A stretch of DNA of 64,000 bases from assembly GCF_023566055.1 (NCBI RefSeq), contig NZ_JALIQP010000003.1:496001-560000 (forward strand). Direction: 5' to 3'. Each line of letters opens with the position of its first letter. Within the stretch, counting starts at the first letter, position 1. The DNA comes from Halosolutus amylolyticus (GTDB lineage Archaea > Halobacteriota > Halobacteria > Halobacteriales > Natrialbaceae). Of the stretch, positions 1-64,000 are shown in pieces. The translations under genes and the position numbers were made by a program. The notes below the pieces were generated by a model. That model was not told where the DNA came from. It saw only the letters and a list, made by a program, of their open reading frames with translations, and did no database searches.

Positions 1-1430
1 GCGTCGTGTGGCCGGTCGGGCGGCCGATGGCGGAGAATCTCGCCGTCGATTCGCTCGCACGCCCGGAGGAACGTCTCCGTCGTCCGGTGTTCCGGGGGCG
101 TCCGGAGGTGCCAGTCGATCAGTTCGCGATCCGTCGCCAGAAACGACGTCAGGAAGTGATCCGACAGGTGGCCGTGGAACGGCACGGACGGCTGGTTGGC
201 GATGCCACAGCAGGTGAGCCCGTTCTGCTCCCGGTCCGCGCGGGATCGTCTCGATTCGAACTCGTCCGCGATCGCGTCCCTGACGAACGCTTCGGGATCG
301 ACGTCGAACGACGTGCGCTCGGCGAGTTCGAGGCTCGCCTCGCGGTCGTACCCGAACTTCTCGAGGAGCGACTCCACGGGGTCCGGGTCGGGATCGAGTC
401 GTCCGGTCGGGACGCGCTTCCCGAGGACGTCGACGGTGTCCTGTGCGGTGAAGTGGCCGCGGAAGAACGTGTCACAGAGGAGGCCGTGGTACATCGTGTC
501 GACGTCAATCTCGCCGGTATAGCCGGCGTGGTGGATGTGCAAGGACTCCTTGATCCCCTGCGAGTAGCGGATCTTCGACTCGCCGGGCCGGAGATACTGC
601 TCGTCGGGCGGAAACGCGGTGTGGTTCGCGTCGTACTGCGTGGCGACGCGTTTCGCGCCGCGAACCTCCTGTGCGTCCGGCGCACCGACCGTGTAACAGC
701 TCTCGATCGCGTCGATCTGCGAGAGGATGATCCGCGAGTCGTACCCCGCCGAGAGGAGCAGCCCCTTTCGCCCGGGGAGCACCGATCGCCGCTCTAGCGC
801 CCGCTCGAGCCGATCGGCGAGTTCGCCCACGTAATCGAACTCCCCGGGCTGGTAGACGAATCGATCGAGCGGATCGACCGCCGTCGGCGTGAGCCGACTG
901 TCCAGCGGGAGCCGATCGAGTTGCGCGACGGCGGTTTTCTCCCCGAGTGCGACCCCCAGATGGAGGTACTCGAGGATGCCGTCCCGGTCGAGGATCGGTT
1001 CGTCGATCGTTTCGGTGACCTCCGCGGCGTCGGTTCCGAAGACGCGAACCCCGGGGTCGTCGGTGTGGAAACACTCCCGCGACCGGACCGGATCCGTGGC
1101 GACGAACGCCTCACCCGCGTCCTCGTGGTCGAGGACGGCCAGGTACGACCCGTTGAGCGAGGACAGCGCGTCCCGTCCGTCCCGTTCGTACTGCTCGAGG
1201 AGCCAGCGGGCGGCGTTCGACTCGTCGTTGGGGACGTACACCTCGCCCCAGATGACACAGTAGCCGTCGGTACCCACGTGCCGGGCGCTCCAGCCCGGGG
1301 TCCCGAGGTCGGCGTCCCGGATCCCGACCGTGACGGTCGATCCGATGAGTACCTCGTCGAACTCGTCACTGGCTCTGAACCGCTCGAACGTCTCGATACC
1401 GCCAAATACGCCGAAGAGTTCCCTGTTCAT
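1..1430 (-). CDS. Asparagine-synthase-like amide ligase, 3' end cut by window edge
   Basis: The frame opens at ATG 1430 (MNRELFGVFGG...) and stays open to base 1, so the C-terminus is missing. The middle carries an AsnB-type PP-loop, LLLSAGYDSRII (codons around 730-765), which adenylates a carboxylate for amide formation. The N-terminal domain is laid out like a class II glutamine amidotransferase, but residue 2 is Asn where the family has the catalytic Cys. This copy therefore probably cannot hydrolyse glutamine and may use free ammonia or act on a sugar carboxylate. Such proteins are frequent in archaeal surface-glycan loci, where they are thought to amidate uronic acids; that role is inferred here. 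A shared glycan-locus promoter element lies about 95 bases upstream. Confidence 0.8.
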   Translation of the reverse strand, partial: MNRELFGVFGGIETFERFRASDEFDEVLIGSTVTVGIRDADLGTPGWSARHVGTDGYCVIWGEVYVPNDESNAARWLLEQYERDGRDALSSLNGSYLAVLDHEDAGEAFVATDPVRSRECFHTDDPGVRVFGTDAAEVTETIDEPILDRDGILEYLHLGVALGEKTAVAQLDRLPLDSRLTPTAVDPLDRFVYQPGEFDYVGELADRLERALERRSVLPGRKGLLLSAGYDSRIILSQIDAIESCYTVGAPDAQEVRGAKRVATQYDANHTAFPPDEQYLRPGESKIRYSQGIKESLHIHHAGYTGEIDVDTMYHGLLCDTFFRGHFTAQDTVDVLGKRVPTGRLDPDPDPVESLLEKFGYDREASLELAERTSFDVDPEAFVRDAIADEFESRRSRADREQNGLTCCGIANQPSVPFHGHLSDHFLTSFLATDRELIDWHLRTPPEHRTTETFLRACERIDGEILRHRPPDRPHD

Positions 1431-1521
1431 CGATACGCACCTCGGGGTGGCGTACGATCGAGGTGTGGCGTCGGCGTGGCCTCACGTACGCCTCTCGGTC
1501 ACCAGGAGACACGAGTTCGCC

Positions 1522-1541
1522 ATTACTATGGCACCGTTAAG
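1522..1541 (-). promoter_or_regulatory. Shared glycan-locus promoter element, site 1
   Basis: In gene direction it reads CTTAACGGTGCC-ATAGTAAT. It sits about 95 bases upstream of the asparagine-synthase-like start, so the mRNA would have a leader of roughly 70 nt if ATAGTAAT occupies the TATA position. Confidence 0.55.
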
Positions 1542-1610
1542 CGCCACAGCGGCGTTCGCGAGGCCGATCGGACAGGGTGTCGATATCGGCGACTGAAGAC
1601 CGGAGCCCCG

Positions 1611-1630
1611 ACTATTGGATCTATAATAAT
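1611..1630 (+). promoter_or_regulatory. Shared glycan-locus promoter element, site 2
   Basis: It reads ACTATTGGATCT-ATAATAAT, with the second half centred 33 bases before the ATG at 1660. The first half is a weaker match than at most sites. It is divergent from site 1, about 70 bases away. Confidence 0.5.
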
Positions 1631-1659
1631 AGGGTCGCTGTCAGTAGCTTCGGCCCGCT

Positions 1660-2991
1660 ATGACAGCGCAACGTACGACGCGACGACGGTTCCTCGCACT
1701 GTCGGGTGCGGCCGGTATCACCGGGATGGCCGGCTGTACCGATCGGCTCCAGTCGGCGACCGACCGCATCGGTGACGACTCCTCGGACGAGAACGGGACC
1801 GGCTCGGACGGTTCCACGGCGTCCGCGGTCACGGAGGGCGTTCCGCCGCTCGAAACCGAGTACGACAGTCGAGAGCGGTTTCGCCAGCCGGGGACGTCGC
1901 TGGACGACTTCAGCAACGTCGACGCCTGGGACGTCGTCCAGGGGTCGGGCGAGGCCGACGAGGAGGTCGTCTTCGACGGCGACCAGAGCCTCAGACTCCA
2001 GTCGAACGGCAGTGAGAACGTCGTCGCACAGCGCGACCTCTCGGGCGAAGACCTGACGGCGACGGACCTGTCGTTCGCGGTCCGGACGACGACACCCCAG
2101 AACCTGACGATCAACCTGCGGATCGTCGACCAGTTCGGCAGCGAGCGCGTCCACTCGCTCCGGGAGATCACGTACCGGACGCCCGACGTCGGCTGGTTCC
2201 GATCGAGCCCCGGGGTCTTCCAGCAGAGCGAATACGAACCCGCAATGGATCACCTCGATCGGCTCGAGATCCAGGTGCTTCACTCCATGCCGGAGGCGGA
2301 GGTCTGGATCGACGACCTGCGGACCCACGAGCGGCCGGAGTCGGGCTACGTCATGTTGACCTGGGACGACGGGACCCGCGACTACTACGAGACGGCCGCG
2401 CCGCTTCACGACGAGTTCGGCTTCCGGACGGTCCAGGCGCCGATTCCGCGGTGGGTCGAACAGGGTCGAGACGGCACCATGTCGATCTCGGAACTCAAAG
2501 AGCGTCAGGACGAGGGCGATCAGATCGTCGTCCACGGCACCCACAACCCGATCGCCGAACTCGACGACGACGACGCGATCGACGCCCGGCTGCGCCAGGA
2601 CAAGCAGTGGTTCATCGACAACGAGTTCGAGGGCGCGAACTACATCGTCTACCCCCACAACAGCTTCGACAGGACGAGCCTCGAGCACAAGACGAGCTAC
2701 CACCACTGCGGCGGGTTCAACCAGGCCGGCAACGTCAACACCACGAACGTCTACGGGTTCGACCCGCTGGTGCTCCCGCGAACGATCGGCCACAACCTCG
2801 ACATCTCGAAGCGGTGTGTCGACCTCGCCGCGGCCAACAACCAGTGTACGATCCTGAACTTCCACACCTTCGAGGCCAACAACACGATGCCGGAAGACGA
2901 CTACGAGGCGCTACTCGAACACATCGACGAGGCCGACGTCGAGGTCGTCACGTTCGACGACCTCTGGACGATGCGGACTGAAAACCACTGA
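1660..2991 (+). CDS. Polysaccharide deacetylase-like lipoprotein (catalytic motifs kept)
   Basis: The 443-residue product begins with a twin-arginine signal (RRRFLALSG) followed by a lipobox (MAGC), so it is probably exported folded and lipid-anchored. A Thr/Ser/Asp-rich linker leads into a beta-sandwich, carbohydrate-binding-like segment (about residues 75-225). A NodB-type deacetylase domain follows (about 228-440). Motif 1 reads LTWDDGT, keeping both Asp residues, and motif 2 reads HGTHN, a fair match to the metal-binding HxxxH motif. The enzyme would remove acyl groups from N-acetylated surface sugars. It is the best preserved of three paralogues in this region (others at 5821 and 19313). 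Confidence 0.8.
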   Translation: MTAQRTTRRRFLALSGAAGITGMAGCTDRLQSATDRIGDDSSDENGTGSDGSTASAVTEGVPPLETEYDSRERFRQPGTSLDDFSNVDAWDVVQGSGEADEEVVFDGDQSLRLQSNGSENVVAQRDLSGEDLTATDLSFAVRTTTPQNLTINLRIVDQFGSERVHSLREITYRTPDVGWFRSSPGVFQQSEYEPAMDHLDRLEIQVLHSMPEAEVWIDDLRTHERPESGYVMLTWDDGTRDYYETAAPLHDEFGFRTVQAPIPRWVEQGRDGTMSISELKERQDEGDQIVVHGTHNPIAELDDDDAIDARLRQDKQWFIDNEFEGANYIVYPHNSFDRTSLEHKTSYHHCGGFNQAGNVNTTNVYGFDPLVLPRTIGHNLDISKRCVDLAAANNQCTILNFHTFEANNTMPEDDYEALLEHIDEADVEVVTFDDLWTMRTENH

Positions 2992-3187
2992 TTCTCCGCG
3001 ATCGTCGTCGCCCGTTCCGGCTCCACCTGTACCCCCGACCAGCGACTCCAGAGACGGTCTCGCCGGACACGGCGTCTCGCGGCACGTCCACGGACGGCGT
3101 CCCCGGCCGGATCGCCGCGTAATCGATCGCGATCGGTGCCGAACGCGAGAAAGGGGCGATCGAGAGCGGGCAGGACGATCGAGAGAA

Positions 3188-4363
3188 TCAGTCGGTCGAG
3201 AGCGTGAGCTCCGCCGTGTCGGTCAGCCCCGCGTCGTCGGTGACCCGCAAGACGATCGGATGGTCGCCGGTCGCGCCGATCGTCACGTCGATCGTCTCGC
3301 CCGTTTCGTCGAACGTTCCGTCCTGCCCGATTCGCCACTCGTAGCAGACGAGGTCACCGTCCGGCGCACACGAGCACGACCCGTCGAGCGTAACCGTCTG
3401 GCCCGGTTCGAGGTCCAGTTCGGGCGCCCACGCGGGAACAGTGTTGATCCTCGCGATCGGTGGCTCGCGGTCGGCGCCGTCCGGACGCTCTCCGGCGGAA
3501 TCCTCGGATTCGTCCGGATCCTCGTCGACGTCGTCGGCTGCGTCGATGCCGTCGGGCGTCCCGTCCGAGAACAGGTGGTCGCCGACGAGTCGGCCGGCAA
3601 TCGCCGAGTGCCACTGGACGCGGGTCTCGAGATCGACGTCGGTCGAGAGCGTTTCCACGAGGTACGACTCGGCGTCCAGGTCGCGGGCCGCCTTGTGAAC
3701 GAGGAGGCCGTTCGGCTCCGTGCTGGGACTCGAGAAGCGCCCCGTCTGGAACGCGCGGTCGGGGTCGTCCACGTAGTTGCGGTTTACGTACTCGACGGCG
3801 TCCACGGCGGTTTCGGCGGCCGTCCCGCCGTCCGATCGGAAGATCGCCTGTCCGACGCCGTCGACGGGATCGCCCGCGTAGATCCCGGTCGACTCGTGGA
3901 GGTCGACCACCACGTCGGCGTCGTACTCGGTAACGACGCCCCAGATCGCCCGTGCGAGGTCCATCGCCGGCTCGCTGCCCTCGGGGAACTGCCGGTTGAG
4001 GTCGACGCCCTCGTCGTCGGTCCTGGTCCCCCGATCGATCGCGACGGCGTTCGCCTCGGGGATCGTGACGAGTCGACCGGCGTCGATCGGCCAGTCGGCG
4101 ATTTCGCCGGCCGCCACGTACCCCGCGACCTCGTTCCCGTGGAGGCCGCCGACGACGACGACCGTGGGGCCCTCCGCGTCCGCGGTCGTGACGTACACTG
4201 TCGTCTCCTGGTCGGTCCCCTCGCGAACGACGAACGAGTCGCGAGACACGCTGTCGTCGTCCGCCGCCGCCCCGTCGTCCGTCCGGGCGACGCCGACGGT
4301 CGTGAGCGCAGAACTTGCTGTGAGCGTCAATGCGGTCCGTCGTGAAAGGCTATCGCGTTCCAT
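3188..4363 (-). CDS. M14/AstE-type zinc hydrolase with C-terminal PKD domain
   Basis: A Tat-type signal (SRRTALTLTASSALTTVGVA) starts a 391-residue exported protein. The catalytic part resembles the succinylglutamate desuccinylase/M14 carboxypeptidase fold: GGLHGNE supplies the first zinc His and Glu, VDLHES the second His, VDLNRQFP is a substrate-binding motif, and YLVETLS may carry the catalytic Glu. An acidic linker follows (about residues 265-295). The last 90 residues form a PKD-like beta-sandwich (DGDLVCYEWRIG...), a domain common in surface and polysaccharide-binding proteins. It probably cleaves an amide or peptide bond at the cell surface; the substrate is unknown. The predicted promoter lies 32 bases upstream of the ATG. 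Confidence 0.75.
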   Translation of the reverse strand: MERDSLSRRTALTLTASSALTTVGVARTDDGAAADDDSVSRDSFVVREGTDQETTVYVTTADAEGPTVVVVGGLHGNEVAGYVAAGEIADWPIDAGRLVTIPEANAVAIDRGTRTDDEGVDLNRQFPEGSEPAMDLARAIWGVVTEYDADVVVDLHESTGIYAGDPVDGVGQAIFRSDGGTAAETAVDAVEYVNRNYVDDPDRAFQTGRFSSPSTEPNGLLVHKAARDLDAESYLVETLSTDVDLETRVQWHSAIAGRLVGDHLFSDGTPDGIDAADDVDEDPDESEDSAGERPDGADREPPIARINTVPAWAPELDLEPGQTVTLDGSCSCAPDGDLVCYEWRIGQDGTFDETGETIDVTIGATGDHPIVLRVTDDAGLTDTAELTLSTD

Positions 4364-4391
4364 TCCATCCCGGTGGAGGAATTCGGGTCTG

Positions 4392-4411
4392 TTTACTACA
4401 GTCCCGATAAC
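4392..4411 (-). promoter_or_regulatory. Shared glycan-locus promoter element, site 3
   Basis: In gene direction it reads GTTATCGGGACT-GTAGTAAA. The second half is centred 32 bases before the ATG at 4363, fitting a leaderless transcript. Confidence 0.5.
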
Positions 4412-4545
4412 GATCGCATTCTCTACGTTTCGGTTCCGAAACGTCCCTTCTCGAGCGTTCCGCGCCCAGAACGGTTGGATTTCGATCGTTTCACCTGCTG
4501 GTAGATCCCGCCGCCGTATCAGAATCTACCGCCTCCGGTTCGAGG

Positions 4546-5613
4546 TTACGACTCGTCGCCGCCCGCAACTCGCGCCTCGTCGTCGCTCTCGTCCCGTGGC
4601 TCGTCCGTGCCGTCCCGGGCCCCGTCGAGATCGATCGCACCGCTGGCGATCCGCCGCTGGCCGACCGACGCGGCGAGTCCCGCGAGCAGGACCGTCGCGA
4701 CGATCGGTATCGGCCGCCGCCGAATCCCGGTTCCGGCGGCCCAGCAGAGGCCGGGGACGTGTCGCGGCGAGGCGGCGGCCCGCCGGAGGTGCCACGCGCC
4801 CCGCAGGAGTCGCCCCTCGGCGAGGTACCGTTTCCCGACGAGCAGTTCGTGCGTCGATCGGATCTCGTAGCCCGCCGCCTCGAAGCGGTCGACCTCGTCC
4901 TCGTAGGCCGCGAGGTACTGCTGGCTGGCGTTCCGGATCACGTCCGCGGGCGGGTGGCCGGTCTCTTCGCGGCGCACCAGCGGCTCGTCGACGTAGGCGA
5001 GCTTGCCGCGTTCGAGCACGCGCAGGCAGAACTCCGGGTCCTGGAACCGATCGAGCGTCTCGTCGAAGCCGCCGGCCTCCCTGGCGACGCTCGTCCGGAC
5101 CAGCAGCGTCGACCCCGCACCCGGCTGGACGTTGTCCGCGAGGATCTCGCCGACCAGTTCTTCGCCGCCTTCCCGGACGGGGTCCTCGTCCCCGCGGGCG
5201 AGCACGGCCGCGGCGGCCGATCGGATCCGGCCGCTCGTTCCCGTGAGGTCGAACGTCGCGTCGCAGTAGGCGCCGACCCAGTCGTCCGATCGATCCGAGA
5301 GGGCCGCGAGTTGCCGCTCGAGCTTCTCGGGGTGCCACTCGTCGTCCGAGTCGAGGAAGGCGACGTACTCCCCGCGGGCGTGTTCGATGCCCGTATTCCG
5401 GGCGACGTTCGCCCCCTGGTTGGTCGCGTGGACGACCGGCCGGACCCGCGGGTCCTCGTAGCTCGCCAGCACGGACCCGGTCTCGTCGGTCGAGCCGTCG
5501 TCGACGACGACCACCTCGATGTCGTCGATCGTCTGGTCGAGCGCGCTGTCGATCGCGCGGGGGAGCGTCGTCGCTCTATCGTACGTCGGGATAACCACGC
5601 TGATGCGAGTCAT
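4546..5613 (-). CDS. Family 2 glycosyltransferase
   Basis: The 355-residue protein opens with the GT2 signature ISVVIPTYDRATTLPRAIDS. It has VVVVDDGSTDET for nucleotide binding and a DxD-type metal site in FLDSDDEWHP, so it is a GT-A inverting transferase using a nucleotide-sugar donor. A single hydrophobic segment near residues 308-325 (PIPIVATVLLAGLAASVG) and a charged tail suggest a membrane anchor on the cytoplasmic face. Donor and acceptor cannot be read from the sequence. It probably adds one sugar to a lipid-linked glycan exported by the flippase encoded at 9671. The ATG at 5613 lies about 30 bases from a strong promoter element. Confidence 0.85.
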   Translation of the reverse strand: MTRISVVIPTYDRATTLPRAIDSALDQTIDDIEVVVVDDGSTDETGSVLASYEDPRVRPVVHATNQGANVARNTGIEHARGEYVAFLDSDDEWHPEKLERQLAALSDRSDDWVGAYCDATFDLTGTSGRIRSAAAAVLARGDEDPVREGGEELVGEILADNVQPGAGSTLLVRTSVAREAGGFDETLDRFQDPEFCLRVLERGKLAYVDEPLVRREETGHPPADVIRNASQQYLAAYEDEVDRFEAAGYEIRSTHELLVGKRYLAEGRLLRGAWHLRRAAASPRHVPGLCWAAGTGIRRRPIPIVATVLLAGLAASVGQRRIASGAIDLDGARDGTDEPRDESDDEARVAGGDES

Positions 5614-5639
5614 TTGCAGGCGGTTGCCGACCGGACCGG

Positions 5640-5659
5640 ATTATTATCGCGTCGCTAAA
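5640..5659 (-). promoter_or_regulatory. Shared glycan-locus promoter element, site 4
   Basis: In gene direction it reads TTTAGCGACGCG-ATAATAAT, centred about 30 bases before the glycosyltransferase ATG at 5613. It is one of the clearest sites and implies a leaderless mRNA. Confidence 0.6.
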
Positions 5660-5774
5660 CCCCGGTCTCGGCGCCGTTTTCAGCGTCCGGGTCGCTCCAG
5701 TCTTCGACTTCCGGGGGTCGATCGATCGCGTGGCAATCCGCGTCGATCGGCTCGGCGATCCGGCCCGTCGACCG

Positions 5775-5794
5775 GCTAAGAGCTGTATAAGAAA
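5775..5794 (+). promoter_or_regulatory. Shared glycan-locus promoter element, site 5
   Basis: It reads GCTAAGAGCTGT-ATAAGAAA and is centred about 30 bases before the ATG at 5821. It would drive the three-cistron unit 5821-8218. Confidence 0.5.
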
Positions 5795-5820
5795 GGGCGA
5801 TCGATTCGTCCTCGCGGTCG

Positions 5821-7086
5821 ATGACGAACCGAAACCGACGATCGTTCGTAACCACGGTTGCAGCGACCGGAACGCTCGGACTGGCCGGGTGCCTCTCGAG
5901 CGTGCGCGAGTGGCGCGGCGAGGGCGAGGAGCCGACGGCCACGGAGTCTCCGGGGGATGGGGACGGATCCGCGGGGACCGACCTGCCGGCCCTGCCCGGA
6001 GAGTCGATCGCTGACTTCGAGGACCTCGACGGGTGGACGTCGATGATCGACGCCGGGGAACTCGAGGCCGCGACGGACGATCCGTACGGGGGGTCACAGT
6101 CGGCGCGCCTGACGGCCGACGCGGAGACCGATTACGCGGCCATCTACACGGCGCAGACCGACGGGCTGGACCTGCGCGGCAAGAGCCTCTCGCTCGCGGT
6201 CTCGTTCACCGGCCGCGACCAGCTTCACCTCACGCTCGAACTGTTCGCGCCGAACTCGCGCAACGTCCACACCCTGCGTCGCACGCTCACGGGTCCGGCC
6301 GATCGCTGGGTTCGCGTCGACTTCGGTACGGGCGGGATCGACACCCAGCCCGACCTCGCCGACGTTCGGGAAATCCGGCTGGCCGCCCGCCGTCGCGGCG
6401 ACCGGTCCGGCCCGATCGAGTGTCGGGTCGACGACCTCCGGGCGGTCGATCGACCGGGGACGGGGAAGGTCGTGTTGCTGTTCGACGGAACACTCGAGAG
6501 TCACTACGCGACCGCCCGCGAACACATGGACGAGTACGGGTTCCCGGGCGTCGAGGCCGTCATCCCCGAAGCCGTCGGCGAAGGGGGCCGGCTCGCGATC
6601 GACCAACTCGACGCGCTGTCGAACGCCGGCTGGGATATGGTGGCCCGGCCGCGAACCGGCGCGCAGTTCCTCCACGAGTACACGCCCGAGGAACAGGAAG
6701 GAATGATCCGGCGGACGAAAGCGTTCCTCGAGAACCGGGGCTACGAGGCGGGCGCGAAGTGCTTCGTCACCCCGCGAAACGTGCTCGGGACGGAGTCGAT
6801 CGACCTCGTGCGGGAGTACCACGAGGCGGCGTTCCGGTTCGGCGGCGGCCCGAACGGCCTGCCGCTTACGGACCCGCACAACCTCGGGTTCTTCTCCGGC
6901 GACGCCGGCGAAGAGACCAGGACGTACGTCGACTTCGCCGCCGAGTACGGCCAGCTCGCGGTCCTCCACTTCGAGCACGTCGGCCCGGAGGGGATCAGCG
7001 AGGGTGCGTTCGCGGACCTGCTCGCGCACGTCGACGCCGCCGACGTCGAGGTCGTCACCGCGACGGAGCTGCTGGAGGACGCATGA
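5821..7086 (+). CDS. Polysaccharide deacetylase-like lipoprotein, probably catalytically impaired
   Basis: The 421-residue product has a Tat-like signal (NRRSFVTTVAATGTLG) and a lipobox (LAGC). It has the same two-part plan as the protein at 1660: a beta-sandwich segment (about residues 60-210) and a NodB-like barrel (about 220-420). Motif 1 is reduced to LLFDGTLESHY, one Asp short of the usual DDG, and the region where motif 2 should be (VARPRTGAQFLHE) has no HxxxH. It may be a glycan-binding pseudoenzyme. Its TGA overlaps the ATG of a 25-codon ORF, which in turn overlaps the glycosyltransferase at 7160, so the three are probably translated from one mRNA. Confidence 0.75.
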   Translation: MTNRNRRSFVTTVAATGTLGLAGCLSSVREWRGEGEEPTATESPGDGDGSAGTDLPALPGESIADFEDLDGWTSMIDAGELEAATDDPYGGSQSARLTADAETDYAAIYTAQTDGLDLRGKSLSLAVSFTGRDQLHLTLELFAPNSRNVHTLRRTLTGPADRWVRVDFGTGGIDTQPDLADVREIRLAARRRGDRSGPIECRVDDLRAVDRPGTGKVVLLFDGTLESHYATAREHMDEYGFPGVEAVIPEAVGEGGRLAIDQLDALSNAGWDMVARPRTGAQFLHEYTPEEQEGMIRRTKAFLENRGYEAGAKCFVTPRNVLGTESIDLVREYHEAAFRFGGGPNGLPLTDPHNLGFFSGDAGEETRTYVDFAAEYGQLAVLHFEHVGPEGISEGAFADLLAHVDAADVEVVTATELLEDA

Positions 7087-7160
7087 CCGTGGCTGAGACG
7101 GACGACCCCGTTGCCGGGAGCGTCGCCGTCGAACAGCGGGTCACGACGGGGGGCGGCTGA
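7083..7160 (+). CDS. Possible 25-residue coupling ORF
   Basis: ATG 7083 overlaps the upstream TGA (ATGA), and its own TGA overlaps the next ATG (TGATG at 7158-7162). The peptide starts MTVAETDDPVAGSVAVEQ and ends in GGG. No domain is recognisable. It may be a real microprotein, or just a bridge that lets ribosomes reach the glycosyltransferase by termination-reinitiation. Confidence 0.4.
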   Translation: MTVAETDDPVAGSVAVEQRVTTGGG

Positions 7161-8218
7161 TGTACCGGGGCGCAACCGTCGGCGTCGTGTTGCCCGCCTA
7201 CAACGAGGCGGGCTTCGTCGGCGACGTGATCCACGAGATGCCAGCGTACGTCGATCGAATCTACGCGATCGACGATCGATCGACCGACAGCACGTGGGAC
7301 GAGATCCGCGAGGCGGCACGCGACGATGCAGATTCGACGGCGGTAGACGACGCCGAGAACGTGGGCCAGCTCGTGGCCGACGGCGGCGCGTCCGCCCTCG
7401 CGGCGCGGGCGACGGTCCACGACGCGATCGGTCGCGTCGTCCCGATCCAGCACCGGGAGAACCGCGGTGCGGGCGGCGCGATCAAGACCGGGTATCTCGC
7501 CGCGCTCGCCGACGGCGTGGACGCGACGGTCACCGTCGATGCGGACGGCCAGATGGACCTCTCGCAGATGCCGCGACTGCTCGACCCGATCGTCGAGGGA
7601 CAGGCCGACTACGCGAAGGGGAACCGACTCCTCTCGGCGGAGTACCGGACGGCGATGCCGCGCTTCCGGTTCGTCGGGAACGCGATCCTCTCGGTCCTGA
7701 CGAAGATCGCGTCCGGCTACTGGAAGACAATGGACCCCCAGAACGGCTACACCGCGATCTCACACGACGCGCTCGCCGCGATCGAGGTCGAGAACCTCTA
7801 CGAGTACTACGGCTACTGCAACGACCTGCTGGTGAAACTGAACGTCCGCGGGATGCGCGTCGCCGACGTGGCGATGCCGGCCGTCTACGGCGAGGAGGAG
7901 TCGAGCATCGCCTACGCGGAGTACATCCCGAAGGTCTCGCTGATGCTCCTGGGGAACTTCCTGTGGCGGCAGAAGACGAAGTACCTCGTCCTGGATTTCC
8001 ACCCGCTCGCGCTGTTTTACCTCGTCGGGGCCGGGACGGCCGCGATCGGCGTGCTCGGCACACTCTTGACGGTCGGGACCGCGCTTTCGGCGATCGGCGC
8101 GCCGGTCGTCCAGGGCTCGACGAGCCTGTTGCTGTTTCTCGCCGGCGTCGCGTTCCTGCTGTTCGCGATGGTGTTCGACATGGCCGAGAGCGAACACCTC
8201 GAGGCGCAGATCCACTGA
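7160..8218 (+). CDS. Family 2 glycosyltransferase with C-terminal membrane domain (polyprenyl-P sugar synthase type)
   Basis: The 352-residue protein has the GT2 start VGVVLPAYNEAGFVGDVI, the AIDDRSTDST segment and a metal/substrate site in VTVDADGQMDL. NRGAGGAIKTGY is typical of the dolichyl-phosphate mannose/glucose synthase branch. Two hydrophobic helices (about residues 290-318 and 322-345) close the protein. It probably transfers a sugar from a nucleotide donor to a polyprenyl phosphate, making the lipid-linked donor used on the outside of the membrane. An inserted stretch around residues 60-95 is longer than usual for GT2 enzymes. It is the last gene of the 5821 unit. Confidence 0.8.
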   Translation: MYRGATVGVVLPAYNEAGFVGDVIHEMPAYVDRIYAIDDRSTDSTWDEIREAARDDADSTAVDDAENVGQLVADGGASALAARATVHDAIGRVVPIQHRENRGAGGAIKTGYLAALADGVDATVTVDADGQMDLSQMPRLLDPIVEGQADYAKGNRLLSAEYRTAMPRFRFVGNAILSVLTKIASGYWKTMDPQNGYTAISHDALAAIEVENLYEYYGYCNDLLVKLNVRGMRVADVAMPAVYGEEESSIAYAEYIPKVSLMLLGNFLWRQKTKYLVLDFHPLALFYLVGAGTAAIGVLGTLLTVGTALSAIGAPVVQGSTSLLLFLAGVAFLLFAMVFDMAESEHLEAQIH

Positions 8219-8243
8219 TACGGATTGCTGTACGATTTACCGC

Positions 8244-8271
8244 CGCAACCGCGATCCGGGCGGCGGTTGCG
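8244..8271. repeat. Inverted repeat after the 5821-8218 unit
   Basis: Nine-base arms CGCAACCGC (8244-8252) and GCGGTTGCG (8263-8271) flank a 10-base loop, starting 26 bases after the glycosyltransferase stop. It could stabilise the 3' end of the mRNA. Archaeal termination usually relies on T-tracts, and none follows closely here. Confidence 0.35.
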
Positions 8272-8414
8272 CCGGAAATGACTTACAGTAAACCGTATGC
8301 GTAATCGAGCCCGATCGATCGGCGAGTCCGGCCGATCGGGTCGACTGGACCGATGACCGAACTGAAATATCCTCGGTTCGTCACGAAAGGGCTATAATCG
8401 ACCCCGAGCCAGGT

Positions 8415-9608
8415 ATGCTAATGGACAGCGGGGACCGCTTCGCACCCGTCACTGGCGGGCGACGACTGATTCTCGCTCTCGGCGCGATGTACCTCGTACT
8501 CGCTGTGGGTTGGGCAGTCGCACCGACGTCCCCGGAGATGTCCCTGTCGAACAGCCTCATCGTCACCGGCTTCATCGGCGGGTCCGGACTCGTCCTCTTC
8601 GTCGGCGGCTACCGACTGCCCCGCACCGACGTCCACCCGAAATTTTATCCCGTCATCGCCAGGTGGTGTCTCCTCGGCATCGGAGCGATACTCGCCATTC
8701 TCGGGCTCTACAACTTCCAGCCCGGACCGGGCCTCTCGAATCCCGTCCGATCGGTCCTCATCCTCACGGGGTTCAGCGCCGTCGCCGGATACGGCGTGGG
8801 GTGGTACGCCTCGCAGGCGAAGACGAACGCCTATCGAGCCGAACGGCAAAACCGGCTGCTGGAACGCACGCAACGGCAACTCGAAGAATCGAACGAACGC
8901 CTCGAGGGGTTCGCCTACGCCGCCTCTCACGACCTGCAGGAACCCCTCCGGATGGTGTCGAGTTACGTGCGACTCATCGAGCGGCGGTACGGCGACGACC
9001 TCGACGACGACGGCGAGGAGTTCATCGAGTACGCCATCGACGGGACGGAGCGCATGCGCGAGATGATCGACGGCCTGCTCGAGTACTCGCGCGTGGATAC
9101 GCGCGGCGAACCGCTCGAACCCGTCGATCTCGACGCGGTGCTCGCGGACGTGCGCCAGGATCTCGAACTCCGGATCGAGGAGACCGACGCGACGATCGAA
9201 ACCGACGAGTTGCCCCGCGTTCAGGGCGACGAGACCCAGTTGCGCCAGCTTTTCCAGAACCTGCTCTCGAACGCGATCGAGTACAGCGGCGAGGGTCCGC
9301 CGCGGATCGACGTGTCCGCCGAACGGGAGGCCACCGAGTGGGTCGTCTCGGTTCGCGATCGCGGCATCGGGATCGATCCGGCGGACCAGGATCGGGTCTT
9401 CGAGGTCTTCCAGCGTCTCCACACGCAGGAAGAACACTCGGGGACGGGGATCGGACTCGCGATCTGCAAGCGGATCGTCGAGCGCCACGGCGGCGAGATC
9501 TGGATCGATTCGGAGCCGGGTGCGGGGACGACGTTCGCGTTCACGTTACCGGAAGCAACCGCCGGAACGGACGATCGGTCGACGGCGACCGATTCGGTGT
9601 CGACCTGA
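8415..9608 (+). CDS. Membrane histidine kinase
   Basis: The 397-residue protein begins with four hydrophobic segments (about residues 18-36, 45-64, 78-98, 110-132). A coiled-coil-like linker (RAERQNRLLERTQRQLEESN) connects them to the transmitter. The phosphoacceptor His is in AASHDLQEPLRMV. The ATPase domain shows the N box (LLSNAIEYS), G1 (DRGIGIDP) and G2 (GTGIGLAI). No PAS domain is visible, so the membrane part is the likely sensor. No partner response regulator lies beside it. It sits inside the glycan region but lacks the shared promoter element; a TATA-like gctataatc is close to the start. Confidence 0.85.
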   Translation: MLMDSGDRFAPVTGGRRLILALGAMYLVLAVGWAVAPTSPEMSLSNSLIVTGFIGGSGLVLFVGGYRLPRTDVHPKFYPVIARWCLLGIGAILAILGLYNFQPGPGLSNPVRSVLILTGFSAVAGYGVGWYASQAKTNAYRAERQNRLLERTQRQLEESNERLEGFAYAASHDLQEPLRMVSSYVRLIERRYGDDLDDDGEEFIEYAIDGTERMREMIDGLLEYSRVDTRGEPLEPVDLDAVLADVRQDLELRIEETDATIETDELPRVQGDETQLRQLFQNLLSNAIEYSGEGPPRIDVSAEREATEWVVSVRDRGIGIDPADQDRVFEVFQRLHTQEEHSGTGIGLAICKRIVERHGGEIWIDSEPGAGTTFAFTLPEATAGTDDRSTATDSVST

Positions 9609-9642
9609 TCGATCGCGCCGATCGTTACGAAAAAATCGACGC

Positions 9643-9672
9643 GAAAGCCTCGCCCTTCAGCGCGGGGAAGTC
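9643..9672 (+). mobile_element. Possible remnant of an IS200/IS605-type right end
   Basis: The stretch contains GAAAGCCTCGCCCTTCAG followed by cgcggggaag. CCTCGC and GCGGGG can pair (one wobble) around a short loop. This resembles the right-end hairpin of haloarchaeal IS605/TnpB elements as I remember it; no tnpA or tnpB is present. It overlaps the last codon of the flippase gene, so the stop of that gene may come from the insertion. Confidence 0.35.
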
Positions 9673-11353
9673 AAGAAAGCACGTACTGGAGATCAGGACC
9701 CAGGACGCCGAGGGCGAGCCCCGAGACGAGCAGCGACAGGCCGGCCAGAACCAGCAGGCTCTGGACCCAGTCGCGGGCGGAGCCGTCGCGACCTACGCCC
9801 TCGAGCCGCCGGTGGATCGCGTCCGCTTTCGTCCCGATCGGGTCCGGAAACGACGCCAGGACCTCGAACGGTTCCGCCGGATCCAGCGCGCCGACGAGCA
9901 GTGCGAACCCGAGGAAGACGACGAACCCGATCGGGGGGACGAGTGCGAGCGCGACCCACGGGTTCGCGATCGCCGTCGAGAGGGCGACGATGGGGACGGC
10001 CGCGAAGGCAGTCGCCAGCGCCACCCGCCCGAGGCGCGCGTCCGCGAGGGGGTCGAAGCCGACGAGGCGCGCGGTCCAGCAGTGGAAGACGAACATCGAT
10101 CCGTACCCCACGCTGGTCGCGACGGCCGCACCGTGCATCCCGTATCGGGGGATGAGCGCGACGTTGAGCACGACGTTGATGACGGCTGCGCTGCCGGTGG
10201 CAAGGATCGGGTACCTGAGGGCCCCGTTGCCCTGCGAGACCGCGAGGATCGGCCGGGCGAGCGCGAAGCCGAGCGCGCCCGGGAGCAACAGCAGGAGGGG
10301 CTCGATCGCCGGGACGGCCTCCTCGCCGAAGTAGATCGGGACGGCGACGTCCGCAAGGGCCGCGAGTCCAACCGCCATGACGGCCGTCAGCAGGAACGTG
10401 TACCGCGTCGTCCGCGAGGCCAGTTTCGAAATCTCTCGGTGGCGGTTCTGTGACCACAGTTCCGACGTGGAGTGGACGAACACCGTCTGGATCGCCAGCG
10501 GGACGAACCAGAGGAACTCGGCGAGCGTGAGCGCCGCCCGGTAGTTCCCCACGGCCGAACTCTCGCTGAAGCGCTGGAGCATCACGATGTCGATGTGGTA
10601 CAGCGACATCAGCAGGAAGACGAGCGCGATGTTCAGCGAGTTGAACGTGAGCATCTTCCGTCGCGGAAACCGGTTCGGCGGGCGGCTGAACACGCACGAC
10701 AGCGAGATCCGGCGGTGGACGAGCGCCAGACCGGCGACCGTCACGAGCAGGCTCGCGACCAGGTGGCCCGCGAGCGCACCCACGACGCCGACCCCGGCGT
10801 AGGTCAACGGGATCGCGATCGCGACGAAGCCGAGTTTGTCGAGGATCTTCAGCGGCTCCGAGTACCGCTCGAGCCCGAAGCCCATGAGCGTCTTCCGGGC
10901 GTAGTCGCGAAACTGCGCCGAGATCACGAGCACGGCGAGGACGTAGAAGTACGGCGCCAGTTCGGCCCCGAACGCGCGGGCGACGAGCCCGAACCGGGTC
11001 GCGAGGACGAGTACGAGCGCCCCGACGGCGGCGAGCAGAACCGCCAGCCGGAAGTAGAAGCCGACGACGTGTTCGCTCCAGTTCGCCTCGCCGCGATCCT
11101 CGGCGAGGAACTTCCGGACGCCGTCCGTGATCCCGGAACTGACGAAGATCATGTAGATCGCGAACACGGAGAGCAAGAACGCGTACTCGCCGAACGCCGA
11201 TGCACCGAGAAACCGGTACAGGAGCGGCGTGGAGAGCGTCGTCACGACGAGGACGACGAGCTTCGCGCTGACGACCGAGACCACGCCGCTCGTGATACTC
11301 CTGTTCACGGCATCACCCCGGATCGATCCACCGACCGGCGAGGCGTTCTCCAC
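9671..11353 (-). CDS. Wzx-like flippase (polysaccharide biosynthesis membrane protein)
   Basis: The 560-residue protein is almost entirely hydrophobic, with about 12-14 membrane segments, and has the MATE/Wzx-like start VVSAKLVVLVVTTLSTPLLYRFLG followed by GEYAFLLSVF. It probably flips a lipid-linked oligosaccharide across the membrane for transfer to S-layer proteins or an exopolysaccharide. The longest frame begins at GTG 11353; GTG 11308 (MNRSITSGVVSVVSAK) is an equally good start, just before the first helix. A predicted soluble loop and one more helix at the C-terminus extend it beyond the usual 480 residues. Its promoter element lies 65 bases upstream of GTG 11353. Confidence 0.85.
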   Translation of the reverse strand: MENASPVGGSIRGDAVNRSITSGVVSVVSAKLVVLVVTTLSTPLLYRFLGASAFGEYAFLLSVFAIYMIFVSSGITDGVRKFLAEDRGEANWSEHVVGFYFRLAVLLAAVGALVLVLATRFGLVARAFGAELAPYFYVLAVLVISAQFRDYARKTLMGFGLERYSEPLKILDKLGFVAIAIPLTYAGVGVVGALAGHLVASLLVTVAGLALVHRRISLSCVFSRPPNRFPRRKMLTFNSLNIALVFLLMSLYHIDIVMLQRFSESSAVGNYRAALTLAEFLWFVPLAIQTVFVHSTSELWSQNRHREISKLASRTTRYTFLLTAVMAVGLAALADVAVPIYFGEEAVPAIEPLLLLLPGALGFALARPILAVSQGNGALRYPILATGSAAVINVVLNVALIPRYGMHGAAVATSVGYGSMFVFHCWTARLVGFDPLADARLGRVALATAFAAVPIVALSTAIANPWVALALVPPIGFVVFLGFALLVGALDPAEPFEVLASFPDPIGTKADAIHRRLEGVGRDGSARDWVQSLLVLAGLSLLVSGLALGVLGPDLQYVLS

Positions 11354-11414
11354 GCCGACGTTCGTCCGGCATCCGACGTACTCACGGTTATCGGAAGGAG
11401 GGCGACAGCGTGGC

Positions 11415-11434
11415 GTTATTATACGGGGGTTAAA
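11415..11434 (-). promoter_or_regulatory. Shared glycan-locus promoter element, site 6
   Basis: In gene direction it reads TTTAACCCCCGT-ATAATAAC, 65 bases before the flippase GTG at 11353. It implies a leader of about 40 nt, or 80 nt to GTG 11308. Confidence 0.55.
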
Positions 11435-11527
11435 CGGCCAGTGACGGCGAATCCGTGCCGCGGTGGCTCGGACTTTGCGGGAGGGAGGGCCGAAGCGTCG
11501 ATTCGGGGTACCCGCGGCGCGGTTCCG

Positions 11528-13207
11528 TCACTCGTAGGAGTTCTCCCAGACGACGACGCCGCTCGCACCGAGGTCGCGGATCCCGTCGACGAGGCGGTTC
11601 TTCTTGAAGGCCGGGTTCTCCGACGACGAATAGAGGCAGACGGCCTCGTGACCACCCGACGATTCGAGGTCCGAGTCGCGAACGACTGCGTTGCTCCCGA
11701 TGTCGATATACGGGTACTGGCTGGCGCGGAGGGTGCTTTTGTAGACCGTGAGATCGGACGCCGTGTTGACGATCGCGTTCCGGTCGACGCCGTTGCGACC
11801 GTACTGCGTGACGTCGACGTGGCTGAAGCGACAGCCGTCCCGTTCGCAGCGGATGCCGTCGCGGAAGCCGCTCTCGTCGCCCGCTCGCCCGCTGATCGAG
11901 AGGTATTCGGCGAGCACCTGCTCGGTTCGATCGCTGTCCCGGATCCAGAGCGGATAGCCGCCCGCCGTCTCGTGCGTAATCTCCGTGTCGACGATCGTCG
12001 TTTCGCCGGCTTCGGGGGAGACGACGATCCCGTGGTTCACGTCCGAGCCCTCGAGTTGCAGGCGCGTGTTCTCGATCCGCGCGCTCTCGCAGGTGTTCAT
12101 CACCGAGATCGCGTGGCTGGTCGGTTTCGGCGACGTCACCTCGATCGCGGCCCCGTGGACCGTGATGTTCCGGCCGTTCTCCATCCGGATCCCGCGCTGG
12201 GATCGGTCCTGCGAGCGCGTGTGATCGACCTCGACCGTCGGCCAGCGGACCTCGCTCCCGCGCCCGCCGACGCGGATGTTCGCGCCGTTGCTGTTCCGGT
12301 AGAGGCCCCCGTGGACGATGATCTCCCCGTCGCCGCCGGCCGCGTAGAGTCCGTTGTTCGGGAACGCGCCGAGCCAGCACCGCCGGAACTCGAGGGTTCC
12401 CGCGTTCTGGTTGGCCTCGATCCCGATCGGTCCCCGCCAGCGGTTCCCGTCGTTCGGCGTGTTCTCGACCCATGCACCGCCGTCCGGCGCGCGGAACCGT
12501 TCGACGATCCCCCAGCCGTCGGAGTCGGTGACGTTGAACATCCCCGGCCCCCAGGTACCGCTGTCGTGCTGGCCGTGAATCGTCACGTCGCGCACTTCGA
12601 GCCGATCGGAGACGTAGGCCTCGATCGTCCGAATCCCGGTGTCGGGCGCCGTCTGATCGACGTCGAACCCCTCGAACCGGAGCTGTCGACCGGGACTGTA
12701 GGAGACGCCGAGGCGGAACAGCCGGTACTGCGGGCCGTCGAACGCGTAATAGTCGGCCGGCACCAGCGTCGCGCCGTCGCCGACGAAGCCGACGTTCTCG
12801 AACCCCGTAAACCGGAACTGTTCGTCCATGAAGTACCGTCCCTCGGGAAAGACGAACAGCGTGTCGTCGGCGCGTTCGGCCTCGAGCACGGGCGTGATCG
12901 ATTCGTTCCCGGTATCGTCCGCCCCCGCCTCGACGACGTCGACGACGGTCGCGTAGTCGTCGTAGTAGTGCGCGTACGGATCCGACGTCGACGCGCTCGC
13001 AGTCGTCGTCAGTCCGATGCCGGTTGCACCCGCAGCCGTGAGTCCCTGCAAGAAGGTCCGTCGCGATCGTTCCGAAACAGTTGCATTCTCTACAGTCTGC
13101 GAAACAGTCGTATCCTGTACAACCGATCGGTCGTCACCCCGACGGTCCGACCGAGAACGAGGAACGTCCCCACGATTCGAATTCCGCATATCACTTCGAT
13201 CCGACAT
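11528..13207 (-). CDS. Exported right-handed beta-helix (pectate-lyase-like) protein
   Basis: The 559-residue product has a long N-terminal region, then a Tat signal (RSRRTFLQGLTAAGATGIG) ending near TASA. After an opening module resembling pectate-lyase superfamily starts (DDYATVVDVVEAGADDTGNE), it carries many short beta-repeat turns, such as LEVRDVTIHGQHDSG, ITVHGAAIEVTS and ARIENTRLQLEGSDVNHGIV. These mark a single-stranded right-handed beta-helix that binds or cleaves polysaccharide. Catalytic residues cannot be assigned. A conventional TATA-like ttaaaag lies about 62 bases upstream of ATG 13207; the two-part element of its neighbours is not clear here. Confidence 0.75.
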   Translation of the reverse strand: MSDRSDMRNSNRGDVPRSRSDRRGDDRSVVQDTTVSQTVENATVSERSRRTFLQGLTAAGATGIGLTTTASASTSDPYAHYYDDYATVVDVVEAGADDTGNESITPVLEAERADDTLFVFPEGRYFMDEQFRFTGFENVGFVGDGATLVPADYYAFDGPQYRLFRLGVSYSPGRQLRFEGFDVDQTAPDTGIRTIEAYVSDRLEVRDVTIHGQHDSGTWGPGMFNVTDSDGWGIVERFRAPDGGAWVENTPNDGNRWRGPIGIEANQNAGTLEFRRCWLGAFPNNGLYAAGGDGEIIVHGGLYRNSNGANIRVGGRGSEVRWPTVEVDHTRSQDRSQRGIRMENGRNITVHGAAIEVTSPKPTSHAISVMNTCESARIENTRLQLEGSDVNHGIVVSPEAGETTIVDTEITHETAGGYPLWIRDSDRTEQVLAEYLSISGRAGDESGFRDGIRCERDGCRFSHVDVTQYGRNGVDRNAIVNTASDLTVYKSTLRASQYPYIDIGSNAVVRDSDLESSGGHEAVCLYSSSENPAFKKNRLVDGIRDLGASGVVVWENSYE

Positions 13208-13433
13208 TGATAGCCACTTTCCAGTGGGAATGTAGGGGTCCAGTAACTACGGGTTCGGATAGCAAGCTTTTAAGTCCGACTCCGACCGCCAACCGCGACG
13301 TCGACCGGTATCGTCACGCCGCGGGCAGGCGTTTAATACCTACCTAAGCGGGGAATCCGCGACACGGCCTGCCCCGCTTCGACGAGCCACGATCGGACCC
13401 GGCCGGGCGGATCGACGAGTCGTCGATCGGCGA

Positions 13434-14096
13434 TCACCCGACCTCGTCCGGCGAGTGTTCGTGCTCGATCGTCGCGGCGATCAACTCCGAGACGGCGCGT
13501 CGAAGCCGCTGGGAGACCGCCGAATCCGAAATCTCGAGCCGATCGGCGAGGTCGTCCTGGGTGATCTCCCGCGGAATCTCGTAGTAGCCGGCGTAGTACG
13601 CCATCGTGAGAATGTCGCGCTGTCGTTCAGTCAGGAAGTACGTCCTGTCGTCGGAGACGGACGAGTCGTACAGTTGCGTCATGCGAAAGGAGATTCCCTG
13701 GTCGCGACAGCACGCCTGAAAGGCGGTCAGCGCGTCCCGATCCGGGAGGTGGACCCGGGTGATCCACCCCTTCTGACCGCTCGTGACGGAGAAGACGAAC
13801 ACCCCGTGTGCGGCACACTGGTGAGGGACGATCTCGAGGTCCGTCTCGACCGTGACGCGATAGATCGTCCGGTTCTCGAACGTGGCGACCCGGGTCCTGT
13901 CCGCGACGGTGGGGTCGGCCGCAATCGCGTTCTCGATGGTCTCGTACTCGTCGCTGAAGGCGGACACGAAGTGCAGTCGTCGCCCGTCGACCGTCGTCCC
14001 GTACTCGTATCTGAACGTCACGCCGGGACACCGCTCGATCGTCGGCCCCAGCGGCAGTTCGTCGTGGACGAGGTTGACTTCTGCGATAAATCCCAT
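13434..14096 (-). CDS. Bat/HTH-10 family transcription regulator
   Basis: The 220-residue protein has the haloarchaeal bacterio-opsin-activator layout: an N-terminal alpha/beta sensor region (about residues 1-150) and a C-terminal HTH-10 domain. That domain reads LTERQRDILTMAYYAGYYEIPR then ITQDDLADRLEISDSAVSQR. No PAS or GAF domain precedes it. It lies amid genes that share a promoter element, and its own promoter contains the most symmetrical copy (14139-14158). It is therefore the leading candidate for the factor that reads this element and controls itself. That is inference from position and site symmetry only. Confidence 0.85.
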   Translation of the reverse strand: MGFIAEVNLVHDELPLGPTIERCPGVTFRYEYGTTVDGRRLHFVSAFSDEYETIENAIAADPTVADRTRVATFENRTIYRVTVETDLEIVPHQCAAHGVFVFSVTSGQKGWITRVHLPDRDALTAFQACCRDQGISFRMTQLYDSSVSDDRTYFLTERQRDILTMAYYAGYYEIPREITQDDLADRLEISDSAVSQRLRRAVSELIAATIEHEHSPDEVG

Positions 14097-14138
14097 TGAG
14101 AGATCGATGTCGTACCCGATCGTCCGGCCCTCCAGCCC

Positions 14139-14158
14139 TTACTTATACCGCGAGTAAG
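14139..14158 (-). promoter_or_regulatory. Shared glycan-locus promoter element, site 7, palindromic form
   Basis: In gene direction it reads CTTACTCGCGGT-ATAAGTAA. With the next G it forms a perfect inverted repeat, CTTACT-N9-AGTAAG. It ends 43 bases before the HTH regulator ATG at 14096. Confidence 0.5.
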
Positions 14159-14245
14159 GACCGTTGTGCCGACGCGAACGGACCACCATCGAGCCGACTC
14201 GCACGGTCTGCCGGACCGATGTCCCGGCACAACCGCAGTGGGGCT

Positions 14246-14280
14246 TACGGTCGGCTGGAACTGACTTCCAGCGGACCGTA
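14246..14280 (-). terminator. Strong hairpin directly after the phosphodiesterase stop codon
   Basis: Fifteen-base arms with one mismatch flank the 5-base loop at 14261-14265 (arms 14246-14260 and 14266-14280). The repeat abuts the TGA at 14281-14283, so the transcript from 15963 would end in, or be protected by, a long stem. No T-tract follows. Confidence 0.45.
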
Positions 14281-15963
14281 TCAGTTCAGGTAGCCGAGGT
14301 CGGCCAGTCGATCGGTCACGTCCGCGTCCGGTTCCGATCGGTCGCCGTCGGCGTCGCCGTCGTACGCCGGATAGGACGTCGATTCGATCGGGTCGACGAC
14401 CGGGACGACGCTCCCGTCCATGCGATCGCTGTAGGGAACGCCCATCGCGGCCATCACCGTCGGCGCGACGTCGAAGATGTGCGCCCGATCGATCGCGGCG
14501 TCCTCGTCGACGCCCTCGCCCGCCGCCACGAAGACGCCGTCGAGTTTGTGATTCCACGGTTCGGCCGGCCCGAAGTAGTCGCCGGGGCCGACCTGTTCGG
14601 TGAGCACGTGCTCGAAGTCGGCGGGGATCGTGACGACGTCGACCGTGTCCTCGACGGCCGCTCCGTGGAAGTACCGCTCTCGCGGCGCAACCGTTTCGAA
14701 GAACGGGTCACCGTCGGGCGTTTCGACGCCCTGGAGGTCCCGGATGAGTTCCTCGCGGAGTTCCTCGTACTCCTCGGGCGGCACGACGCCCGCCGGGTCC
14801 CGCCCCTCGAGGTTGATCCGGATACCGAGTTCGGTCCGTGCACGCACGTAAGCTTTCGACTCGGCGAAGTCGACCTGCTCGTTCGCCGTTCTCGAGATGC
14901 CGCCCGGCGCGTACTCGATCGCGAGGTCCGCCAGCCCGACCCGCTCGAGGGCGGCCCTGATCCGGCTGGCGGTGACGCCGAACCGGGCGGCGATCGAGGC
15001 CGCGCGCGCGGCCGCTCCGGGCTCCCAGCTCTCGCACTCCTCGCCCTCGCGAAGTCGTCTTCGCATCGGCGTCCACGACGGCATTCCTTTCCCGCCCGTC
15101 GTCGTCTCGAGGTAGCCCTCGTCGCGCAGGAATTCGTTGATCCGGAACTCGTAGCCATCGTAGGGTCCCATCCCGTGATCGCTCACGAGGAAGACCCGGT
15201 CCGGGTCGCAGGCCTCGAGCGTCGCCGCGATCTGTTCGTCCGCCGCCTCGTAGACGCTGTCGACGTGGCGCTCCTCGCCGTCGAACTCGTGGAAGACCGT
15301 GTCGGTCTTCTGGAACTGGAGGAAGCCGAAGTCCGGGTCGTACTCGTCGACGAGGTAGCGAAACGCCTCGCCGCGCATCCGGATCAGGCTCCGGTACTCC
15401 TCGATCTTCGCGACGTCCGACAGCGAGTCGTCGTCACGCGTGTAGCTCGGGTAGACGCGGTAGTCGCCGATCGCGTCGCGAACCTCCTCCAGCAGTCCGT
15501 CGGGGTGACAGGACGGATCCTCGGGACCGAGAAAGCCCGGGATCACGGCCCCGTCGAACTCGTCGGGCGGGTGGGTGACCGGCGCGTTGACGACGACGCT
15601 CGACCGATCGTGGCGGTCGAGCAGGGTCCACAGCGGGTGTTCGCGGACGTCCTCGTTGCTCGTCACGTGCCAGTCGTAGCCGTCGTAGCCGACGAAGCCG
15701 ATCGTGCCGTGTTTCCCGGGGTTGACCCCGGTGTAGATCGACGGCCAGGCGCTGGGCGTCCACGGCGGGATCTGGGACTCGAGCGGCGCGGTCACGCCCT
15801 CCGAACAGAGCCGTTCGACCGTGGGTATCCGATCGTCGTCGAACAGTCGCTCGAAGACAGGGAGACAGCCCGCATCGATCCCGACGAGTAACGTCTCCAG
15901 GCCGGTTGATTCGGTCGCGGTACTCCTCGATGCGTCGTCGTCTCGGCGGAACGTCCGGGTCAT
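14281..15963 (-). CDS. AP-superfamily phosphodiesterase/phosphatase
   Basis: The product (560 residues from ATG 15963) belongs to the type I phosphodiesterase/nucleotide pyrophosphatase family. ETLLVGIDAGCLPVFERL carries the first metal Asp, TPSAWPSIYTGVNPGKHG holds the likely Thr/Ser nucleophile, and FLVSDHGMGPYDG and HIFDVAPTVMAAMG supply further metal ligands. It lacks a signal peptide, so it probably acts in the cytoplasm on a phosphorylated or nucleotide-linked sugar intermediate; the substrate is unknown. The frame extends to GTG 16023 and would add 20 residues. The promoter element at 16083-16102 allows either start. Confidence 0.8.
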   Translation of the reverse strand: MTRTFRRDDDASRSTATESTGLETLLVGIDAGCLPVFERLFDDDRIPTVERLCSEGVTAPLESQIPPWTPSAWPSIYTGVNPGKHGTIGFVGYDGYDWHVTSNEDVREHPLWTLLDRHDRSSVVVNAPVTHPPDEFDGAVIPGFLGPEDPSCHPDGLLEEVRDAIGDYRVYPSYTRDDDSLSDVAKIEEYRSLIRMRGEAFRYLVDEYDPDFGFLQFQKTDTVFHEFDGEERHVDSVYEAADEQIAATLEACDPDRVFLVSDHGMGPYDGYEFRINEFLRDEGYLETTTGGKGMPSWTPMRRRLREGEECESWEPGAAARAASIAARFGVTASRIRAALERVGLADLAIEYAPGGISRTANEQVDFAESKAYVRARTELGIRINLEGRDPAGVVPPEEYEELREELIRDLQGVETPDGDPFFETVAPRERYFHGAAVEDTVDVVTIPADFEHVLTEQVGPGDYFGPAEPWNHKLDGVFVAAGEGVDEDAAIDRAHIFDVAPTVMAAMGVPYSDRMDGSVVPVVDPIESTSYPAYDGDADGDRSEPDADVTDRLADLGYLN

Positions 15964-16082
15964 CGGTTCAGTGAAGATCGGTCGGTACCAGTCGATACGG
16001 TCGGCCGCTGCCGACGGCACCACGGCAGCGGTATCGTTCGGTACAACACGGGTAACTACCCCGTTCGAGGTAGCTGGAACAC

Positions 16083-16102
16083 TTCATTATCGGTTCGTTA
16101 AA
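16083..16102 (-). promoter_or_regulatory. Shared glycan-locus promoter element, site 8
   Basis: In gene direction it reads TTTAACGAACCG-ATAATGAA. It is 63 bases before GTG 16023 and about 123 bases before ATG 15963 of the phosphodiesterase. Confidence 0.55.
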
Positions 16103-16200
16103 CGCTTCTACCGCCTGAAAACGAGGTCCGCGATGCCGGGCGATCGATCGTCGAACGACCCGATCACCGCCCGCGATCGGCCCCGGAGTGACGGGGGGTG

Positions 16201-17526
16201 TCACGAGGCCGCGTCGATCGCGTCCTCGAGCACCTCGACGGCGATCGCTTCGAGTTGCTCGGCCCGGTCTCCGGTCCGGGCCTCGGCCGTGATCCGCACG
16301 ACGGGTTCGGTCCCGCTCGCACGCAGGAGGATCCACCCCTCGTCGAGGTCGACGTAGACGCCGTCGAGCGTCTCGACGTCCTCGTACCGATCCTGGACGC
16401 GATCGCTGACCCGGTCCATGACGGCCGCCTTGTCCGCGACCTCGATCGACCTGCGGCGGATGGGGTAGGTTTCGACGCTCGCGACGGGTTCCGAGAGCGG
16501 CCCCCGATCGGCGACGAGTTCGACGAGTTTGCACGCGGCGAGCGGCCCGTCCGGGCACAGCGTTTCCTCGGGCCAGATCCACGCGCCGCTCGGTTCGCCG
16601 CCGAAGACGACGTCCGGGTCCGTGGTTCGCTCCGCGACGAAGACGTCGCCAACCTGCGTTCGCCGCACCGACGCGCCGACCTCGGCCAGCGCGTCGTCGA
16701 CGGCCATGCTCGTGTCGACCGGCGCGGCGACGGCGTCGCCGTCGCTCGCGGCCTCGCGTGCAAAGAGCGCGAGGAGCACGTCTTTCGGGACGAACGTCCC
16801 CGTCTCGTCGACCGCGAGCATCCGATCGGCGTCGCCGTCGTGGCCGATGCCAAGTTGCGCGTCCGTCGATTCGACGAGCGAGGAGAGGTCGGAGAGCGTC
16901 TCCGCGGTCGGTTCGCTCGGACGACCCGGAAAGCTCCCGTCTCGCTGTCCGTTCAGCGTGACGACGTCGCAGCCGAGGTCGGCGAGGACGCGGGCGGTGA
17001 TCCCGCCGGTCCCGTTCCCGACGTCGACGATGACGCTCGGCGGGTCGTCGATCGAGACGGCCTCCCGCAGTGCCGTCCCGTGACGATCGATCGCGTTCGC
17101 GAACGGTTCGATCGAGCCCTGGCCGTCCCACGGCTGGAGGTCGAATTCCCCCCGGTCGACGCGCCGAGCGATCGCCCGGCGCTGGTCGGGGTCGAACGCC
17201 TTGCCGGAGGCGGACCAGAGTTTGAGCCCGTTGTCCGGCGCGGGGTTGTGCGAGGCCGTGACGACGACGCCCGCGTCGGCGTCCGCCCACGAAACGGCTC
17301 TCGCGATCGTCGGCGTCGGCGCGACGCCGGCCTCGAGGACGTCCGCACCGCACTCCCGGAGGCCGGCGGTCAGCGCGTCCGCCAGCACCGCGCCGCTCTC
17401 GCGCACGTCCCGCCCGACCACGACCCGATCGTAGCCGTCGGACGCGACGGCACGCCCCACGTCGAGCGCGAGGGCGGCCGTTACTTCGTCCCCGACGGTG
17501 CCGCGGATACCGCTCGTTCCGAACAT
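16201..17526 (-). CDS. glmM: Phosphoglucosamine/phosphomannomutase
   Basis: The 441-residue enzyme has all four signatures of the alpha-D-phosphohexomutase family: the phosphoserine loop VVTASHNPAPDNG, the metal loop GHDGDADRM, the sugar-specificity loop FGGEPSGAW and the phosphate-binding RASGTEP. It interconverts hexose-1- and hexose-6-phosphates, here probably glucosamine phosphate, because a GlmU-like enzyme is encoded immediately upstream at 17656. Together they would supply UDP-GlcNAc-type donors for the glycosyltransferases. The start MFGTSGIRGTVGDEV is the family's usual N-terminus. Its own promoter element is about 30 bases upstream, so it can be transcribed separately. Substrate preference between mannose and glucosamine cannot be settled by eye. 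Confidence 0.85.
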   Translation of the reverse strand: MFGTSGIRGTVGDEVTAALALDVGRAVASDGYDRVVVGRDVRESGAVLADALTAGLRECGADVLEAGVAPTPTIARAVSWADADAGVVVTASHNPAPDNGLKLWSASGKAFDPDQRRAIARRVDRGEFDLQPWDGQGSIEPFANAIDRHGTALREAVSIDDPPSVIVDVGNGTGGITARVLADLGCDVVTLNGQRDGSFPGRPSEPTAETLSDLSSLVESTDAQLGIGHDGDADRMLAVDETGTFVPKDVLLALFAREAASDGDAVAAPVDTSMAVDDALAEVGASVRRTQVGDVFVAERTTDPDVVFGGEPSGAWIWPEETLCPDGPLAACKLVELVADRGPLSEPVASVETYPIRRRSIEVADKAAVMDRVSDRVQDRYEDVETLDGVYVDLDEGWILLRASGTEPVVRITAEARTGDRAEQLEAIAVEVLEDAIDAAS

Positions 17527-17551
17527 ACCGTTCCCCAGTCCGGAATCCCCG

Positions 17552-17571
17552 ATTACTATGCCGTCGTTAAC
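17552..17571 (-). promoter_or_regulatory. Shared glycan-locus promoter element, site 9
   Basis: In gene direction it reads GTTAACGACGGC-ATAGTAAT, centred about 30 bases before the mutase ATG at 17526. Its second half is identical to that of site 1. Confidence 0.6.
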
Positions 17572-17655
17572 CGGGTGTTCTGCGGGTCACGGAGAATCGA
17601 AAGCGGGCTACGGAGAATCGAAGCGAACGGCCACGGCTTCGGCCGAGGGTGGCGG

Positions 17656-18840
17656 TTACCGATCGCTCGTGACCACTTCGCCTGGGGCGGTCGTCGCTCC
17701 CGGCGAGAGCCGCACGCCGGCGTTGAGACTCGTGTTGATGCCCGTCCTGACGCCGTCGCCGAGGACGACGCCGAACTTCCGGCGGCCGGTCGAGACGCGG
17801 TCGCCCGAGACGGTCATCTCGACCGGGTCGTCGTCGTGGCGCAGGTTCGCGACCGTCGTTCCCGCGCCGAAGTTGACGTCCCGGCCGAGGAGGCTGTCCC
17901 CGACGTAGGAGAGGTGGCCGACGGTGGCCCCGGCCATCAGGACGCTGTTCTTGACCTCGACCCCGTGGCCGATCTTCGCGTCTTCTCCGACGAGGGTCGC
18001 CCCGCGGACGTAGGCGTTCGGGCCCACGGTCGCGCCCGATCGAATCAGGGCCGGCCCCTCGACGACGACGCCCGATCGGACCGTCGCCCCCTCCTCGACG
18101 ACGACCGGCCCCTCGATTTCGGCGTCGTCGCTGACGTCCCCTCGAAGTGACGGCTCCAGGTCGGCCAGTTTCCACTCGTTCGCCTCGAGCAACTCCCACG
18201 GCCGTCCCATGTCGAGCCACCGATCGAGTTCCACGTGGCCGACGTCGGATTCGTCGAGTACCCGCGCGAGGACGTCCGTGAGTTCGTACTCGCCGCGTTC
18301 GCTCAGCGGCACGTCGAGACAGTCGAGTGCCCCCGCCGGGAAGACGTAGACGCCCGCGTTCGCGAGGTTCCCAGGCGGGTCCGCGGGCTTCTCGACGATT
18401 CCCTCGACGGTGCCGTCGGCCACGTTCAGGATCCCGTAGTTCGACGGCTCGTCGACGCGAACCGAGCCGACGGCCGGCCCCGCGTCGAACAGCGCGGAGA
18501 GCGACTCCCGATCGAACACGACGTCCCCGTTGAGCACCGCGAACGGCTCGTCCCCGAGAACCTCGCTCGCGGCGCGCAGGGCGCCGCCGGTCCCGTCCTG
18601 TTCGTCCTGGGTGGCGTACCGGATCGGGACGCCTCCGTACCGATCGCCGAAGTAGTCGCGGACGACGTCGCCCTCGTAGCCGACGACGAGGACGATTTCG
18701 TCGGATCCAGCCTCGATCGCCGCGTCGACGGTGTGTGCGACCAGTGGCCGCCCGGCGACGGGCAACATCGGTTTCGGGATCGATTCGGAGAGCGGACGCA
18801 TGCGCGTTCCCTGTCCAGCCGCGAGAACGACGGTTTGCAT
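17656..18840 (-). CDS. glmU: Bifunctional GlmU-like sugar-1-P nucleotidyltransferase / left-handed beta-helix protein
   Basis: The 394-residue protein starts MQTVVLAAGQGTRMRPLSES, the nucleotide-binding loop of sugar-phosphate nucleotidyltransferases, with IPKPMLPVAGRP next and LNGDVVF as the metal site. The second half (about residues 240-394) has hexapeptide repeats of a left-handed beta-helix (VVVEEGATVRSGVVVEGPA...), the acetyltransferase fold of archaeal GlmU-type enzymes. It probably makes UDP-GlcNAc or dTDP-sugar donors. The frame continues open for 68 codons upstream of ATG 18840, but a promoter element centred about 30 bases before this ATG supports the short start. Confidence 0.85.
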   Translation of the reverse strand: MQTVVLAAGQGTRMRPLSESIPKPMLPVAGRPLVAHTVDAAIEAGSDEIVLVVGYEGDVVRDYFGDRYGGVPIRYATQDEQDGTGGALRAASEVLGDEPFAVLNGDVVFDRESLSALFDAGPAVGSVRVDEPSNYGILNVADGTVEGIVEKPADPPGNLANAGVYVFPAGALDCLDVPLSERGEYELTDVLARVLDESDVGHVELDRWLDMGRPWELLEANEWKLADLEPSLRGDVSDDAEIEGPVVVEEGATVRSGVVVEGPALIRSGATVGPNAYVRGATLVGEDAKIGHGVEVKNSVLMAGATVGHLSYVGDSLLGRDVNFGAGTTVANLRHDDDPVEMTVSGDRVSTGRRKFGVVLGDGVRTGINTSLNAGVRLSPGATTAPGEVVTSDR

Positions 18841-18865
18841 GCTCGCCCGGTCGGCCCGATCGGGT

Positions 18866-18885
18866 TTTCTTATACAGGCGCTAAT
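18866..18885 (-). promoter_or_regulatory. Shared glycan-locus promoter element, site 10
   Basis: In gene direction it reads ATTAGCGCCTGT-ATAAGAAA, centred about 30 bases before the ATG at 18840. The second half is identical to that of site 5. Confidence 0.55.
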
Positions 18886-19264
18886 GCTGCCGTAGCGTCG
18901 ATCTGCGGTCGGGTCGTGTCCGTCCGCCGGATGGACGACCGCGTCGAGTTCGTCGCGCCGCTCCGGTCGCACGTCGAACGCCGTGATCATGTAGGGGCTG
19001 GCCGTCGCGTGTTCGAGGTAGTCGTCGTCGGCCGCTTCGGTCATCGATGGGGCGAACGGGCGCCACTCCTCCCGGTGGGTAATAGCGAGTGAAACAGTGA
19101 GGCGACGACGCGCGATCCGACGATCGAGGCCACCCGTCGAAACCGGTCGAGCACCCCTCTCGCGGCAGTTCGGGCGTCCGCCCCGCGCTGCCCGGCGTAT
19201 AGTTGCTACACGCGCAGCGAACGATCGAGCGCGCCCGCTCGCGGATCCCATCGAGCGAATTCGG

Positions 19265-19284
19265 ATTAAGGGATCTATCACCAA
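19265..19284 (+). promoter_or_regulatory. Shared glycan-locus promoter element, site 11 (weak)
   Basis: It reads ATTAAGGGATCT-ATCACCAA, centred about 32 bases before the ATG at 19313. The first half matches well; the second half is the poorest of the set. Confidence 0.35.
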
Positions 19285-19312
19285 ATGGTGCGACCCGGAA
19301 CGAGCGGACGAT

Positions 19313-21193
19313 ATGGAGCAGAGGGTTTCCAGACGACGCGCATTGGCTGCGCTCGGTGCGACCTCGACCACGCTCGCTAGCGCCGGCTGTCTCGGCCTCT
19401 TCTCGGAGGAGGCGGGTGGCGACACCGACGACGGCGGATCGGACGCGGACGTGACAGACGGCGACGGTCCGACCTGGCCCGCGATCGAAACCGGCGAACT
19501 GCTCTCGGACTTCGAGGACCTCGATCGGTGGGAAGTCCAGAACGGGCACATCGAGGCCGCCCCGGACGAGGCGCTAACCGGCACACAGGCGGCAGTCGTC
19601 GAGAGCGACGACGGGACGGCGGGGGTGAGCAGGTTCTTCCCCGACGGACTCGACCTCGAAGCGTGGGACACCTCGATCGCAGTCCGACCGGATTCCGTGA
19701 GTCGAATCGTCGTCGAATTCGTCGCCCCGAGCCGCGAGGAACGGCTCAATACCGTCCGAACGGTGCCCGACGAGTTCGACGGCTGGTTCCGGCTCGACTG
19801 CGGCTACGAACACAAGCCGGAGGGCGAACCGGACCTGTCGAACGTCACCCGGCTCAACGTCATCGCGGTCGGTCCCGACGGCGGGCCGACCCGGATGCTG
19901 GTCGACGATCTCCGGCGGACCGAGGCCGTCGACAACGGGAAGGCCATCCTCGCGTTCTACGGCGGCCACGACTCCCACTACGATATCGCGGCGGAGCGGC
20001 TCGAAGAACGGGGCTGGGCGGGTGCGGTCCCGGTCGATCCCGGGCGCGTCGGGAACCAGGGCCGGATGGACTTCGCGGAGCTGCGGGAGCTCCGGGACCG
20101 CGGCTGGGACGTCTGCTCGTACCCGCGATCGGAGAGCGACCTCACCGAGCAACCAGAAGAGCGACAGCGGACCGTTATCGGGAGTGCTCGCAACTCCCTC
20201 GCGGACAGCGGCTTCCCCGACGGCTCGCGCCACTTCTTCGCCCCCGACTGGCGACGGATGACCGGGACGACCCACGCGATCGTTCGGGAACTCCACGAGT
20301 CGGGGTTCCTGTTCGGAAGCTGTACCACCGGCGCGCCGCCGACCGGGATCCACATGACGCCGGTGATCTGGGGCCCCGCGCTCCACAACGGCGTGCGCCG
20401 CCACATCAACCTCTGCGACCAGTACCAGCAGCTCACCGTGATCCGCGTTCCCCGGATCGTCGAGGGGGAGTCGGGCGGGAACAGCATGTCCCTCGCCGAC
20501 TTCGAACACCTGCTCGACCACATCGAGCACCGCGGTCTCGACGTGATCACACCCTCCGATATCGTCGATGGCACGATGGACGGCGACGACAGCGGAGCCC
20601 AGGATGAACCCGAATCGCGGCCGGACGGACGTATCCTCGACGCGGGAGCGTCCTACTCGTTCGAGGGGACCGGAACGAGCGACTCCGCCGAGTTCGAACT
20701 CGAGGAGAGCATCCTCATCGGTCAGTTCTCCCACGACGGCGAGTCGGAATTCCTCGTCGACGTGACGCCGATCGACGGCGACCTCGACGATGAACGGCTC
20801 GTGACCGCGACGGGAGCCACGAGCGGCGAGTCGATCATGACCGTCGACGGCGGGCGGTATCGGCTCACCGTCGAAGCGGACGGCCCGTGGTCGATCGATC
20901 TCGATCAACCCGCGATCCACAGCGACGACCTCGCGGATCTCCCGGTCGAGGCGTCCGGAACCGGGTCCGGGTTCGTCGGACCGCTGTGGACCCCCGACGA
21001 TCCGAGTCTCAGCGTGACCCACGACGGCGACGGTGCGTTCATCGTCGACGGCTACGGCGCGGACGGAAGCTGGGAACAGATCGTCAACAAAACCGGCGCG
21101 TTCGACAACTCGCGATCGTACGCCGCGAGTGGGGTCGTCTGGATCAACGTCGAGGCCGACGGCAACTGGACGCTCGACGTGAGCGACTCGTGA
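19313..21193 (+). CDS. Deacetylase-fold lipoprotein with lost catalytic motifs and extra C-terminal beta domain
   Basis: The ATG at 19313 gives a 626-residue product with a Tat signal (SRRRALAALGATS) and lipobox (SAGC). It has the paralogous beta-sandwich (about residues 50-200) and NodB-like barrel (about 205-420). Motif 1 has become AFYGGHDSHYD and the motif 2 region SYPRSESDLTE, so both Asp residues and HxxxH are gone. From about residue 440 an extra beta-rich domain follows (YSFEGTGTSDSAEFELEES...) with internal similarity to a second copy after GSGFVGPLWTPDD. It is probably a surface glycan-binding protein, not an enzyme. A longer frame from 19097 has an Arg-rich, non-signal start and is unlikely. 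Confidence 0.75.
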   Translation: MEQRVSRRRALAALGATSTTLASAGCLGLFSEEAGGDTDDGGSDADVTDGDGPTWPAIETGELLSDFEDLDRWEVQNGHIEAAPDEALTGTQAAVVESDDGTAGVSRFFPDGLDLEAWDTSIAVRPDSVSRIVVEFVAPSREERLNTVRTVPDEFDGWFRLDCGYEHKPEGEPDLSNVTRLNVIAVGPDGGPTRMLVDDLRRTEAVDNGKAILAFYGGHDSHYDIAAERLEERGWAGAVPVDPGRVGNQGRMDFAELRELRDRGWDVCSYPRSESDLTEQPEERQRTVIGSARNSLADSGFPDGSRHFFAPDWRRMTGTTHAIVRELHESGFLFGSCTTGAPPTGIHMTPVIWGPALHNGVRRHINLCDQYQQLTVIRVPRIVEGESGGNSMSLADFEHLLDHIEHRGLDVITPSDIVDGTMDGDDSGAQDEPESRPDGRILDAGASYSFEGTGTSDSAEFELEESILIGQFSHDGESEFLVDVTPIDGDLDDERLVTATGATSGESIMTVDGGRYRLTVEADGPWSIDLDQPAIHSDDLADLPVEASGTGSGFVGPLWTPDDPSLSVTHDGDGAFIVDGYGADGSWEQIVNKTGAFDNSRSYAASGVVWINVEADGNWTLDVSDS

Positions 21194-21284
21194 GCGGGCT
21201 GTAAGAACTCGTAAGCACCTCGTGAGCGGCGATCGGCAAAAGTAAGCCCGTCGTCCCCAGGCCGCCGCGCTCCCGATCGGACCG

Positions 21285-22412
21285 TCAGTCGTCGCTTTCG
21301 GCGGCGGAGGAGACGGTCTCGTCGTCCGCCAGTTGCGATTCGTCGACGGACGTCGCTGCGCTATCCACGCTGACGCCCTCCCAGTCGTGATCGGCGTGGT
21401 ACCCCTCGCGCTCTTTCGCGCTCGGCGCGACGCGGATGAACTCGACCCCTTCGCGGGCCTCCGGGATCGTGTGGCCGCCGCAGTAGGAGAGGCCGGACTG
21501 GATCCCGGCACAGAACTCCTCGACGACGTCGGCGACCGGTCCCTTGTACGGCGTCAGCGCCTCGACCCCTTCGTCCGCGCGGACGTTGTTCTCCTTGTCG
21601 TCGCGCTTCTCGCCGGCGGTCGTCGTCGCCATCCCGCGCGATCGCTTGTAGAGCGTCCCGTCGACCTCGACCACCGCGCTCGGCGCTTCCTCGGTGCCGG
21701 CGAAGAGGCTCCCGAGCATCACGGTGTCCGCGCCCGCCATCAGCGCCTTCACGGCGTCGCCGGAGGTTCGGATGCCGCCGTCCGCGCAGACGGTGACGTC
21801 CATGTCCTCGGCCGCGTCCGCGCAGTCGTCGACGGCCGTCAGTTGCGGGACGCCGACGCCGGCGACCTTCCGGGTGGTGCAGTGGGACCCGGGGCCGATG
21901 CCGACTTTCACGCAGTCGGCACCGGCGGCCGCGAGGTCCTCGACGCCCGCAGGGGTGGCGACGTTGCCGGCGACGAGATCGGTTTCCGGGAACTCGGCCC
22001 GGAGCGTTTCGACGGCGTCGATCGTCCGTTCGAGGTGGCCGTGAGCCACGTCGACGACGAGGACGTCGACGCCGGCCTCGACCAGGCCGGCGCTGCGGTC
22101 GACGTAGTCCTCGTTGATCCCCACGGCGGCGCCCACCCGTTCGTCGGCATCGGTCACCCGCGCTACCTGATCGGCCTGTTCCTCGGGAGTGAGAAAGCGG
22201 TGCAGGACGCCGAGTCCCCCGGTACGCGAGAGTTCGATCGCCAGTTCGGCCTCCGTGACGGTATCCATGGCGGCGGAGACGAGCGGCGTCTCGAGTTCGA
22301 TCGACGGCGTGAGATTCGTCGCGAGGTCGACGTCGCTTCGACTGTCGACGGGCGATCGGTTCGGGACGAGGAGCACGTCACCGTAGCTCAGCCCGGTGCG
22401 AAGATCGTTCAT
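21285..22412 (-). CDS. IMP dehydrogenase / GMP reductase family protein without CBS domains
   Basis: The 375-residue TIM barrel begins with the family start [15 protein letters not shown] and has the active-site loop [20 protein letters not shown] with the catalytic Cys. It also has the [18 protein letters not shown] phosphate site and the [12 protein letters not shown] and SGLSYCGG motifs. The two CBS domains normally inserted in IMPDH are absent. His replaces the usual Ile/Val before the catalytic Cys. The length suits GMP reductase or a short IMPDH paralogue, so it acts on IMP/GMP interconversion, but direction cannot be decided here. A TATA-like CTTTTG about 22 bases upstream supports ATG 22412. 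Confidence 0.75.
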
Positions 22413-22540
22413 GACCCCTCAAAAGTAGGGCCTCCTGCCGAATACGTGTTCCGACTCCCGTCGATTCCCGCGAGCCCGCCAGTTCGCCGTTCTGGACGAA
22501 CTCGATCGAAGACCCGGAAGTAGAGCCGAGTCGACGGCCA

Positions 22541-22804
22541 TCAGGCGGCGTCGATCCACCCGAGCGTGTCCGCGCGCGTGAACTCCTCGTCCTCGTCGCG
22601 CGCGATTTCGACCACTTCCCCGGCGACGGGTGCCGGCACGTCGACGCTGACTTTCTCCACCTGGATCTCACAGAGCGTCTCACCCTCGTCGACCTGCCGG
22701 CCCTCCCTCGCGAACCAGTTGACGACGATGCCTTCCTCCTCCTCGACGTCGTCGGGCCAGACGTCGGCCGCCTCGATCGGCACCCGATCTTCGGTTCCGC
22801 TCAT
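22541..22804 (-). CDS. Stand-alone lipoyl-domain protein
   Basis: This 87-residue protein is a single biotinyl/lipoyl domain. The lipoylated Lys lies in the hairpin EIQVEKVSVDVPAP, and GWIDAA ends the fold. It would carry acyl groups from the E1 complex encoded just upstream (2 bases away). There is no catalytic acyltransferase part, so E2 and E3 must come from elsewhere or are not needed. Confidence 0.8.
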   Translation of the reverse strand: MSGTEDRVPIEAADVWPDDVEEEEGIVVNWFAREGRQVDEGETLCEIQVEKVSVDVPAPVAGEVVEIARDEDEEFTRADTLGWIDAA

Positions 22805-22806
22805 CG

Positions 22807-23832
22807 TTACTCCCGGGTGCGACGGACGGCCGCTTCGATGTCCTCGGCGTCCGGGATGACCTCGTCTTCCATCGGCCGGGCGTACGGAAGCGGAACGTCC
22901 GGGACGGCGACCCGCTCGACCGCCTCGAGGTCTGCCAGGCGTTCCTCGGCCGCGCTCGCGACGATCTCGCCGGTCACCCCGAACGATCGGTAGTCCTCGT
23001 CGACGACGACCAGTCGTCCCGTCTCGCCGATCGACTCGAGGACCGTCTCCGTGTCGAGCGGAACGAGCGTCCGGAGGTCGATCACCTCGACGTCGATCCC
23101 GTCCTCGGCGAGCGTCTCGGCGGCCTCGAGCGCCCGGTGGACGTGGAGGCCGAGCGTGACGACGGTGACGTCGGTCCCTTCGCGCTTGACGTCGGCGCTG
23201 CCGAAGGGGACCGTGTACGGTTCGTCCGGTACCGGCGTCTTGGGGCCGTCGGGGGCGGGCATCCACCCGATCCCCATCAGCCGCTTGTGGAACATGTAGA
23301 CCACCGGGTCGTCGTCGCGGATGGCGTTGTGCATCAGCCCCTTCGCGTCGTAGGCGGTCGACGGGACGACGACCTTCATTCCCGGGAGGTGGGCGAAGGT
23401 GCCGTACAGCGTCTGGGAGTGCTGGGCGGCGTCGTTGTAGGTGCCGCCGACGGCGGTCGTCAGTACCATCGGAACGGAGACGCTTCCGCCGCTCATGTAC
23501 GTGTTCTTCGCCATCTGGTTGTAGATCTGGTCCATCGCGACGCCGAAGAAGTCGACGAACATCAGTTCGGCGATCGGCCGCATTCCGGCCTGGGCCGCGC
23601 CGACGGCGGCCCCGAGGTAGGCCGTCTCGCTGATCGGCACGTCCATCACCCGATCGTAGCCGAACTCCTCGCGGAGCCCCTCCGTGCTGTCGAAGATGCC
23701 GCCGTAGTCGGCGACGTCTTCGCCCATGTAGAACACCTCGTCGTCCTCGCGCATCTCGTGGGCGATCGCCTCGACCATCGCGCGACTCATCGTCAGTTCC
23801 CGTTCGACCGCCTGCGGTTCTTGCTGTGCCAT
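22807..23832 (-). CDS. 2-oxoacid dehydrogenase E1 component, beta subunit
   Basis: The 341-residue protein matches the PdhB/BkdB/AcoB family: MVEAIAHEMREDDEVFYMGEDVADYGGIF near the start, PISETAYLGAAVGAAQAGMRP, and the C-terminal transketolase domain VIDLRTLVPLDTETVLESI. With the alpha subunit it forms the thiamine-diphosphate-dependent decarboxylase. Its start overlaps the alpha stop (shared base 23832), so the two are translationally coupled. The substrate may be pyruvate, branched-chain 2-oxoacids or acetoin; nothing in the operon decides it. Confidence 0.85.
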   Translation of the reverse strand: MAQQEPQAVERELTMSRAMVEAIAHEMREDDEVFYMGEDVADYGGIFDSTEGLREEFGYDRVMDVPISETAYLGAAVGAAQAGMRPIAELMFVDFFGVAMDQIYNQMAKNTYMSGGSVSVPMVLTTAVGGTYNDAAQHSQTLYGTFAHLPGMKVVVPSTAYDAKGLMHNAIRDDDPVVYMFHKRLMGIGWMPAPDGPKTPVPDEPYTVPFGSADVKREGTDVTVVTLGLHVHRALEAAETLAEDGIDVEVIDLRTLVPLDTETVLESIGETGRLVVVDEDYRSFGVTGEIVASAAEERLADLEAVERVAVPDVPLPYARPMEDEVIPDAEDIEAAVRRTRE

Positions 23833-24878
23833 CAGTCGTCACCCTCTGATTCCGCCAGTTCGTGGTTCGGTTCGTCGGTCGTCACGCCCGAGGGCGGGTT
23901 GACGAAGACGTCCTCGTGGGCGTCCGCCGGCTCCGGTTCCGGCTGGTCTTTGGCCCACTCGATCGCCTCGTCGACGCGATCGTGGGCCCGCTCGCGGATC
24001 GCCTCGATGTCGTCGTCCGAGACGCCGGCCGCCCGCAGATCGTCTGCGAGCCGTTCGATCGAGTCGCGCTCCTGTGCGGCTTCCGTGTCCGCGTCCGGGC
24101 GATAGCTCTGCGGATCGCCCATGAAGTGTCCCATCCGGCGGTGGACCTGGACCTCCATCAGGGTCGGGCCGTTGTCCGCCCGCGCGCGGCCGATCGCGTC
24201 CTTCGCGGCGTCGTACACTGCCGTCGCGTCGTCGTAGTCGACGCGAACGCCCGGCATGCCGAAGCCGTCCGCGCGCCGGGAGCCGTCCTCGACGTCGGTG
24301 ATCCGGTCTTTGGGCATGCTGATCGCCCAGTCGTTGTCCTCGATCACGAAGACGACCGGCAGTTCCTGGACGGCCGCCAGGTTGAGCGACTCGAGGAACG
24401 CCCCCTGGCTGATCGCGCCCTCCCCGAGGACGGCGACGGCGACGCTGTCCTCGTTTCGTTTCTTCGCCGCGAGCCCGGCCCCGACCGCCGGCGGACAGCC
24501 CTCGGCGATGATGCCGCTACAGGCGAAGTTGACGTCCGGATCGAACAGGTGCATGTGGCCGCCCTTTCCCCCGCTCAGGCCGGTCTGTCGGCCGAAGATT
24601 TCGGCCGTCATCCGCTTCAGGTCGACACCCTTGGCGATCGCGACGTGGTGTGGCCGGTGCGGGGCCGTCACCGTATCGTCGTCGCGAAGGTGTCGACAGA
24701 CGCCCGCGGCCGCGGCCTCGTGTCCCGCCGCGAGGTGGAGTTCGCCGGGAATCGGTCCGGCCGAGATGTCGAACGCCGGTTGTTTCCCCTCCAGGTACTC
24801 CTCCTGAAGGCGCTCCTCGTAGTACCGCGCCGTGACCATGTCCTCGAACATGGCCTGTAATTCGCTAACGGCTACCAT
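23832..24878 (-). CDS. 2-oxoacid dehydrogenase E1 component, alpha subunit
   Basis: The 348-residue protein carries the thiamine-diphosphate motif GEGAISQGAFLESLNLAAVQ ending with the usual NDWAIS segment, and GGKGGHMHLFD. These are typical of PdhA/AcoA-type E1alpha. A conserved phosphorylation-loop-like stretch (RVDYDDATAVYDAA) follows. It is the first gene of the E1alpha-E1beta-lipoyl operon. The acidic C-terminal 40 residues (EPEPADAHEDVFVNPP...) are a haloarchaeal addition. Confidence 0.85.
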   Translation of the reverse strand: MVAVSELQAMFEDMVTARYYEERLQEEYLEGKQPAFDISAGPIPGELHLAAGHEAAAAGVCRHLRDDDTVTAPHRPHHVAIAKGVDLKRMTAEIFGRQTGLSGGKGGHMHLFDPDVNFACSGIIAEGCPPAVGAGLAAKKRNEDSVAVAVLGEGAISQGAFLESLNLAAVQELPVVFVIEDNDWAISMPKDRITDVEDGSRRADGFGMPGVRVDYDDATAVYDAAKDAIGRARADNGPTLMEVQVHRRMGHFMGDPQSYRPDADTEAAQERDSIERLADDLRAAGVSDDDIEAIRERAHDRVDEAIEWAKDQPEPEPADAHEDVFVNPPSGVTTDEPNHELAESEGDD

Positions 24879-25033
24879 GGAAATCCGCGGAAGTATACAC
24901 CGACCACCTACTTGAGCGTACCCCGAGATCCGCCCGGTGGTTCGCCCGATCGCGAACTCCCGATCGTCGGCCGGATCGTCGCCCTACGAAAGTCGATCCA
25001 GACGCCCATTGAGTCCGACATCGACGAACGGAA

Positions 25034-25546
25034 TCACGAAGAGCGGGGCTTGGCGTCGTCCGCGTCAGCAGCGTCGTCGTCCTTATCGACGCTTTCCGTA
25101 CCGTCATCGTCGTTCGCATCGTTCTCGCCATCACCGACGTCGGTCTCGTCATCACTCACGTCGTTCCCATCGTCGCTCTCTCGATCCTCATCGTCGCTTT
25201 CCTCGTTCTCGTCGTCGTCATCATCGTCGCTTTCCTCGTTCTCGCCGTCGTCACTATCGATCGACTCGTTCCCGTCACCGTCCTCTTCGTCAGCGGGCGC
25301 GCTATCGTCCGAGTCGCCGTCCTCGCGTTGGTCGTCGTCCCCGGTCTCGTTGCGGTCGGCCGACGCGACCCCGGTATCGGCTCCCGACACGTCATACGCA
25401 TCCACGGATACCTCGCCGTCGACGACAACGTCGAGCGTTTCGGTGTCAGTAAAGACCGCCTCGGTGTAGCCGATCGCGGAGAGGCCGCTGAGGAGGACGA
25501 GTAGGCCGAGAAGCGCGGCTAGCGGTTTACTCGTCACGGACCTCAC
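25034..25546 (-). CDS. SipW-type exported protein with acidic low-complexity tail
   Basis: The 170-residue product starts with a hydrophobic signal (LAALLGLLVLLSGLSAIGYT) followed by AVFTDTETL, the cleavage-region style of SipW substrates. About 40 ordered residues (LDVVVDGEVSVDAYDV) are followed by roughly 110 residues of Asp, Glu, Ser and Asn. The tail contains an exact 24-base DNA repeat. It overlaps the SipW gene by 20 bases, strongly suggesting it is a substrate. The function is unknown; it may be a small matrix or pilus-associated protein. Confidence 0.65.
   Translation of the reverse strand: MRSVTSKPLAALLGLLVLLSGLSAIGYTEAVFTDTETLDVVVDGEVSVDAYDVSGADTGVASADRNETGDDDQREDGDSDDSAPADEEDGDGNESIDSDDGENEESDDDDDDENEESDDEDRESDDGNDVSDDETDVGDGENDANDDDGTESVDKDDDAADADDAKPRSS
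25188..25244. repeat. Direct repeat inside the acidic tail
   Basis: A 24-base sequence at 25188-25211 recurs exactly at 25221-25244, a 33-base period (11 codons). On the minus strand it encodes ENEESDD units, so unit number could vary between strains without shifting the frame. Confidence 0.7.
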
Positions 25547-26903
25547 CTCCGGTCTCCACGCAGTCCGCGTCCCACGAGTCCAGTTCGACGTCCCAGTCGA
25601 CGGCCGCGTCGGGGTTCTCGGAACCGACGGGGATTTGTTCCTCGGCCCAGTCGAACTGGCTCGAACGGGCCGCCCGAGACGTGTTGGAGGCTATCGACGT
25701 CGACCCATTCGATCGCGATTCCTCGGCGGTCCGGGTCTGCGGATCGTCCTGGGCGCCCATCGTCGACTCGGAGGTCTCGGGTTCGCTCTCCGGACTCGAG
25801 GGCGGTTCGCTCGGCAGTTGTGACCGCGCGGCGAGCACGAGGGCCAGACTGGTCGTCGAAGCGGTGACCACCACCACCGAGACCATGTCCGGCACGCCGG
25901 TCCGGAGATAGCTCGTGTACGTCACCCAGCCGCTGTATCCTGCCAGTGCGGCGAGCAGGATCGGTGAGATCGTCAGATCGATCGCGGTGAGCTGGTACCC
26001 ATCCGCACCCGCGTCGGCCGCTGTTTCGGCTTCAGATTCGAGGTCTGCGCCGACGTCGTCGCTCGTCGCTCGATCGGTCGCGGCCATCTCCACGGACCGT
26101 TTTTCGGTCTTTGTCGCGGCCCCCGGACTCGCCTCCTCGGGTGCCAGCTCGTGATCGGTCGCCGATCGGCCGCCGTCCCTGTCTCCGTCTTTTCCCGATC
26201 GCCCCGCGTAGATCGCCCACGCTTCCGAGAGGACGAACGCGGCGATTGGGAGCACGACCAGCGCGGCGAAGCCGAGCGGGGTGTTGACGAACGCGATCAT
26301 GTAACCGACGAGCGGGATCGTCCCGATGACGTGACCGATGTACTGATCCGCATTCACAGGGGCCGAGTCGACGTTGTCGTTCGCATCACCCTGGGTCCGG
26401 AACTGGCGGTCGTCGCCGCTCCCCTCCACCGAGACGACGCGATGGGTCGTCGGCGTCCCCTCGTCCGATCGCTGGTAGGTGATCACGTCCCCGCTCTCGA
26501 CCGTCGACGGATCGGTGTCCGCGACGAGGACCACGTCCCCCGGCGAGATCGCCGGCTCCATGCTGCCCGAGAGCACGACGAAGCTATACTGGGCGCCGAC
26601 GAGTTGGGGGACCGCGACCACGACGAACGGGATGACGACGGCGACCACGAGCAGGGTTGCGGCGATCCGTCCCGCTCGTCGCAACTTCTCACCCGACACC
26701 GGACCGAGCCAGCCGGAGTCGTCGTCCGACGGCTGGCGCTCCGATTCCGGTGGCCCGTTCGGATCGGAATCCGTCACCGAGTTCGATGGGATCCCAGAAT
26801 CGGAATCCGCCTCCGTTTCCGCCGCCGGTACTCGCTCGGCCGTCTCCGCCTCGTGTGTCGGTCGATCCGTCTCCGCCGTCTCCCCTGTCGTTCGCTCTCT
26901 CAT
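25527..26903 (-). CDS. SipW-type signal peptidase I
   Basis: The ATG at 26903 gives 458 residues. An acidic N-terminal region of about 70 residues precedes a transmembrane helix and the catalytic domain. The nucleophile is in VLSGSMEPAISPGDVV, TTHRVVSV carries the His that replaces bacterial Lys in SipW/Sec11-type enzymes, and QGDANDNVD is the conserved Asp region. A second helix follows, then a long acidic linker, two more hydrophobic segments and a disordered tail. The length is about twice the family norm. It processes SipW-type precursors, here most likely the four neighbours. The previous gene ends one base before this ATG. Confidence 0.85.
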   Translation of the reverse strand: MRERTTGETAETDRPTHEAETAERVPAAETEADSDSGIPSNSVTDSDPNGPPESERQPSDDDSGWLGPVSGEKLRRAGRIAATLLVVAVVIPFVVVAVPQLVGAQYSFVVLSGSMEPAISPGDVVLVADTDPSTVESGDVITYQRSDEGTPTTHRVVSVEGSGDDRQFRTQGDANDNVDSAPVNADQYIGHVIGTIPLVGYMIAFVNTPLGFAALVVLPIAAFVLSEAWAIYAGRSGKDGDRDGGRSATDHELAPEEASPGAATKTEKRSVEMAATDRATSDDVGADLESEAETAADAGADGYQLTAIDLTISPILLAALAGYSGWVTYTSYLRTGVPDMVSVVVVTASTTSLALVLAARSQLPSEPPSSPESEPETSESTMGAQDDPQTRTAEESRSNGSTSIASNTSRAARSSQFDWAEEQIPVGSENPDAAVDWDVELDSWDADCVETGGEVRDE

Positions 26904-26904
26904 G

Positions 26905-28062
26905 TCAGTGACACCCTCCCTCGGCCGCACAGATCGCGATTGTCACGTGGCTGATTCCGTAGTACTCCGGAGAATCGTCGCCGGAATCGCGTCGTGGCGC
27001 GTACACGAGTCCGTCCCCGTCGCTCCCCTCGAGCGCTCCAGTCGTATTCTCGAACGGCCCGTCGACCGGCGGTTCGTACGTCTCGATCGCCGGACCGGTG
27101 CCGTCCGGATCCCGACCGCCGGCGACGTCGACTCGACAGAGCGCCGGTCCTCGGTGGCCGTCCTCATCGACGATGTCGAACGCGATCGCGACGGTTTCCC
27201 GATCGCCGCTGTCGGGCTTGTCTGCGACGTCCGTGACGCGGAGTTCGTATCTCGACGCCCCCTCGGAGAACGCGTACGTTCCCGGCTCGATCCGATTCTC
27301 ACCGATCCCGGCCGGCCCGTCGGCCTCGAGTTCCAGTTTGCCGACGTCGAGACAGCAGGGGCAGGGATCGGCTGGCGGGCACGGTGGAGCGGGGTCGAAT
27401 GGCGGCGCGGACCGATCCGTGTGCCTGCACTGGCGTCCGACGACCGCCAGCGACGGCGCCGCCGACTCGTCGCCGACGTATCCCGCGATGTCCCACTTGA
27501 CCCGGAGACACACCGCGTCGCCGGGGGCGACGCACTCGCGCCCGTCGATCGGCGCGTCGGGGTCCCGGCCGCCGTCGAGGGCGATTCCCCTTGCGAGGAT
27601 GTCGAACACGTCGCGGAACGATCCCGCTGTCAGTTCCCCGCCGGGCAACGGGTCGCCGGTTTCACAGTTCGCGTACGAGAGGGTGAGACGAGCGACCTCG
27701 CCGAACGTTCCGAGGGACCCAGAATCGGGACACGTCCCCCTGAGCCAGAGGTCGGCGGGATTGTTCTCCGTTCGCTCCGTCGGTCCGATCTCAAGGACCG
27801 CAGCCCCACGCCTGTGGTGCCCGTCGTACGCGATCGGAAGGTCGAAGCGACCGTCGCTTCGGCCCGTTTCGCCGGCGTTCGGCCCGTCGACGAGCTCCCA
27901 GTCGATTCGCAGATCCAGCGCGCCCGTCGTGAGGACGGCGCCGACTCGCTCCGCGTCGCTGAGCAACGACGTCGTCGCTCCGTTCGTCGCAAGGCCGCCG
28001 GATCCGACCGCCACCCCCGCGAGCAGGCGGCGACGCGTGATGCCCGGTCGATCGTCAGCCAT
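26905..28062 (-). CDS. Tat-signal TasA/camelysin-like surface protein
   Basis: ATG 28062 (MADDRPGITRRRLLAGVAVG) is preferred to the longer frame because it places the twin-arginine signal at the N-terminus; the product has 385 residues. The segment GELTAGSFRDVFDILARGIALDGG aligns with equivalent segments in the proteins at 30048 and 28536, and a CRVDVAGG/YGISHVTIAICAAEG core ends the protein. A Cys/Pro-rich insert (PPCPPADPCPCCLDVGKL) may bind metal or form disulfides. It is probably an extracellular matrix or pilus-like component handled by the adjacent signal peptidase; this is inferred from context. Confidence 0.6.
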   Translation of the reverse strand: MADDRPGITRRRLLAGVAVGSGGLATNGATTSLLSDAERVGAVLTTGALDLRIDWELVDGPNAGETGRSDGRFDLPIAYDGHHRRGAAVLEIGPTERTENNPADLWLRGTCPDSGSLGTFGEVARLTLSYANCETGDPLPGGELTAGSFRDVFDILARGIALDGGRDPDAPIDGRECVAPGDAVCLRVKWDIAGYVGDESAAPSLAVVGRQCRHTDRSAPPFDPAPPCPPADPCPCCLDVGKLELEADGPAGIGENRIEPGTYAFSEGASRYELRVTDVADKPDSGDRETVAIAFDIVDEDGHRGPALCRVDVAGGRDPDGTGPAIETYEPPVDGPFENTTGALEGSDGDGLVYAPRRDSGDDSPEYYGISHVTIAICAAEGGCH

Positions 28063-28193
28063 CGACGCGGGATCCACCTCCGTTCTGCCCGTCCTCGAAG
28101 AACCGGCGGCGTCGCGCGCCGCACTCCGACGGTCGATCTCGAGGACTGCGTTCGCGCATGAGTTGTTCGATCGACTCTCGATCGATTCCGTAC

Positions 28194-28262
28194 CCGGATA
28201 TGTATACTCCGTGTACCGCCCGGTACACCGGCCGTGTCGGGCCGGTATACTCGTCATACCGG
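28194..28262 (-). promoter_or_regulatory. CCGGTA operator-like array, copy A
   Basis: In the minus direction it reads CCGGTATG-N9-CCGG, then a spacer, then CGGTGTACCGGGCGGTACA, N6 and ATACATATCCGG. It includes perfect inverted repeats (GGCCGGTAT/ATACCGGCC and TGTACCG/CGGTACA). The last 37 bases match copy B (31092-31159) at 30 positions. It is 130-200 bases upstream of the 28062 start. Confidence 0.6.
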
Positions 28263-28389
28263 CCGCGTATCCGCATCAAACCGTCGCCGAGACCGCACTC
28301 GGTGCTGCCGATCAGCCCGGCCCCCGACACCGATCGGTTTCGGAACGGTCGTTCGCTCACTGTGTCTCCGCTCATCATCTCCCCCGGAC

Positions 28390-28432
28390 GGCCCACCGGC
28401 GGAGTCGAACCGCCGTCGCACCCGTGTGGGCC
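28390..28432 (-). ncRNA. tRNA acceptor/T-arm minihelix-like structure
   Basis: On the minus strand, GGCCCAC, a 10-nt linker, CGGCGG, the loop TTCGACT, CCGCCG and GTGGGCC occur in that order. The outer 7-base and inner 6-base stems pair perfectly. The loop fits the T-loop consensus UUCRANY with its flanking G-C pair. D and anticodon arms are absent. It could be a decayed tRNA, a tRNA-mimic RNA element or a 3'-end structure of the 28536 transcript. Confidence 0.4.
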
Positions 28433-28535
28433 GATCGATCGCGAACGAGGGTGACGCGACCGCGTCGCGGTTCGCGCGCCGTCGATCGTCGCGTCTCGCG
28501 CCTCGATCGCCCGTCGTCGATGCCGATCGGTTATC

Positions 28536-30017
28536 CTACGCGGTCGACCCGCTGCCGTCGTTGTGTCGGGCCTGTTCGGCGTAGAAGCCGACGTCGAACG
28601 TGACAGAGTCGGTCTGGACCTCGTTGCCGACGTCGGTCGGCAGCTCCCACTCGAACCCGAGACAGTGGGTCGCTGCTGGCTCGAAGGGGTCGCGGTCCTC
28701 GTGATCACCGGCGGCGGGTTCGCCGCCGTCGATCTCGTCGTACACGCTCTCGCGATCGCCGTCGAGCGGGATGCCGTCGTCGGTTTCGAGGATTCCCATG
28801 AGTTCCGCGAGCGTGCCGCTGAAGATCTCCTTCTCGCCTGCGATGATCTGTCCGATGCGGCTGAACGCGTCGATCAGTTCGTCCGCGTCGCCGGCGTCGA
28901 AGAAGTGAGCGTCCGCCGGGTCGCTGGCCATGGCCTGCAGCGTGGTCGTGTCGGCGGAGCCGAACGCGACGGTGTAGAGTTCGATCCCCTCGTTCTTCGC
29001 GTTCGTCGCCTCGTCGGTCGGATCCGCGCTCCCGTCTCCGTCGTCGTCGACGTTCGCTTCGCCGTCCGACATGACGACCATAATCTTGTCCGCGCCGCTA
29101 CGAGCGTTGGTTCCGTTGAGCAACTCGTCTTGTGCCGTGGTCACGCCGCCCTCGATGTTGGTCTGGCCGCCGGAGGAGAGGCCGTCGATCGCCGACTTCG
29201 CCGCGGCGCCGTCGTCGGTCAATCCCTGGTCCAGCGCCGCACTGGACGAGTAGCTGACGACGGTCACTCGGGCGTTTCCACCCAGTTCGTCGACGAGACC
29301 CTTGGCCGCGTCTTTCAGGTCCGACATCGAACCGGACATCGAACCGGAGCGGTCGAGGACCAGCGCGACGTCGACGTCGTCGCCGCCGTTCTCTTCGTCC
29401 GCGTCGTACTCGCAGTCGCAGTTCTCGTCGTACCAGACGCGGGTCTCGATCGAGTCGGCGAGTTCCCCCTCACCTTCGCCGTCGGTGTCGTCGACCTCCG
29501 ACTCCGGTTCGGTGAGCCCGTTGTCGTCGTTCGCCGTCAGCGAGCCGTTCATCCAGATGTATCCCGGATTGTCGCACAGGTGGAGGCTCGTCGTGAGGCA
29601 GCCGGAGTCGCCAGGCTTGACGTCTTCGAGCGCGATGGGTGAGATTTCGTCGCCGTTGACAAGCCGTTCGCGGGCCTGCTCGTCGCAGAACCCGTGTTCG
29701 AGGACGTACTGGTCCCAGTCTTCGATGTCGCCGGTGTCCGGCACCTCGTCGAGGAGGTAGACGCCCTCCTCGGCGTCGATCACCTCGGCGCCGTCGTAGC
29801 CCATCCCCCGGATCTCCTCCAGGCGGCCCGGGCCGCCGTGGTACCTGACCTGGTAGTCGAGCAGGAGGTCGAGTTCTCCCGCCGCCAAGCTGTTTCCGTC
29901 GAACGATTCCTCGTCGTTGAAGTACGCGCTCGTACCGAGGGCTGCGCCGGCGGATGAAACGCCGACCACGCCGACCCCAGCCAGGAGCTTACGTCGTGAA
30001 ATGTTTCCGTTCGTCAT
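28536..30017 (-). CDS. SipW-dependent TasA/camelysin-like protein with inserted VWA domain
   Basis: The 493-residue product starts with a twin-arginine motif (ISRRKLLAGVGVVG) and a SipW-type cleavage region (GTSAYFNDEESF), almost the same as its neighbour at 30048. The outer scaffold (GELDLLLDYQ..., DVKPGDSGCLTTSLHLCDNPGYIW, FEWELPTDVGNEVQTDSVTFD) aligns with that neighbour. Between ELADSIETRVWYDENCDC and FSGTLAELMGIL sits a von Willebrand factor A domain of about 175 residues with the complete MIDAS motif DRSGSMS and VMSDGEAN. It is probably an adhesive surface fibre component. It lies 30 bases after 30048 in one operon. Confidence 0.75.
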   Translation of the reverse strand: MTNGNISRRKLLAGVGVVGVSSAGAALGTSAYFNDEESFDGNSLAAGELDLLLDYQVRYHGGPGRLEEIRGMGYDGAEVIDAEEGVYLLDEVPDTGDIEDWDQYVLEHGFCDEQARERLVNGDEISPIALEDVKPGDSGCLTTSLHLCDNPGYIWMNGSLTANDDNGLTEPESEVDDTDGEGEGELADSIETRVWYDENCDCEYDADEENGGDDVDVALVLDRSGSMSGSMSDLKDAAKGLVDELGGNARVTVVSYSSSAALDQGLTDDGAAAKSAIDGLSSGGQTNIEGGVTTAQDELLNGTNARSGADKIMVVMSDGEANVDDDGDGSADPTDEATNAKNEGIELYTVAFGSADTTTLQAMASDPADAHFFDAGDADELIDAFSRIGQIIAGEKEIFSGTLAELMGILETDDGIPLDGDRESVYDEIDGGEPAAGDHEDRDPFEPAATHCLGFEWELPTDVGNEVQTDSVTFDVGFYAEQARHNDGSGSTA

Positions 30018-30047
30018 TGGTTGCGTGTTCCGTCAATTACGTGTGGG

Positions 30048-30896
30048 TCAGTTGTTGCCGTCCGAGTCGTCCGCGAACGGGTTGTTCTCGCCGGTGTTGT
30101 GCCGCGACTGCTCCGCGTGGAACGCGAGATCGAACTCGACGCTGTCCGTCTGGATCTCGTTCCCGACGGACGTCGGCACCTCCCATTCCAGGCAGACGCA
30201 GGTGTCGTCGTGCTCGTCGGGCTCTTCGACGCCTTCGAAGGGGACTCGATCGCCGGGTTCGGCGTCGCCGTTCCCGTCGCCGTCGAGCGCGATCCCGTCC
30301 GCGAGGGCCGCCAGCACCTCTTTGAGCGTTCCGCTCTCGATTGCATCGCCGTCGACCGTAGCGCCGTCGGCATCCTCCCCGCAGTAGCGTAGCGTCGCCT
30401 CGATGGCGTCGGCGAGTTCGCCCTCGCCGTTCGGATCGCCCGGATCGTTGGCGTCCCCGCCGGCCTGGGTCTCCGGCTCGGGTTCGGTGTAACCGTTCTC
30501 GTCGTTCGCGGTCAGCTCGCCGCCAGCCCACACGAACGCGGGGTTGTCGACGATCGAGAAGCAGAAGTCCAGCGAGCCGCTGTCGCCGGGCTTGACGTCT
30601 GCGAGGCCGTAGCTAACGGACACCTCGTCGCCCTCGTGTTCGTCCACGCCGCCCTGGACGGTTCCGCTCGTCGGTTCGCCGAGGTTCTCGCCCTCCACGC
30701 CGTCCTGATCGGCGGTGAACTCGTAGTGAACGTACAGATCGAGTTCGCCGGCCGCCAGGCTGTTGTCGTCGAACGATTCCTCGTCGTTGAAGTACGCGGT
30801 CGTGCCGAGGCCGGCTCCCGCGGACGCGACGCCGATCGCGCCGAGTCCGCCGATTACCTGCCGCCTCGACAGCGAGTAGCTTCTGTCTTCTGTCAT
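30048..30896 (-). CDS. SipW-dependent TasA/camelysin-like protein
   Basis: The 282-residue protein has a Tat motif (LSRRQVIGGLGAIG), a SipW-type region (GTTAYFNDEESFDDNSLAAG) and a beta-rich body (ELDLYVHYEF, LADVKPGDSGSLDFCFSI, CLEWEVPTSVGNEIQTDS). This layout matches proteins annotated as SipW-dependent or TasA-like in archaea, which form extracellular fibres or matrix. The acidic Gly/Asp/Glu-rich central loop is the position where the paralogue carries its VWA domain. It is the first gene of the minus-strand cluster and diverges from the DUF7344-type gene at 31188. Confidence 0.7.
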   Translation of the reverse strand: MTEDRSYSLSRRQVIGGLGAIGVASAGAGLGTTAYFNDEESFDDNSLAAGELDLYVHYEFTADQDGVEGENLGEPTSGTVQGGVDEHEGDEVSVSYGLADVKPGDSGSLDFCFSIVDNPAFVWAGGELTANDENGYTEPEPETQAGGDANDPGDPNGEGELADAIEATLRYCGEDADGATVDGDAIESGTLKEVLAALADGIALDGDGNGDAEPGDRVPFEGVEEPDEHDDTCVCLEWEVPTSVGNEIQTDSVEFDLAFHAEQSRHNTGENNPFADDSDGNN

Positions 30897-31091
30897 GGGT
30901 GTTCGGTGTCCCCCCCGGCGCCGATCGCCGATCGCGTCGGTTCGGCCCGGACGGGCTGATTCGGGCGTCGATCGGGGGGACTATACCTATGAGCCGATTC
31001 GGTGTGACCGAACGATCCGTGGAGCGATCTAAACCCGCCGTTCGGCGATCTTATTGATGGCTTGTGGGTCTAGGCCAGGGAAACTAGCAGA

Positions 31092-31159
31092 CCGGTATGC
31101 TAACCCGACCGGACGGCACGATCGGTTTACCGGCCGGTACAGCGATCATACATACCCGG
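31092..31159 (+). promoter_or_regulatory. CCGGTA operator-like array, copy B
   Basis: It reads CCGGTATG-N9-CCGG, then a spacer, then CGGTTTACCGGCCGGTACA, N6 and ATACATACCCGG. The ATACATA part ends about 30 bases before ATG 31188, where a TATA box would be. A protein bound here would overlap the promoter, and the site also lies in the region divergent to 30896. Confidence 0.6.
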
Positions 31160-31187
31160 CTCGACTTCCCAGTGGGCGTGCGAGTCC

Positions 31188-31736
31188 ATGTTCACACGGA
31201 GCACCACCGTCCCGGAACGGGAGATCCACCAGGTCCTGAGCAACGCCAGGCGTCGGCGGACGCTCGAACAGCTCCGAAGTTCGAGGGGAACGATAACCCT
31301 TCGCGAACTCGCCGAGCGGATCGCGACGATAGAAACCGGGGAGTCGCCCGCACCCCGCAACGTGCGCCAGAGCGTCTACACGTCGCTCCACCAGACCCAC
31401 CTTCGCCGCCTCGACGAACTCGGCATCGTCGAGTACGACGAGAATCGAAAAGTGGTCAGGCTTCGCGAGCGCGCCCGTCGCGTCTCGCTCTACATGGAAG
31501 TCGAGACGCCCTTCGGAATCAGCTGGGCCGAGTACTACCGGCTCCTCGGCGTCGGGAGTCTCTTCGTCGTGGTCGCGGCGATGGGAGACGCCCCCGGCTT
31601 CTCGGCCGTCGACCCGCTGCTGTGGGGCGTGTGTTTCCTGCTCGTCTACGGGCTCTCGTCCGCCTACCAGCTCTGGCGGAACCGCTGGACGGTGCTACAG
31701 CTGTTCCGATCGTCGGTACACCGCGTTCGAAGATAA
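31188..31736 (+). CDS. Membrane-anchored DUF7344-type HTH regulator 1
   Basis: The 182-residue protein has an N-terminal winged-helix region with the haloarchaeal DUF7344 signature: VLSNARRRRTLEQLRSSRG, LRELAERIATIETG, VYTSLHQTHLRRLDELGIVEYD. Two transmembrane helices follow (about residues 128-150 and 152-172). It is thus a one-component regulator held at the membrane. A dense inverted-repeat operator covers its own promoter and recurs in the SipW cluster, so it probably regulates both. No ligand-binding domain is seen. Confidence 0.75.
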   Translation: MFTRSTTVPEREIHQVLSNARRRRTLEQLRSSRGTITLRELAERIATIETGESPAPRNVRQSVYTSLHQTHLRRLDELGIVEYDENRKVVRLRERARRVSLYMEVETPFGISWAEYYRLLGVGSLFVVVAAMGDAPGFSAVDPLLWGVCFLLVYGLSSAYQLWRNRWTVLQLFRSSVHRVRR

Positions 31737-31866
31737 TCCGCGATCGGCTCCGCTGCGGTACGTTCGCGGTCCGCGGTCGATCGATCGCACCGACGATCCG
31801 GCGCGACGCGGGCCAGTGTCAACTGCCCGTAATGTCTATGTGCCATGTGTACGAATGGCGTAACGA

Positions 31867-33645
31867 ATGCGCTGGCAACACACGATCTACGCCTATCCGA
31901 TCCTGCTGGCGACGGCGATCTCACTCGGCCACGCCGCGTACGCCCTGATTCGAAGCAGATCCCACGGCCAGCGACCGACGCTCCTGCTGTTCGCCGCCAT
32001 GAACGTGGCGATCGCGATCTGGACCGGGTTCGGGGCCCTCGGCCTCATCAGCACGGTTCCGCGGTTCAAGTACTACGCCTATGTGATCAGCCACGTTGGC
32101 GCCGCCGGCGTCGGACCCTTTCTGCTCCTGTTTGTTCTGGCGTACACGGATCGGACCAAGTGGCTCCGTCCGTCGATCGCCGTCGGCGTCTTCGTCGTTC
32201 CGGCGACGTTTATCGCACTGCTCGTTACTAACCCCTACGAACTGGCGCTCACCGAGACGCGTATCGTCGAGGCCAACGGCGTGCTCGTCTTCCGCGCCAC
32301 GAGGGGGCCGGCGCACATGTCCCTGAGTTTCGTCTACACACTGTTGCTCGCGATTGTCATTCTCGGGGTGATCGGCCACGAGACCGTCCGTCAGGGCCGT
32401 CGGTACCTCCCGCAGGCGTCGTTGCTGACCGTCGCCGTCGTGACGCCGATCACCGTGAGTGCACTCACGATTGCGAACGTGCCGCCGTTCACCGTCGACA
32501 ACGTCAACTTCGTCTCCGTTTCAACTGCGGTCTCCTGCATCGCCCTCGGAATCGCCACGGTTCGGTACCGATTTCTGGATCTGCAGCCGATCGCCAACCG
32601 GACCGTCGTCGATCACTCGCCGGACGGGATCCTCGTCGTCGACGTGGACGGGAGGGTGGTCGACGCGAACGAGGCGGTCTCCGCGATGCTCGATCGCGAC
32701 CCGATCGTTGGCGAAGCGGTAGACGACCTCCTGCCCGAGGCTCGCGTAACGAGCGACCCCGGCGCGACGACGGAACTCGAACTCGCGTCCGACGCGGTCG
32801 ACTTTCTGGTCGTTCGGTCGCGCCCGCTCCGCCGGCAGGGCCGACACATCGGTTGGGTCGTCGTCTGCAGCGACGTCACCGAACACCGACGCCGGGAGCG
32901 CGAACTCGAAGCGTTCACCGGCGTCGTCTCGCACGACCTCCGGGCGCCGCTGCGGACGACCGATCGGTACCTCGAACTCCTTGAGGACGCGCTCGACACG
33001 GAACTGGACGACGAGACGCGACAGTTGCTCGCCGTCGCCAGGGAGAACAGCCGCCGGATGCAGGAGATGGTCTCGGACCTCCATCGATACTCGCGGATCG
33101 GCGCCACGGAAGACGAGTTCGGGTCGGTCGACTGCGAGGCCCTCGTCGAAGCAGTTCTCGACGGGCTGCGATTCGAGATCGAGGACCGGAACGCGACCGT
33201 CGTCGTCGAGGACCTCCCGACCGTCCGCGGCGTCGAGCACCTGCTTCGGCGCCTGTTCCAGAACCTCCTGGAGAACGCGCTCACGTACGCGGACACGACG
33301 GCCCCCGAGATCCGGATCGCCGCGACACGGGCCGACGGTGCGTGGCGGTTCGCCGTCCGCGATAACGGCGCGGGGATCGATCCGTGCGACCTCGACCGGG
33401 TCTTCGATATCTTCACTCGCGGCTCGAACGCGACGGACGAATCCGGCACGGGGATGGGGCTCGCGATCTGCAAGAAGATCGTCGATCGACACGGCGGAAC
33501 GATCGATATCGACTCGACGCTCGGCGACGGAACTGTGGTTACGTTCACCGTTCCCGACGCTCGACCGACCGACGAGCGACGACCGTCGAGCGACGAGCGA
33601 ACGCCGGTCGGTTCGGTCACCGCGAGTGGACTCGATCGAGCGTGA
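31867..33645 (+). CDS. 7TM-sensor histidine kinase with PAS domain
   Basis: The 592-residue protein begins with seven hydrophobic helices (about residues 1-225), the histidine-kinase N-terminal 7TM sensor type common in haloarchaea. A PAS domain follows (HSPDGILVVDVDGRVVDAN). The transmitter has its phosphoacceptor in VVSHDLRAPLRTT, the N box LLENALTYA, G1 DNGAGIDP and G2 GTGMGLAI. All catalytic motifs look intact. Its 3' end overlaps the convergent gene at 33617 by 29 bases. It could pass signals to the REC-containing proteins next door, though the one at 34939 lacks the acceptor Asp. Confidence 0.85.
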   Translation: MRWQHTIYAYPILLATAISLGHAAYALIRSRSHGQRPTLLLFAAMNVAIAIWTGFGALGLISTVPRFKYYAYVISHVGAAGVGPFLLLFVLAYTDRTKWLRPSIAVGVFVVPATFIALLVTNPYELALTETRIVEANGVLVFRATRGPAHMSLSFVYTLLLAIVILGVIGHETVRQGRRYLPQASLLTVAVVTPITVSALTIANVPPFTVDNVNFVSVSTAVSCIALGIATVRYRFLDLQPIANRTVVDHSPDGILVVDVDGRVVDANEAVSAMLDRDPIVGEAVDDLLPEARVTSDPGATTELELASDAVDFLVVRSRPLRRQGRHIGWVVVCSDVTEHRRRERELEAFTGVVSHDLRAPLRTTDRYLELLEDALDTELDDETRQLLAVARENSRRMQEMVSDLHRYSRIGATEDEFGSVDCEALVEAVLDGLRFEIEDRNATVVVEDLPTVRGVEHLLRRLFQNLLENALTYADTTAPEIRIAATRADGAWRFAVRDNGAGIDPCDLDRVFDIFTRGSNATDESGTGMGLAICKKIVDRHGGTIDIDSTLGDGTVVTFTVPDARPTDERRPSSDERTPVGSVTASGLDRA

Positions 33646-34732
33646 CCGTCACCGTCGTTCCGCCGGCTTCGTTGTCTTCGATCTCGAACTCGCCCCCGAG
33701 TTCCTCGAGCACCGTCGTCACGAGGTACAGCCCGACCCCCATCCCCGAGGCCTCGTCGAACCGGACGCTGGGATCGGTGAGAAGATCCTTCTGCGTGTCC
33801 GGTATCCCGACGCCGTCGTCGGCGATCGAGACGGTCGCTCGGTCGGCCGACGTCTCGACGGTCACCGTCACCCGCGGAACGCTGCGATCCGAGTGTTCGA
33901 CGGCGTTTTGCAGCAGGTGTACGAACGCCGAACCGAGCATCGGCGACCCGGAAACGAGGATCGGAGCGCCGGATTCGGGCCGTTCAATTCGCATCGACGC
34001 GTCGTACTCCCGGCGTACGTTCGCCACCGATCCCTCCACGACGTCGATCAGATTACAGGGGGCGTGCCGGACGTCGTCCTCCGAGATCACGCTCGTCAAC
34101 TCGGCGGCCGTGTCGGTCAGTTTCGCGACGTGGCCGGCCGCTTCGAGTACCGTCTCGATCGTCGCCTCGTCGCCGTGCTCGCGCTCCCGGCGGATCTGGT
34201 CGGTCAGTCCGACGATCATGCTCACATCGTTTCGGATGTCCTTCCTGAGCAGTCGGTTCAACAGCGCGAGTCGCTGGTTTCGATCACGGAGTTCGGACCG
34301 GCGGCGAGTTCGCTCGATCGCGTATCGGAGCGTCCGCAGGATCGCTTCGGCGGTGATCGACTCCTTGACCAGATACTCTTCTGCTCCACGCTGGATCGCT
34401 TCGACCCCCACTTCGGCGTCGTCGCGGCCCGTAAGCACGACGATCGGCAGTTCCGGTGCGGCCTCGACCATCGACTCGACGGTCGATACCCCCCGACTGT
34501 CGGGGAGCATGAGATCGAGGAGAACGACGTCCGGGGGCCGCGTGCGAACCCGCTCTTCGGCGTCGGCGAGGCGATCGACGTGGTCCAGCTCGGCGATAGC
34601 GATCGGCGCGTCGACGCCGCGCTCGTCGCGTCTGGTTCGGTGTCCGTGGACGAGTCGCTCGACGTACCGTGCGTCGTCCGCGTCGTCTTCGACGAGAAGC
34701 ACGTCTACTTCGAGCGATCGAGTCGTACTCAT
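33617..34732 (-). CDS. REC-histidine-kinase hybrid with Lys in place of the phosphoacceptor His
   Basis: From ATG 34732 (MSTTRSLEVDVLLVEDDADD) the product has 371 residues. The receiver domain (about residues 1-130) is complete, with the acceptor Asp in VVLLDLMLPDS, Thr in VLTGRDD and Lys in YLVKES. The DHp helix reads LNRLLRKDIRNDVSMI, where related haloarchaeal kinases have RHDIRN; codon AAG encodes the Lys. The ATPase domain keeps LLQNAVEHSD, DDGVGIPD and GMGVGLYLV. It may bind ATP without autophosphorylating, acting as a phosphorylation-gated scaffold. A longer frame to 34816 lacks coding character. Confidence 0.8.
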   Translation of the reverse strand: MSTTRSLEVDVLLVEDDADDARYVERLVHGHRTRRDERGVDAPIAIAELDHVDRLADAEERVRTRPPDVVLLDLMLPDSRGVSTVESMVEAAPELPIVVLTGRDDAEVGVEAIQRGAEEYLVKESITAEAILRTLRYAIERTRRRSELRDRNQRLALLNRLLRKDIRNDVSMIVGLTDQIRREREHGDEATIETVLEAAGHVAKLTDTAAELTSVISEDDVRHAPCNLIDVVEGSVANVRREYDASMRIERPESGAPILVSGSPMLGSAFVHLLQNAVEHSDRSVPRVTVTVETSADRATVSIADDGVGIPDTQKDLLTDPSVRFDEASGMGVGLYLVTTVLEELGGEFEIEDNEAGGTTVTVTLDRVHSR

Positions 34733-34938
34733 TGGATCCCCCGTCGGCGAAGGCGAAATCGGACGGAGAGCGCGGCTTCGACGTCGAGTGTGGGCTTCGC
34801 ATCTCGTTTCCCACACCCGCTGCCGGCCTCGATTCGTCCGATCGGCGACGGTCTCGAATCGTCGCGTGCGCTTCGGCGTTGTCTCCTCTCACACGTTGGA
34901 TAACCAATAACTTTACCCTCGTAGCTCAGACAATCGGT

Positions 34939-35760
34939 ATGGTCGACCAGGAACCCGGCATTCCGAACGACGCGCGGATCGCGCTCGACGTTCTCTCGTT
35001 GCTCTCGAAGAAGTGGCATCCGATCGTCATCGTGACGCTCGACCGCCGGGGTCCCCTGGGGTTCAACGAACTCCTCGAATCGATTCCGAACCTCTCCGGA
35101 AAGGTGCTCACGGAGACGCTCGAAGCGCTGTCCGAAACCGATGTGGTCGATCGGACCGTCGTGAGCGAGTCCCCGCTCCGGGTCGAGTACGATCTCACCG
35201 AGGCGGGACGGGACATGCGGCCGATCTTCGACGCGCTCGCCGAGTGGGGAACTCGGCACCTCGAAGCATCGCCCCCGACGATCCTGATCGCCGACGCCGA
35301 TCGGCGCCTCACCGAACTGTACGGCCAGTGGCTGCCGGACAGATACGCCGTCGCACGCGCGCACAACGATTGCGAACTTCGATCGGCCCTCGACGACGAC
35401 CCGGACGTCCTGCTCCTCGAAAAGAGTCTCCCCGGCGTCGACTGCGAGGCGGTGGTCGAATACGTCGCCGAATCCTGTCGAACGATAGTCCTCGTCGGTG
35501 ATCGACCGGGCGTCGACCTCCTCGAACTGAGCTGCGACGACGTGCTCCAGAAACCGATCGTTCGCGAGACGGCGATCGATGCCATCGACGAACAGCTGTC
35601 CCGCAGGGGCGAGCCCGCGGACGATCGAGAGCGGGCGGCGCTCGCCGCCAGGCGATCGCTCCTCGAATCCGTTCACTCGCGGGAGCGCCTCGAAGCGGAC
35701 CCGAGGTACCGCGAGGCACGATCGGAGGGAGAGTCGTTCAACCCGTCCCGCGACGGCTGA
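34939..35760 (+). CDS. HxlR-type HTH fused to a receiver-like domain (Asp to Glu) and HalX
   Basis: The ATG at 34939, about 25 bases after a TATA-like ctttacc, gives 273 residues. The first 100 form an HxlR winged helix (LLSKKWHPIVIVTLDRRG, ELLESIPNLSGKVLTETLEAL, YDLTEAGRDM). Residues about 115-230 form a receiver-like fold beginning TILIADADRRLTELY. The acceptor position reads VLLLEKSLPGVD, with Glu instead of Asp, and the conserved Lys is in VLQKPI. A HalX-like helical end follows (ERAALAARRSLLES). Glu may mimic a phosphorylated state, so the protein may be constitutively on, or sense through another route. Confidence 0.75.
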   Translation: MVDQEPGIPNDARIALDVLSLLSKKWHPIVIVTLDRRGPLGFNELLESIPNLSGKVLTETLEALSETDVVDRTVVSESPLRVEYDLTEAGRDMRPIFDALAEWGTRHLEASPPTILIADADRRLTELYGQWLPDRYAVARAHNDCELRSALDDDPDVLLLEKSLPGVDCEAVVEYVAESCRTIVLVGDRPGVDLLELSCDDVLQKPIVRETAIDAIDEQLSRRGEPADDRERAALAARRSLLESVHSRERLEADPRYREARSEGESFNPSRDG

Positions 35761-35793
35761 CGGTCACGCATTCGGTCCGTAGGGTCCGATCAC

Positions 35794-35819
35794 GGTAACT
35801 TACCGCGAGGTAACTATCC
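35794..35819 (+). promoter_or_regulatory. Tandem GGTAACT operator upstream of DUF7344-type regulator 2
   Basis: GGTAACTTACC (a perfect inverted repeat around C) and GGTAACTATCC are spaced 15 bases apart. They lie about 25-50 bases before a TATA-like gaatataag and 64-89 bases before ATG 35883. They are plausible binding sites for the protein encoded next. Confidence 0.45.
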
Positions 35820-35882
35820 GACGTACGTTTTGGTTAGCTCGAATATAAGTTTCGGCCGTCCGACTCCCACCCGTGGGGATCG

Positions 35883-36467
35883 ATGGAATCGATACAAATC
35901 GACTCGGGGGGAGCGGAGCACGGCAGACAGGACTCGATCGAGGCGGATCCCCCTGATTCGTTCGCGTCACTTTCGAGGGACAGCCTCTTCGAAGTCCTGT
36001 CGAACGCACGGCGTCGGTCGATAATCGCGTACCTGAACGGCACCGACACCGAGACGGTGACGGTTCGCGACCTCGCCGAACAGATCGCCGCCTGGGAAAA
36101 CGGCATCTCGGTCGCCGAGGTAACCTACAAGGAACGAAAGCGGGTGTACACGTCGCTCTACCAGCTACACCTCGAAAAACTCCACCGATTGGGCATCGTC
36201 AGGTACGATCAGGACAGGGGAATCGTCGAGCAGACGCCGATCACCGCGCAACTGGAGTCGTATCTGGATACCGATGTCGACGACGAGGACGACGGCGGCA
36301 CCTGGGCGCGACTGTCGCTCGCCATCTCGACCGGCTGTGCCGTGATCGTCCTTCTCGCCTGGGTCCTTCCCGTCGGCTCGGTAAACGGGTTCGGTATCGC
36401 GTCACTCATCGCCGTCGCCTTCCTCGTCGTGTCGATCGCGCAGGTCCTCGACGAACACGACGGGTAA
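35883..36467 (+). CDS. Membrane-anchored DUF7344-type HTH regulator 2
   Basis: The 194-residue protein shares the plan of the one at 31188: a winged-helix region (LFEVLSNARRRSIIAYLNG, VRDLAEQIAAWENG, VYTSLYQLHLEKLHRLGIVRYD), then two transmembrane helices (about residues 142-160 and 165-185). Its N-terminal 30 residues are acidic and Ser-rich. It is the second such regulator within 5 kb, separated from the first by the three signalling genes. It is likely self-regulated through the GGTAACT repeats upstream; target genes are unknown. Confidence 0.75.
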   Translation: MESIQIDSGGAEHGRQDSIEADPPDSFASLSRDSLFEVLSNARRRSIIAYLNGTDTETVTVRDLAEQIAAWENGISVAEVTYKERKRVYTSLYQLHLEKLHRLGIVRYDQDRGIVEQTPITAQLESYLDTDVDDEDDGGTWARLSLAISTGCAVIVLLAWVLPVGSVNGFGIASLIAVAFLVVSIAQVLDEHDG

Positions 36468-36632
36468 CGTGAGCCGACGTCGATCCGGGCGGGAGTCGGG
36501 CCGACCCGCTCTCGAGTCCGCCACGTCCGACCGTCGACCCGCCGGTTGGATCGGTCGATCGCAAGCCGGAAGCTGTGGTCACCACTCGCAATCCCGACGC
36601 TGTGGCTACAAGTACCACAAGCCGGACTGGGC

Positions 36633-37139
36633 TCACAGATCCAGTTCCATCTCGTGTTCCCCACGGTTGCGCGCCGTCGTCTCGAAACCGGCCGATCGGT
36701 AGAGGTTCATCGCGATCCGATTGTTTCGATCGACGGTCAGCCAGACGTGGGTCAGCCCGTTGTCCTGGCCGTGTCTGAGCAGGCCCCGGATGAGATGGGT
36801 GCCGATTCCGGCTGACTGGTACGTCGGCCGGACGAAAATCGCCAGTTCGGCCGTCTCGTCGTACGGCACCAGGACGGCGTGCCCGACCACGTCGTCCCCG
36901 TGTCTCGCGACGGTGTTCAGCCCGTCTTCGAGGAGGCCGTCGATCCACTCCCGCGTCCGGGACTCGTCCCTCGGCGGCAACCCCTGCGATCGCGAGTCGT
37001 CGTCGAAGTGGCCGTACATCTCCACCAGCGGTTCGGGGCCGCCATCGTACTCGCTAACCGTGATCGTTCGCCCCTCCCGATCGGTGACCGTCGTCGGTGG
37101 ACGCGGGAACTGGGACGGATAGTCGGACGTGGTCGCCAT
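36633..37139 (-). CDS. GNAT family N-acetyltransferase
   Basis: The ATG at 37139 gives 168 residues. The acetyl-CoA-binding motif A is clear (AELAIFVRPTYQSAGIGTHLIRGLLRHGQ), followed by VDRNNRIAMNLYRSAGFE. The N-terminal part is typical of GNATs, but the acceptor substrate cannot be told. A longer frame to 37241 is less likely because its extra residues are Arg-rich. Confidence 0.8.
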   Translation of the reverse strand: MATTSDYPSQFPRPPTTVTDREGRTITVSEYDGGPEPLVEMYGHFDDDSRSQGLPPRDESRTREWIDGLLEDGLNTVARHGDDVVGHAVLVPYDETAELAIFVRPTYQSAGIGTHLIRGLLRHGQDNGLTHVWLTVDRNNRIAMNLYRSAGFETTARNRGEHEMELDL

Positions 37140-37356
37140 GTCCAGTACTCGGGGTCGCCCCTCCCTAAGCGTAGCCCGGATTCCCGATTGCTGGGAGCGG
37201 TGGCGTCCGAACCGATCGCACCACGGTACCGCCGCAATCACTGCCGACTCGACAGCGGTGACGGAATCGTCTCGCCCCGCCGACGTGTGATCGAGGACTC
37301 CTTGCGAATCAACCCCTCAGTATGAGGTAGTTCTCCGGCATCAGTACGATCACAGG

Positions 37357-38775
37357 ATGCGTTTCGGAATCACACCCGTTCACCTCCCCGACGATCGACC
37401 CGGCTGGATCGCCGCTCTCGGTCCGATCGTCGCCGTCCTGTTCGTCGGCGGATTCGTCGCGTATCTCCTGACCGAGTGGCCGCGGATCGCGACCGATCCG
37501 GCGTTCTTCCAGCACACGGGCTGGTACGTCCTCCAGGGCGGCGTCCCGTACGTCGACGTCTGGGACGTGAACCCGCCGGTTCCGTTCGCCATCACGGCCG
37601 CGCTCGCCGCCGTCTCCGGCGGGGACATGCTCGTCCTGCACGGTCTGAGCGTGGCGCTCACCGTGCTCGTCGCCGCCGCGAGCGTCATGCTCGTCGGGTG
37701 GGTGGCATACCTCGTGACCGGGCAGAACGCGGCCGCGATCGCCGCCGGCCTCACGATGCTCGTCGTCCCGGAACTCTTCGTGCTCCCGTTGCTGGGGGTC
37801 CGATCGCAGTTCTATTCGCTGTTCTTCGGGACCCTGGCGCTCGCGCTGGTCCTTCGCGATCGGCCGTTCCTCGCGGGGGCCGCGGCGGCGCTAAGCGCCG
37901 GGTCGTGGCAGGCGGGAGCGGTCTTCGCACCGTTGGTCGTCGGGATCGCCGCCCAGCGGATCGGCCCGAACGCCGCGCTCCGGGCGATCACGGGCGGCGG
38001 CGTCGTGACCGGACTCGTCGTTCTCGCGTTCGCGGCCGCGGGCGCGCTCGTTCCGATGATCGTCCAGGCGATCGTCGCGCCGCTGGCTGCGGGATCGTCG
38101 TCCACCCTGGCCGAGCACGTCTACTCGATCCTGCTGGTGTTCGGCTACGGATCTCTGCTCCTCCCGGTGGCGCTGTTCGGCTGGGTCTACGCCGCCGTCC
38201 GCGACCTTCGCGACCAGTGGTGGGTGCCGACGGGCGGGTTGCTCCTCGGCCTCCAGGTGCTGTTCGTCGATATGGACGGCGCGACGGACACGTTTCTCTG
38301 GCTCGCGTTCGTCGCGATCGGCGTGGCAATCGCCGTCGATCCCCTGCTGACGCACGCGTATCGATCGGTGACGGCGGTGACCGATCGTCGACCGACCGCC
38401 GCGATCCGACCGAACCGCCGACTGCTGTCGATCGTCGCGGTCGTCGCCGTCGCCGGGCTCCTCGTCCTTTCGGGGCTCGTCTGGAACACCGGCTCGCCGT
38501 CCGTGAAGTCGACGCTCACGTCGATGGAGCAGGAGGCCGAGCCGGAGGGCGAGACGCCGTCGGTAACGCCTGGCGACGCGGACGTTCCGTCGATGCGGAC
38601 CATCTACTGGGAGCAACTCGAACCCGAGACCTGCCACTACCGGTTGAGCTGGAACGAAGTACGATGGGTCGCGATGACCGACGATCGACTGGACAGACGA
38701 CAGTGCGACGGGTGGCCGAGTCGTCTCGATCGCGCCAGCGGAGAGCGGTCGCTCGGCAATCCCGGTCTCGGATAG
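37357..38775 (+). CDS. GT-C-type polytopic membrane glycosyltransferase, DolP-mannose transferase-like
   Basis: The 472-residue protein has about 9-10 membrane helices. An extracellular first loop contains the signature GGVPYVDVWDVNPPVPF, with Asp residues placed as in polyprenyl-phosphate-sugar-dependent transferases. A C-terminal exported domain of about 90 residues (YWEQLEPETCHYRLSW...) follows the last helix. It would add a sugar from a polyprenyl-phosphate donor to an acceptor outside the cell. The 7160 enzyme could make such a donor. The link to glycosylation is from family resemblance; no neighbours support it. Confidence 0.6.
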   Translation: MRFGITPVHLPDDRPGWIAALGPIVAVLFVGGFVAYLLTEWPRIATDPAFFQHTGWYVLQGGVPYVDVWDVNPPVPFAITAALAAVSGGDMLVLHGLSVALTVLVAAASVMLVGWVAYLVTGQNAAAIAAGLTMLVVPELFVLPLLGVRSQFYSLFFGTLALALVLRDRPFLAGAAAALSAGSWQAGAVFAPLVVGIAAQRIGPNAALRAITGGGVVTGLVVLAFAAAGALVPMIVQAIVAPLAAGSSSTLAEHVYSILLVFGYGSLLLPVALFGWVYAAVRDLRDQWWVPTGGLLLGLQVLFVDMDGATDTFLWLAFVAIGVAIAVDPLLTHAYRSVTAVTDRRPTAAIRPNRRLLSIVAVVAVAGLLVLSGLVWNTGSPSVKSTLTSMEQEAEPEGETPSVTPGDADVPSMRTIYWEQLEPETCHYRLSWNEVRWVAMTDDRLDRRQCDGWPSRLDRASGERSLGNPGLG

Positions 38776-38962
38776 ATTTAGCCACTCCCACCGCGTATTT
38801 ATCAGTGTTCGAATCCTGACGGTGAACGATCGACGCCCGGCTGCGGCCGTGACGGGCAGTTGAGCGGTGAATCGACACCGCCGACCGGGGCGCGATCGGC
38901 CGGGATACCGAGCCCGAACCGCCGAACACACGTGCGCCTCACGAGTTTGTTCGGCGCAAAAG

Positions 38963-39065
38963 TAGTCCCGGGCGGATTCGAACCGCCGTCCTGAGCTATC
39001 TTCCGTGACGGATCGAACCGGACACGTCCAAAGGCTCAGATGATTGGCCACTACACCACGGGACT
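38963..39065 (-). tRNA. tRNA-Gln (anticodon TTG) with a 30-nt intron
   Basis: The acceptor arms AGTCCCG (39065-39059) and CGGGACT (38970-38964) pair fully. The T arm reads GGCGG-TTCGAAT-CCGCC. The anticodon stem TGAGC/GCTCA flanks loop CTTTGG...A with anticodon TTG at 39031-39029. An intron of about 30 nt (39027-38998) follows position 37, the standard archaeal site, and would be removed by the splicing endonuclease. CCA is not encoded. An intron in tRNA-Gln is known in other haloarchaea such as Haloferax. Confidence 0.93.
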
Positions 39066-39118
39066 TCTCACGGTGTTCGACGCCCCGCGTACCTCGCAGT
39101 TCGTACGGAACTGCTCAC

Positions 39119-39132
39119 CACCACGGGACTTC
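39119..39132. repeat. Exact 14-base copy of the tRNA-Gln 5' end
   Basis: CACCACGGGACTTC occurs here and at 39054-39067, where it covers the first 12 bases of the tRNA gene. The copies lie in the same orientation 65 bases apart, with a 7-base inverted repeat (GCAGTTC/GAACTGC, 39096-39114) between them. It may be a recombination or integration scar. Confidence 0.5.
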
Positions 39133-39166
39133 GTGTCCGGTCTAATCACTCGTCGGTACAATAGTG

Positions 39167-39991
39167 TTACTTTTCATCCCGGGACGGAGCGCGGATCTCA
39201 CCTGCTTCCACCCTCCGGTGGCACGGCCGACAGAGGGTGATCACGTTCGCCAGCGTGTGCGCCTCCGCCGGCCGATCGAACTCGCGAACGGGTGTCAGAT
39301 GATGCACGTCCGGGTTCTGGCCGAGTTCGTCCGGTCCGGCACCGCACTGTTGGCACTCGTACCTGTCTCGCTCGAGGGTCTGCCGTCGAACCCGCCACCA
39401 CGACCGACCGTATTCGATCGGACCACCCTCCCACTGGTGGTGAGCCGGTCCGACGACGTTCTCGGAGAGCCAGTCGCCGTAGCACTCGAGCGTACAGAAT
39501 ACGCCACGACTCCGATTCGCCGCTCTGGACGGGACGACGTCGAATTCCGCCCCACAGTACCGACAGGGTACGGACACGCGTTCTCCCGGTTCCGATGGGT
39601 TTTCGGGTAGAAGTCCGTCAGTCCCCCTGACACAATCGGGACAGTACGTCCCAATTTTGTTCGATGGATAGAACGAAAACGAGTCACCGCAGGTTGCACA
39701 CGTCCCGGTCTCGCTCGCGTCGCTCCAGTTCCCGTTGTGCTCACCCGCGTTCGGATCGCAGTCGTCGCAGTACTCCAGCCGCGATTTCGGATCGTAAAAC
39801 GCCGTCCCACACCCCTTGCAGGTCCGGTTCGGCAGCGGTTCACCGTGCACTTTCGTATGGTGCTGGCGCATCCCCTGTTCCGTCCGGAGGGATTTTCCGC
39901 ACGTCGGACAGTCCATGTGCCAGTTCGCCGCACCATCCCGGATAAATTCGCGGCCCAAACCCGTATCGATCGCGTCGCTCATCTGGCTCAT
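39167..39991 (-). CDS. HNH endonuclease with multiple zinc fingers
   Basis: The product (274 residues from ATG 39991, or 271 from 39982) starts with a C2H2 finger (CPTCGKSLRTEQGMRQHHTKVH). Three CxxC...CxxC zinc ribbons follow (CKGCGTAFYDPKSRLEYCDDC, CATCGDSFSF...YCPDC, CRYCGAEFDV...CTLEC). It ends in an HNH nuclease domain: YECQQCGA, DVHHLTPV, LANVITLCRPCHRRVE. All catalytic and zinc residues appear intact. It may belong to a mobile or defence gene and lies beside a duplicated tRNA end. No partner methylase or recombinase is encoded nearby. Confidence 0.8.
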   Translation of the reverse strand: MSQMSDAIDTGLGREFIRDGAANWHMDCPTCGKSLRTEQGMRQHHTKVHGEPLPNRTCKGCGTAFYDPKSRLEYCDDCDPNAGEHNGNWSDASETGTCATCGDSFSFYPSNKIGTYCPDCVRGTDGLLPENPSEPGERVSVPCRYCGAEFDVVPSRAANRSRGVFCTLECYGDWLSENVVGPAHHQWEGGPIEYGRSWWRVRRQTLERDRYECQQCGAGPDELGQNPDVHHLTPVREFDRPAEAHTLANVITLCRPCHRRVEAGEIRAPSRDEK

Positions 39992-40222
39992 CGACGAGAT
40001 GACCACCGCGACCGGATCAGGACCGCCGCGACGACGATCGAGCAACGACAGGACCGTCTCGAAGCGATCGTCGAGGACCGCAACCGGGTCGACGCCCGTG
40101 TCCCGGAGATCGACGTCGCGGCGACCGATACCGATCTCCGGGTCATCGGCCGTCGACCGAGATTCCGCTCGCGGTGTGAGTTAACGACGTACGTTTTTGA
40201 CCTCGGAGCCCGTACCGGAAAT

Positions 40223-40684
40223 ATGGCACGCCACGTTCTGGTTCCGATCGACGGCTCGGGGCAGTCATGGAAGGCGTTCGAGTACGCGCTGTCGAACCAC
40301 GAGGGGAGCACGATCACCACGCTCTCCGTGATCCATCCGGCGCACGGACTGTTTACGGATGCGGACGACCACGGTCTCTTTGCCCCCGACGACGGCGGAC
40401 TGTTCGATTCGGGGGCGCGCGAGCAGGCCGAGGACGCCGGCGAGGAACTGCGCGAAGCGGCCCGGCGGCGGTTCGAGGATGCCGATCCCGTGGATACGAC
40501 GCTTGAGACAGTGGTCGAAGCGGGGCGGCCCGCGAACACGATCGTCGACTACGCGGACGAACACGACGTCGACGGGATCGTCATCGGGAGTCACGGCCGC
40601 GACGGCGCCTCGCGGGTGCTCCTCGGCAGCGTCGCCGAAACGGTCACCAGACGGGCTGGCGTGCCGGTGACGATCGTCCGGTAA
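40223..40684 (+). CDS. Universal stress protein, UspA family
   Basis: The 153-residue protein begins HVLVPIDGSGQSWKAFEYAL and has the ATP-binding signature IGSHGRDGASRVLLGSVAETV followed by the VPVTIVR strand. These are typical of ATP-binding UspA proteins. An insert around residues 45-75 rich in Asp and Gly is longer than usual. A TATA-like gtttttga 26 bases upstream supports this start and a leaderless mRNA. Confidence 0.9.
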   Translation: MARHVLVPIDGSGQSWKAFEYALSNHEGSTITTLSVIHPAHGLFTDADDHGLFAPDDGGLFDSGAREQAEDAGEELREAARRRFEDADPVDTTLETVVEAGRPANTIVDYADEHDVDGIVIGSHGRDGASRVLLGSVAETVTRRAGVPVTIVR

Positions 40685-40728
40685 CCGATCGATCGGGAAA
40701 ATACGGAGGGTCGATCCGTCGAACGCCG

Positions 40729-41877
40729 CTACAGGTAGTCCTCGGCCGCGAGTCGTTCGATCCCTTCTTTCAGCCGTTCTTCGCTCGCGGCGTAGGAGAT
40801 CCGGGCGTAGCCCGGGGTCCCGAAGGCGCTGCCGGGAACCGTGGCGACGTGGGCGTCCTCGATCGCGCCCTCACACCAGGACTGATCGTCGTCGGCGACC
40901 GGGAGCATCATGTAGAACGCACCCTCCGGTACGGCGACGTCGACATCGTGGTCGTCGAGCAGGTCGACGACGAGGTCCCGGCGCTCGCGGAAGGCCTGCA
41001 CCATCCGGTCGACGGCGGTGTCGGTGTTCTCGAGCGCCTCGATCCCCGCGTGCTGGACGAAGTTGACGGCCGAGGACACCGAGTGGCTGTGAAGCTTGCC
41101 GGCCTGGTCGATCAGGTCCTCGGGGCCGGCGAAGTAGCCGAGTCGCCAGCCGGTCATCGAGTAGGCCTTCGAGAAACCGTTGACCGTCACGGTCCGATCG
41201 GCCATCCCCTCGAGCGTCCCCAGGCTGGTGGGCTCGACGCCGTAGGTGATCTCCTTGTAGATCTCGTCGGAGATGACGGTGACGTCGTGTTCGACGGCCA
41301 GGTCACGGACGCCCTCGAGGGCCGCGTCGGAGTAGACGGCGCCGGTCGGGTTCGACGGCGAGTTGACGATCAGCAGTTCGGTGTCGTCCGAAACGGCGGC
41401 TTCGAGGTCGTCGAGCGCGGGCTCGAGCTGGAAGTCCGACTCGGAGAGGTCGACCCGGGTAAGATCGCCGCCGGCCATCTTCACCATCGCCTCGTAGGAG
41501 ACCCACGCGGGGTCGAGCAGGACGACTTCGTCGCCGTCTTCGATGAGCGCCTGCACGATCTCGTACAGCGCCTGCTTCGCGCCCGGCGTGACGATGACCT
41601 CGTCCGTGGTGTGCTCGAGGCCGGCGTCGGCGAGTTTGTCGGCGATCGCCTCGCGCAGGTCGATGATCCCCGCGGAGGTGGTGTAGCCGGTGTGGCCGGC
41701 GTCCATCGCATCCTTGCCCGCCTGGACGATGTTCTCGGGCGTGGGGAAGTCGGGTTCGCCGACGGAGAGGTCGACGACGTCTGCGCCCTCGTTCTCGAGT
41801 TCGGTGGCGAGTGCGGAAATCGCGAGCGTTGCGGACGGTTCGACTCGGGTTACGCGGTCGGTGAATTCCATGGTCAT
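40729..41877 (-). CDS. Class I pyridoxal-phosphate aminotransferase (aspartate aminotransferase-like)
   Basis: The 382-residue enzyme has the fold-type I pattern. VVDLSVGEPDFPTPENI is at the N-terminus, GYTTSAGIIDLREAIA and TPGAKQALYEIVQALIEDGD follow, and NSPSNPTGAVY and SDEIYKEITYG bind the cofactor. The Schiff-base Lys is in VNGFSKAYSMTGWRLGY. It belongs to the AspB/AlaA-like subgroup common in archaea, so aspartate is likely but not proven. It starts 25 bases after the ribH stop and is probably co-transcribed. ATG 41871 is an alternative start. Confidence 0.85.
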   Translation of the reverse strand: MTMEFTDRVTRVEPSATLAISALATELENEGADVVDLSVGEPDFPTPENIVQAGKDAMDAGHTGYTTSAGIIDLREAIADKLADAGLEHTTDEVIVTPGAKQALYEIVQALIEDGDEVVLLDPAWVSYEAMVKMAGGDLTRVDLSESDFQLEPALDDLEAAVSDDTELLIVNSPSNPTGAVYSDAALEGVRDLAVEHDVTVISDEIYKEITYGVEPTSLGTLEGMADRTVTVNGFSKAYSMTGWRLGYFAGPEDLIDQAGKLHSHSVSSAVNFVQHAGIEALENTDTAVDRMVQAFRERRDLVVDLLDDHDVDVAVPEGAFYMMLPVADDDQSWCEGAIEDAHVATVPGSAFGTPGYARISYAASEERLKEGIERLAAEDYL

Positions 41878-41902
41878 GGGTGGGTGTCGCTTCGCTGAGG
41901 TA

Positions 41903-42316
41903 CTATTCGGCGTCGGGCAGTTCGGACACGAGGTCGATCGCGCCGTCGACGGCCTTGGCCGCGTTCTCGACGCGTTCGCGCGCCTCCGCGGCGGACATGC
42001 CGGGTCCCGTCACGCCGAGCGTCACGGGGGTGTCACGCTCGAGGCTCACGTCGGAGAGCCGCTGGGCGGTCGCGTCGCTGATGACCTGGTCGTGGTCCGT
42101 ATCGCCGGTGATGACCGTTCCGACGACGGCGACGGCGTCGACGGCTTCGCGGCGAGCGAGCCGGTCGGCCGCCAGCGGGGCGTCGTACACGCCGGGGACG
42201 TGAACCGTGTCGTACACCTCCGCGCCGGCAGCGTTCGCCGCCGCTTTGGCCTCCTGCTCCATCTGCTCGGTGATCGGCCGGTTGAACTCCGCGACCACCA
42301 GTCCGAGCGTGGTCAT
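41903..42316 (-). CDS. ribH: 6,7-dimethyl-8-ribityllumazine synthase
   Basis: The 137-residue protein matches the archaeal lumazine synthase family: LGLVVAEFNRPITEQM, VHVPGVYDAPLAADRL, VAVVGTVITGDTDHDQVISDA and VTLGVTGPGMS. It condenses ribityl-aminouracil with dihydroxybutanone phosphate to give the riboflavin precursor. The short length and GDTDHD motif are usual for haloarchaea. A TATA-like CTTTTACC about 25 bases upstream supports the ATG at 42316. Confidence 0.88.
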   Translation of the reverse strand: MTTLGLVVAEFNRPITEQMEQEAKAAANAAGAEVYDTVHVPGVYDAPLAADRLARREAVDAVAVVGTVITGDTDHDQVISDATAQRLSDVSLERDTPVTLGVTGPGMSAAEARERVENAAKAVDGAIDLVSELPDAE

Positions 42317-42569
42317 ACCCGAGCGGTGGTGAGGACGGGTAAAAGAGGTACCGTTCTCGGGTAGCCGGGCCGGAAGTCGATTCGGGTCGACTGGCGCCGC
42401 GAGCGATCTCGTCCGGAGACGGCGATCGGTTCCCGGTCGGTCGTCCGGCCCCGGCGCCGCTCGAATATCCTCGTTCGTGCTCAAAATAGACGCGATTCGT
42501 CCACCGGGTAAGCACGATCGTGACGTCAATTGAGAACTCTTAAGCGCCGACGCGGACAACCGGCGCGCA

Positions 42570-43781
42570 ATGACAACGCTGGAGACGCCAGGACCGACGA
42601 TCGGCGTCGTCGGAGGAGGACAACTCGGACGGATGCTCGCCGAGGCGGCGGCCCCGCTCGGGGTCGAACTCGTCGTACTCGACCCGACGCCGGACTGTCC
42701 GGCCGCCCCGGTCGCCCGCGACCAGATCGTCGCCGACTTCGACGACGAGGCGGGGATTCGCGAACTCGCTGCGCGGGCCGACGTACTGACGTTCGAGATC
42801 GAACTCGCGGACCAGGCGGCCCTGGAGCGCGTGAGCGAGGACTCCGGGACGCCGGTTCACCCGAAGCCGTCGACGCTGGAGACGATCCACGACAAACTCG
42901 TCCAGAAGCGCGAACTCGCGGACGCGGGCATTCCGGTTCCCCCCTTCCGCGAGGTCGAGGATGCGGCCGACGTCCGCGCAGCGATCGACGACTACGGCGC
43001 GCCGGTCATGCTCAAGGCCCGCACTGGCGGCTACGACGGCCGCGGGAACGTGCCCGTCGAGTCGAAGGCCGACGCCGCGGAGGCCCTCGAGTCGGTCGCC
43101 GGCCCCGCGATGGTCGAGTCGTTCGTCGACTTCGAGCGCGAGATCTCGGTGATCGCGGTCAAGGGTGACGACGAAATCGCCGCCTTCCCCGTCGGCGAGA
43201 ACGTCCACGAGGACGAGATCCTCCGGGAGACGATCATTCCCGCGGGATCGAGCGACGCAGTCACGGAACGCGCCCGGGACGTCGCGGCGGACGTGCTCGA
43301 CGTGATGGAGGGTCGGGGGGTCTACGGAATCGAGCTATTCGAGACGAGCGAGGCGCCACGCGCCTCGGACGACTCGAGCGGACGAAGGCCGCGAGAGAGC
43401 GACGAAAAAATCCTCCTCAACGAGATCGCCCCACGCCCGCACAACTCCGGCCACTGGACGATCGAGGGCGCCCAGAGTTCGCAGTTCGAACAGCACGTCC
43501 GCGCGGTGCTCGGCTGGCCCCTCGCCGCGACCGACCTCCGATCGTCGACCGTCTCGGTCAACCTCCTCGGCGACGTCGACGAGTCGACGGAGGCGGCGCT
43601 GGACGGGATCGATCGCATCCTCGAGACGCCCGGCGCGAACCTCCACTGGTACGGGAAGCGCCAGGCGCGCCCGCTTCGCAAGATGGGCCACGTCACCCTG
43701 ACCGGCCGGGACGGGGCGTCGACCGACGACCTGCTCGCGACCGCGCGCGAACTCGAGGACGCGGTGACGTTCCGATCGTAG
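42570..43781 (+). CDS. purK: 5-(carboxyamino)imidazole ribonucleotide synthase
   Basis: The 403-residue ATP-grasp enzyme starts IGVVGGGQLGRMLAEAAAPL and has the expected VMLKARTGGYDGRGN ATP loop and the ILLNEIAPRPHNSGHWTIEGA active-site region. It carboxylates AIR with bicarbonate for purine synthesis. An extra segment of roughly 20 residues (SEAPRASDDSSGRRPRESDE) sits just before the NEIAPRPHNSGH motif and is encoded by a palindrome-bearing insert. A TATA-like cttaag 28 bases upstream supports a leaderless start. purE follows after 71 bases. Confidence 0.92.
   Translation: MTTLETPGPTIGVVGGGQLGRMLAEAAAPLGVELVVLDPTPDCPAAPVARDQIVADFDDEAGIRELAARADVLTFEIELADQAALERVSEDSGTPVHPKPSTLETIHDKLVQKRELADAGIPVPPFREVEDAADVRAAIDDYGAPVMLKARTGGYDGRGNVPVESKADAAEALESVAGPAMVESFVDFEREISVIAVKGDDEIAAFPVGENVHEDEILRETIIPAGSSDAVTERARDVAADVLDVMEGRGVYGIELFETSEAPRASDDSSGRRPRESDEKILLNEIAPRPHNSGHWTIEGAQSSQFEQHVRAVLGWPLAATDLRSSTVSVNLLGDVDESTEAALDGIDRILETPGANLHWYGKRQARPLRKMGHVTLTGRDGASTDDLLATARELEDAVTFRS
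43349..43367. repeat. Palindrome inside an in-frame insertion in purK
   Basis: CGAGGCGC and GCGCCTCG form a perfect 8-base inverted repeat around CAC. It lies at the start of the extra Arg/Ser/Asp-rich segment (roughly 43342-43410). The arrangement suggests a small palindromic element inserted in frame into a surface loop. Confidence 0.5.
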
Positions 43782-43852
43782 GGGACAGACTCTCCTGCCG
43801 CTCGCGCCGCGTTTACCATCGATTGAAGTCACCTGCCCGACCACCAGGAACT

Positions 43853-44485
43853 ATGAGCGACAGCGTCACCGACCTGATCGATCGACTGCACCGCGAGGCT
43901 GACCAGGACCGACCGTCCGCGGAGACCCCCGACGTAGGGATCGTCATGGGGAGCGACTCCGATCTCGACGTGATGATGACCGGCGGCCGCCGCCGCGGGG
44001 CGTACGACGCCTTCGTCGACGAACTCGGCTTCGCCGAGCAGACCGACTACGAGGACGCGCCCGACGAACGGTTCACGTTCGAGACCTACGTCACGTCGGC
44101 CCACCGCACGCCGGACTTAATGCAGGCTTACGCCGAGACCGCCGAGGATCGGGGGATCGAGGTGATCATCGCCGGCGCCGGCGGGAAGTCGGCCGATCTG
44201 CCGAACATGACGGCCTCGATCGCGTACCCGCTCCCGGTGATCGGCGTCCCGGTCCAGGAGAAGTCCGTCGACTCGGTGATCGGCATGCCGACGGGCGCGC
44301 CGCTGGTCGCGGTCGACGCGGGGAAGTCGTTCAATGCGGCATTGTCCGCGGCACAGATCCTCGCCCGACAGCACGACCCGGTTCGCGAGCGACTCGTGGC
44401 CTATCACGAGGACTTGCGCGAGGGCGTCGGCACCGTTTCCAGGGACCTGCACGACCGGGGGACGGACGCGTTCTCGTCCGAGTAA
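43853..44485 (+). CDS. purE: N5-carboxyaminoimidazole ribonucleotide mutase
   Basis: The 210-residue protein has the class I PurE signatures GIVMGSDSDLDVMM, VTSAHRTPDLM, IIAGAGGKSADLPNM and GVPVQEKSVDSVIGMPTG. It converts N5-CAIR, made by PurK upstream, to CAIR. A segment of about 40 residues between MMTGGRRRGAYDAF and FETYVTSAHR is longer than in bacterial PurE. ATG 43853 is chosen over an upstream frame start because it begins the acidic MSDSVTDLIDRLH typical of haloarchaeal copies. Confidence 0.9.
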   Translation: MSDSVTDLIDRLHREADQDRPSAETPDVGIVMGSDSDLDVMMTGGRRRGAYDAFVDELGFAEQTDYEDAPDERFTFETYVTSAHRTPDLMQAYAETAEDRGIEVIIAGAGGKSADLPNMTASIAYPLPVIGVPVQEKSVDSVIGMPTGAPLVAVDAGKSFNAALSAAQILARQHDPVRERLVAYHEDLREGVGTVSRDLHDRGTDAFSSE

Positions 44486-44662
44486 CGTCGACCGGTCGCG
44501 TTGCACGCCACAGCCGACCGGATCGATCGACCGGGTAATGCGATACTACCGATTCGTTCAGCCCGCAAGTGAGTATATATAGTATGCGGTGATTATTCAG
44601 GTTGGTTCTGGGCCACTGAAGTCGCCGCTTTGCCCGTTTCCGGCCCCAAAACGAACAATCAA

Positions 44663-44670
44663 CCCTTATG
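44663..44670 (+). promoter_or_regulatory. Likely promoter of the nuo operon
   Basis: CCCTTATG is centred 37 bases before ATG 44704, giving a leader of about 10 nt. A second AT-rich box, GTATATATAGTATG, lies near 44573-44586 and could drive a longer transcript. Confidence 0.45.
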
Positions 44671-44703
44671 TGCGTGCGGTTTGAAGTGCCGAACGTTACG
44701 GAG

Positions 44704-45117
44704 ATGAATGATTGGATCGCCATCGGGATGCTGGCGCTCGTGGGACTGTTGATACCGCTCGGAATGATGTCGGTATCGTACCTCCTGCGGCCGAGCGTTC
44801 CCGAAACGAGCAAACGTGCCACCTACGAGAGTGGCGAGGTCCCGACCGGCGGAACGCGCATCCGGTTCAATATCCAGTACTACATGGTTGCGCTTCTGTT
44901 CGTCGTCTTCGACATCGAGACCGTCCTGCTGTTCCCGTGGGCGGTCGTCTACCAGGATGCGCTCGCGGCCGAGGAGTACGGTCTGCTCCATGCGCTCGGG
45001 CCGATGTTGCTGTTCGTCGCCATCCTGCTGGTCGGACTCGCATGGGCGTGGCGCACCGGTGCTGTACAGTGGGCACGGACACCCCGACAGTTAGAGTCCG
45101 GAGCTGATCGACCATGA
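44704..45117 (+). CDS. nuoA: Complex I subunit A
   Basis: The 137-residue membrane protein has three helices and the conserved KRATYESGEVPTGGTRIRFN loop, then YYMVALLFVVFDIETVLLFPWAV, diagnostic for NuoA/ND3. The upstream ATG at 44668 would put the promoter box inside the gene, so MNDWIAIGML at 44704 is chosen. It is the first gene of the 11-gene nuo operon and overlaps nuoB by ATGA. Confidence 0.93.
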   Translation: MNDWIAIGMLALVGLLIPLGMMSVSYLLRPSVPETSKRATYESGEVPTGGTRIRFNIQYYMVALLFVVFDIETVLLFPWAVVYQDALAAEEYGLLHALGPMLLFVAILLVGLAWAWRTGAVQWARTPRQLESGADRP

Positions 45118-45821
45118 GTAGCGACAACCCACGGCAGGACATCTACGAGAGTACCGCTCCGTCGACGGACACCCGCGAGTCGCGGATGGGTGAAGGCGTC
45201 GACGATCGCTTCAACTCGAAGCTCCGTGAGGCCTTCGGCGCGTCACCGTTCATCCTCACGAAGTTCGACCAGTTCATGAACTGGGTTCGCGGCAACTCCA
45301 TGTTCATGCTCCAGTTCGGGATCGCGTGTTGCAGTATCGAGATGATCCACACGTACGCGATCAAGCACGACCTCGATCGCTTCGGTGCCGGGGTCCCCCG
45401 GGCCTCGCCGCGGCAGGCCGACGTGATGATCGTGCCCGGGACGATCGTCTCGAAGTTCGGGCCCCGCATGAAGCGGGTCTACGACCAGATGCCCGAACCC
45501 AAGTTCGTCGTCGGGATGGGATCGTGTACGATCTCCGGCGGCCCCTTCCAGGAGGGATACAACGTCGTCAAGGGCGCCGAGGAGATCATCCCGATCGACA
45601 TTCACGTTCCAGGCTGTCCGCCGCGACCGGAGGCGCTCGTCTACGGCGTCATGAAGCTCCAGGAGCGGATCCGGAACGGGGAGACCTCCCCCGTCGTCGT
45701 CAAGCCGTACGAACTCGAGGAGTTCGGCGATCTGGAACGGGACGAACTCGTACAGAAACTCGCGAACGAAATCGACGAGGACGACCTCGTCATGCGGTAC
45801 AACTGGGCTGATTCGCCATGA
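45114..45821 (+). CDS. nuoB: Complex I subunit B (iron-sulfur N2)
   Basis: The 235-residue subunit binds the terminal 4Fe-4S cluster N2. The adjacent cysteines are in [13 protein letters not shown], the third in [11 protein letters not shown] and the fourth in [12 protein letters not shown]. It passes electrons to quinone together with NuoD. Short ATGA overlaps with nuoA and nuoCD point to coupled translation. The N-terminal 45 residues are acidic and variable. Confidence 0.95.
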
Positions 45822-47485
45822 GCACGGGAACTGGACTCGAGCGGGAGACACAGCGGGCCGTCGAGGTCACCGAGGACGAACTCGAGGCCCTGATCGGTGA
45901 TCGCGCGCTCGGGCGCGACGATCACCTGAACGCACCCGGCTTCGTCATCCGCCCGGACGACGTCCAGGACGTGCTCGCCGACCTCGAGGAGGAGGCCGGC
46001 TTCGATCACCTGTCCTGCCTGACCGCCCAGCAGTACACGGACCGGTACGAGTCGATCTACCACCTCAAGAAGTACGCCGATCCCACGCAGGAGGTCTCGA
46101 TCGTCGTCCCGACGTCGATCGACGATCCGGTGAGCGAGTCGGCCGAACCGGTCTTCCGGACCGCCGACTGGCACGAACGCGAGGCGTTCGACCTCGTCGG
46201 GATCGACTACGAGGGCCACCCCGATCCGCGCCGGATCCTCCTGCCCGAGACCTGGCAGGGCCACCCGCTCTCGAAGGGCTACGACCAGGAGAAGCCACAG
46301 ATCGTGACCCTCTCGGAGCACGCCAACCCGATCCAGCCGGATCACCACGACGCCGAGTCGGACACGATGTTCCTGAACATCGGACCCCACCACCCGGCGA
46401 CACACGGCGTCCTCCACGTCAAGACCGTCCTCGACGGCGAGACGGTCGTCGACGTCGACCCCGACGTCGGCTACCTCCACCGCTGTGAGGAACAGATGTG
46501 CCAGCAGGGGACCTACCGCCACCAGATCATGCCCTATCCCGATCGCTGGGACTACGTCTCGGCCGGCCTCCTCAACGAGTGGGCCTACGCCCGCGCGGCC
46601 GAGGACCTGGCCGACATCGAGGTGCCCGAGTACGCCCAGATCATCCGGACGATGGGCGCGGAACTCTGCCGGATCGCCGCGCACATGCTCGCACTCGGGA
46701 CCTTCGCGCTGGACGTCTACGGCGACTTCACCGCCGTCTTCCAGTACGCCTTCCGCGATCGGGAGGTCGTCCAGGACATTCTCGAGGATCTGACGGGTCA
46801 GCGCCTGATGTTCAACTACTTCCGGCTCGGCGGGGTCGCCTGGGACCTGCCCGAACCCCGCGAGGAGTTCTTCGAGAAGACGCGCGACTTCCTCGACGAA
46901 CTCCCGGCGAAAGTCTCGGAGTACAACGACCTCATCACCTCGAACGAAATCTTCCAGCTTCGGTGCGTCGACACCGGGATTCTCGAACCCGAGGTGGCCA
47001 AGGACTACGGCTGCACGGGGCCGGTCGCTCGCGGGTCGGGCATCGACTACGACCTCCGCCGGGACGATCCGTACGGCTACTACGAGAACCTGGACTGGAA
47101 CGTCGTCACCGAGGACGGCTGTGACAATTACAGTCGCGTGCTCGTGCGCATGCAGGAAGTCGAGGAGTCCGCGAAGATCATCGAGCAGTGTGTCGACCTG
47201 CTCGAGGAGTGGCCCGAAGACGAGCGGGAGATCCAGGCCAACGTGCCGCGGACGCTCAAGCCCGACGCCGACACCGAAGTCTACCGCGCCGTCGAGGCCG
47301 CGAAGGGCGAACTCGGGATCTACATCCGATCGGACGGCACCGACAAGCCCGCTCGGTTCAAGATCCGGAGCCCGTGCTTCCACAACCTCTCGGCGCTCGA
47401 GGAGATGGTCCAGGACGAGTACATCCCGGACCTGATCGCGTCGCTGGGCAGTCTCGACATCGTTCTCGGGGAGGTGGACCGCTAG
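45818..47485 (+). CDS. nuoCD: Complex I subunits C and D, fused
   Basis: The 555-residue protein joins a NuoC domain (about residues 1-165, with [27 protein letters not shown]) to a NuoD/49-kDa domain (about 180-555). The latter has [32 protein letters not shown] and a C-terminal [17 protein letters not shown]. NuoD forms most of the quinone site with NuoB. The fusion is usual in haloarchaea and some bacteria. Confidence 0.95.
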
Positions 47486-47486
47486 T

Positions 47487-48575
47487 ATGGCTGGGACGAT
47501 TCCGGCGGTGCCGCTCCAGGATACCGTCCTGCTCCCCGAGCGGATCGGCGAGTTGACGGGCCTCGACGGGTTCGGTTTCGCCGGGGAACTCGTCGCGGCG
47601 TTTATCGCCGCGTTCATCGTCGGTAATCTGATGCTCGCGATGACCGGCGTCGCCGGCCCGTGGGCGAAACGAAAGATCACCGCCGCGTTCACGGACCGGA
47701 TCGCGGTCAACCGGCTCGGCCCGGCCGGCCTGTTGATCATCGTCGCGGACTCCGTCCGCCTCCTCTCGAAGGAACTGATCATCCCCGAGAACGCCGATCG
47801 GCCGGCCTACGACCTTGCGCCGATCGTCGTCGCGGGGTCGGCGCTGCTCGGGTTCGCCGTGATCCCGATGGGAAGCGGCGTGCAACTCGCCGACCCCGAG
47901 GTCGGCCTGGCCTACGTGTTCGCGATCGCCGGGATCGCGAGCATCGGCCTGGTGATGGCCGGCTACTCGTCGTCGAACAAGTACTCGATGCTCGGCGGCC
48001 TCCGTGCGGTCGCCCAGAACATCGCCTACGAGATTCCGCTCGTGGTGACGGGGATGTCGGTCGTGATCTTCGCCGGGTCCTTGCAGATGAGTACGATCGT
48101 CGAGGCCCAGGCCCAGACGCTGGTCGACCTCGGCGTCGTCTCGATACCGACGTGGTACGCGCTGGTCAATCCCTTCGCGTTCGTCCTCTTCCTGGTGGCG
48201 AACTTCGCGGAGGTCGGTCGGAATCCCTTCGACACGCCCGAAGCGCCGACCGAGATCGTCGCCGGCTACCAGACCGAGTACTCCTCGGTCTACTTCGTCC
48301 TGATCTACCTCGGGGAGTTCCTCCACATCTTCCTCGGGGGTGCGATCATCGCGACGATCTTCCTCGGTGGGCCGGCCGGTCCCGGCCCGGCGGAGATCGG
48401 CATCGTCTGGTTTATCGTCAAGATCTGGGGCGTGTTCCTGCTGACCCAGTGGCTCCGATCGGCGGTGCCGCGGGTCCGGATCGACCAGTTGATCGAGATC
48501 GGCTGGAAGGGACTGCTCGTCCTTTCCTTCGCGAACCTCGTGCTCACCGCAGTAATCGTGGGGGTACTCGTATGA
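47487..48575 (+). CDS. nuoH: Complex I subunit H
   Basis: The 362-residue subunit has eight or more helices and the conserved loops KRKITAAFTDRIAVNRLGPAG, YSSSNKYSMLGGLRAVAQNIAYE and EVGRNPFDTPEAPTEIVAGYQTEYSS. It forms the membrane entry to the quinone channel and links the peripheral arm to the proton pumps. Its TGA overlaps the ATG of nuoI. Confidence 0.95.
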   Translation: MAGTIPAVPLQDTVLLPERIGELTGLDGFGFAGELVAAFIAAFIVGNLMLAMTGVAGPWAKRKITAAFTDRIAVNRLGPAGLLIIVADSVRLLSKELIIPENADRPAYDLAPIVVAGSALLGFAVIPMGSGVQLADPEVGLAYVFAIAGIASIGLVMAGYSSSNKYSMLGGLRAVAQNIAYEIPLVVTGMSVVIFAGSLQMSTIVEAQAQTLVDLGVVSIPTWYALVNPFAFVLFLVANFAEVGRNPFDTPEAPTEIVAGYQTEYSSVYFVLIYLGEFLHIFLGGAIIATIFLGGPAGPGPAEIGIVWFIVKIWGVFLLTQWLRSAVPRVRIDQLIEIGWKGLLVLSFANLVLTAVIVGVLV

Positions 48576-49033
48576 TCGGACTACTCAAATCGATGGCAAC
48601 GACGATGAAGCACGCGCTGGACGGCTCGACCTTCACGGTCGAGTACCCGGAGACGGCACCCGACGTCTCGCCGCGATTCCGTGGCGTCCACAAGTTCAGT
48701 CAGGAGCGGTGTATCTGGTGTCGCCAGTGTGAGAACGTCTGTCCGAACGATACGATCCAGATCGTTATGGACGACCAGCGAAACGGCGAACAGTACAACC
48801 TCCACATCGGCCAGTGTATCTACTGCCGACTCTGCGAGGAGGTGTGCCCGGTCGACGCCATCCTGCTCACCCAGAACTTCGAGTTCACCGCGGACACGAA
48901 ACACGACTTCGTGTACAACAAGGAGCAGCTGAAGGCCGTTCCGTGGTACAAGGACATCGATCCGCTCGAGTCCCGCGAACCCGATCGGGGCGCGTGGATC
49001 GGCGAAGGTGAAGGGGAGGTCGATTACCAGTAA
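48572..49033 (+). CDS. nuoI: Complex I subunit I (two 4Fe-4S clusters)
   Basis: The 153-residue protein contains two ferredoxin-type motifs, CIWCRQCENVCP and CIYCRLCEEVCP, binding clusters N6a and N6b. In the absence of NuoEFG this subunit may be where electrons enter, from ferredoxin or another carrier. ATGA overlap with nuoH supports ATG 48572. Confidence 0.95.
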   Translation: MIGLLKSMATTMKHALDGSTFTVEYPETAPDVSPRFRGVHKFSQERCIWCRQCENVCPNDTIQIVMDDQRNGEQYNLHIGQCIYCRLCEEVCPVDAILLTQNFEFTADTKHDFVYNKEQLKAVPWYKDIDPLESREPDRGAWIGEGEGEVDYQ

Positions 49034-49071
49034 CGGGTCGCCCGTCCCCAGAGAACGGGCAACTACCAACA

Positions 49072-49338
49072 ATGACATACGAGCTGATCGCGTTCGCGCT
49101 GTTCGCCGCCGTCACGCTCGCCAGCGCGCTCGGCGTCGTGCTCATGCGTGATCCATGGCACTCGGCGCTGTTGCTGGGCGTGGCGCTTTTGAGCATCGCG
49201 GTGCACTTCGTGATCCTGGCGGCGGAGTTCGTCGCCATGATGCAGATTCTCGTCTACGTGGGCGGGGTGCTCATCCTCATCACGTTCGCCGTGATGCTCA
49301 CCCAGCGCGAGGACACGGACGAGGTGGTACAGACATGA
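49072..49338 (+). CDS. nuoJ1: Complex I subunit J, N-terminal half
   Basis: The 88-residue protein has three helices and matches the first half of NuoJ/ND6 (FALFAAVTLASALGVVLMRDP, YVGGVLILITFAVMLTQRE). The second half is encoded separately by the next gene, overlapping by ATGA. This split is common in haloarchaea. Confidence 0.88.
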   Translation: MTYELIAFALFAAVTLASALGVVLMRDPWHSALLLGVALLSIAVHFVILAAEFVAMMQILVYVGGVLILITFAVMLTQREDTDEVVQT

Positions 49339-49778
49339 CGAACGGTCCGAAACTCCGACTCGGCGGCTCCCTGGCTCCCGGCCTTCTCGCCGTCGCCCTC
49401 TTCGGGGTGATGGCGTTGATCGTCGTGAACACGCCGTTCGCGGCGATGCCGGCGGAGGGCTTCGCGCCGGCCGACACGACGATCACCGAGAACATCGGCT
49501 ACGCATTGCTCGACCTCTCGGCGCTCCAGCAGATCGACAGCGAGCCGTTCCTCGTCTCGTTCCTGCTGATCGCGGTCGTGCTGGACGCCGCGCTCGACGC
49601 CTCGCTCGTCCTCGCGAAACGCGAGGAGGCGGGCGAACCGGTCGCCGCGCTCTCGAGTACGGGAGCGGAGACTGGCTCGGGCGCCGGTGCCGGCGCGTCC
49701 ACCCCGGCCGATCGGGCGGTCGCCGACGGCGGGAACGAGTCGACGGTCGACGCGGACGCGGGAGGTGACGATCGATGA
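49335..49778 (+). CDS. nuoJ2: Complex I subunit J, C-terminal half
   Basis: The 147-residue protein has two helices. The second (EPFLVSFLLIAVVLDAALDASLVLAKRE) corresponds to the last helix of NuoJ. A Gly/Ala/Asp-rich soluble tail of about 45 residues follows. It overlaps both neighbours by ATGA and should sit beside NuoJ1 in the membrane arm. Confidence 0.82.
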   Translation: MTNGPKLRLGGSLAPGLLAVALFGVMALIVVNTPFAAMPAEGFAPADTTITENIGYALLDLSALQQIDSEPFLVSFLLIAVVLDAALDASLVLAKREEAGEPVAALSSTGAETGSGAGAGASTPADRAVADGGNESTVDADAGGDDR

Positions 49779-50080
49779 GCGTCGCCGTCGAGTACTACGT
49801 CCTGCTGTCGATGGCCCTGTTCTCGATCGGGCTGTTCGGCATCCTGACGCGTCGCAACGCACTGATGTTCCTGATGTCCGTCGAACTCATGCTGAACGCG
49901 GCGAACATCAACCTGATCGCGTTCGCGTTCTACCACGGCAACCTCACGGGGCAGGTGTTCGCGCTGTTCACCATGGCCCTGGCCGCCGCAGAGGTCGCCG
50001 TCGGACTCGGGATCATCCTGGTGCTGTACCGTAACTTCCGTGACGTCGACGTCACGGTACCAACGACGATGAGGTGGTAA
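49775..50080 (+). CDS. nuoK: Complex I subunit K
   Basis: The 101-residue, three-helix protein shows NuoK/ND4L signatures: LSMALFSIGLFGILTRRNALMFLMSVELMLNAANINL with a conserved membrane Glu in SVELML, and the second Glu in AAAEVAVGLGIILVLYRN. It forms part of the proton path at the hinge of the membrane arm. Confidence 0.93.
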   Translation: MSVAVEYYVLLSMALFSIGLFGILTRRNALMFLMSVELMLNAANINLIAFAFYHGNLTGQVFALFTMALAAAEVAVGLGIILVLYRNFRDVDVTVPTTMRW

Positions 50081-50081
50081 G

Positions 50082-52124
50082 ATGGCAGCCACAGGCACAT
50101 TCGGCTTCGCTCCGGCGATCGCACTGTTCCCGCTCGCGGCCTTCGTCATCGCGCTCGTCTTCGGCAACTATTTGCCGAAGAAGGGGGCGATCCCGGGCAT
50201 CGCAGCGACGGGCGGTTCGTTGCTGCTCTCGCTGTTGATGGTCCGGGCCGTCGCGAGCGGCGAGTCCTATCACGAGACGCTGTACACGTGGGCGGCCGGC
50301 GACGCGACGAGCGAGGCCGGCGCGCAGGGGATCGAGTTCACGTTCGGGGTCCTGATCGATCCGCTCTCGGCGCTGATGCTGGTGATCGTCTCGTTGATCG
50401 CCTTCCTCGTCCACGTCTTCAGCCTCGGGTACATGAACGCCGAGGGCGAGACCGGTCTCCCGCGGTACTACGCCGGACTCGGCCTCTTCACGTTCAGCAT
50501 GCTCGCGTTCGTTTACGCGGACAACCTGCTGATGGCGTTCATGTTCTTCGAACTCGTGGGACTCTGTTCGTTCCTGCTGATCGGGTTCTGGTTCCGCACG
50601 AAATCCGCGCCCTCGGCAGCGAAGAAGGCGTTCCTGGTCACGCGCTTCGGAGACTACTTCTTCCTCGTCGGCGTCGTCGCGATCGCGGCCACGTTCGGCA
50701 CGCTCGGCTTCGCCGGTGACGACTCCTTCGTCACTGCGGCGGAGACGGCGATCGACGACGGGACGACGCTGTTCGGCTTCGACGCCGGGACCTGGGTAAC
50801 GATCACCGGCCTGCTCGTCCTGGGTGGGGTCATCGGGAAGTCCGCACAGTTCCCGCTTCACACGTGGCTCCCGGACGCCATGGAGGGCCCGACGACCGTC
50901 TCGGCGCTGATCCACGCGGCGACGATGGTCGCCGCGGGCGTCTACCTCGTCGCCCGGATGTACGGCTACTACGCACTCAGCCCGACCGCGCTCGCGATCA
51001 TCGCGTTCGTCGGCGGCTTCACGGCGCTGTTCGCGGCGACGATGGGCGTCGTCAAGGACGACATCAAGCAGGTGCTGGCGTACTCGACGATCAGCCAGTA
51101 CGGCTACATGATGCTCGGGCTGGGCGTCGGCGGCTACGTCGCCGGGGTCTTCCACCTGATGAACCACGCGTTCTTCAAGGCCCTGCTCTTCCTCGGTGCC
51201 GGTTCCGTCATCGTCCTCATGCACCACGAACAGGACATGTGGGAGATGGGCGGCCTGAAGGACAAGGCCCCCGTCACCTACTACACGTTCCTCGCCGGCG
51301 CGCTCGCGCTCGCGGGGATCGTCCCGTTCTCGGGCTTCTGGTCGAAAGACGAGGTCCTCTACGACGCGCTGATCGTCGGCCTCGAGGAACCGGTCATCCT
51401 CGCGGCCTACGCGATGGGCCTGCTCGCCGTCTTCTTCACCGGCTTCTACACCTTCCGGATGGTATTCCTGACCTTCCACGGTGAACCGCGAACCGAGACG
51501 GCCGAGGACCCCCACGCGGTGGGCTGGTCGATCAAGGCCCCGCTGGTCGTCCTCGGCGTCCTCGCGACGGTCGCCGGCCTCGTGAACCTCGCCCCGATCG
51601 CCAAACTCGCGAGCCTGGACATCACGTACCTCGAGTTCTGGCTCGACGGCGAGTACGGCGTCGTCGAGGGGCTGACCTACCACGCCTACCACGAGACGGT
51701 CCCCTTCGAGGAAGGGGCGATCGGTTCCGAGACGCTGACGCTGGTGCTCGGTGCCGGTCTCTCGCTCGGACTGGCGCTGGCTGGCGCGTTCACGGCACAC
51801 ACCTTGTACAACGTTCCCGAACCGACGCGCCACACGACGAAACTCGGCGCCGCGTACGACGTCCTGCGGAGCAACTACTACCAGGACGAGTACCAGGTCT
51901 GGCTCGCGGAGGGCCTGACGCTCCCGCTCGCTCGCGCGGCCGATCGTTTCGACCAGACCGCGATCGACGGCGCCGTCGATGGCGTCTCGACCGTCAGCCT
52001 GTTCGGCGGTGATCGGGTGAAGCGACTGCAAACGGGGATCGTGACGAACTACGCGGCACTGCTGGTGACCGGATTCATCCTGTTACTGCTGGTGCTCGGC
52101 TATCTCGGCGGGTGGTTCCTATGA
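50082..52124 (+). CDS. nuoL: Complex I subunit L (proton pump)
   Basis: The 680-residue antiporter-like subunit has about 16 helices. GKSAQFPLHTWLPDAMEGPTTVSALIHAATMVAAGVYL and the LLxFxELVGLCSFLLIGFW region carry the conserved Lys and Glu of the pump. A C-terminal lateral helix follows, as in NuoL/ND5. Its TGA overlaps the nuoM ATG. Confidence 0.95.
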   Translation: MAATGTFGFAPAIALFPLAAFVIALVFGNYLPKKGAIPGIAATGGSLLLSLLMVRAVASGESYHETLYTWAAGDATSEAGAQGIEFTFGVLIDPLSALMLVIVSLIAFLVHVFSLGYMNAEGETGLPRYYAGLGLFTFSMLAFVYADNLLMAFMFFELVGLCSFLLIGFWFRTKSAPSAAKKAFLVTRFGDYFFLVGVVAIAATFGTLGFAGDDSFVTAAETAIDDGTTLFGFDAGTWVTITGLLVLGGVIGKSAQFPLHTWLPDAMEGPTTVSALIHAATMVAAGVYLVARMYGYYALSPTALAIIAFVGGFTALFAATMGVVKDDIKQVLAYSTISQYGYMMLGLGVGGYVAGVFHLMNHAFFKALLFLGAGSVIVLMHHEQDMWEMGGLKDKAPVTYYTFLAGALALAGIVPFSGFWSKDEVLYDALIVGLEEPVILAAYAMGLLAVFFTGFYTFRMVFLTFHGEPRTETAEDPHAVGWSIKAPLVVLGVLATVAGLVNLAPIAKLASLDITYLEFWLDGEYGVVEGLTYHAYHETVPFEEGAIGSETLTLVLGAGLSLGLALAGAFTAHTLYNVPEPTRHTTKLGAAYDVLRSNYYQDEYQVWLAEGLTLPLARAADRFDQTAIDGAVDGVSTVSLFGGDRVKRLQTGIVTNYAALLVTGFILLLLVLGYLGGWFL

Positions 52125-53650
52125 TGATCGAGACACTCATCGCTGTCACGCTGGTCGGCGCGCTCGTCACGTTCGTCGCGCCGAATCGTATCGCCGGCAA
52201 ACTGGCCTTCCTCATCAGCCTCGTTCCCGCGGGGCTCAGCCTCTGGCTGTTCGCCGCCTTCGACGGCAGCGGAAATGCCCTGCTCGACGGCGACCTCGCG
52301 TTCGAGTCGCAGGTCGAGTGGCTCCAGTTCGGCGACTACGCGATCTCGTGGTTCGTCGGCCTCGACGGCATCTCCCTGCCGCTTGTCGTGCTGACGACGA
52401 TCCTGACGACGCTGGCGATCGTGAGTTCGTGGACGCCGATCGACGAGCGCGAGTCGCAGTTCTACGGTCTCCTGCTGTTCATCGAGACGAACCTGATCGG
52501 CGTCTTCGTCGCGCTGGATTTCTTCCTCTGGTTCGTCTTCTGGGAGGCCGTGCTGATCCCGATGTACCTGCTGATCGGCGTCTGGGGCGGCCCGCGCCGG
52601 AAGTACGCGGCGATCAAGTTCTTCGTCTACACGAACGTGGCGTCGCTCGTGATGTTCGGGTCGTTCGTCGCGCTCGTGTTCGGCCTCGGCGACGAGGTCA
52701 CGAGCTTCGCCCTGCCCGAGATCGCGAGCGCGATGCTCGCGGGCGGCCCGGAGGGCTTCCTCGGCCTCGGCGGCACGACGCTCGCCTCGGTCGTCTTCGT
52801 CGCGATGTTCCTCGGGTTCGCGGTGAAGGTCCCGGTGGTGCCGTTCCACACGTGGCTTCCCGACGCCCACGTCGAGGCCCCGACGCCTGCCTCCGTGTTG
52901 CTCGCGGGCGTCCTGCTGAAGATGGGGACTTACGCGTTGCTCCGGTTCAACTTCACCATGTTCCCCGACCAGGTCGAGGCCTACGCCGTCCCGATCGCCG
53001 CGATCGCGGTGATCAGCGTCATCTACGGCGCGATGCTGGCGCTGGCCCAGACCGACCTCAAGCGGATCGTCGCCTACTCGTCGGTCTCGTCGATGGGCTA
53101 CGTCATCCTCGGACTGATCGCCTACACCCAGTGGGGCGTCGGCGGCGCGACCTTCCAGATGGTCTCGCACGGACTCATCTCGGGACTGATGTTCATGGCC
53201 GTCGGCGTCGTCTACAACGCGACTCACACCCGGATGGTCACCGACATGTCCGGGCTTGCCGATCGGATGCCCGTCGCCGTCGGCATCCTCGTCGCCGGCG
53301 CGTTCGGCTACATGGGGCTGCCGCTGATGAGCGGATTCTTCGGCGAGTTCACGATCTTCTTCGGGTCCTTCGGCTCCGAGCAGCTCCCGTACTCGCAGGT
53401 GTTCACGCCGCTGGCGATGTTCGGCATCGTCATCGTCGCGGGCTACCTGCTCTTTGCGCTCCAGCGGACCGTCTTCGGTCCGTACCACCTCGAAACCGAC
53501 TACGAGGTGGGCCACGCCCCGCTGCACGACGTCGCCCCGATGTTCGTGCTGCTCGGACTGATCATCCTGCTTGGCGTGGCGCCGGACGTGATCTTCGAGA
53601 TGATAACCGACGCTGTCGATCCGATTATCGCGAACGGAGGTGAACTGTAA
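52121..53650 (+). CDS. nuoM: Complex I subunit M (proton pump)
   Basis: The 509-residue subunit starts at ATG 52121 in the ATGA overlap; a GTG at 52112 is less likely. FFLWFVFWEAVLIPMYLLIGVWG carries the conserved membrane Glu, and KVPVVPFHTWLPDAHVEAPTPASVLLAGVLLKMGTY is the ND4/NuoM signature. It pumps protons in the membrane arm. Confidence 0.95.
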   Translation: MMIETLIAVTLVGALVTFVAPNRIAGKLAFLISLVPAGLSLWLFAAFDGSGNALLDGDLAFESQVEWLQFGDYAISWFVGLDGISLPLVVLTTILTTLAIVSSWTPIDERESQFYGLLLFIETNLIGVFVALDFFLWFVFWEAVLIPMYLLIGVWGGPRRKYAAIKFFVYTNVASLVMFGSFVALVFGLGDEVTSFALPEIASAMLAGGPEGFLGLGGTTLASVVFVAMFLGFAVKVPVVPFHTWLPDAHVEAPTPASVLLAGVLLKMGTYALLRFNFTMFPDQVEAYAVPIAAIAVISVIYGAMLALAQTDLKRIVAYSSVSSMGYVILGLIAYTQWGVGGATFQMVSHGLISGLMFMAVGVVYNATHTRMVTDMSGLADRMPVAVGILVAGAFGYMGLPLMSGFFGEFTIFFGSFGSEQLPYSQVFTPLAMFGIVIVAGYLLFALQRTVFGPYHLETDYEVGHAPLHDVAPMFVLLGLIILLGVAPDVIFEMITDAVDPIIANGGEL

Positions 53651-55218
53651 TGGCACTCCTCGAACTCCCCGAGTGGACGGCGCTCGCACCCGTCCTGCTC
53701 CTGGTCGGGACCGCGATGGCACTGTTCCTCATCGATAGCATCTCGCCTCGATCGACGAACCGGGCGCTGCTGGCGGGGACCGCGACCGCCGGTTCGCTGG
53801 CCTCGCTCGGCGTCGCCGCGTGGTTCATCGCCGCGGGCGTCGGCGCCACCGGCGTCGAGAGCACCGGCGCGATCGAACTGTTCGACGGGCAACTCGTCGT
53901 CGACGGCCTGGCGCTGTACTTCACGATGATCGTCGCGATCGTGACGGCGCTGGTCTCGGTCGCGAGCTACGACTACCTGCAGGATCACACCTACCAGGCC
54001 GAGTACTACTCGCTGGTCATGCTCGCGGCGACCGGGATGGCGACGATGGCGACCGCGAACAGCCTCGTGACGATCTTCATCGCCATGGAGCTGTCGAGTC
54101 TGCCGTCGTACGCGCTCGTCTCGATCCTCAAGGACAACCGCGGGAGCGTCGAGGCCGGCCTGAAGTACTTCCTGATCGGCGCGCTCTCGTCGGCCATCTT
54201 CGTCTACGGGATCAGCCTCGTCTACGGCGCGACCGGGAGCCTGCAACTCGACGCGATCGCGAACGTGATCGTGGGCGGCTCCGACGCGGTCGCAGGCGGG
54301 ATCGAGCCGGGTTCGGGCCACGACGTCGCCGAACTGGGCGGCCTGCTCGGACTCGGCATCCTGATGCTCGTCGGCGGCTTCGCGTTCAAGACCGCGAGCG
54401 TCCCGTTCCACTTCTGGGCGCCCGAAGCCTACGAGGGCGCGCCGGCCCCGATTTCGGCGTTCCTCTCGTCGGCCTCGAAGGCCGCCGGCTTCGTGATCGC
54501 GTTCCGCGTGTTCACGACGGCGTTCCCGCTCGAGGCGACGACCGAGGTGATCGGGATCGAGTGGACCTGGGCCTTCGTCATCCTCGCGATCGTCACGATG
54601 ACGGTCGGGAACTTCGCGGCGGCGACCCAGGACAACGTCAAGCGGATGCTCGCGTACTCCTCGATCGGCCACGCCGGCTACGTGTTGATCGGCCTGGCCG
54701 GAGTGACCGCCGACGGCGGCGAGGTCGTGATGAGCGCGGCGATGATGCACCTGCTGGTCTACGGCTTCATGAACACGGGTGCGTTCCTGTTCGTCGCGCT
54801 GGCCGAACACTGGGGCGTCGGTCGCACCTTCGAGGACTACGGCGGCCTGGCGAACCGGGCTCCGGTCGCCTGCGTCGCCCTCGGCATCTTCATGTTCAGC
54901 CTCGCGGGCGTGCCGCCGCTGGGTGGCTTCTGGAGCAAGTACTTCCTGTTCACCGGGGCGCTCCAGGTCGGCACCACCGCCATGCTCGTCGTCGCCGCGG
55001 CGCTGGTGGTCAACAGCGCGCTCTCGCTGTACTACTACTCGCGGCTGGTGAAGGCCGTCTGGATCGAAGAGCCGATCGTCGAGCGCGACGCGCTCACCCA
55101 GCCGACCGCACTGTACGCGGCGATCGTCGTCGCGGCGGTGATGACGGTCGTCCTGCTCCCTGCGTTCGGACCGGTCGCCGATACCGCATCTGAAGCGGCG
55201 GCCGCCGTCCTCGGCTGA
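53650..55218 (+). CDS. nuoN: Complex I subunit N (proton pump)
   Basis: The 522-residue subunit has about 14 helices. TIFIAMELSSLPSYALVSI carries the conserved Glu, and FKTASVPFHFWAPEAYEGAPAPISAFLSSASKAAGF is the ND2/NuoN signature. Its ATG overlaps the nuoM stop as TAATG. It is the last gene of the operon; no nuoE, F or G is present in the window. Confidence 0.95.
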   Translation: MALLELPEWTALAPVLLLVGTAMALFLIDSISPRSTNRALLAGTATAGSLASLGVAAWFIAAGVGATGVESTGAIELFDGQLVVDGLALYFTMIVAIVTALVSVASYDYLQDHTYQAEYYSLVMLAATGMATMATANSLVTIFIAMELSSLPSYALVSILKDNRGSVEAGLKYFLIGALSSAIFVYGISLVYGATGSLQLDAIANVIVGGSDAVAGGIEPGSGHDVAELGGLLGLGILMLVGGFAFKTASVPFHFWAPEAYEGAPAPISAFLSSASKAAGFVIAFRVFTTAFPLEATTEVIGIEWTWAFVILAIVTMTVGNFAAATQDNVKRMLAYSSIGHAGYVLIGLAGVTADGGEVVMSAAMMHLLVYGFMNTGAFLFVALAEHWGVGRTFEDYGGLANRAPVACVALGIFMFSLAGVPPLGGFWSKYFLFTGALQVGTTAMLVVAAALVVNSALSLYYYSRLVKAVWIEEPIVERDALTQPTALYAAIVVAAVMTVVLLPAFGPVADTASEAAAAVLG

Positions 55219-55267
55219 AATCGCCGACCCGGTAGCTTTTACCCGTCGCGCTCGCAAGCCGCGATAT

Positions 55268-56752
55268 ATGGGTTTCCGGCTGGTGCTCGGCTGTGGGTCC
55301 GTCGGTCAGCGGGTCGTCGAACGGCTTTCCGACGGGCACCGTCTCCTCGTAATCACCGAGGACCAGCGCACGGTCGAGACCCTGCGCGACGAGAGCGTCC
55401 CGGCGCGCCGCGGTGATCCCACCGATCGATCGGTCATCGCCGACCTCGAGACGCCAGGCGTGATCTTCGTGGCCGCCGACCGGACCGACGTCAACCGCGC
55501 CGCACTCGAACACGCCCGGGCGGAGTTTCCGTCGTCCTCGATCGTCGTCTACATGGGCGGGAACGCGACCGAAACCGACCGACGGGAGTGTCGCGCCCTC
55601 GCGGACCACGTCGTCGACGCCGAAGCGGCGATGGTCGACCAGGTGCTCGCCGAAACCACGACCACGTCCGCCGAGGCCGCCATCGAACTCCGGGCACAAC
55701 TGCAGACGATCGACGGTCGGCTGGGGGTGATGATGCACGACAACCCGGACCCGGACGCGATCGCGAGCGCGGTCGCGCTGGTCGACATCGCGGCGTCGGT
55801 CGGCGTCGACGCCGACGCCTGTTACTACGGCGAGATCTCCCACCAGGAGAACCGGGCGATGGTCAACCTGCTGGATCTCGACCTGCGGAATCTCGCGCCG
55901 GACGACTCCCTGTCGGAGTACGAGGCGTTCGCCCTGATCGATCACTCCAGGCCCGGGGTCAACGACCAACTGCCGGACGACCTCCACGCCGACATCGTCA
56001 TCGACCACCACCCGCCCCGCGGGCCGGTCCCCGGGGAGTTCGTCGACCTTCGAGAGTACGTCGGCGCGACCAGTACCGTCCTGACGGAGTATCTCGATCG
56101 GTTCGACGTCCCGTTCGATTCGGCGACGGCGACGGCACTGCTGTACGGCATCCGCGTCGACACGAACGACTTCACCCGCGAGGTGTCCGCCGCGGACTTC
56201 AACGCCGCGTCGTTGCTGTGGCCCCACGTCGACACGACCGTCCTGCGCCAGATCGAACAGCCGACCGTCGAGGGCGAGACCCTGGAGACGATCGCGCGGG
56301 CGATCAAGAACCGTGACCAGCGCGATTCGGTCGCGGTCGCGAGCGTCGGCCGGATCGGGAACCGCGACGCCCTGCCGCAGGCCGCCGACCAGTTGCTCGC
56401 GATGGAGGGCGTCGAGACGACCCTCGTCTTCGGGTTCATGGACGAAATGGCGTTCCTCTCGGCTCGATCGCGGGCCGGCGACGTCGACCTCGGCGAGACC
56501 CTGCGGGACGCGTTCGACCAGATCGGGAGCGCGGGCGGCCACGCCGACATGGCCGGCGCGCAACTCGAGATCGGCATCCTCGCCAGCGCCGACGGCGAAC
56601 GGGAGGTCGACTCGATCGTCAGCGTCGTCGAGGAGGTCATCGCCAACCGGTTCTTCGAGGCGATCCGGACCCAGCCCGGCATCCCGGTCGGGACCTACAC
56701 GCGGACGAGCGAGTGGCTGTTCACGATGGACGAGGACGAGGAGACGTCCTGA
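55268..56752 (+). CDS. DHH-family phosphoesterase with N-terminal TrkA-N domain
   Basis: The 494-residue protein starts with a Rossmann/TrkA-N domain (LVLGCGSVGQRVVERLSDG, about residues 1-120). A DHH phosphoesterase follows with metal motifs HDNPDPDAIASAVAL, LIDHSRPG and VIDHHPPRG. A DHHA1 domain ends it (GSAGGHADMAGAQLEIG). This is the layout of archaeal relatives of GdpP/NrnA-type enzymes that hydrolyse cyclic dinucleotides or short oligonucleotides. The TrkA-N part suggests nucleotide sensing, perhaps linked to potassium or c-di-AMP control. A TATA-like cttttac 29 bases upstream supports the start. Confidence 0.82.
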   Translation: MGFRLVLGCGSVGQRVVERLSDGHRLLVITEDQRTVETLRDESVPARRGDPTDRSVIADLETPGVIFVAADRTDVNRAALEHARAEFPSSSIVVYMGGNATETDRRECRALADHVVDAEAAMVDQVLAETTTTSAEAAIELRAQLQTIDGRLGVMMHDNPDPDAIASAVALVDIAASVGVDADACYYGEISHQENRAMVNLLDLDLRNLAPDDSLSEYEAFALIDHSRPGVNDQLPDDLHADIVIDHHPPRGPVPGEFVDLREYVGATSTVLTEYLDRFDVPFDSATATALLYGIRVDTNDFTREVSAADFNAASLLWPHVDTTVLRQIEQPTVEGETLETIARAIKNRDQRDSVAVASVGRIGNRDALPQAADQLLAMEGVETTLVFGFMDEMAFLSARSRAGDVDLGETLRDAFDQIGSAGGHADMAGAQLEIGILASADGEREVDSIVSVVEEVIANRFFEAIRTQPGIPVGTYTRTSEWLFTMDEDEETS

Positions 56753-56793
56753 TCTCCCGGGACACGCGCCACGATCGATCCCTCGAACTGGGG

Positions 56794-57027
56794 TTATAGC
56801 TTCCTGGCGATGCGCTCCATGGCGAGAACGAGCCTGTAGAAGAGATACAGGAACAGGAGGGAAACGACGAGCGACGCGACGCCGCCGAGCAGTTGGATCA
56901 CTACGGTGACCGGAATCCCGAAGAGGAGGGCCCCGACCAGACTGCCGACGCCGATCGTCAACAGCCCGAGACCGAGCACGATAGCGTACGCGACGAGACC
57001 GCTCTCTGGCGGGTGGGCACTGGACAT
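56794..57027 (-). CDS. Small two-helix membrane protein
   Basis: From ATG 57027 (MSSAHPPESGLVAYAIVLG) the 77-residue product has two long hydrophobic helices (about residues 10-35 and 40-65) and a basic end (MERIARKL). No family is recognised by eye. It lies opposite the upstream region of the CBS-ParB-like gene, in the divergent direction. Confidence 0.6.
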   Translation of the reverse strand: MSSAHPPESGLVAYAIVLGLGLLTIGVGSLVGALLFGIPVTVVIQLLGGVASLVVSLLFLYLFYRLVLAMERIARKL

Positions 57028-57174
57028 ACGTTCGCTACCGATGATAGTGACAAAATCGTTCGGATGACGGTCGGCAGGCCGTCTCCCCTCGCCGGCGCGA
57101 TCCGATCGATGGCCGGGGGAGTCGTCGACGGCGACAGGACAGTACTTTTGCTCGCGGACGCCCAATCCTCGGGT

Positions 57175-57981
57175 ATGGAGATCGCGTCGGAACGGAGCAA
57201 ACCCCGGGTCGAGGAGTACATGACGCGCGACGTGGCGACGGTTTCGCCCGACGCGACCGTCGGGGCGGTCGCAAAGCGGATCGCCGAGAGCGACAAGCAC
57301 AGCGGATTCCCGGTCTGTGAACGCCGTCGGGTCGAAGGGTTCGTCAGTTCCCGGGACCTGTTGCTCGCCGACGACGGCGACCCGATCTTCAAGGTGATGA
57401 CGACCGATCTGCTCGTCGCCCACCCCGAGATGAAGGTGACCGACGCGGCCCGGGTCATCCTCCGATCGGGGATCCAGAAACTCCCGGTCGTCGACGACGC
57501 GGGGAACCTCGTCGGCATCATCTCGAACGCGGACGTGATCCGGAGCCAGATCGAGCGGGCGACCCCCGAGAAGGTCGGGAAACTGATGCGGACGCTCGAG
57601 CAGATCCACGACGTCACGCTCAGCCAGGAACGCCGCACCGTTCCGCTCGACGAACTCACTCCCACCCAGGGCCGGGTCTACGCCGACGAACTCGAGGGGC
57701 GACGGTACGAACTGGAGCACGGCCTCGCCGAACCCCTCGTCGTGATCGACAACGCCGGGACGCTCCTGCTGGCCGACGGCCACCACCGCGTGCTCGCGGC
57801 GGACCGACTGGAGATCGACGAGATGGACGCCTACGTCATCGTCGTCGACTACGAGGTCGATCTCGGGATGGCCAAGACGGCCGAGAAGGAGAACCTCGAA
57901 CGGATCGACGACATCGAGGTCGTCGACTACGCTCGCCACCCACTGGTCCAGACGACCAAACGGCTCCAGTCCGGGGAGTAG
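57175..57981 (+). CDS. CBS-pair protein with ParB/Srx-like domain
   Basis: From ATG 57175, 28 bases after a TATA-like acttttg, the product has 268 residues. Two CBS repeats (about residues 12-125: EYMTRDVATVSPDATVGAVAKRI and VMTTDLLVAHPEMKVTDAARVI) form an adenosyl-nucleotide-binding Bateman module. A ParB-like nuclease/sulfiredoxin-fold domain follows (RTVPLDELTPTQGRVYADEL, LLLADGHHRVLAADRLEI). The combination is known in haloarchaea, but the role is undetermined. A longer open frame from 56893 is not coding-like. Confidence 0.82.
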   Translation: MEIASERSKPRVEEYMTRDVATVSPDATVGAVAKRIAESDKHSGFPVCERRRVEGFVSSRDLLLADDGDPIFKVMTTDLLVAHPEMKVTDAARVILRSGIQKLPVVDDAGNLVGIISNADVIRSQIERATPEKVGKLMRTLEQIHDVTLSQERRTVPLDELTPTQGRVYADELEGRRYELEHGLAEPLVVIDNAGTLLLADGHHRVLAADRLEIDEMDAYVIVVDYEVDLGMAKTAEKENLERIDDIEVVDYARHPLVQTTKRLQSGE

Positions 57982-58099
57982 GACCTCCTCTCCGTTTCGA
58001 TCCGTCGCTTCGCATAGCCAGGTCGGGTTCGTCCCGGCGACTGTCGCCCCGCATGACTACTGGTGAGGGTTATCCGTACCGGGCGAGTATCCCTCGTCA

Positions 58100-58843
58100 A
58101 TGACCGACGCTGGAGCGACTGCCGATCGCGTCCTGATCGCCGGCGGGACCGGCGACACTGGCACCGAACTGCTGTCCGTCCTCCGCCCGACCGACCTCAC
58201 CGTCCGTGCGACCTGCCGGTCGTACGCCGACGTGGACACCCTGGATCGCCTCGGTGCGGACGAGGTCGTCGTGGCGGACTTCTTCGACCCCGCGGACGCC
58301 GTCACCGCCGTCGAGGACTGTGACACCGTCTACTGCGCACTGGGGACCGCACCGAGTTACCGGCACACGATCGGGGGCAAACTCGTCGATCGAACCGGCG
58401 TACTCAACCTCCTGACGGCGGCGGTGGCCGAAGACGTTTCCCACGTCGTCCACACCAGTGCGATCGGGGTCGGCAACTCGAAGGCCGGACTGTCACTCCC
58501 CGCCCGACTCCTCATCCGCGGATCGCTGAAGGCGAAACAGGACGCCGAGATGGCGATCCGGCGCTCGGGGCTGGACTACACGATCGTTCGTCCCGGGAAA
58601 CTGACGGACGCACCGCCGACCGGCGACCTGCTGGTCGGCGAGGGCGGCGACTCGGTGTCGGGATCGATCGCACGGACCGATCTCGCACGGGTGCTCGCCG
58701 CGGCGCCGTTCACCCCGGACGCGCGGAATCGAACGTTCGAGGTCGTCAGCCGGGACGGACTCGAGGGGACGCCGTCGAATCTCGTCGACGTCGACTGGGC
58801 GTTCGATCGGGTGCAGGCCGATAGCGATCGGATGCGCCTCTGA
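58100..58843 (+). CDS. Atypical SDR, NAD(P)-binding protein
   Basis: The 247-residue protein has the Rossmann start VLIAGGTGDTGTELLSVL and VYCALGTAPSYRH, typical of the NAD(P)-binding, YwnB/atypical short-chain family. The segment YTIVRPGKLTDAPPTG follows the position of the usual YxxxK motif, which is not evident. It may be an NADPH-dependent reductase or a regulatory NAD(P)-binding protein. A TATA-like gttatcc 28 bases upstream supports the start. Confidence 0.75.
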   Translation: MTDAGATADRVLIAGGTGDTGTELLSVLRPTDLTVRATCRSYADVDTLDRLGADEVVVADFFDPADAVTAVEDCDTVYCALGTAPSYRHTIGGKLVDRTGVLNLLTAAVAEDVSHVVHTSAIGVGNSKAGLSLPARLLIRGSLKAKQDAEMAIRRSGLDYTIVRPGKLTDAPPTGDLLVGEGGDSVSGSIARTDLARVLAAAPFTPDARNRTFEVVSRDGLEGTPSNLVDVDWAFDRVQADSDRMRL

Positions 58844-58919
58844 GGACGCCGGCCAGCGTCGTGGGGCGTGCCAGCAGGTCCCGGAATCCTTAATGCTCGG
58901 CCCGGCAAAAATTGCGATT

Positions 58920-60620
58920 ATGTACGACGACGAGGACCTCGAATCGATCCGGGAGGCCACGGAGGAGTGGGAAGAAGAGACGCTCGATCCCGTGCTGGAG
59001 CGTCACGGGGAGCGCCAGGATCGATTCGCGACGGTCTCGAACCTCGAAGTGGATCGGCTCTACACGCCCGACGACGTCGCCGACCTCGACTACCTCGAGG
59101 ATCTCGGCTTTCCGGGCGAAGAGCCCTACACCCGGGGTCCGTACCCGACGATGTACCGCGGGCGGACGTGGACGATGCGCCAGTTCGCCGGCTTCGGGAC
59201 CGCAGAGGAGACCAACGAGCGCTTCCACTACCTGATCGACGAGGGTCAGACCGGGCTCTCGACGGCGTTCGACATGCCGACGCTGATGGGACTGGACTCC
59301 GACGACCCGATGAGTCAGGGCGAGGTCGGCAAGGAGGGCGTCGCCGTCGACACGCTCCGGGACATGGAGATCCTCTTCGACGGGATCGATCTCGAGGAGA
59401 TCTCGACGAGTTTCACGATCAACCCGTCCGCACCGGTGATCTACGCGATGTACGTCGCGCTGGCGGACCAGCAGGGCGTCCCGCGCGAGAAGATCCGGGG
59501 CACCCTCCAGAACGACATGTTCAAGGAGTTCATCGCACAGAAGGAGTGGGTGATTCCTCCGGAGCCCTCGCTCGATCTCGTCACGGACGTCGTCGAGTTC
59601 AGCACCGAGGAGACGCCGAAGTTCCACCCCATCTCCGTCTCGGGCTATCACATCCGCGAGGCGGGGTCGACCGCCGTCCAGGAACTCGCGTTCACGCTCG
59701 CCGACGGCTTCGGCTACGTGGAGGACGCGATCGATCGCGGCCTGGACGTCGACGAGTTCGCCCCGCGGCTCTCCTTTTTCTTCAACTGTCACAACTCCTT
59801 CTTCGAGGAGATCGCCAAGTACCGGGCGGCCCGGCGGATCTACGCCCGCGTGATGGACGACTGGTACGGTGCTGAGAAGGCCGAGTCGAAGCGCCTCAAG
59901 TTCCACACCCAGACTGCGGGCCAGTCGCTGACCGCCCAGCAGCCGCTGAACAACGTCGTCCGGGTGACGATCCAGGCGCTGGCCGGCGTCCTCGGCGGTA
60001 CCCAGTCGCTTCACACCAACAGCTTCGACGAGGCGCTCGCCTTGCCCTCCGAGAAGGCGGTCCGGGTCGCGCTGCGAACCCAGCAGATCATCGCCGACGA
60101 GTCCGGCGTCGCGGACATCGTCGACCCTATGGGCGGGAGTTTCGCCGTCGAGGCGCTCACCGACGAGACCGAACAGCGAACGATGCGCTACCTCGAGGAG
60201 ATCCGCGACATGGGCGACGGCTCGGTCCGTGACGGCATCCTGCAGGGCATCGACGACGGCTACTTCCTCCGCGAGATCCAGGAGGCCTCCTACGAGTACC
60301 AGGAACGCGTCGAGCGCGAGGAGGAGGTCGTCGTCGGGGTCAACAAGTACACGCTCGAGGAGGACACCAGTCCCGACATCCTCCAGATCGACGAGACCAC
60401 GGAGGAACGCCAGCTCGCCCGCCTCGAGGACGTCAAGGCCGATCGGGACGACGACGCCGTCGAAGACGCGCTCGACGAACTTCAGGCGGCGATCGATCGC
60501 GGCGAGAACACGATGCCGTACATCGTCGACGCCGTCAAGGCGTACGCGACGATGGGCGAGATCATGCAGGTGTTCGAGGACGCACACGGCGCCTACAGCG
60601 AGGAGATCGGACTGGCCTGA
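58920..60620 (+). CDS. mcmA1: Methylmalonyl-CoA mutase, large subunit (catalytic domain only)
   Basis: The 566-residue protein is the TIM-barrel half of methylmalonyl-CoA mutase: PYTRGPYPTMYRGRTWTMRQFAGFG, TAFDMPTLMGLDSDDP, SVSGYHIREAGSTAVQELAF and FFNCHNSFFEEIAKYRAARR. The B12-binding domain is absent, as usual in archaea where it is a separate small subunit; it is not in this window. It isomerises methylmalonyl-CoA to succinyl-CoA. A TATA-like cttaat 28 bases upstream fixes ATG 58920 rather than 58893. Confidence 0.92.
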   Translation: MYDDEDLESIREATEEWEEETLDPVLERHGERQDRFATVSNLEVDRLYTPDDVADLDYLEDLGFPGEEPYTRGPYPTMYRGRTWTMRQFAGFGTAEETNERFHYLIDEGQTGLSTAFDMPTLMGLDSDDPMSQGEVGKEGVAVDTLRDMEILFDGIDLEEISTSFTINPSAPVIYAMYVALADQQGVPREKIRGTLQNDMFKEFIAQKEWVIPPEPSLDLVTDVVEFSTEETPKFHPISVSGYHIREAGSTAVQELAFTLADGFGYVEDAIDRGLDVDEFAPRLSFFFNCHNSFFEEIAKYRAARRIYARVMDDWYGAEKAESKRLKFHTQTAGQSLTAQQPLNNVVRVTIQALAGVLGGTQSLHTNSFDEALALPSEKAVRVALRTQQIIADESGVADIVDPMGGSFAVEALTDETEQRTMRYLEEIRDMGDGSVRDGILQGIDDGYFLREIQEASYEYQERVEREEEVVVGVNKYTLEEDTSPDILQIDETTEERQLARLEDVKADRDDDAVEDALDELQAAIDRGENTMPYIVDAVKAYATMGEIMQVFEDAHGAYSEEIGLA

Positions 60621-60744
60621 GCGCCCGCCGTCCATCGCGAACGCACGATCGAATCGGTTCGCATTCGTCGGGTCGGAAAACTGCGGGACGAGACGCCGAT
60701 CGGGGTAACGTTTATCCCGTTCATGTGCGATGGTCTCGGTATCC

Positions 60745-62784
<2,040 letters not shown>

Positions 62785-62832
62785 CGGCGTTTCGCATCCA
62801 CACTGCCGACCGCGGCCGATCGCGACCCGCGC

Positions 62833-63147
62833 TCACTCTGCATTCTCGTCGAACCGCGACACGATGTGTAGCGCCAGTAGTCCCACTGCCAGGAGCGTTC
62901 CCACCGCGAGAACCCCGTAGAGCGCCATCGTCACGGGCGAGACCGGGACCGAGACCCCGGCGACGGCGAGCGTCTCGATGCCCGATCGAGCGGGAAGCGC
63001 GTAGCCGAGCACCGCCCCGAACGCGGCGGTGACGGCGACGAGCGCGAGTCCCAGGCCGACGACGACGCGGCGGCCCGCGAGCGACCGCATCTCGGCTTCG
63101 CCCGCAGTCCGGGACCGATCGGAATCGGGGGCTCGATCCGGCGTCAT
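62833..63147 (-). CDS. Small two- to three-helix membrane protein
   Basis: The 104-residue protein has a charged N-terminus (MTPDRAPDSDRSRTAGEAEM) and hydrophobic helices at about residues 28-52 and 65-95. Small proteins of this type occur next to cytochrome oxidase genes in haloarchaea, in the same order as here. It diverges from the short ORF at 63208. Confidence 0.6.
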   Translation of the reverse strand: MTPDRAPDSDRSRTAGEAEMRSLAGRRVVVGLGLALVAVTAAFGAVLGYALPARSGIETLAVAGVSVPVSPVTMALYGVLAVGTLLAVGLLALHIVSRFDENAE

Positions 63148-63207
63148 CGCTGACAGGTCAGTGCGCGTGTCAGAGCCTTTTTGTCCGGTTTCGGTGATAC
63201 GGAGACC

Positions 63208-63294
63208 GTGAAAGAGAAGGAACTGTTCGGCCTGGTCCTGGTCGGGATCGCGCTCCTGATGGCCGTCTCGGGGTACGTCCTCATCGCCACCTGA
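63208..63294 (+). CDS. 28-residue membrane microprotein
   Basis: GTG 63208 opens a short frame ending at TGA 63292-63294. The product is KEKELFGLVLVGIALLMAVS followed by GYVLIAT: a charged start, then one transmembrane helix. A TATA-like cctttttg lies 28 bases upstream, so a leaderless mRNA can start at the GTG. It resembles the tiny single-helix subunits of membrane complexes and lies among cytochrome-oxidase-associated genes. Confidence 0.55.
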   Translation: MKEKELFGLVLVGIALLMAVSGYVLIAT

Positions 63295-63319
63295 GTACGC
63301 GAGCGGAGAGACTGGCCCG

Positions 63320-63679
63320 TCACTCCTGGTCGGTCGAATCGCCTTCCTCGACCCCGGCCGCCGATTCGACGCCGTCGATCGCGTCCCCGGCGTCGCCGTC
63401 GTCGACCGTCGGTGCCGAGTCGCCGCCGTCGATCACCGACGCCGACTCGCCCCGGGTCCGCGGATCGGTCTCGATCACCCGGGCCGCCAGGCCGGTCGCG
63501 ATCGCGAGCACGGTGGCGATCGACAGGAGGATCGCGAACTGGAGACCCGACTGGAGCGGGTCGACCCCCCACGGGTTGAAGACTGCGAAGGTGGCGACGA
63601 AGAACAGGATGATCGCCAGCGGAATGGCGTTGACTACGAGGTCGATCGCGATTTCGGTGTCGAAGGCTCGTCGGCTCAT
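63320..63679 (-). CDS. DUF6684-like membrane protein
   Basis: The 119-residue protein has two helices (about residues 14-35 and 44-68), with VNAIPLAIILFFVATFAVFNPWG, then an acidic low-complexity tail of 45 residues. Proteins of this size and pattern accompany haloarchaeal cytochrome c oxidase genes; I assign the family by resemblance only. Confidence 0.6.
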   Translation of the reverse strand: MSRRAFDTEIAIDLVVNAIPLAIILFFVATFAVFNPWGVDPLQSGLQFAILLSIATVLAIATGLAARVIETDPRTRGESASVIDGGDSAPTVDDGDAGDAIDGVESAAGVEEGDSTDQE

Positions 63680-63718
63680 TGGTAGTGGTACCGTTGGTGG
63701 AGTGCGCTGGAGGGTCGG

Positions 63719-64000
63719 TCATCCGTCCCGATACCGGCCGATCACGGCCCCCAGTACCGCGAACGCGCCGGCGACGGCGATCGCGGTTCCCCGGGTCGCC
63801 AGTCCGACGAGGGCGTCGCTACCGGCGATCGTCAGCAGGTCGGTTCCGACGGCGTACAGGAACGTGCCGCCGGCGACGAAGACGATCCCGAGCCCCGCCG
63901 CGATCGGCCACGGACTCGTCACGTGGTTCGACTCGGCGACGAAGCCGGCGACGCTGGCCACGAACAGCACGAGTCCGCCGACCGCGAGGGGGCCGAGGCC
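63719..64000 (-). CDS. Polytopic small membrane protein, 5' end cut by window edge
   Basis: The frame is open to base 64000, reading inward through GLGPLAVGGLVLFVASVAGF and ending YRDG. Three or more hydrophobic helices are visible. The true start lies outside the window. It belongs to the same group of small membrane genes as the two before it. Confidence 0.6.
   Translation of the reverse strand, partial: GLGPLAVGGLVLFVASVAGFVAESNHVTSPWPIAAGLGIVFVAGGTFLYAVGTDLLTIAGSDALVGLATRGTAIAVAGAFAVLGAVIGRYRDG

Follow-up and report, generated by a model that had tools for sequence, protein, structure and literature searches.

Two stretches of intergenic DNA in a 64-kb window of the Halosolutus amylolyticus genome (the whole stretch of 64,000 nt that was analyzed) carry nearly the same array of short half-sites, one upstream of a gene cluster for SipW-type export and the other upstream of a DUF7344 gene. 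This raises the question of which protein reads the two copies and what it does at the two promoters. The copies and their parts are as follows.

28194 to 28262, minus strand: array copy A, preceding the surface-protein gene (28062) and sipW (25527)
28214 to 28225, minus strand: near-palindrome TACCGGGCGGTA of copy A
28199 to 28218, minus strand: module CGGTA-N8-ATACATA of copy A (half-site 28214-28218, TATA-like box 28199-28205)
31092 to 31159, plus strand: array copy B, preceding the gene for the DUF7344 regulator
31128 to 31139, plus strand: palindrome TACCGGCCGGTA of copy B
31135 to 31154, plus strand: module CGGTA-N8-ATACATA of copy B (half-site 31135-31139, TATA-like box 31148-31154)

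The first-pass annotation had placed and aligned the two copies correctly: they have 69 (A) and 68 bases (B), and a single-base gap suffices to align them over their full length. The agreement that it had reported for the 37-base core at the 3′-end, 30 of 37 bases, was borne out as well. This is also the best 37-base match between the two full intergenic regions, whereas 1000 dinucleotide shuffles reached a maximum of 27 and a mean of 22.4. Elsewhere in the window, the best matches to the core had 21-26 of 37 bases, and the top ones were the near-palindromes of the copies themselves. With up to three mismatches, the core occurs twice in the 4.59-Mb genome, only at A and B, and thus it is not a dispersed repeat. 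A 32-base version was absent from all other genomes among the 125 family genomes searched, and a slightly shortened core retrieved from 392 genomes of the order only this genome and one match with three mismatches (G173) of no clear relation. An ungapped search did not reveal a second array copy within the clusters of relatives. Judged from the sequences, the part of the array that is conserved among relatives is the short promoter module alone.

The genes around the two copies are listed below.

25034 to 25546, minus strand: ORF for a small exported-looking protein after sipW, with a homologue after sipW in the related genome G070
25527 to 26903, minus strand: SipW-like archaeal signal peptidase I (TIGR02228, 106 bits, cut-off 51.85)
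26905 to 28062, minus strand: surface-protein gene downstream of copy A, the first substantial gene of the sipW unit
28536 to 30017, minus strand: SipW-type substrate with a von Willebrand A domain (PF00092, 6e-30; TIGR04088, 27.5 bits, cut-off 19)
30048 to 30896, minus strand: SipW-dependent-type substrate, divergent from the regulator gene (TIGR04088, 30.7 bits, cut-off 19)
31188 to 31736, plus strand: DUF7344 (PF24035) winged-helix protein, the proposed binder of A and B (Pfam E 5.2e-28)

A SipW-like peptidase and cognate signal-peptide substrates are thus encoded side by side, as is characteristic of a SipW-type export system. The arrangement resembles the Bacillus tapA-sipW-tasA operon, in which the SipW peptidase is also encoded together with its substrates, but the cluster differs in that the TasA equivalog model NF046066 reached only 17.8 bits (cut-off 450); the Bacillus SipW equivalog was likewise missed, with 100.6 bits and a cut-off of 190. 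The regulators of the Bacillus operon, SinR and its relatives, are unrelated to the DUF7344 protein. The gene at 26905-28062 is kept before sipW in relatives, and its product matched no Pfam or NCBIfam family. The small protein after sipW, which matched no family either, is probably a further SipW substrate. A literature search found no paper on SipW in haloarchaea.

A short ORF (28055-28159, minus strand) lies between copy A and the 28062 gene, and its end overlaps the start codon of that gene. Comparable overlaps are found in G070 and Natronococcus (the L232 and L066 equivalents), and the ORF is possibly a leader ORF. Copy B is situated between divergent genes, with the regulator starting at 31188 and the substrate at 30896, so that, by position alone, the substrate operon might also be affected. 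An inverted repeat, TTCGGTGTGACCGAA (30998-31012), immediately precedes a TATA-like stretch of that operon and could be a separate operator. In many relatives (loci L036, L038, L040-L043, L045, L046, and L049), the substrate operon is preceded by a conserved GTAACTA/GTAGTTA element, at a distance of about 60-90 nt from the substrate start. In many cases, GTGACGTG lies about 8 bp from the element, which is absent from the window.

Both copies end in the module, i.e., a half-site followed at a fixed distance by a TATA-like box, and in copy B the module is 33 nt upstream of the start codon of the regulator gene. A search of the 125 family genomes gave exactly two occurrences of the module in this genome and exactly two in G070, where it precedes the regulator gene and the homologue of the 26905 gene, the same two promoters as here. 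G070 has the only regulator found in these genomes with more than 60% protein identity (66%), and the cluster is conserved. The counterparts are located as follows.

L232:6910, minus strand: G070 counterpart of copy A
L232:10727, plus strand: G070 counterpart of copy B
L233:7572, plus strand: Natronococcus counterpart of copy A

As copies A and B align over their entire length and are 3 kb apart, they might be the product of a recent promoter duplication and be alike by descent, without any shared control. This is very unlikely: the spacers of the G070 promoters differ, while the half-sites and the 8-bp distance to ATACATA are unchanged, and the module is retained at the A-position promoter in Natronococcus and Saliphagus, in the latter with GGGTA as half-site, indicating that selection has maintained it. 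In Natronococcus, Saliphagus, and Halorubrum, variants of the module are found at the promoter of the regulator, of the sipW operon, or of both; in Halorubrum, the sipW operons open with GGGTAGG and then have ATACATA at equal spacing. In about 1.5 Mb of loci, [CG][AG]GTA preceded ATACATA at offset 13 in 22 of 47 cases, a count that takes in related rows, and of the other offsets from 6 to 27 only offset 25 was observed, twice.

Taken together, it is probable that A and B serve two promoters as cis-regulatory regions and answer to one local regulator, most likely the 31188 DUF7344 protein, acting as an activator of itself and of the sipW operon; we infer binding, sign, and signal. Two membrane helices would hold the protein at the membrane, and its winged-helix domain would recognize TACCG/CGGTA half-sites that face the same side of the DNA helix at intervals of about 21, 32, and 43 bp. 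At both promoters, the gene-proximal half-site is exactly 8 bp upstream of ATACATA, where the bound protein might contact TBP/TFB. The outcome would be positive self-regulation together with induction of the surface-protein/sipW operon, and export capacity could be adjusted to an envelope signal.

A half-site placed at a fixed distance ahead of the TATA box points to contact between regulator and basal factors and hence to activation, and help for TBP/TFB by the bound regulator appears moderately probable. The same protein could instead be a repressor that blocks TBP/TFB at A and B, regulates itself negatively, and keeps the sipW operon silent as long as no membrane signal arrives. Negative autoregulation is common for small winged-helix proteins, which counts for repression, and the proximal half-site and the near-palindrome, 8 bp from ATACATA, could overlap the BRE. 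However, a fixed 8-bp spacing is what one would rather expect of an activator in contact with basal factors, and Halorubrum is among the lineages in which a gap of about 50 bp or more separates the end of the array from the TATA-like box downstream; repression is therefore possible, but somewhat doubtful. Irrespective of the sign, the DUF7344 protein would most likely control itself and the SipW operon, as far as can be read from the DNA.

The half-sites were also analyzed upstream of the regulators of relatives. The substrate gene was divergent from the regulator gene within 900 nt in 43 of 80 named orthologue loci, usually with sipW near, and more distant DUF7344 genes without this arrangement served as control set. 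Within 300 nt upstream, TACCG was present 98 times in 40 SipW-linked regulators versus 21 times in 30 others, and CTACCG 46 times versus 3 times. One member of the control set, L059, was an exception in that sipW is about 2.3 kb away and an array is present. Inside the loci, same-strand TACCG motifs were spaced by 21-22, 32-34, 43-45, and 63-67 bp. After removal of near-duplicates, 31 same-strand pairs at 21-22 bp were observed versus 1.3 expected, with a maximum of 6 in 5000 trials. Chains with the 21-22 bp spacing were found upstream of the regulator in 14 of the 43 loci and only a single time elsewhere in 740 kb. When steps of 33 and 44 bp were permitted, 19 of the 43 SipW-linked loci had an array of direct repeats upstream of the regulator. 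Rows from Halorubrum predominate among the long arrays and related species are not independent, so that the independent origins of the array are fewer than the row counts. The phasing of half-sites relative to the start codon was weak across clades.

The pitch of the repeats and the winged-helix partner recall plasmid iterons, and thus the 22-bp direct repeats might be iteron-like sites for replication or partition. This is hardly conceivable, because the repeats lie directly upstream of TATA-like boxes within a conserved surface-protein cluster, and no replication gene was noticed alongside them among the ORFs read.

The array had been proposed to be shared by the regulator gene and the SipW cluster. 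This holds for the present genome, with the long array at both promoters, but in most relatives it is found at the regulator only. The expected co-occurrence of array and gene was likewise confirmed in part: the TACCG array accompanies the regulator in many species and tracks its clade, but a recognizable array is missing at 24 of the 43 SipW-linked loci. In the protein tree, one clade (support 94/92), which includes the regulator from the window, had the array in 20 of 32 rows, whereas it was present in 1 of 22 rows of the sister clade. Four species, Halorubrum halodurans, H. rubrum, H. aquaticum, and Halobellus captivus, each have one paralogue with the array and one without.

These data also bear on the view that a different, possibly global, regulator binds the TACCG sites and that the adjacent DUF7344 gene is merely another of its targets. 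Binding by the DUF7344 protein is itself our inference, and a single haloarchaeal genome can contain up to 37 DUF7344-like proteins (23 matches in this one), so that a paralogue could be the binder. The assignment of the DUF7344 protein as binder that controls itself and SipW export, made in the first-pass annotation, gains from the module at the same two promoters in G070, but CGGTA-N8-ATACATA also precedes the gene for a 263-residue protein in three genomes (G088, G090, and G092) in which no regulator orthologue was found at E 1e-30, and a related regulator may use the module there. The 263-residue protein (L222, L231, L236-L238) belongs to no known family. Another regulator is nevertheless unlikely. 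Nine whole genomes carry an array of at least three units, each at one locus only, immediately upstream of the DUF7344 regulator gene, and the distribution of the array, which goes with the regulator clade and can vary between paralogous clusters within one genome, favors the adjacent protein, which would thus recognize the array, over a genome-wide factor. Many other three-unit TACCG matches had near-identical spacers and were discarded as noise from unrelated tandem repeats.

The proposed regulator has 182 residues and is a clear DUF7344 member (97.7 bits against PF24035, gathering cut-off 27.8). In the AlphaFold2 model (pLDDT 91), residues 10-92 form a winged helix, and a helix at 96-103 leads directly into the first of two helices (113-132 and 143-164), predicted from their hydrophobic sequence to be membrane helices; there is no HAMP or sensor domain. 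None of the Foldseek matches reached E 0.001 (the best had E 0.033); among the weak ones were LmrR, SmtB, and E2F-DP. The library searched contained no paper on the DUF7344 family, and neither a function nor a DNA site was found for it.

Among the systems compared, ArnR/ArnR1 of Sulfolobus acidocaldarius appears by analogy to be most similar in its way of working. These membrane-bound one-component regulators act on promoters of surface structures, have an N-terminal HTH, two C-terminal membrane helices, and HAMP and sensor domains, and ArnR needs two boxes, TCGAC-N5-GTCGA, upstream of BRE/TATA (PMC6396743). The 31188 protein resembles them in its model, with a winged helix at the N-terminus and a pair of predicted membrane helices at the C-terminus, but it has no room for HAMP and sensor domains, and the putative site is TACCG/CGGTA. 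EarA from Methanococcus is likewise a winged-helix archaeal regulator with a short repeated site, TACATA, which occurs four times in a surface-structure promoter, but site and target system are different, and PMC6396743, which cites it, does not describe it as membrane-bound.

If the proposed control is true, an abundant uncharacterized family could be assigned a concrete role as well as a specific DNA site, and a testable regulator would be at hand for haloarchaeal SipW export clusters. The fixed distance between half-site and TATA box, together with the helically phased repeats, would offer a system for studying promoter contact by membrane-tethered archaeal regulators. It is quite possible, albeit speculative, that DUF7344 represents a large unrecognized class of membrane-tethered haloarchaeal transcription factors, with subfamilies that use half-site arrays private to them, both at their own promoters and at neighboring ones, and act as short one-component systems coupling the envelope state to surface-protein export.

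A second DUF7344 protein, Reg2, was dropped as a candidate for the array binder in Halorubrum, since no such gene was found at those Halorubrum loci that have the best arrays. It is encoded in the window at 35883-36467, and a similar second DUF7344 gene lies alongside many Natrialbaceae clusters.
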